Shown piece after piece: positions 1 through 9,433 of a stretch of DNA of 9,433 bases (its first letter is position 1; each line of letters begins with the position of its first letter). This DNA is from Tardiphaga sp. (GTDB taxonomy: Bacteria; Pseudomonadota; Alphaproteobacteria; Rhizobiales; Xanthobacteraceae). The DNA is taken from positions 1 through 9,433 of the forward strand of contig JAQGJF010000655.1 in the NCBI GenBank assembly GCA_028290765.1. Reading direction: 5' to 3'. Both the position numbers and the translations under genes were made by a program. The notes under the pieces are model-generated. The model was not told where the DNA came from. It saw only the letters and a list, made by a program, of their open reading frames with translations, and searched no databases.

Positions 1-175
1 CCGGAATCTGTAGAACGATTGATACGCCGCCACACCCATGGCGAAATAACATTCGCAATAAATTCCGCGTGAGCATGTTGTGATGATGCAGCGCAATGTT
101 TGCATCGTTCAGATACATTTGGAAACAAAACTGTTTCTTACGGATTTGTAATGATCGCGGCGATGTTCGGGTTAA
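1..175. other. Non-coding left edge, 3' of the transporter operon
   Basis: These bases lie downstream of the last permease gene, and I see no credible gene in them. The only ATG I followed here, at 39, meets a stop after three codons. A small AT-rich inverted repeat, GAAACA-AAAC-TGTTTC, sits at 122-137, within 55 bases of the permease stop. It could mark the 3' end of the operon transcript, but it lacks a GC-rich stem and a proper T-tract, so I do not call it a terminator. Whether the operon continues left of the window is unknown. A catabolic gene or an ATPase could lie there. Confidence 0.5.
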
Positions 176-1009
176 CTAAGATTTGACGGCTCCGCTGGAT
201 ATGCCGTCGATGAAACGCCGCTGCAGAACGATGAAGAAGAAGATCGTCGGCGCCGCTATCAGCGATGCCGTCGCCATCATTTCTGGCCATTGGCTGCCGT
301 ATCGGCCGCTCAACTGATAGAAACGTGCCGTGGCGGTGGCTGCGCTTTCGGTTTGCAGGAATGTGATCGAGATCAGGAATTCGTTCCAGGTATTGAGCGA
401 AACGATCAGCGCGACTGTCAACAGGCCCGGCGAGATCAACGGAAAAATGATCCGGCGGAAGATCTCGAAGTTTTCAGCGCCGTCGATCCTCGCCGCCTCT
501 TCCAGTTCGACAGGAATGGAAAGGATGTAGGTTCGCAGAAGAAATAGCGAGAATGGCGTGTAGATCGCCGCGTAAACAAACATCAACGCGAAATGATTGT
601 TGAGCAGGCCAAGTTTGGCAAACAGGAAATATAGCGGGAAGATGAACATCTGGACCGGCACGGTGGTCGTGGCCAGGAAATAAAGGCTGATGGCGATCCA
701 GCCGGGAACCCGGCGGCGGGCGATGACCCAGGCGGCGGGAGCCGCCACCAGACAAACGATGGTGACGGTGCCCACGGCAACCAGACAACTGTTCAGGAGC
801 GCCCGACCCAGACGGCTCTCGACCCAGACCTGTTTGTAGACGCCGAAATTAGGTGCCTCGGGAAATCCCAGGGGGCTGCTGAGGATCTCAAAATTGGTCC
901 TCAGACTGTTGAGGATCATCAACGCCAGCGGAAAGACGACGGAAAACGCCGCCGCGCCGAGAAAGATGTACGCGAAGAACTGCGAGGTCCTGCCCTGAAG
1001 CGGTGTCAT
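176..1009 (-). CDS. ABC sugar transporter permease, MalG/UgpE-like (CUT1)
   Basis: Inner-membrane permease of 277 aa for a carbohydrate-type (CUT1) ABC importer, the MalG-like partner of the upstream permease. Hydrophobic segments lie near residues 12-34, 70-95, 104-131, 138-160, 192-215 and 246-262, fitting the usual six helices. The cytoplasmic EAA loop that docks the ATPase is clear: EEAARIDGAENFEIFRR near 170-186, followed by IIFPLISP. The ATG at 1009 was chosen because MTPLQGRTSQ leads straight into the first helix, and because it overlaps the preceding permease stop as ATGA, typical of translational coupling. The frame stays open upstream to 1387, but that extension reads through the neighbour in another frame and has no permease character. 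It is the last gene of the operon in view. The family is certain and the substrate is not. Confidence 0.93.
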   Translation of the reverse strand: MTPLQGRTSQFFAYIFLGAAAFSVVFPLALMILNSLRTNFEILSSPLGFPEAPNFGVYKQVWVESRLGRALLNSCLVAVGTVTIVCLVAAPAAWVIARRRVPGWIAISLYFLATTTVPVQMFIFPLYFLFAKLGLLNNHFALMFVYAAIYTPFSLFLLRTYILSIPVELEEAARIDGAENFEIFRRIIFPLISPGLLTVALIVSLNTWNEFLISITFLQTESAATATARFYQLSGRYGSQWPEMMATASLIAAPTIFFFIVLQRRFIDGISSGAVKS

Positions 1010-1923
1010 GAGGCTTTTTCGGATTTGTACTGGATGCGCAGATAAACGGCGATCGCCATCAATCCGAGCATGCTCATCACCAGCGAATAGGCGGACGCCC
1101 TGCCCACGGCCATTTGCTGAAAAGCCGTCTTGTAGGCCAGCGTGCCGAGGACTTCGCTCGAAAAGCCCGGCCCGCCCTCGGTGAGAATATAGATCCAGTC
1201 GAATACCCGAAACGACCAGATGATCGACATCAGCAGCATGAACAGGACCGTCGGCAAAATCGTCGGCAGCAGTACGTAACGAAACGTCGCCGGATAGGAT
1301 GCACCGTCGACGACCGCGGCTTCGATGAGGGTGACATCGACCTGACGCAGGGCCGCGAAATAGATGATCGTCAGATAGCCCCACCAATGCCAGATATCGA
1401 CGAGCAGAACGCCGTATAACGATGTCGCAGGGTCACCCAGCGGGTTCGAGACCGATATCCCGACGCTCTGAAGCCAACCGATCACACCCGTTACCGGACT
1501 GTAGATCATGCCGCGCCAGATCTGGGCGAGGATGATGGTCGCGATCGTCACAGGCAGGAAAAACACCACCTGGAAAAACGTTCGCCCGACGCTGATGATC
1601 AGAAGCAGCGCCGCCGCGAACAGTGCAATGACCATCGGAAGCGTCACGAAGATGGTCGTAAAGATGAAATTATTCGATATCGCTTTCCAGAATCGCGCTT
1701 CGGCGAACAGGGCCCGGAAATTTTCCAGACCGATGAAATGCGGAACGCCCAGACCATTCCAGTCCGTGAACGACAGCAACAGCGTGGCGCCGACCGGAAA
1801 AGCGATGATCGAAAAACTCAGCAGCAGCGCCGGCACGACGAACAGCCAGGAAGAATCTCCATCCTGGCCGAACCACGCACGCGTGGTGCGATGAGCCTGC
1901 TTCTGCGTCGCGGCGTTGACCAT
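1006..1923 (-). CDS. ABC sugar transporter permease, MalF/UgpA-like (CUT1)
   Basis: Inner-membrane permease of 305 aa, the MalF/UgpA-type half of the translocation pore. The charged cytoplasmic N-terminus (to about residue 24) precedes a first helix near 26-52. Other hydrophobic segments lie around 86-112, 116-138, 170-192, 222-240 and 276-296. The EAA loop is EAAVVDGASYPATFRY at 201-216, followed by VLLPTILP. The signature LTEGGPGFSSEVL near 248-259 is typical of this family. The ATG at 1923 lies only 5 nt after the solute-binding protein stop and lacks a clear Shine-Dalgarno, so translation probably depends on coupling. Its stop overlaps the next permease start by 4 nt. Length is normal for the family. 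Confidence 0.94.
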   Translation of the reverse strand: MVNAATQKQAHRTTRAWFGQDGDSSWLFVVPALLLSFSIIAFPVGATLLLSFTDWNGLGVPHFIGLENFRALFAEARFWKAISNNFIFTTIFVTLPMVIALFAAALLLIISVGRTFFQVVFFLPVTIATIILAQIWRGMIYSPVTGVIGWLQSVGISVSNPLGDPATSLYGVLLVDIWHWWGYLTIIYFAALRQVDVTLIEAAVVDGASYPATFRYVLLPTILPTVLFMLLMSIIWSFRVFDWIYILTEGGPGFSSEVLGTLAYKTAFQQMAVGRASAYSLVMSMLGLMAIAVYLRIQYKSEKAS

Positions 1924-1928
1924 CGGCT

Positions 1929-3272
1929 TTAAGCGCGCGCCGGCAGTGTCTTTACCAATCCGTCCTTGAGGTCCTGCTGGAAAATTTCATTCACCTTGTC
2001 GCAGAACTGTTTCGCGGTGATCTGGCCGAGCCAGACCTCTTCCATGCCGCCCTTCATGTAGTCGTCGGTTCGCGCCGGCCAGAACGTCCACGGCGCATAA
2101 CCATAGGTCCTGGTTTGCAGCGCCTTTGTGGTCTCGAAGTTCAGCTTGACCGCCAAAGCCGTGACGCGATCCTGATTGCTCGCGGGCTCCGGCGGAGAAA
2201 CCAGCGGCGAATCCCACTCCCCTCCCCACGCTTCGGACATCGCGACGATGAATTTATGGTCGAGCAGTGCGTTGAGCACCTTGGCGGCGCCTTCGGGCAC
2301 CTGCGATGCCGCGTTGATGGCCAGATCCGCGCCTATCCCGAGCGGAAAAACCGGATAGGGAGCTGCTGAAGACAGTTTCGGGATCGGGACCCAATCCAGG
2401 TCCTGGCCGGTCTTCTTGAAAGTCTCGTCTACCCATTGAAAAGCCCAACTGCCTTGAAGCGCCATGCCGCTCTTGCCGGCGGCCATCAACGCAAAGGACT
2501 GCTGCATGCTCAGCGCAAAATATTTCTGTCCGCCGAAATAGCCTTTGTCCCACCAATCCTTAAGCAACTGGATCGATTCGACGAACGAGGGATCGTTCCA
2601 AGGCAGCTTCCCGGAAAGCGCCTGATAGACATTGTCCGGTCCCGCGCAGCAGCTGAACGACGCCCCGACATAGTGGCGATTGACGAAACGCGTTCCGGCA
2701 TTGCCGGCGGCAAGCGGCGTAATTCCCGCTTTGAGCATTTTGTCGGCGAGCGCTTCGAATTCCGCGCGCGTCGTCGGTGCGACCCATCCGTTCTTGGTGA
2801 ACAGCGTGCTGTTGTAATACAGCACCTGGGTTTCGGAGGTTTTGGGAATGGCGAAGATGGTGCCGTCATAGGTCCCCATGCCCAGCATGAATGGCACGAT
2901 CCGCTTGTCCCATTCGAACTTGCGCGCCAAATCGTTCAGCGGCAGCAGGCGCTTGGCGATCACGAAACGCTGGGTCCAGGACGGACCGTTGGTCAAAACG
3001 ATGTCCGGCCCGCTGCCGGCCGACAGCGCGACCAGCAATTGATCCGGAAGCGCGGCCCCCCGAAATTCGATGACCAGTTCATATTCGGACTGCGAAGCGT
3101 TGAATGGCTGCACCAGATGCTGGTCCAGCGCCGCCTGCTGGGCTGCCGTCGCACCTTCATACCACCACACCACGCGCTTCGGCGCGGCCTTGGCCTCGAT
3201 CGACACCAGGCCGGCCGCCGCGGCGGCCCCTGCCAGAACCGTTCTCCGGGTCATTTTTGAATCAAGGGCCAT
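1929..3272 (-). CDS. Periplasmic sugar-binding protein of the ABC importer (SBP family 1, UgpB/MalE-like)
   Basis: Extracellular solute-binding protein of 447 aa that delivers substrate to the two permeases. The N-terminus is a likely Tat signal: basic TRRTVLAG at 8-15, a run of alanines, and a probable cleavage site after SIEAKA (about residue 29). Export by Tat would mean the protein folds in the cytoplasm. Family 1 hallmarks include DGTIFAIPKTSETQVLYYN in the first lobe, followed by LFTKNGW and the SGMALQGSWAF stretch. A vicinal Cys pair (SCCAG) in the middle is less usual. The ATG at 3272 has a good Shine-Dalgarno (GGGAG at 3281-3285, 8-nt spacer). A second ATG at 3254, just before the RR motif, has none. 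It lies 27 nt after the ADP-ribosylglycohydrolase gene and 5 nt before the first permease. Many aromatic residues suit a sugar-like ligand, but the ligand is unknown. Confidence 0.93.
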   Translation of the reverse strand: MALDSKMTRRTVLAGAAAAAGLVSIEAKAAPKRVVWWYEGATAAQQAALDQHLVQPFNASQSEYELVIEFRGAALPDQLLVALSAGSGPDIVLTNGPSWTQRFVIAKRLLPLNDLARKFEWDKRIVPFMLGMGTYDGTIFAIPKTSETQVLYYNSTLFTKNGWVAPTTRAEFEALADKMLKAGITPLAAGNAGTRFVNRHYVGASFSCCAGPDNVYQALSGKLPWNDPSFVESIQLLKDWWDKGYFGGQKYFALSMQQSFALMAAGKSGMALQGSWAFQWVDETFKKTGQDLDWVPIPKLSSAAPYPVFPLGIGADLAINAASQVPEGAAKVLNALLDHKFIVAMSEAWGGEWDSPLVSPPEPASNQDRVTALAVKLNFETTKALQTRTYGYAPWTFWPARTDDYMKGGMEEVWLGQITAKQFCDKVNEIFQQDLKDGLVKTLPARA

Positions 3273-3299
3273 GCGTCGATCTCCCGAATCAATCCAACA

Positions 3300-4304
3300 T
3301 CAAATGCTGCGCGTTAAGGCCTGCATTTCGCTTTGCGCTTTCGAGCGCGCCACATCGGTCAGGCGGGCGGCAAGTTCAACCTGCGCCTGCCGGGAGTCCT
3401 TGGGCAGCAACTGGACCAGCGCGTCGCTGCCTGCCGATATGCCGCTCAGTGCGCCGCATATGCCGGCCGCCATGCACGCGATCGTGTCGGCGTCGCGCCC
3501 GAAATTGGCCCCATAGATCGCCGCTTGTTTGGGATCTCCCTTCGCCAGCCAGACGATGGCCAACGTTGCCGGCACCGTTTCGCGGCTATCGCACGCAATC
3601 GGCTTGCGGATCGTCTCCTGGTATTTTTGCCGGAAGGTTTTGTAGTCGGCTGTGGTCTGCGCGATATGCAGCGCCGATTGAATCAGCTCCAGCATTTCGG
3701 CGCCGCTCCACGGCTTGATGTAAGCCTGCGACGCCTGCAGAACGGAATCGACTGTCGCATCCCTGGCAAGGGCTTCGGCGACGGCCGCGGCGATGGCCGC
3801 CGCACCGTCCTGGCAAAACGCCACGTCGGTCACGTGAATGAGGCTGGCAATTTCCATCGCCTGCGCGGCCGCAGCGCGGGGATTGCCGGCATTGACGATG
3901 CCGACCGGGGAAATCGCCATGGCCGAACTCGAGCTCGGCATCGTTCCGGTCGCGATTGTCCGCGGCGTGTAGCCATAGCGGAGCTTAGCCGCCGCATGCA
4001 GAACGGAGGGAAAGAAGCGTCCGACCTTCTCGCCGAAGATCGCCTTGTGTTGCTCCCGCCACTGCACCGCCCAACTGTCGGCGTCGGCATAGCCATTGGT
4101 CCGGATCAGGGCAGCCGCAATCAGATCCCGCATGATCGAGTCGTCGGTGCCGTCTCCTTCGAAAGAGTCGACCCAGCCAAATTGTTTCTCGATCTGGGCC
4201 GGTTCCAGATTTTCAGTAGGCGTGCCCATGGCATCGCCGATGACCCCGAAGGCGAGACACGCGAAGGCGTGGCTCTCAAGCTTGCTGATTGCCTCAACGT
4301 CCAA
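3300..4304 (-). CDS. ADP-ribosylglycohydrolase-family (DraG/ARH-like) enzyme, first gene of the operon
   Basis: Cytoplasmic hydrolase-like protein of 334 aa in the DraG/ARH superfamily, which removes ADP-ribose from proteins or cleaves related ribosides with a two-metal (Mg/Mn) centre. The metal-site motifs are visible: GDAMGTPTE at 23-31, DGTDDS at 51-56 (Thr53, Asp54, Asp55), and the C-terminal GRDADTIACMAAG from 269 (Asp271, Asp273, Thr274). The centre therefore looks intact, although GRDADT departs from the usual GGDTDT. The start is a TTG at 4304-4302, with Shine-Dalgarno GGGAGG at 4315-4310 and a 5-nt spacer. Upstream in-frame ATGs, up to 4475, lie in or above the promoter and operator and would not be transcribed. 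The gene leads a LacI-controlled sugar importer operon, so I infer that it acts on the imported compound or a derivative, perhaps an N-glycoside. Classic DraG control of nitrogenase is less likely here. Confidence 0.88.
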   Translation of the reverse strand: MDVEAISKLESHAFACLAFGVIGDAMGTPTENLEPAQIEKQFGWVDSFEGDGTDDSIMRDLIAAALIRTNGYADADSWAVQWREQHKAIFGEKVGRFFPSVLHAAAKLRYGYTPRTIATGTMPSSSSAMAISPVGIVNAGNPRAAAAQAMEIASLIHVTDVAFCQDGAAAIAAAVAEALARDATVDSVLQASQAYIKPWSGAEMLELIQSALHIAQTTADYKTFRQKYQETIRKPIACDSRETVPATLAIVWLAKGDPKQAAIYGANFGRDADTIACMAAGICGALSGISAGSDALVQLLPKDSRQAQVELAARLTDVARSKAQSEMQALTRSI

Positions 4305-4309
4305 GCGAA

Positions 4310-4315
4310 CCTCCC
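4310..4315 (-). promoter_or_regulatory. Shine-Dalgarno that fixes the TTG start of the hydrolase gene
   Basis: On the minus strand GGGAGG is followed by TTCGC and then TTG. This near-perfect ribosome site with 5-nt spacing decides the start at 4304. No ATG or GTG competes at this distance. Confidence 0.8.
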
Positions 4316-4323
4316 GTTTATTG

Positions 4324-4352
4324 TTGTATTTTTGTAAGCGCTTACTTATGAT
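4324..4352 (+). promoter_or_regulatory. Possible lacI promoter sharing the operator
   Basis: TATGATCATA (4347-4356) is itself a palindrome, so its plus-strand reading also gives TATGAT (4347-4352). A weak -35, TTGTAT (4324-4329), stands 17 bp upstream. The operator would lie exactly in the spacer of this promoter, giving negative autoregulation. The -35 matches consensus at only three positions, and the leader to lacI would be about 120 nt, so the call is tentative. Confidence 0.35.
4334..4345. promoter_or_regulatory. LacI/GalR-type operator (perfect 12-bp palindrome GTAAGCGCTTAC)
   Basis: GTAAGCGCTTAC is a perfect palindrome with the central CG typical of LacI/GalR-family operators, close in form to GalR or CcpA sites. 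It covers the predicted transcription start of the minus-strand operon (about 4344) and lies just inside the start of the hydrolase gene. Binding here would block initiation. The adjacent LacI-family gene is the obvious ligand. Its recognition helix has Ala at the second contact position and Arg at the sixth (STATVSR), as in regulators that read GTAA-N-CG-N-TTAC sites. Confidence 0.88.
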
Positions 4353-4378
4353 CATAGAAGCACGCGCCGTCCTGTCAA
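4351..4378 (-). promoter_or_regulatory. Promoter of the hydrolase-transporter operon
   Basis: On the minus strand, TTGACA (4378-4373, perfect -35) is followed by a 16-bp spacer and TATGAT (4356-4351, one mismatch to the -10 consensus). The predicted start of transcription near 4344 falls in the GTAAGCGCTTAC operator. The untranslated leader would be about 40 nt, ending at the TTG start. Confidence 0.82.
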
Positions 4379-4430
4379 TGCAGATGACGGAAAATGCTTC
4401 TGTGCTGGCTCTTAACGGCAACCCCTTGTT

Positions 4431-4442
4431 GTATACGCTTTC
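4431..4442. promoter_or_regulatory. Degenerate second LacI-type operator
   Basis: GTATACGCTTTC matches the main operator GTAAGCGCTTAC at 9 of 12 positions and keeps the central CGCTT. It lies 97 bp from the main site, centre to centre, and 36 bp before the lacI start. It could be an auxiliary site for looping or autorepression, or chance similarity. Confidence 0.35.
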
Positions 4443-4478
4443 ATTCACAGTCCCGTTTGGGGCGACCATAGCCAAGAC

Positions 4479-5534
4479 ATGAAGAGCCTCGACTCGATCG
4501 CAGCCGTAGAGACACCCCGGGTCGCAACCGCCAGCGAAGTTGCCGAGCTCGCGGGCGTTTCGACGGCGACGGTATCCCGGGTGTTCAACAAGGTCGGCAA
4601 CATCAGCGCCAGCCGCGTCGACCGGGTTTTAGCGGCCGCCTCGCAACTGGGTTACGTTCCGCATGCCGCCGCCCGAACCCTGGCATCGCGCCGCTCAAGA
4701 CTGGTGGGCGCCATCATTCCCACCCTCGAGAACCCGAACTTCAGCCGTGCCGTCGAGGCGCTGCAGGGAATCCTGACCGACAACGGCTACACATTGCTGC
4801 TGGGCAGTTCAGGCTATGACGGCCAGAAGGAAAGCCAGCAGGTTCGCGCCCTGGTCTCGCAAGGCGTCGATGCGATCGTCTGGGTCGGAAATCTGCATCA
4901 ACCCGAAACCATCGAATTTCTGCATCGATACAAGGTTCCCTTCGTCAACATATGGGTCAACGACAGCGAACATCCGTGCATCGGCTTCGACAACAAAGCC
5001 GCGGGGCGGATCGTAGCCGACTATCTCCTGGATCTCGGCCATCGAAACATCGGCGTGATCGCCGGCGTGACCCACAACAACGATCGCGCCTCGTTGCGCG
5101 TTTCGGGTATTCGCGAGGCGCTGGAAAAGCGCGGTGTGGCGCTTCCGAATGAGATGATGATCGAGCGGCCCTATCGGATCGTTGAAGGACAAATCGGTTT
5201 TCGGGCGCTGATGGAGTCACGCCCCAAGCCGACGGCCGTCATTTGCGGGAACGACATCCTGGCGTTCGGCGCCTTGCTGGAAGCCGGTCGGCTTGGTTTT
5301 TCGGTGCCCGCCGACATGTCGATCGCCGGTTTCGACGATCTCGAATTTTCCGGCGCGCTCAGTCCTTCGTTGACGACGATCCGCATCGACGCCGAGCAGA
5401 TTGGCATTCGAACGGCCGAGCATATTTTGCGTCTGATGGCCGGGATGCCGGTCACCAAATCCACCACCATCCCGACGAGCCTGATCGTCCGCGGTAGTAC
5501 AGCGCCTCCTGCCCAACGGGAACCGCAGCCCTAA
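4479..5534 (+). CDS. LacI-family transcriptional repressor of the uptake operon
   Basis: Cytoplasmic DNA-binding regulator of 351 aa. The N-terminal helix-turn-helix spans about residues 17-37 (TASEVAELAGVSTATVSRVF). The hinge follows near 58-70 (LGYVPHAAARTLAS), and a periplasmic-binding-protein-like sensor domain runs to the end. The sensor shows the family's VGAIIPTLENPNFSRAVEALQ, CIGFDNKAAGRIVADYLLDLGH and AVICGNDILAFGALLEAGRLG stretches, and the GFDDLEFS motif. It is divergent from the hydrolase-transporter operon, with a perfect palindrome between them, so it most likely represses that operon until it binds the imported solute or a product. The start at 4479 has no clear Shine-Dalgarno. 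The roughly 15 residues before the helix-turn-helix are longer than usual, so a slightly later start remains possible. No terminator with a T-tract directly follows the TAA. Confidence 0.93.
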   Translation: MKSLDSIAAVETPRVATASEVAELAGVSTATVSRVFNKVGNISASRVDRVLAAASQLGYVPHAAARTLASRRSRLVGAIIPTLENPNFSRAVEALQGILTDNGYTLLLGSSGYDGQKESQQVRALVSQGVDAIVWVGNLHQPETIEFLHRYKVPFVNIWVNDSEHPCIGFDNKAAGRIVADYLLDLGHRNIGVIAGVTHNNDRASLRVSGIREALEKRGVALPNEMMIERPYRIVEGQIGFRALMESRPKPTAVICGNDILAFGALLEAGRLGFSVPADMSIAGFDDLEFSGALSPSLTTIRIDAEQIGIRTAEHILRLMAGMPVTKSTTIPTSLIVRGSTAPPAQREPQP

Positions 5535-5572
5535 CCTAATCCTTCCCTCTGACCAGCTGGCAACCCTTATGA

Positions 5573-5590
5573 AGTGAACATTTATTCACT
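5573..5590. repeat. Operator-like inverted repeat AGTGAA-N6-TTCACT
   Basis: Two perfect 6-bp arms are separated by six AT-rich bases. With one bulged A the similarity extends outward to ATGA and TCAT. The size and AT-rich spacer resemble a dimeric repressor site more than a terminator, since no T-tract follows. It lies 39 bp after the lacI stop. No cognate regulator gene is in the window. Confidence 0.4.
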
Positions 5591-5677
5591 CATATGAGCG
5601 CCGCATGCGAATCGCGCATGTGTTTCTGTCGAAGTCACTGGGAAATTTCATCCGAAATCTCAAAGACTTCTGCCCAC

Positions 5678-5708
5678 CGGAGCACGGAACCCGGTCTTTT
5701 CCGCTCCG
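5678..5708. repeat. Stem-loop CGGAGC/GCTCCG with inner GGAA/TTCC
   Basis: CGGAGC (5678-5683) pairs with GCTCCG (5703-5708), and GGAA (5686-5689) pairs with TTCC (5699-5702). This leaves a 2-nt bulge and a 9-nt loop. An alternative pairing, ACCGG (5676-5680) with CCGGT (5691-5695), is followed by CTTTT and looks like a weak terminator. Either could end the lacI transcript. The two structures are mutually exclusive. Confidence 0.4.
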
Positions 5709-5717
5709 CCAAAAACA

Positions 5718-5735
5718 TGTCGTTTGTTTACGACA
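5718..5735. repeat. Inverted repeat TGTCGT-N6-ACGACA
   Basis: Two perfect 6-bp arms around TTGTTT. This is suitable as a protein-binding site or small hairpin, with no T-tract. It is one of four palindromes within about 190 bp. Confidence 0.35.
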
Positions 5736-5750
5736 AGATCATGATTACAT

Positions 5751-5760
5751 AGATTAATCT
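5751..5760. repeat. Palindrome AGATTAATCT
   Basis: A perfect 10-bp palindrome. A related half, GGTTAATC, occurs at 5830-5837. It could be a regulator site upstream of the DUF1127 gene, but its length allows chance. Confidence 0.25.
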
Positions 5761-5963
5761 GAGGCGATCCAAGGCCACCCAGATGACCGCCCGCAGCCAT
5801 CGACGTTAATTTATGCAAGGGCGCCGAAAGGTTAATCATTTCTTGCCAGTGCCATGCGATAAACGCCTAGCTGCATCGCAACATTTGGACTGCTGCACTG
5901 CGATAAGATCACCTATATTCATTTCAACGATGAGGCTGCCTCCAAGGGCTGAATCGTCAAGAT

Positions 5964-5970
5964 AAGGAGA
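5964..5970 (+). promoter_or_regulatory. Strong Shine-Dalgarno of the DUF1127 gene
   Basis: AAGGAGA lies 6 nt before the ATG at 5977. It is the strongest ribosome site in the window and the main support for the short gene being real. Confidence 0.85.
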
Positions 5971-5976
5971 CTACCC

Positions 5977-6129
5977 ATGTTGCTCTCGTTCATCCGCATG
6001 ATCCAGGCGTTCCGCGACTATCAGCGCAATGTCAGCGAGCTTTCGCAGCTCAGCGATCGTGAATTGGCCGATATCGGCCTCGATCGCTCGGACATTCCGC
6101 GCGTCGCCGCCGGTTCCTACAACGGCTGA
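5977..6129 (+). CDS. DUF1127 family mini-protein (50 aa)
   Basis: Small basic/acidic protein of 50 aa. The second half, LSQLSDRELADIGLDRSDIP (residues 22-41), is the DUF1127 (YjiS-like) signature, in which LSDRELADIGL and R-DI are nearly invariant. The first half forms an amphipathic helix (SFIRMIQAFRDYQRN). Members are abundant in alphaproteobacteria. Studied examples act as small RNA-associated or regulatory proteins in stress and in carbon or phosphate metabolism, so a post-transcriptional role is plausible, though not shown here. The ATG at 5977 has a strong Shine-Dalgarno (AAGGAGA, 6-nt spacer). The gene stands alone, between the regulator and trmFO, with its own hairpins at the 3' end, and is probably monocistronic. 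It is too short for common ORF cut-offs. Confidence 0.92.
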   Translation: MLLSFIRMIQAFRDYQRNVSELSQLSDRELADIGLDRSDIPRVAAGSYNG

Positions 6130-6144
6130 TTTGATTCAGCCGTT
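6121..6144 (+). repeat. Hairpin overlapping the DUF1127 stop codon
   Basis: AACGGCTGA (6121-6129) pairs perfectly over 9 bp with TCAGCCGTT (6136-6144) around a 6-nt loop. The left arm is made of the last two sense codons and the TGA stop. No T-tract follows, so it is more likely a 3'-end stabiliser than a terminator. Confidence 0.65.
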
Positions 6145-6155
6145 GACGGACGGAT

Positions 6156-6179
6156 AGCGCCCGCTCTTTTGCGGGCGTT
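6156..6179 (+). terminator. Probable intrinsic terminator after the DUF1127 gene
   Basis: CGCCCGC (6158-6164) and GCGGGCG (6171-6177) form a GC-rich 7-bp stem around TCTTTT, extendable by A-T and G-T pairs. The following bases are TTGTCGT, a poor T-tract, as often in high-GC alphaproteobacteria. It would separate the DUF1127 gene from trmFO. Confidence 0.65.
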
Positions 6180-6199
6180 GTCGTATCGGCGACGATAGC

Positions 6200-6248
6200 T
6201 GTTCAAGGCAAGTTCCTGTTTAAGCCAGGTTCTTGTTCAAGGACCTTG
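6200..6248 (+). repeat. Repeat cluster in the trmFO leader
   Basis: TGTTCAAGG occurs twice (6200-6208 and 6234-6242, 34 bp apart). Between them, AAGTTCCTG (6210-6218) and CAGGTTCTT (6226-6234) can form a stem with a symmetric TT/TT internal loop. CAAGGACCTTG (6238-6248) is an 11-bp odd palindrome. These lie 55-103 bases before the trmFO ATG. They could be a regulator-binding array or leader structure. Confidence 0.4.
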
Positions 6249-6302
6249 TTCCGATGCGATCTGGATTCCACTTGGCCTGAAAACGCGCTACCTGTGGCGC
6301 CC

Positions 6303-7736
6303 ATGACAGGCACCAAATCCATCGTCGAACCCGTCCATATCATCGGCGCCGGCCTCGCCGGATCCGAAGCCGCATGGCAGGTCGCCAGCGCCGGTATCTC
6401 CGTGATTCTACACGAGATGCGGCCGCAGCGGATGACCGAAGCCCATCGCACCGACGGCCTCGCCGAACTGGTCTGTTCCAACTCGTTCCGTTCCGATGAC
6501 GCCGCCAACAACGCGGTCGGGCTGCTGCACGCCGAGATGCGCGCGCTGGGCTCGCTGATCATGCGTGCCGCCGATGCCAACCAGGTGCCGGCCGGAGGCG
6601 CGCTGGCGGTGGATCGCGACGGCTTCTCCACCGCGGTCACCAAGGCGCTCCACGACCATCCCTTGATCGAGATCCGCCGGGCCGAAATCGACGGCCTGCC
6701 GCCGTCGGACTGGCGCAACGTCATTGTCGCCACCGGCCCTTTGACCTCGGCTCCCCTCGCCGACGCGATCCGCGAACTCACCGACGAGAATGCGCTGGCG
6801 TTTTTCGATGCTATCGCGCCGATCGTGCACAAGGATTCCATCGACATGTCGGTGGCCTGGTTCCAGTCGCGTTACGACAAGGTCGGCCCCGGCGGCACCG
6901 GCGCCGACTACATCAATTGCCCGATGACCAGGGAGCAGTACGACGGCTTCGTCGACGCGCTGCTGTCCGGCGAAAAGACCGACTTCAAGGAATGGGAGCT
7001 GAACACCCCCTATTTCGACGGCTGCCTGCCAATCGAGGTGATGGCCGAGCGCGGCCGCGAGACGCTGCGCTACGGCCCGATGAAGCCGGTCGGCCTCACC
7101 AATCCCAACGATCCCCTGGTCAAGGCCTATGCCATCGTGCAGCTGCGCCAGGACAACAAGCTCGGCACGCTCTACAACATGGTCGGCTTCCAGACCAAAC
7201 TGAAGCACGGCGCGCAGCAGCGCATCTTCCGCACTATCCCCGGTTTGGAGAACGCCGAATTCGCCCGACTCGGCGGGCTGCATCGCAACACCTTTCTCAA
7301 CTCGCCAAAGCTGCTCGACGGCCAATTGCGATTGCGCGCGCAGCCGCGGCTGCGCTTCGCCGGACAGATGACCGGCTGCGAGGGCTATGTCGAATCCGCC
7401 AGTGTCGGGTTGATGGCCGGCCTCTATGCCGCGGCCGATGCGCGGCTGCAGCAGCTTTCTCCGCCGCCGCCGACCACGGCGCTGGGTTCGCTGCTCGGCC
7501 ATATCACCGGCGGGCACATTGAAACCGTCGATGCCGGTCCGCGCTCGTTCCAGCCGATGAACATCAATTTCGGCCTGTTCCCGCCGCTGGCCAGTCCTCC
7601 TACCCGAAATGCCGAAGGCGCGCGGCTCCGCGGCACCGAAAAGACCGTCGCCAAGAAGCAGGCGATGAGCGCCCGCGCCTTGACCGATCTCGATCGCTGG
7701 ATCGCCGACAGCCTGCGCATTCCGGCTGCCGCGTGA
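6303..7736 (+). CDS. trmFO: Methylenetetrahydrofolate-tRNA-(uracil-54-C5)-methyltransferase TrmFO
   Basis: Flavoenzyme of 477 aa that makes the T-loop 5-methyluridine at position 54 of tRNAs, using methylenetetrahydrofolate as carbon donor and FADH2 as reductant. The N-terminal Rossmann motif is [11 protein letters not shown] (GAGLAG at 15-20). The conserved block [17 protein letters not shown] carries Cys58, and [15 protein letters not shown] carries Cys206. These correspond to the two conserved cysteines (Cys53 and Cys226) of the Bacillus enzyme. Further TrmFO blocks are [27 protein letters not shown] and [13 protein letters not shown]. The start is the ATG at 6303, since [10 protein letters not shown] leads into the Rossmann fold with family-typical length. 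An in-frame TTG at 6246 would add 19 unrelated residues. The ribosome site is weak. The next gene begins inside its stop codon. Confidence 0.95.
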
Positions 7737-8851
7737 GCCTTGCCATGACGCTGCCGAGAGACGACGCGGCCTTGTTGTCCGCCAAATGGACCGACGGCGT
7801 GCTATTGAAGCGCGACGTGTTTTCTACGGTCGAGCGCGGGCGTTACCGCGGCGAGGCCGGCGACGTCGAGGCGGTGTTGCGCCGGCTCGATCAGGTGCCG
7901 TGGTGGTCCTATATCCCCGCGCAGCATCTGTTCAATCGCGAGCGCCGCGCGCTAGCGCTGGCGCGCGACCTCCATGTCGGCCCGGAATTGCTGTGGGCCG
8001 GACGGCAGGCGCTGGTCCGCGGCTTCATCAACGGCGTTGCGCTGCATTTGGCAAAACCGTTCGGCGACGTCGCCTATTTCCATTCCGCCAAGCTGGCGCT
8101 GCGCCAGTTGCACCGCAGGGGCATTTGCCACAACGATCTTGCCAAGGAGCAGAACTGGCTGCGCGGCAGCGACGGCCGCGCCTATGTCACCGACTTCCAG
8201 CTGGCGGTCTGCTTCAAGAGCCGCAGCCGGCTGTTTCGCATCGCCGCCTATGAGGATCTGCGGCATCTGCTGAAACACAAGCGCAGCTATGCCCCGGAGG
8301 CGCTGACGCCGAAAGAACGCAAGATCCTGGCGCGCAAATCCTTTGTCGCGCGGATCTGGCTGATGACCGGCAAGAAGGTCTATCGCGCCATCACCCGAGG
8401 TATCTTCAATTTCACCGATCGCGAAGGCGGCGGCCGGCGTCTGGTCAACGACGCCCCGGTGCTGATCGACCTGATCCGGAAAAATCGCGCCGTTCGCGAT
8501 ACCGCGATTGTCGCCTTCGCCGACCGCCGCACCGGCGTCGGACTCTATGCCTTCGTCGAGGCCGACGATGCCGCGCTCGAAACGGCGCTGCAGAATGCGC
8601 TCATCGCGGCCAAGGGTCCGAAACCGCCGGAGCATCTCCAAATCATCCCGGCGCTGCCGCGCAATGCCGACGGCAGCATTCGCACCGAAATCCTGCAACT
8701 GGTGGCGATGAACCAGCTCGACCTGATCGAGCCGATGATAACCAGCGACACCGATCGGGCGTTCCTGAAAGGCATTTTGGAGTCGCGCAAGAATTTGCGC
8801 GACCGGTTCAATTTCGAGGCCACGGATCTGGGCACGTCGTCCCGGCCTTGA
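7733..8851 (+). CDS. RIO/Kdo-kinase-like protein with a C-terminal AMP-binding_C-like domain
   Basis: Cytoplasmic protein of 372 aa, with no predicted membrane segment. Residues about 20-230 resemble the bacterial kinase-like fold of lipopolysaccharide (Kdo/heptose) and RIO kinases: [14 protein letters not shown] (130-143) gives a catalytic loop with Asp135, and YVTDFQLAV (151-159) gives the DFG-equivalent Asp154. A glycine-rich loop is not evident, and the N-lobe VLRRL has Arg where Lys is expected. Residues about 255-330 ([12 protein letters not shown]...[24 protein letters not shown]) look like the small C-terminal subdomain of acyl-CoA synthetases (ANL family), but with Ser at the catalytic Lys position (DGSIR rather than GKIxR) and no adenylation domain. 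The start is GTG at 7733, overlapping the trmFO stop as GTGA. ATG at 7745 is an alternative. The last codons lie in a palindromic repeat. Substrate unknown. Confidence 0.82.
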
Positions 8852-8859
8852 GCCGGGAC
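8839..8859. repeat. Palindromic repeat GTCCCGGC-CTTGA-GCCGGGAC at the gene end
   Basis: A perfect 8-bp GC-rich stem with a 5-nt loop containing the TGA stop (8849-8851) of the kinase-like gene. The stem encodes the last residues (about SSRP). The form, followed by CCA, is one I recall as a dispersed intergenic repeat of Bradyrhizobium-type genomes. It lies between two convergent genes and could also act as a bidirectional terminator. Confidence 0.7.
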
Positions 8860-8907
8860 CCAGAACCCCTGGCATCTCCATTGTGAACGAAGCACCGCAA
8901 CGCCGTC

Positions 8908-9433
8908 CTACCGGCGGAATGCTGGTGACCGCGACGCCCGCCACAACGTCCACAGGATCCGAAAACGTGACGTAACCCGCGGCATGAACGGATCATTGTC
9001 CGCGCGCGCCATGCGCTTGAGGTCGCGCTCGACCAGCGTCAGCGGCAGAAACACCGCCCTCGCCTCCGGCGCAATGCCAGGCAACAGCGTCCACGCGGTT
9101 TTAAGATGCGCGCGAGCCTCGCCGATCAATTCGTCCAGCGCCGCGCGCAAGGGCGGCGTCTCCTTGCCGGCGAACACCTCTTCCATGCCGCTACCGTGCC
9201 GTTCCAGCAATTGCAGCGGTACGAACAATTGCCGCCGCGACGCATCCAGCGGCAGCGCCGCGATCGCCCGGGCGATGCCCTGGGCCAGACCGGCATGACG
9301 CGCGAGATGATCGATCTCGTCGGATGGCGTCCCGATGATCTGTGCGCCGAGCGTAAACAACGTCGACGCCGTATCGTTGATGTAGCCCTCCAGCGCCGCC
9401 ATGGTCGGCATCGGATCGTTGTACAGATCGAAT
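8908..9433 (-). CDS. Squalene/phytoene synthase-family protein, NDUFAF6-like (C-terminal part)
   Basis: The frame is open to the right edge of the window, so the N-terminus and true start lie outside. About 175 residues are visible. FDLYNDPMPTMAALEGYINDTAS begins the visible part, as in trans-isoprenyl-diphosphate synthase (SQS/PSY) homologues. However, the second Asp-rich metal motif expected after the family's LGxAxQxxNILRD block is absent. In its place stand HAGLAQGIARAIAALP and RRQLFVPLQLLERHG, which match the pattern of the mitochondrial complex I assembly factor NDUFAF6 (GxAQGI, LxAxP, RRxxFLP, HG). A role in respiratory complex I assembly is therefore more likely than carotenoid or hopanoid synthesis. 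This is inferred from family resemblance only. The C-terminus (PRVTSRFRILWTLWRA) is basic and hydrophobic. The gene is convergent with the kinase-like gene, 56 nt apart. An ATG at 9411 is internal. Confidence 0.85.
   Translation of the reverse strand, partial: FDLYNDPMPTMAALEGYINDTASTLFTLGAQIIGTPSDEIDHLARHAGLAQGIARAIAALPLDASRRQLFVPLQLLERHGSGMEEVFAGKETPPLRAALDELIGEARAHLKTAWTLLPGIAPEARAVFLPLTLVERDLKRMARADNDPFMPRVTSRFRILWTLWRASRSPAFRR

Follow-up and report, generated by a model that had tools for sequence, protein, structure and literature searches.

The locus considered here lies in a 9,433-nucleotide stretch of DNA from the soil bacterium Tardiphaga sp. (JAQGJF010000655.1), referred to below as the window; loci found elsewhere are given L numbers. 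It comprises a hydrolase gene and three importer genes on the minus strand and a divergent regulator gene on the plus strand, with the following features:

3300..4304, minus strand: PF03747 ADP-ribosylglycohydrolase-family hydrolase (ARH334), 334 aa, first gene of the operon (Pfam)
4310..4315, minus strand: RBS-like GGGAGG ahead of the TTG start of the hydrolase (direct sequence reading)
4333..4346, no strand assigned: LacI-type operator-like palindrome TGTAAGCGCTTACT, immediately downstream of the -10 (1 mismatch to TGTAAGCGCTTACA; similar sites in L013 and L099)
4351..4378, minus strand: sigma-70-type promoter-like TTGACA-16-TATGAT of the hydrolase/importer operon (11/12 matches, predicted)
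4430..4443, no strand assigned: weaker second operator-like site (3 mismatches)
4479..5534, plus strand: divergent LacI-family regulator (Pfam LacI and Peripla_BP_3)
1929..3272, minus strand: extracellular solute-binding protein, SBP_bac_1 (Pfam)
1006..1923, minus strand: importer permease F, BPD_transp_1 (Pfam; nearest named models GlcT/UgpA, under cut-offs)
176..1009, minus strand: importer permease G, BPD_transp_1 (Pfam; nearest named models GlcU/UgpE, under cut-offs)

Open reading frames and Pfam matches confirmed the gene order and content given in a preliminary description (hydrolase, importer genes, divergent LacI), and its tight spacing was borne out by a 4-base overlap and gaps of 5 and 27 bases between the minus-strand genes. 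A hydrolase reading frame extending to 4475 was rejected in favour of the TTG at 4304, which lies behind GGGAGG and at whose residue close relatives also start. Searches of the window returned no tRNA and no Rfam match at the gathering score.

Pfam detects both a LacI HTH and a Peripla_BP domain in the regulator, placing it in the LacI family. The promoter and operator proposed for the operon are both present as sites, although promoter-like sites are not in excess, with 3 within positions 1-6300 against 2.4 +/- 1.5 in shuffles, a count no higher than chance. The operator pattern matched twice where 0.14 matches were expected, and at least two matches occurred in 1 of 200 shuffles, a figure that is too favourable because the pattern was picked once the site had been seen. 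Better support for the operator is therefore the recurrence of similar sites at L013 and L099, where relatives of the window's LacI (at 52% and 49%, respectively) stand beside the same hydrolase family, giving operator-like sites in three loci with a related regulator. The pattern found no site in L009 and one at chance level in L016, and the window's LacI has no close relative among the neighbouring regulators of these two loci.

The hydrolase scores 133.3 bits against PF03747 (ADP_ribosyl_GH), for which the curated cut-off is 26.2. Its dinuclear metal motif is complete (E31, T53-D54-D55, D271-x-D273-T274) and follows the E...TDD...DxDT pattern described in the ARH literature (PMC6309922); the motif is identical in 27 of 27 aligned rows, apart from a single N at D55. 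Structure prediction gives the protein the ARH3/DraG fold, and its description as a DraG/ARH-like enzyme with an intact metal site is upheld. At 15-20% identity, ARH3, ARH1 and DraG have this fold and metal site in common with the window hydrolase, whereas their Asn-Gly motif, which adjoins the distal ribose and the pyrophosphate, is matched by Ser/Thr in every one of the 27 aligned members, and the operon context in the window looks catabolic. For the further structure MJ1187 of Methanocaldococcus (1t5j), the PDB gives only the names hypothetical protein and ribosylglycohydrolase.

Downstream, the importer has the CUT1 component set of one SBP_bac_1 protein and two BPD_transp_1 permeases (Pfam), and the nearest named models of its genes are GlcT/U, UgpA/E and NgcE, all scoring under their cut-offs. 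From these models, and from the general make-up of CUT1 importers, we take it to be of the CUT1 type. Chito-oligosaccharide binders are the best-scoring named relatives of the binding protein. No MalK/UgpC-type ATPase was found within the window, whose edge lies 175 bases past permease G; a UgpC gene comes next after the cluster in many relatives and does not adjoin it in the five loci of the genus Bradyrhizobium.

The association of hydrolase and importer extends well beyond Tardiphaga. An importer lies beside the hydrolase in 8 of the 9 relatives whose surroundings were available (52-84% identical), six of CUT1 and two of PotD type; the ninth (L001, 84% identical) has none, but its contig is only 3.6 kb. 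In the reverse direction, a search of 397 genomes of one order gave 25 binding-protein homologues, all of them no more than 4 kb from a related hydrolase gene, and the distance is at most 3.6 kb in 24 of 24 fetched loci (L126-L149) and in L002. These 24 loci are not independent because they are related to one another, and the homologue counts are lower bounds, as the whole-genome protein searches scored only the best 5, 8, 5 and 4 candidates per genome. Among plasmid records, a related hydrolase gene is near 8 of 9 binding-protein matches at E <= 1e-40 (two of the eight being one strain), the sole miss being Frondihabitans L018, where the annotation shows no PF03747 gene up to 10 kb away. The controls, 24 other PF03747 loci and 16 stretches chosen by position, contained no importer, as judged by binding-protein or permease homologues at E <= 1e-10. 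The neighbourhood comparison, set in advance as a test of conserved linkage to LacI and the importer, thus came out in favour of it. No locus was gained from two further family searches, started at G1013 and G005; each was positive in one of four genomes, the starting one. A branch of PF03747 is linked to nutrient import in many genomes of a single alphaproteobacterial order and, more sparsely, in a few records from Actinomycetota, Enterobacterales and Deinococcota.

Accessory genes at the related loci bear on what may be imported. Both loci with relatives of the window's LacI, L099 and L013, carry nucleoside hydrolase genes; in L147-L149 a nucleoside hydrolase, a uridine-phosphorylase-like gene and a PfkB kinase occur together, and ribokinase-like PfkB kinase genes are found in L017, L133, L134 and L142. 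Nucleoside hydrolases occur in 5 of 46 distinct loci, so that most are without a nucleoside gene, and PfkB matches in 10 of the 46 (one weak, two in yegTUV-like clusters); the kinases and nucleoside hydrolases score below the named NCBIfam cut-offs. Nucleoside hydrolase, phosphorylase or PfkB matches were found in 0 of 40 control loci, with queries that had been drawn from the system loci, and the window itself has none of the three. Separately, two loci have CoA-transferase and CoA-ester-lyase genes after the cluster, and a CitE-like gene lies near one more, L002. An acyl or hydroxy-acid moiety, hinted at by these genes, was dropped as a lead for want of wider recurrence, as were the hydroxypyruvate-isomerase and tartronate-semialdehyde-reductase genes beside L012.

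We consider that the locus may be a LacI-controlled uptake-and-cleavage unit for a small riboside or nucleoside-like glycoside, with a probability of roughly one half. LacI would block the promoter until the solute or its product binds it; the binding protein would pass the solute to the permeases, energised by an ATPase whose gene would lie elsewhere or past the edge of the window; and in the cytoplasm the two metal ions of the hydrolase would hold the ribosyl cis-diol while the glycosidic bond is cut, leaving ribose and aglycone for use as carbon or nitrogen source. On this scheme the hydrolase would serve catabolism rather than the regulation of protein ADP-ribosylation. The earlier proposal was that an imported glycoside or riboside is cleaved; its riboside form gains from the nucleoside hydrolases, ribokinase-like kinases and uridine-phosphorylase-like gene of some loci, and from distant nucleoside permease-hydrolase-kinase clusters; against it, several loci point to other sugars. 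A narrower and quite unlikely version has the hydrolase act on imported disaccharide nucleosides or alpha-nucleosides, such as ribosyl-adenosine or alpha-ribazole from cobamides. Ribosyl-adenosine is dephosphorylated poly(ADP-ribose) debris with an alpha-1''-2' ribosyl bond of the kind that ARH3 cuts, and the importer would fit a disaccharide-sized solute. Three enzymes would then share the work: ARH for the bond between the two riboses, a nucleoside hydrolase or phosphorylase for that between base and ribose, and a ribokinase-like kinase for the ribose. If true, this would give bacteria a way to feed on the debris of ADP-ribosylation.

The loci that point to other sugars make it possible, if rather doubtful, that the solute is a non-ribose glycoside such as a plant or microbial oligosaccharide, with the PF03747 enzyme an ordinary cytosolic glycosidase whose substrates might, for example, be galactosides or other sugars with a cis-diol. 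This importer family serves oligosaccharides, and the solved binding-protein structures nearest to that of the window include chito-oligosaccharide ones. A large sister hydrolase is lectin-like at its C-terminal end, where beta-sandwich domains match galactocerebrosidase, galectins and CBM66 (E 1e-7 to 9e-7; TM on target 0.69-0.76 for CBM66), matches that are used loosely and for this part only because the catalytic half of the model is poor (pLDDT 68). A GH2 gene and an annotated trehalase-family gene lie in L019, MR_MLE and DapA-family genes in L013, and 6 of the 24 loci L126-L149 share a family of neighbouring genes, the member scanned being a GH65 protein; L016 has a galactonate-dehydratase match above cut-off (332.5 vs 311), though 2 of 40 control loci also have dehydratase-family matches. 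These sugar-catabolism genes vary by locus, however, and some may belong to neighbouring clusters, while the nucleoside hydrolase genes of five loci, three of them with a nucleoside-phosphorylase-like gene, would be left unexplained. The known ARH enzymes, moreover, work on ribosyl groups (PMC6309922).

The resemblance of fold and metal site to ARH3, ARH1 and DraG, together with the retained pyrophosphate-contacting His (H157), would also suit a DraG-like regulator that removes ADP-ribose from an importer protein or regulator and so switches uptake on. That role is very unlikely: the hydrolase falls far below the NCBIfam equivalog cut-offs for DraG (22.6 of 337.05 bits) and Tri1 (24.3 of 490 bits), the Asn-Gly motif is replaced throughout, two hydrolases stand side by side in 12 loci, and the importer type is exchanged between loci while the hydrolase is retained. 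Import of ADP-ribose itself, NAD fragments or ADP-glucose-like nucleotide sugars is highly improbable. The chemistry of the family would allow it, and a calcineurin-like phosphoesterase is the scanned member of a neighbour family in 4 of 31 loci, with NUDIX proteins annotated in L022 and L025; yet the four loci are closely similar to one another, the NUDIX genes are some kilobases away from the clusters, and the altered Asn-Gly motif speaks against such a solute. A doubly charged solute is also unusual for a CUT1-type importer. On the other side, YegW, the regulator of the yegTUV operon, is reported to respond to ADP-glucose (PMC10819704).

Returning to the riboside reading, the partnership of a PF03747 hydrolase with an importer suggests, as judged from gene content, a so far undescribed route by which ribose-containing compounds serve as nutrients. 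No published description of this hydrolase-importer system was found among the matches listed in a partial coverage of the open literature, and within that scope the preliminary remark that no substrate has been described held. Like other LacI-regulated sugar importer operons, the window has a local LacI and a divergent operon; its hydrolase, however, is not known to belong to any glycosidase family and falls in PF03747. AglR and ThuR of Rhizobiales have been described as local regulators with a divergent operon of this kind (PMC4052901). In the yegTUV genes of Escherichia coli, and similar Pantoea and Salmonella clusters, a PF03747 enzyme likewise shares its gene cluster with a solute importer and a regulator, and the window's hydrolase has about 27-32% identity to those of Pantoea and Salmonella; L027 and L030 are, by gene order, presumably yegTUV counterparts. 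Where the window has an ABC importer and LacI, yegTUV has a nucleoside permease, a PfkB-type kinase and a GntR regulator, none of which is among the scanned window genes. The function of the yegTUV genes was called unknown in 2024 (PMC10819704). PF03747 enzymes are almost automatically read as ADP-ribosylation erasers; if the hydrolase cleaves imported ribosides, many automatic annotations would mislead, the binding protein would be a simple handle for finding the substrate, and the yegTUV genes of E. coli would gain a testable function too.

The preliminary description had placed an ADP-ribosylglycohydrolase-family gene and a CUT1-type importer in one operon under a divergent LacI regulator. 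This arrangement is borne out by gene content and order, by tight spacing (gaps of 27 and 5 bases and one 4-base overlap) and by promoter-like and operator-like sites, with the hydrolase start corrected to 4304:

176-1009, minus strand: permease, last in the operon
1006-1923, minus strand: permease, third in the operon
1929-3272, minus strand: solute-binding protein, second in the operon
3300-4304, minus strand: PF03747 hydrolase, nearest to the LacI side of the operon
4333-4346: operator-like palindrome TGTAAGCGCTTACT, directly after the promoter-like site
4378-4351, minus strand: promoter-like TTGACA-16-TATGAT, running directly into the palindrome
4479-5534, plus strand: LacI gene, divergent from the hydrolase and importer genes

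A hydrolase reading frame extending to 4475 was rejected, since the start in relatives and a GGGAGG motif favour the TTG at 4304. At this position the palindrome TGTAAGCGCTTACT would let a bound repressor prevent transcription from starting. To the right of LacI are trmFO, a PRK09188-type kinase and a partial SQS_PSY-family gene, taken as unrelated to the operon; the 711 bases separating LacI from trmFO (5535-6245) hold two terminator-like hairpins (5602-5622 and 5735-5718) and gave no match in an Rfam search. The binding-protein N-terminus (3200-3272, minus strand) reads MALDSKMTRRTVLAGAAAAAG, which we take to be a twin-arginine-like export signal, and relatives in loci L002 and L139 carry TRRQIV or KRRTFI near their start.

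The window LacI shares 52% and 49% identity with its counterparts in L013 and L099, respectively, versus 25-34% with eight LacI proteins from other loci. In L013 the operator pattern occurs upstream of the importer operon (11877), by an MR_MLE gene on the opposite side (12169) and within a gene (7187), and as many matches arose in 0/200 shuffles; both L099 matches (5850 and 5979) fall between LacI and the importer operon, a number equalled in 5/200 shuffles. L009 gave no match and L016 one, at chance level, as expected if their regulators differ from the window LacI.

Conserved linkage of the hydrolase to the importer, which the preliminary description had named as a test of its reading, was found from both ends. 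Judged from searches in which few candidates were scored per genome, the hydrolase gene is rare, since relatives occurred in 5/265 genomes of the genus of G001 (Bradyrhizobium; 71-75% identical), 2/397 drawn from the order and 2/385 from the class, G001 being in each of the latter two counts. Across nine loci of hydrolase relatives, the importer is linked in 8/9. All five loci of that genus have permeases and binding protein diverging from LacI, a second hydrolase of about 716 aa and the hydrolase; a Microvirga ossetica plasmid reads binding protein-permeases-UgpC-oxidoreductase-hydrolase (52%)-galactonate dehydratase; and in G005 (60%) and G1013 (58%) the hydrolase lies within a PotD-type importer operon including the ATPase. 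The ninth, L001 (84%), has no importer within its 3.6 kb of sequence. From the importer side, 25 binding-protein homologues (E <= 1e-40) were found in 23/397 genomes of the order, and in all 25 loci (24 plus L002) the binding-protein match has a 716-type hydrolase, called by homology to the 716-aa PF03747 protein, no more than 3.6 kb away. The commonest order is LacI-binding protein-permeases-716-type hydrolase, often with UgpC next.

PF03747 passed the cut-off in 21/149 genomes of the family, and neither the 24 PF03747 loci outside G001 (stretches of 6.8 to 17 kb) nor 16 stretches at pre-picked positions in the same genomes held a binding-protein or permease homologue (E <= 1e-10; 0/24 and 0/16). 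These 24 loci are remote members of the family, as they gave no match to the hydrolase queries, and they show that an importer does not accompany PF03747 as such. ABC ATPase matches (4/24 versus 7/16) say nothing. Because the 24 positive loci are mutually related, they cannot be counted as that many separate events; a better argument for function than their count comes from the differing gene orders and from the replacement of the CUT1 importer by a PotD-type one.

Among plasmid records, a 716-type gene lies near the binding-protein match in 8/9 (Frondihabitans is the sole miss), Mycolicibacterium having LacI-hydrolase-binding protein-permeases-ribokinase-UgpC. In more distantly related versions, from Ensifer, Sinorhizobium, Phyllobacterium and Nitratireductor, a small and a large hydrolase stand together with LacI, UgpC, the permeases and the binding protein; Pseudochrobactrum has the small one without the large. 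Enterobacter has LacI-large hydrolase-binding protein, here (L020, CP103578.1 332576-354666) surrounded by the chromosome-like fur, fldA, glnS and nag on a 517-kb record typed IncHI2A, and Deinococcus has GH2-binding protein-permease-RICIN protein-large hydrolase-trehalase-family gene. In Agrobacterium (L021, sp. 33MFTa1.1) the large hydrolase and UgpC have no permeases annotated alongside, and an IS6 transposase (9234-9947) separates them from an annotated polyamine-type binding-protein gene; an importer locus may have been disrupted or rearranged here. In Rhizobium sp. CC-CFT758 (L022, 10001-14949), the matches to the binding protein, to permease G and to the 716-type hydrolase are all split in two, reflecting either decay or sequencing errors. 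CoA-transferase and/or CitE-like CoA-ester-lyase genes adjoin the cluster in L024 (11150-13209), L028 (11142-13192) and L002 (59-748).

The most fitting reading is of a unit for taking up a riboside or similar glycoside and cleaving it inside the cell under LacI control: LacI would repress the operon, the importer would take up the solute and the PF03747 enzyme would cleave it. This interpretation, proposed from the outset, is partly supported. The analysis shows the gene content, metal site, linkage and shared operators and gives a fold prediction, while repression, transport, substrate, cleavage and the fate of the products are inferred. No description of such a hydrolase-importer system was found in a search of open-access papers.

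Several observations point to other solutes. Most system loci are without nucleoside-related genes, and those present reach no named cut-off, both of which count against a riboside. L013, L016 and L019 also point away from it, and so do the six loci that have a GH65-type neighbour. In L013 (12044-17174) the LacI relative is grouped with an MR_MLE dehydratase, a DapA-family aldolase, a nucleoside hydrolase match and a presumably SMP-30-like gene, possibly a sugar-acid route; dehydratase-family matches also occur in 2/40 control loci. The large hydrolase has beta-sandwich domains resembling galactocerebrosidase, galectins and CBM66, such as glycosidases often carry. The solute may be phosphorylated, because a calcineurin-like phosphoesterase family recurs in 4/31 loci (L133, L134, L136 and L142, after or overlapping the cluster end; best named models anti-phage, far below cut-off). 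The phosphoesterase and dehydratase facts bear on the substrate in opposite directions and leave the overall weighing unchanged.

On the nucleoside side, a RihA-like nucleoside hydrolase adjoins LacI in L099, with a match farther along the LacI side in L013, and a ribokinase-like PfkB adjoins LacI in L133, L134 and L142. L147-L149, whose binding proteins are just 31-33% identical, carry a consecutive set of genes: SIS, PfkB, nucleoside hydrolase, 716-type hydrolase and a PNP_UDP_1 protein that most resembles uridine phosphorylase. The nucleoside hydrolase of L149 is RihC-like, and adjoining L150-L152 add permeases and a second 716-type gene. Together these loci, with their CUT1 importer and LacI, are probably the best system for substrate finding. 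Nucleoside-hydrolase, phosphorylase and PfkB matches occur in 0/40 control loci; the queries were drawn from system loci, and therefore only this contrast counts. Pantoea and Salmonella plasmids carry nucleoside permease-hydrolase-PfkB-type kinase-GntR, which we take to be the layout of E. coli yegTUV; a 2024 paper (PMC10819704) termed the functions of these E. coli genes unknown. The genes and clusters described here favour a riboside solute.
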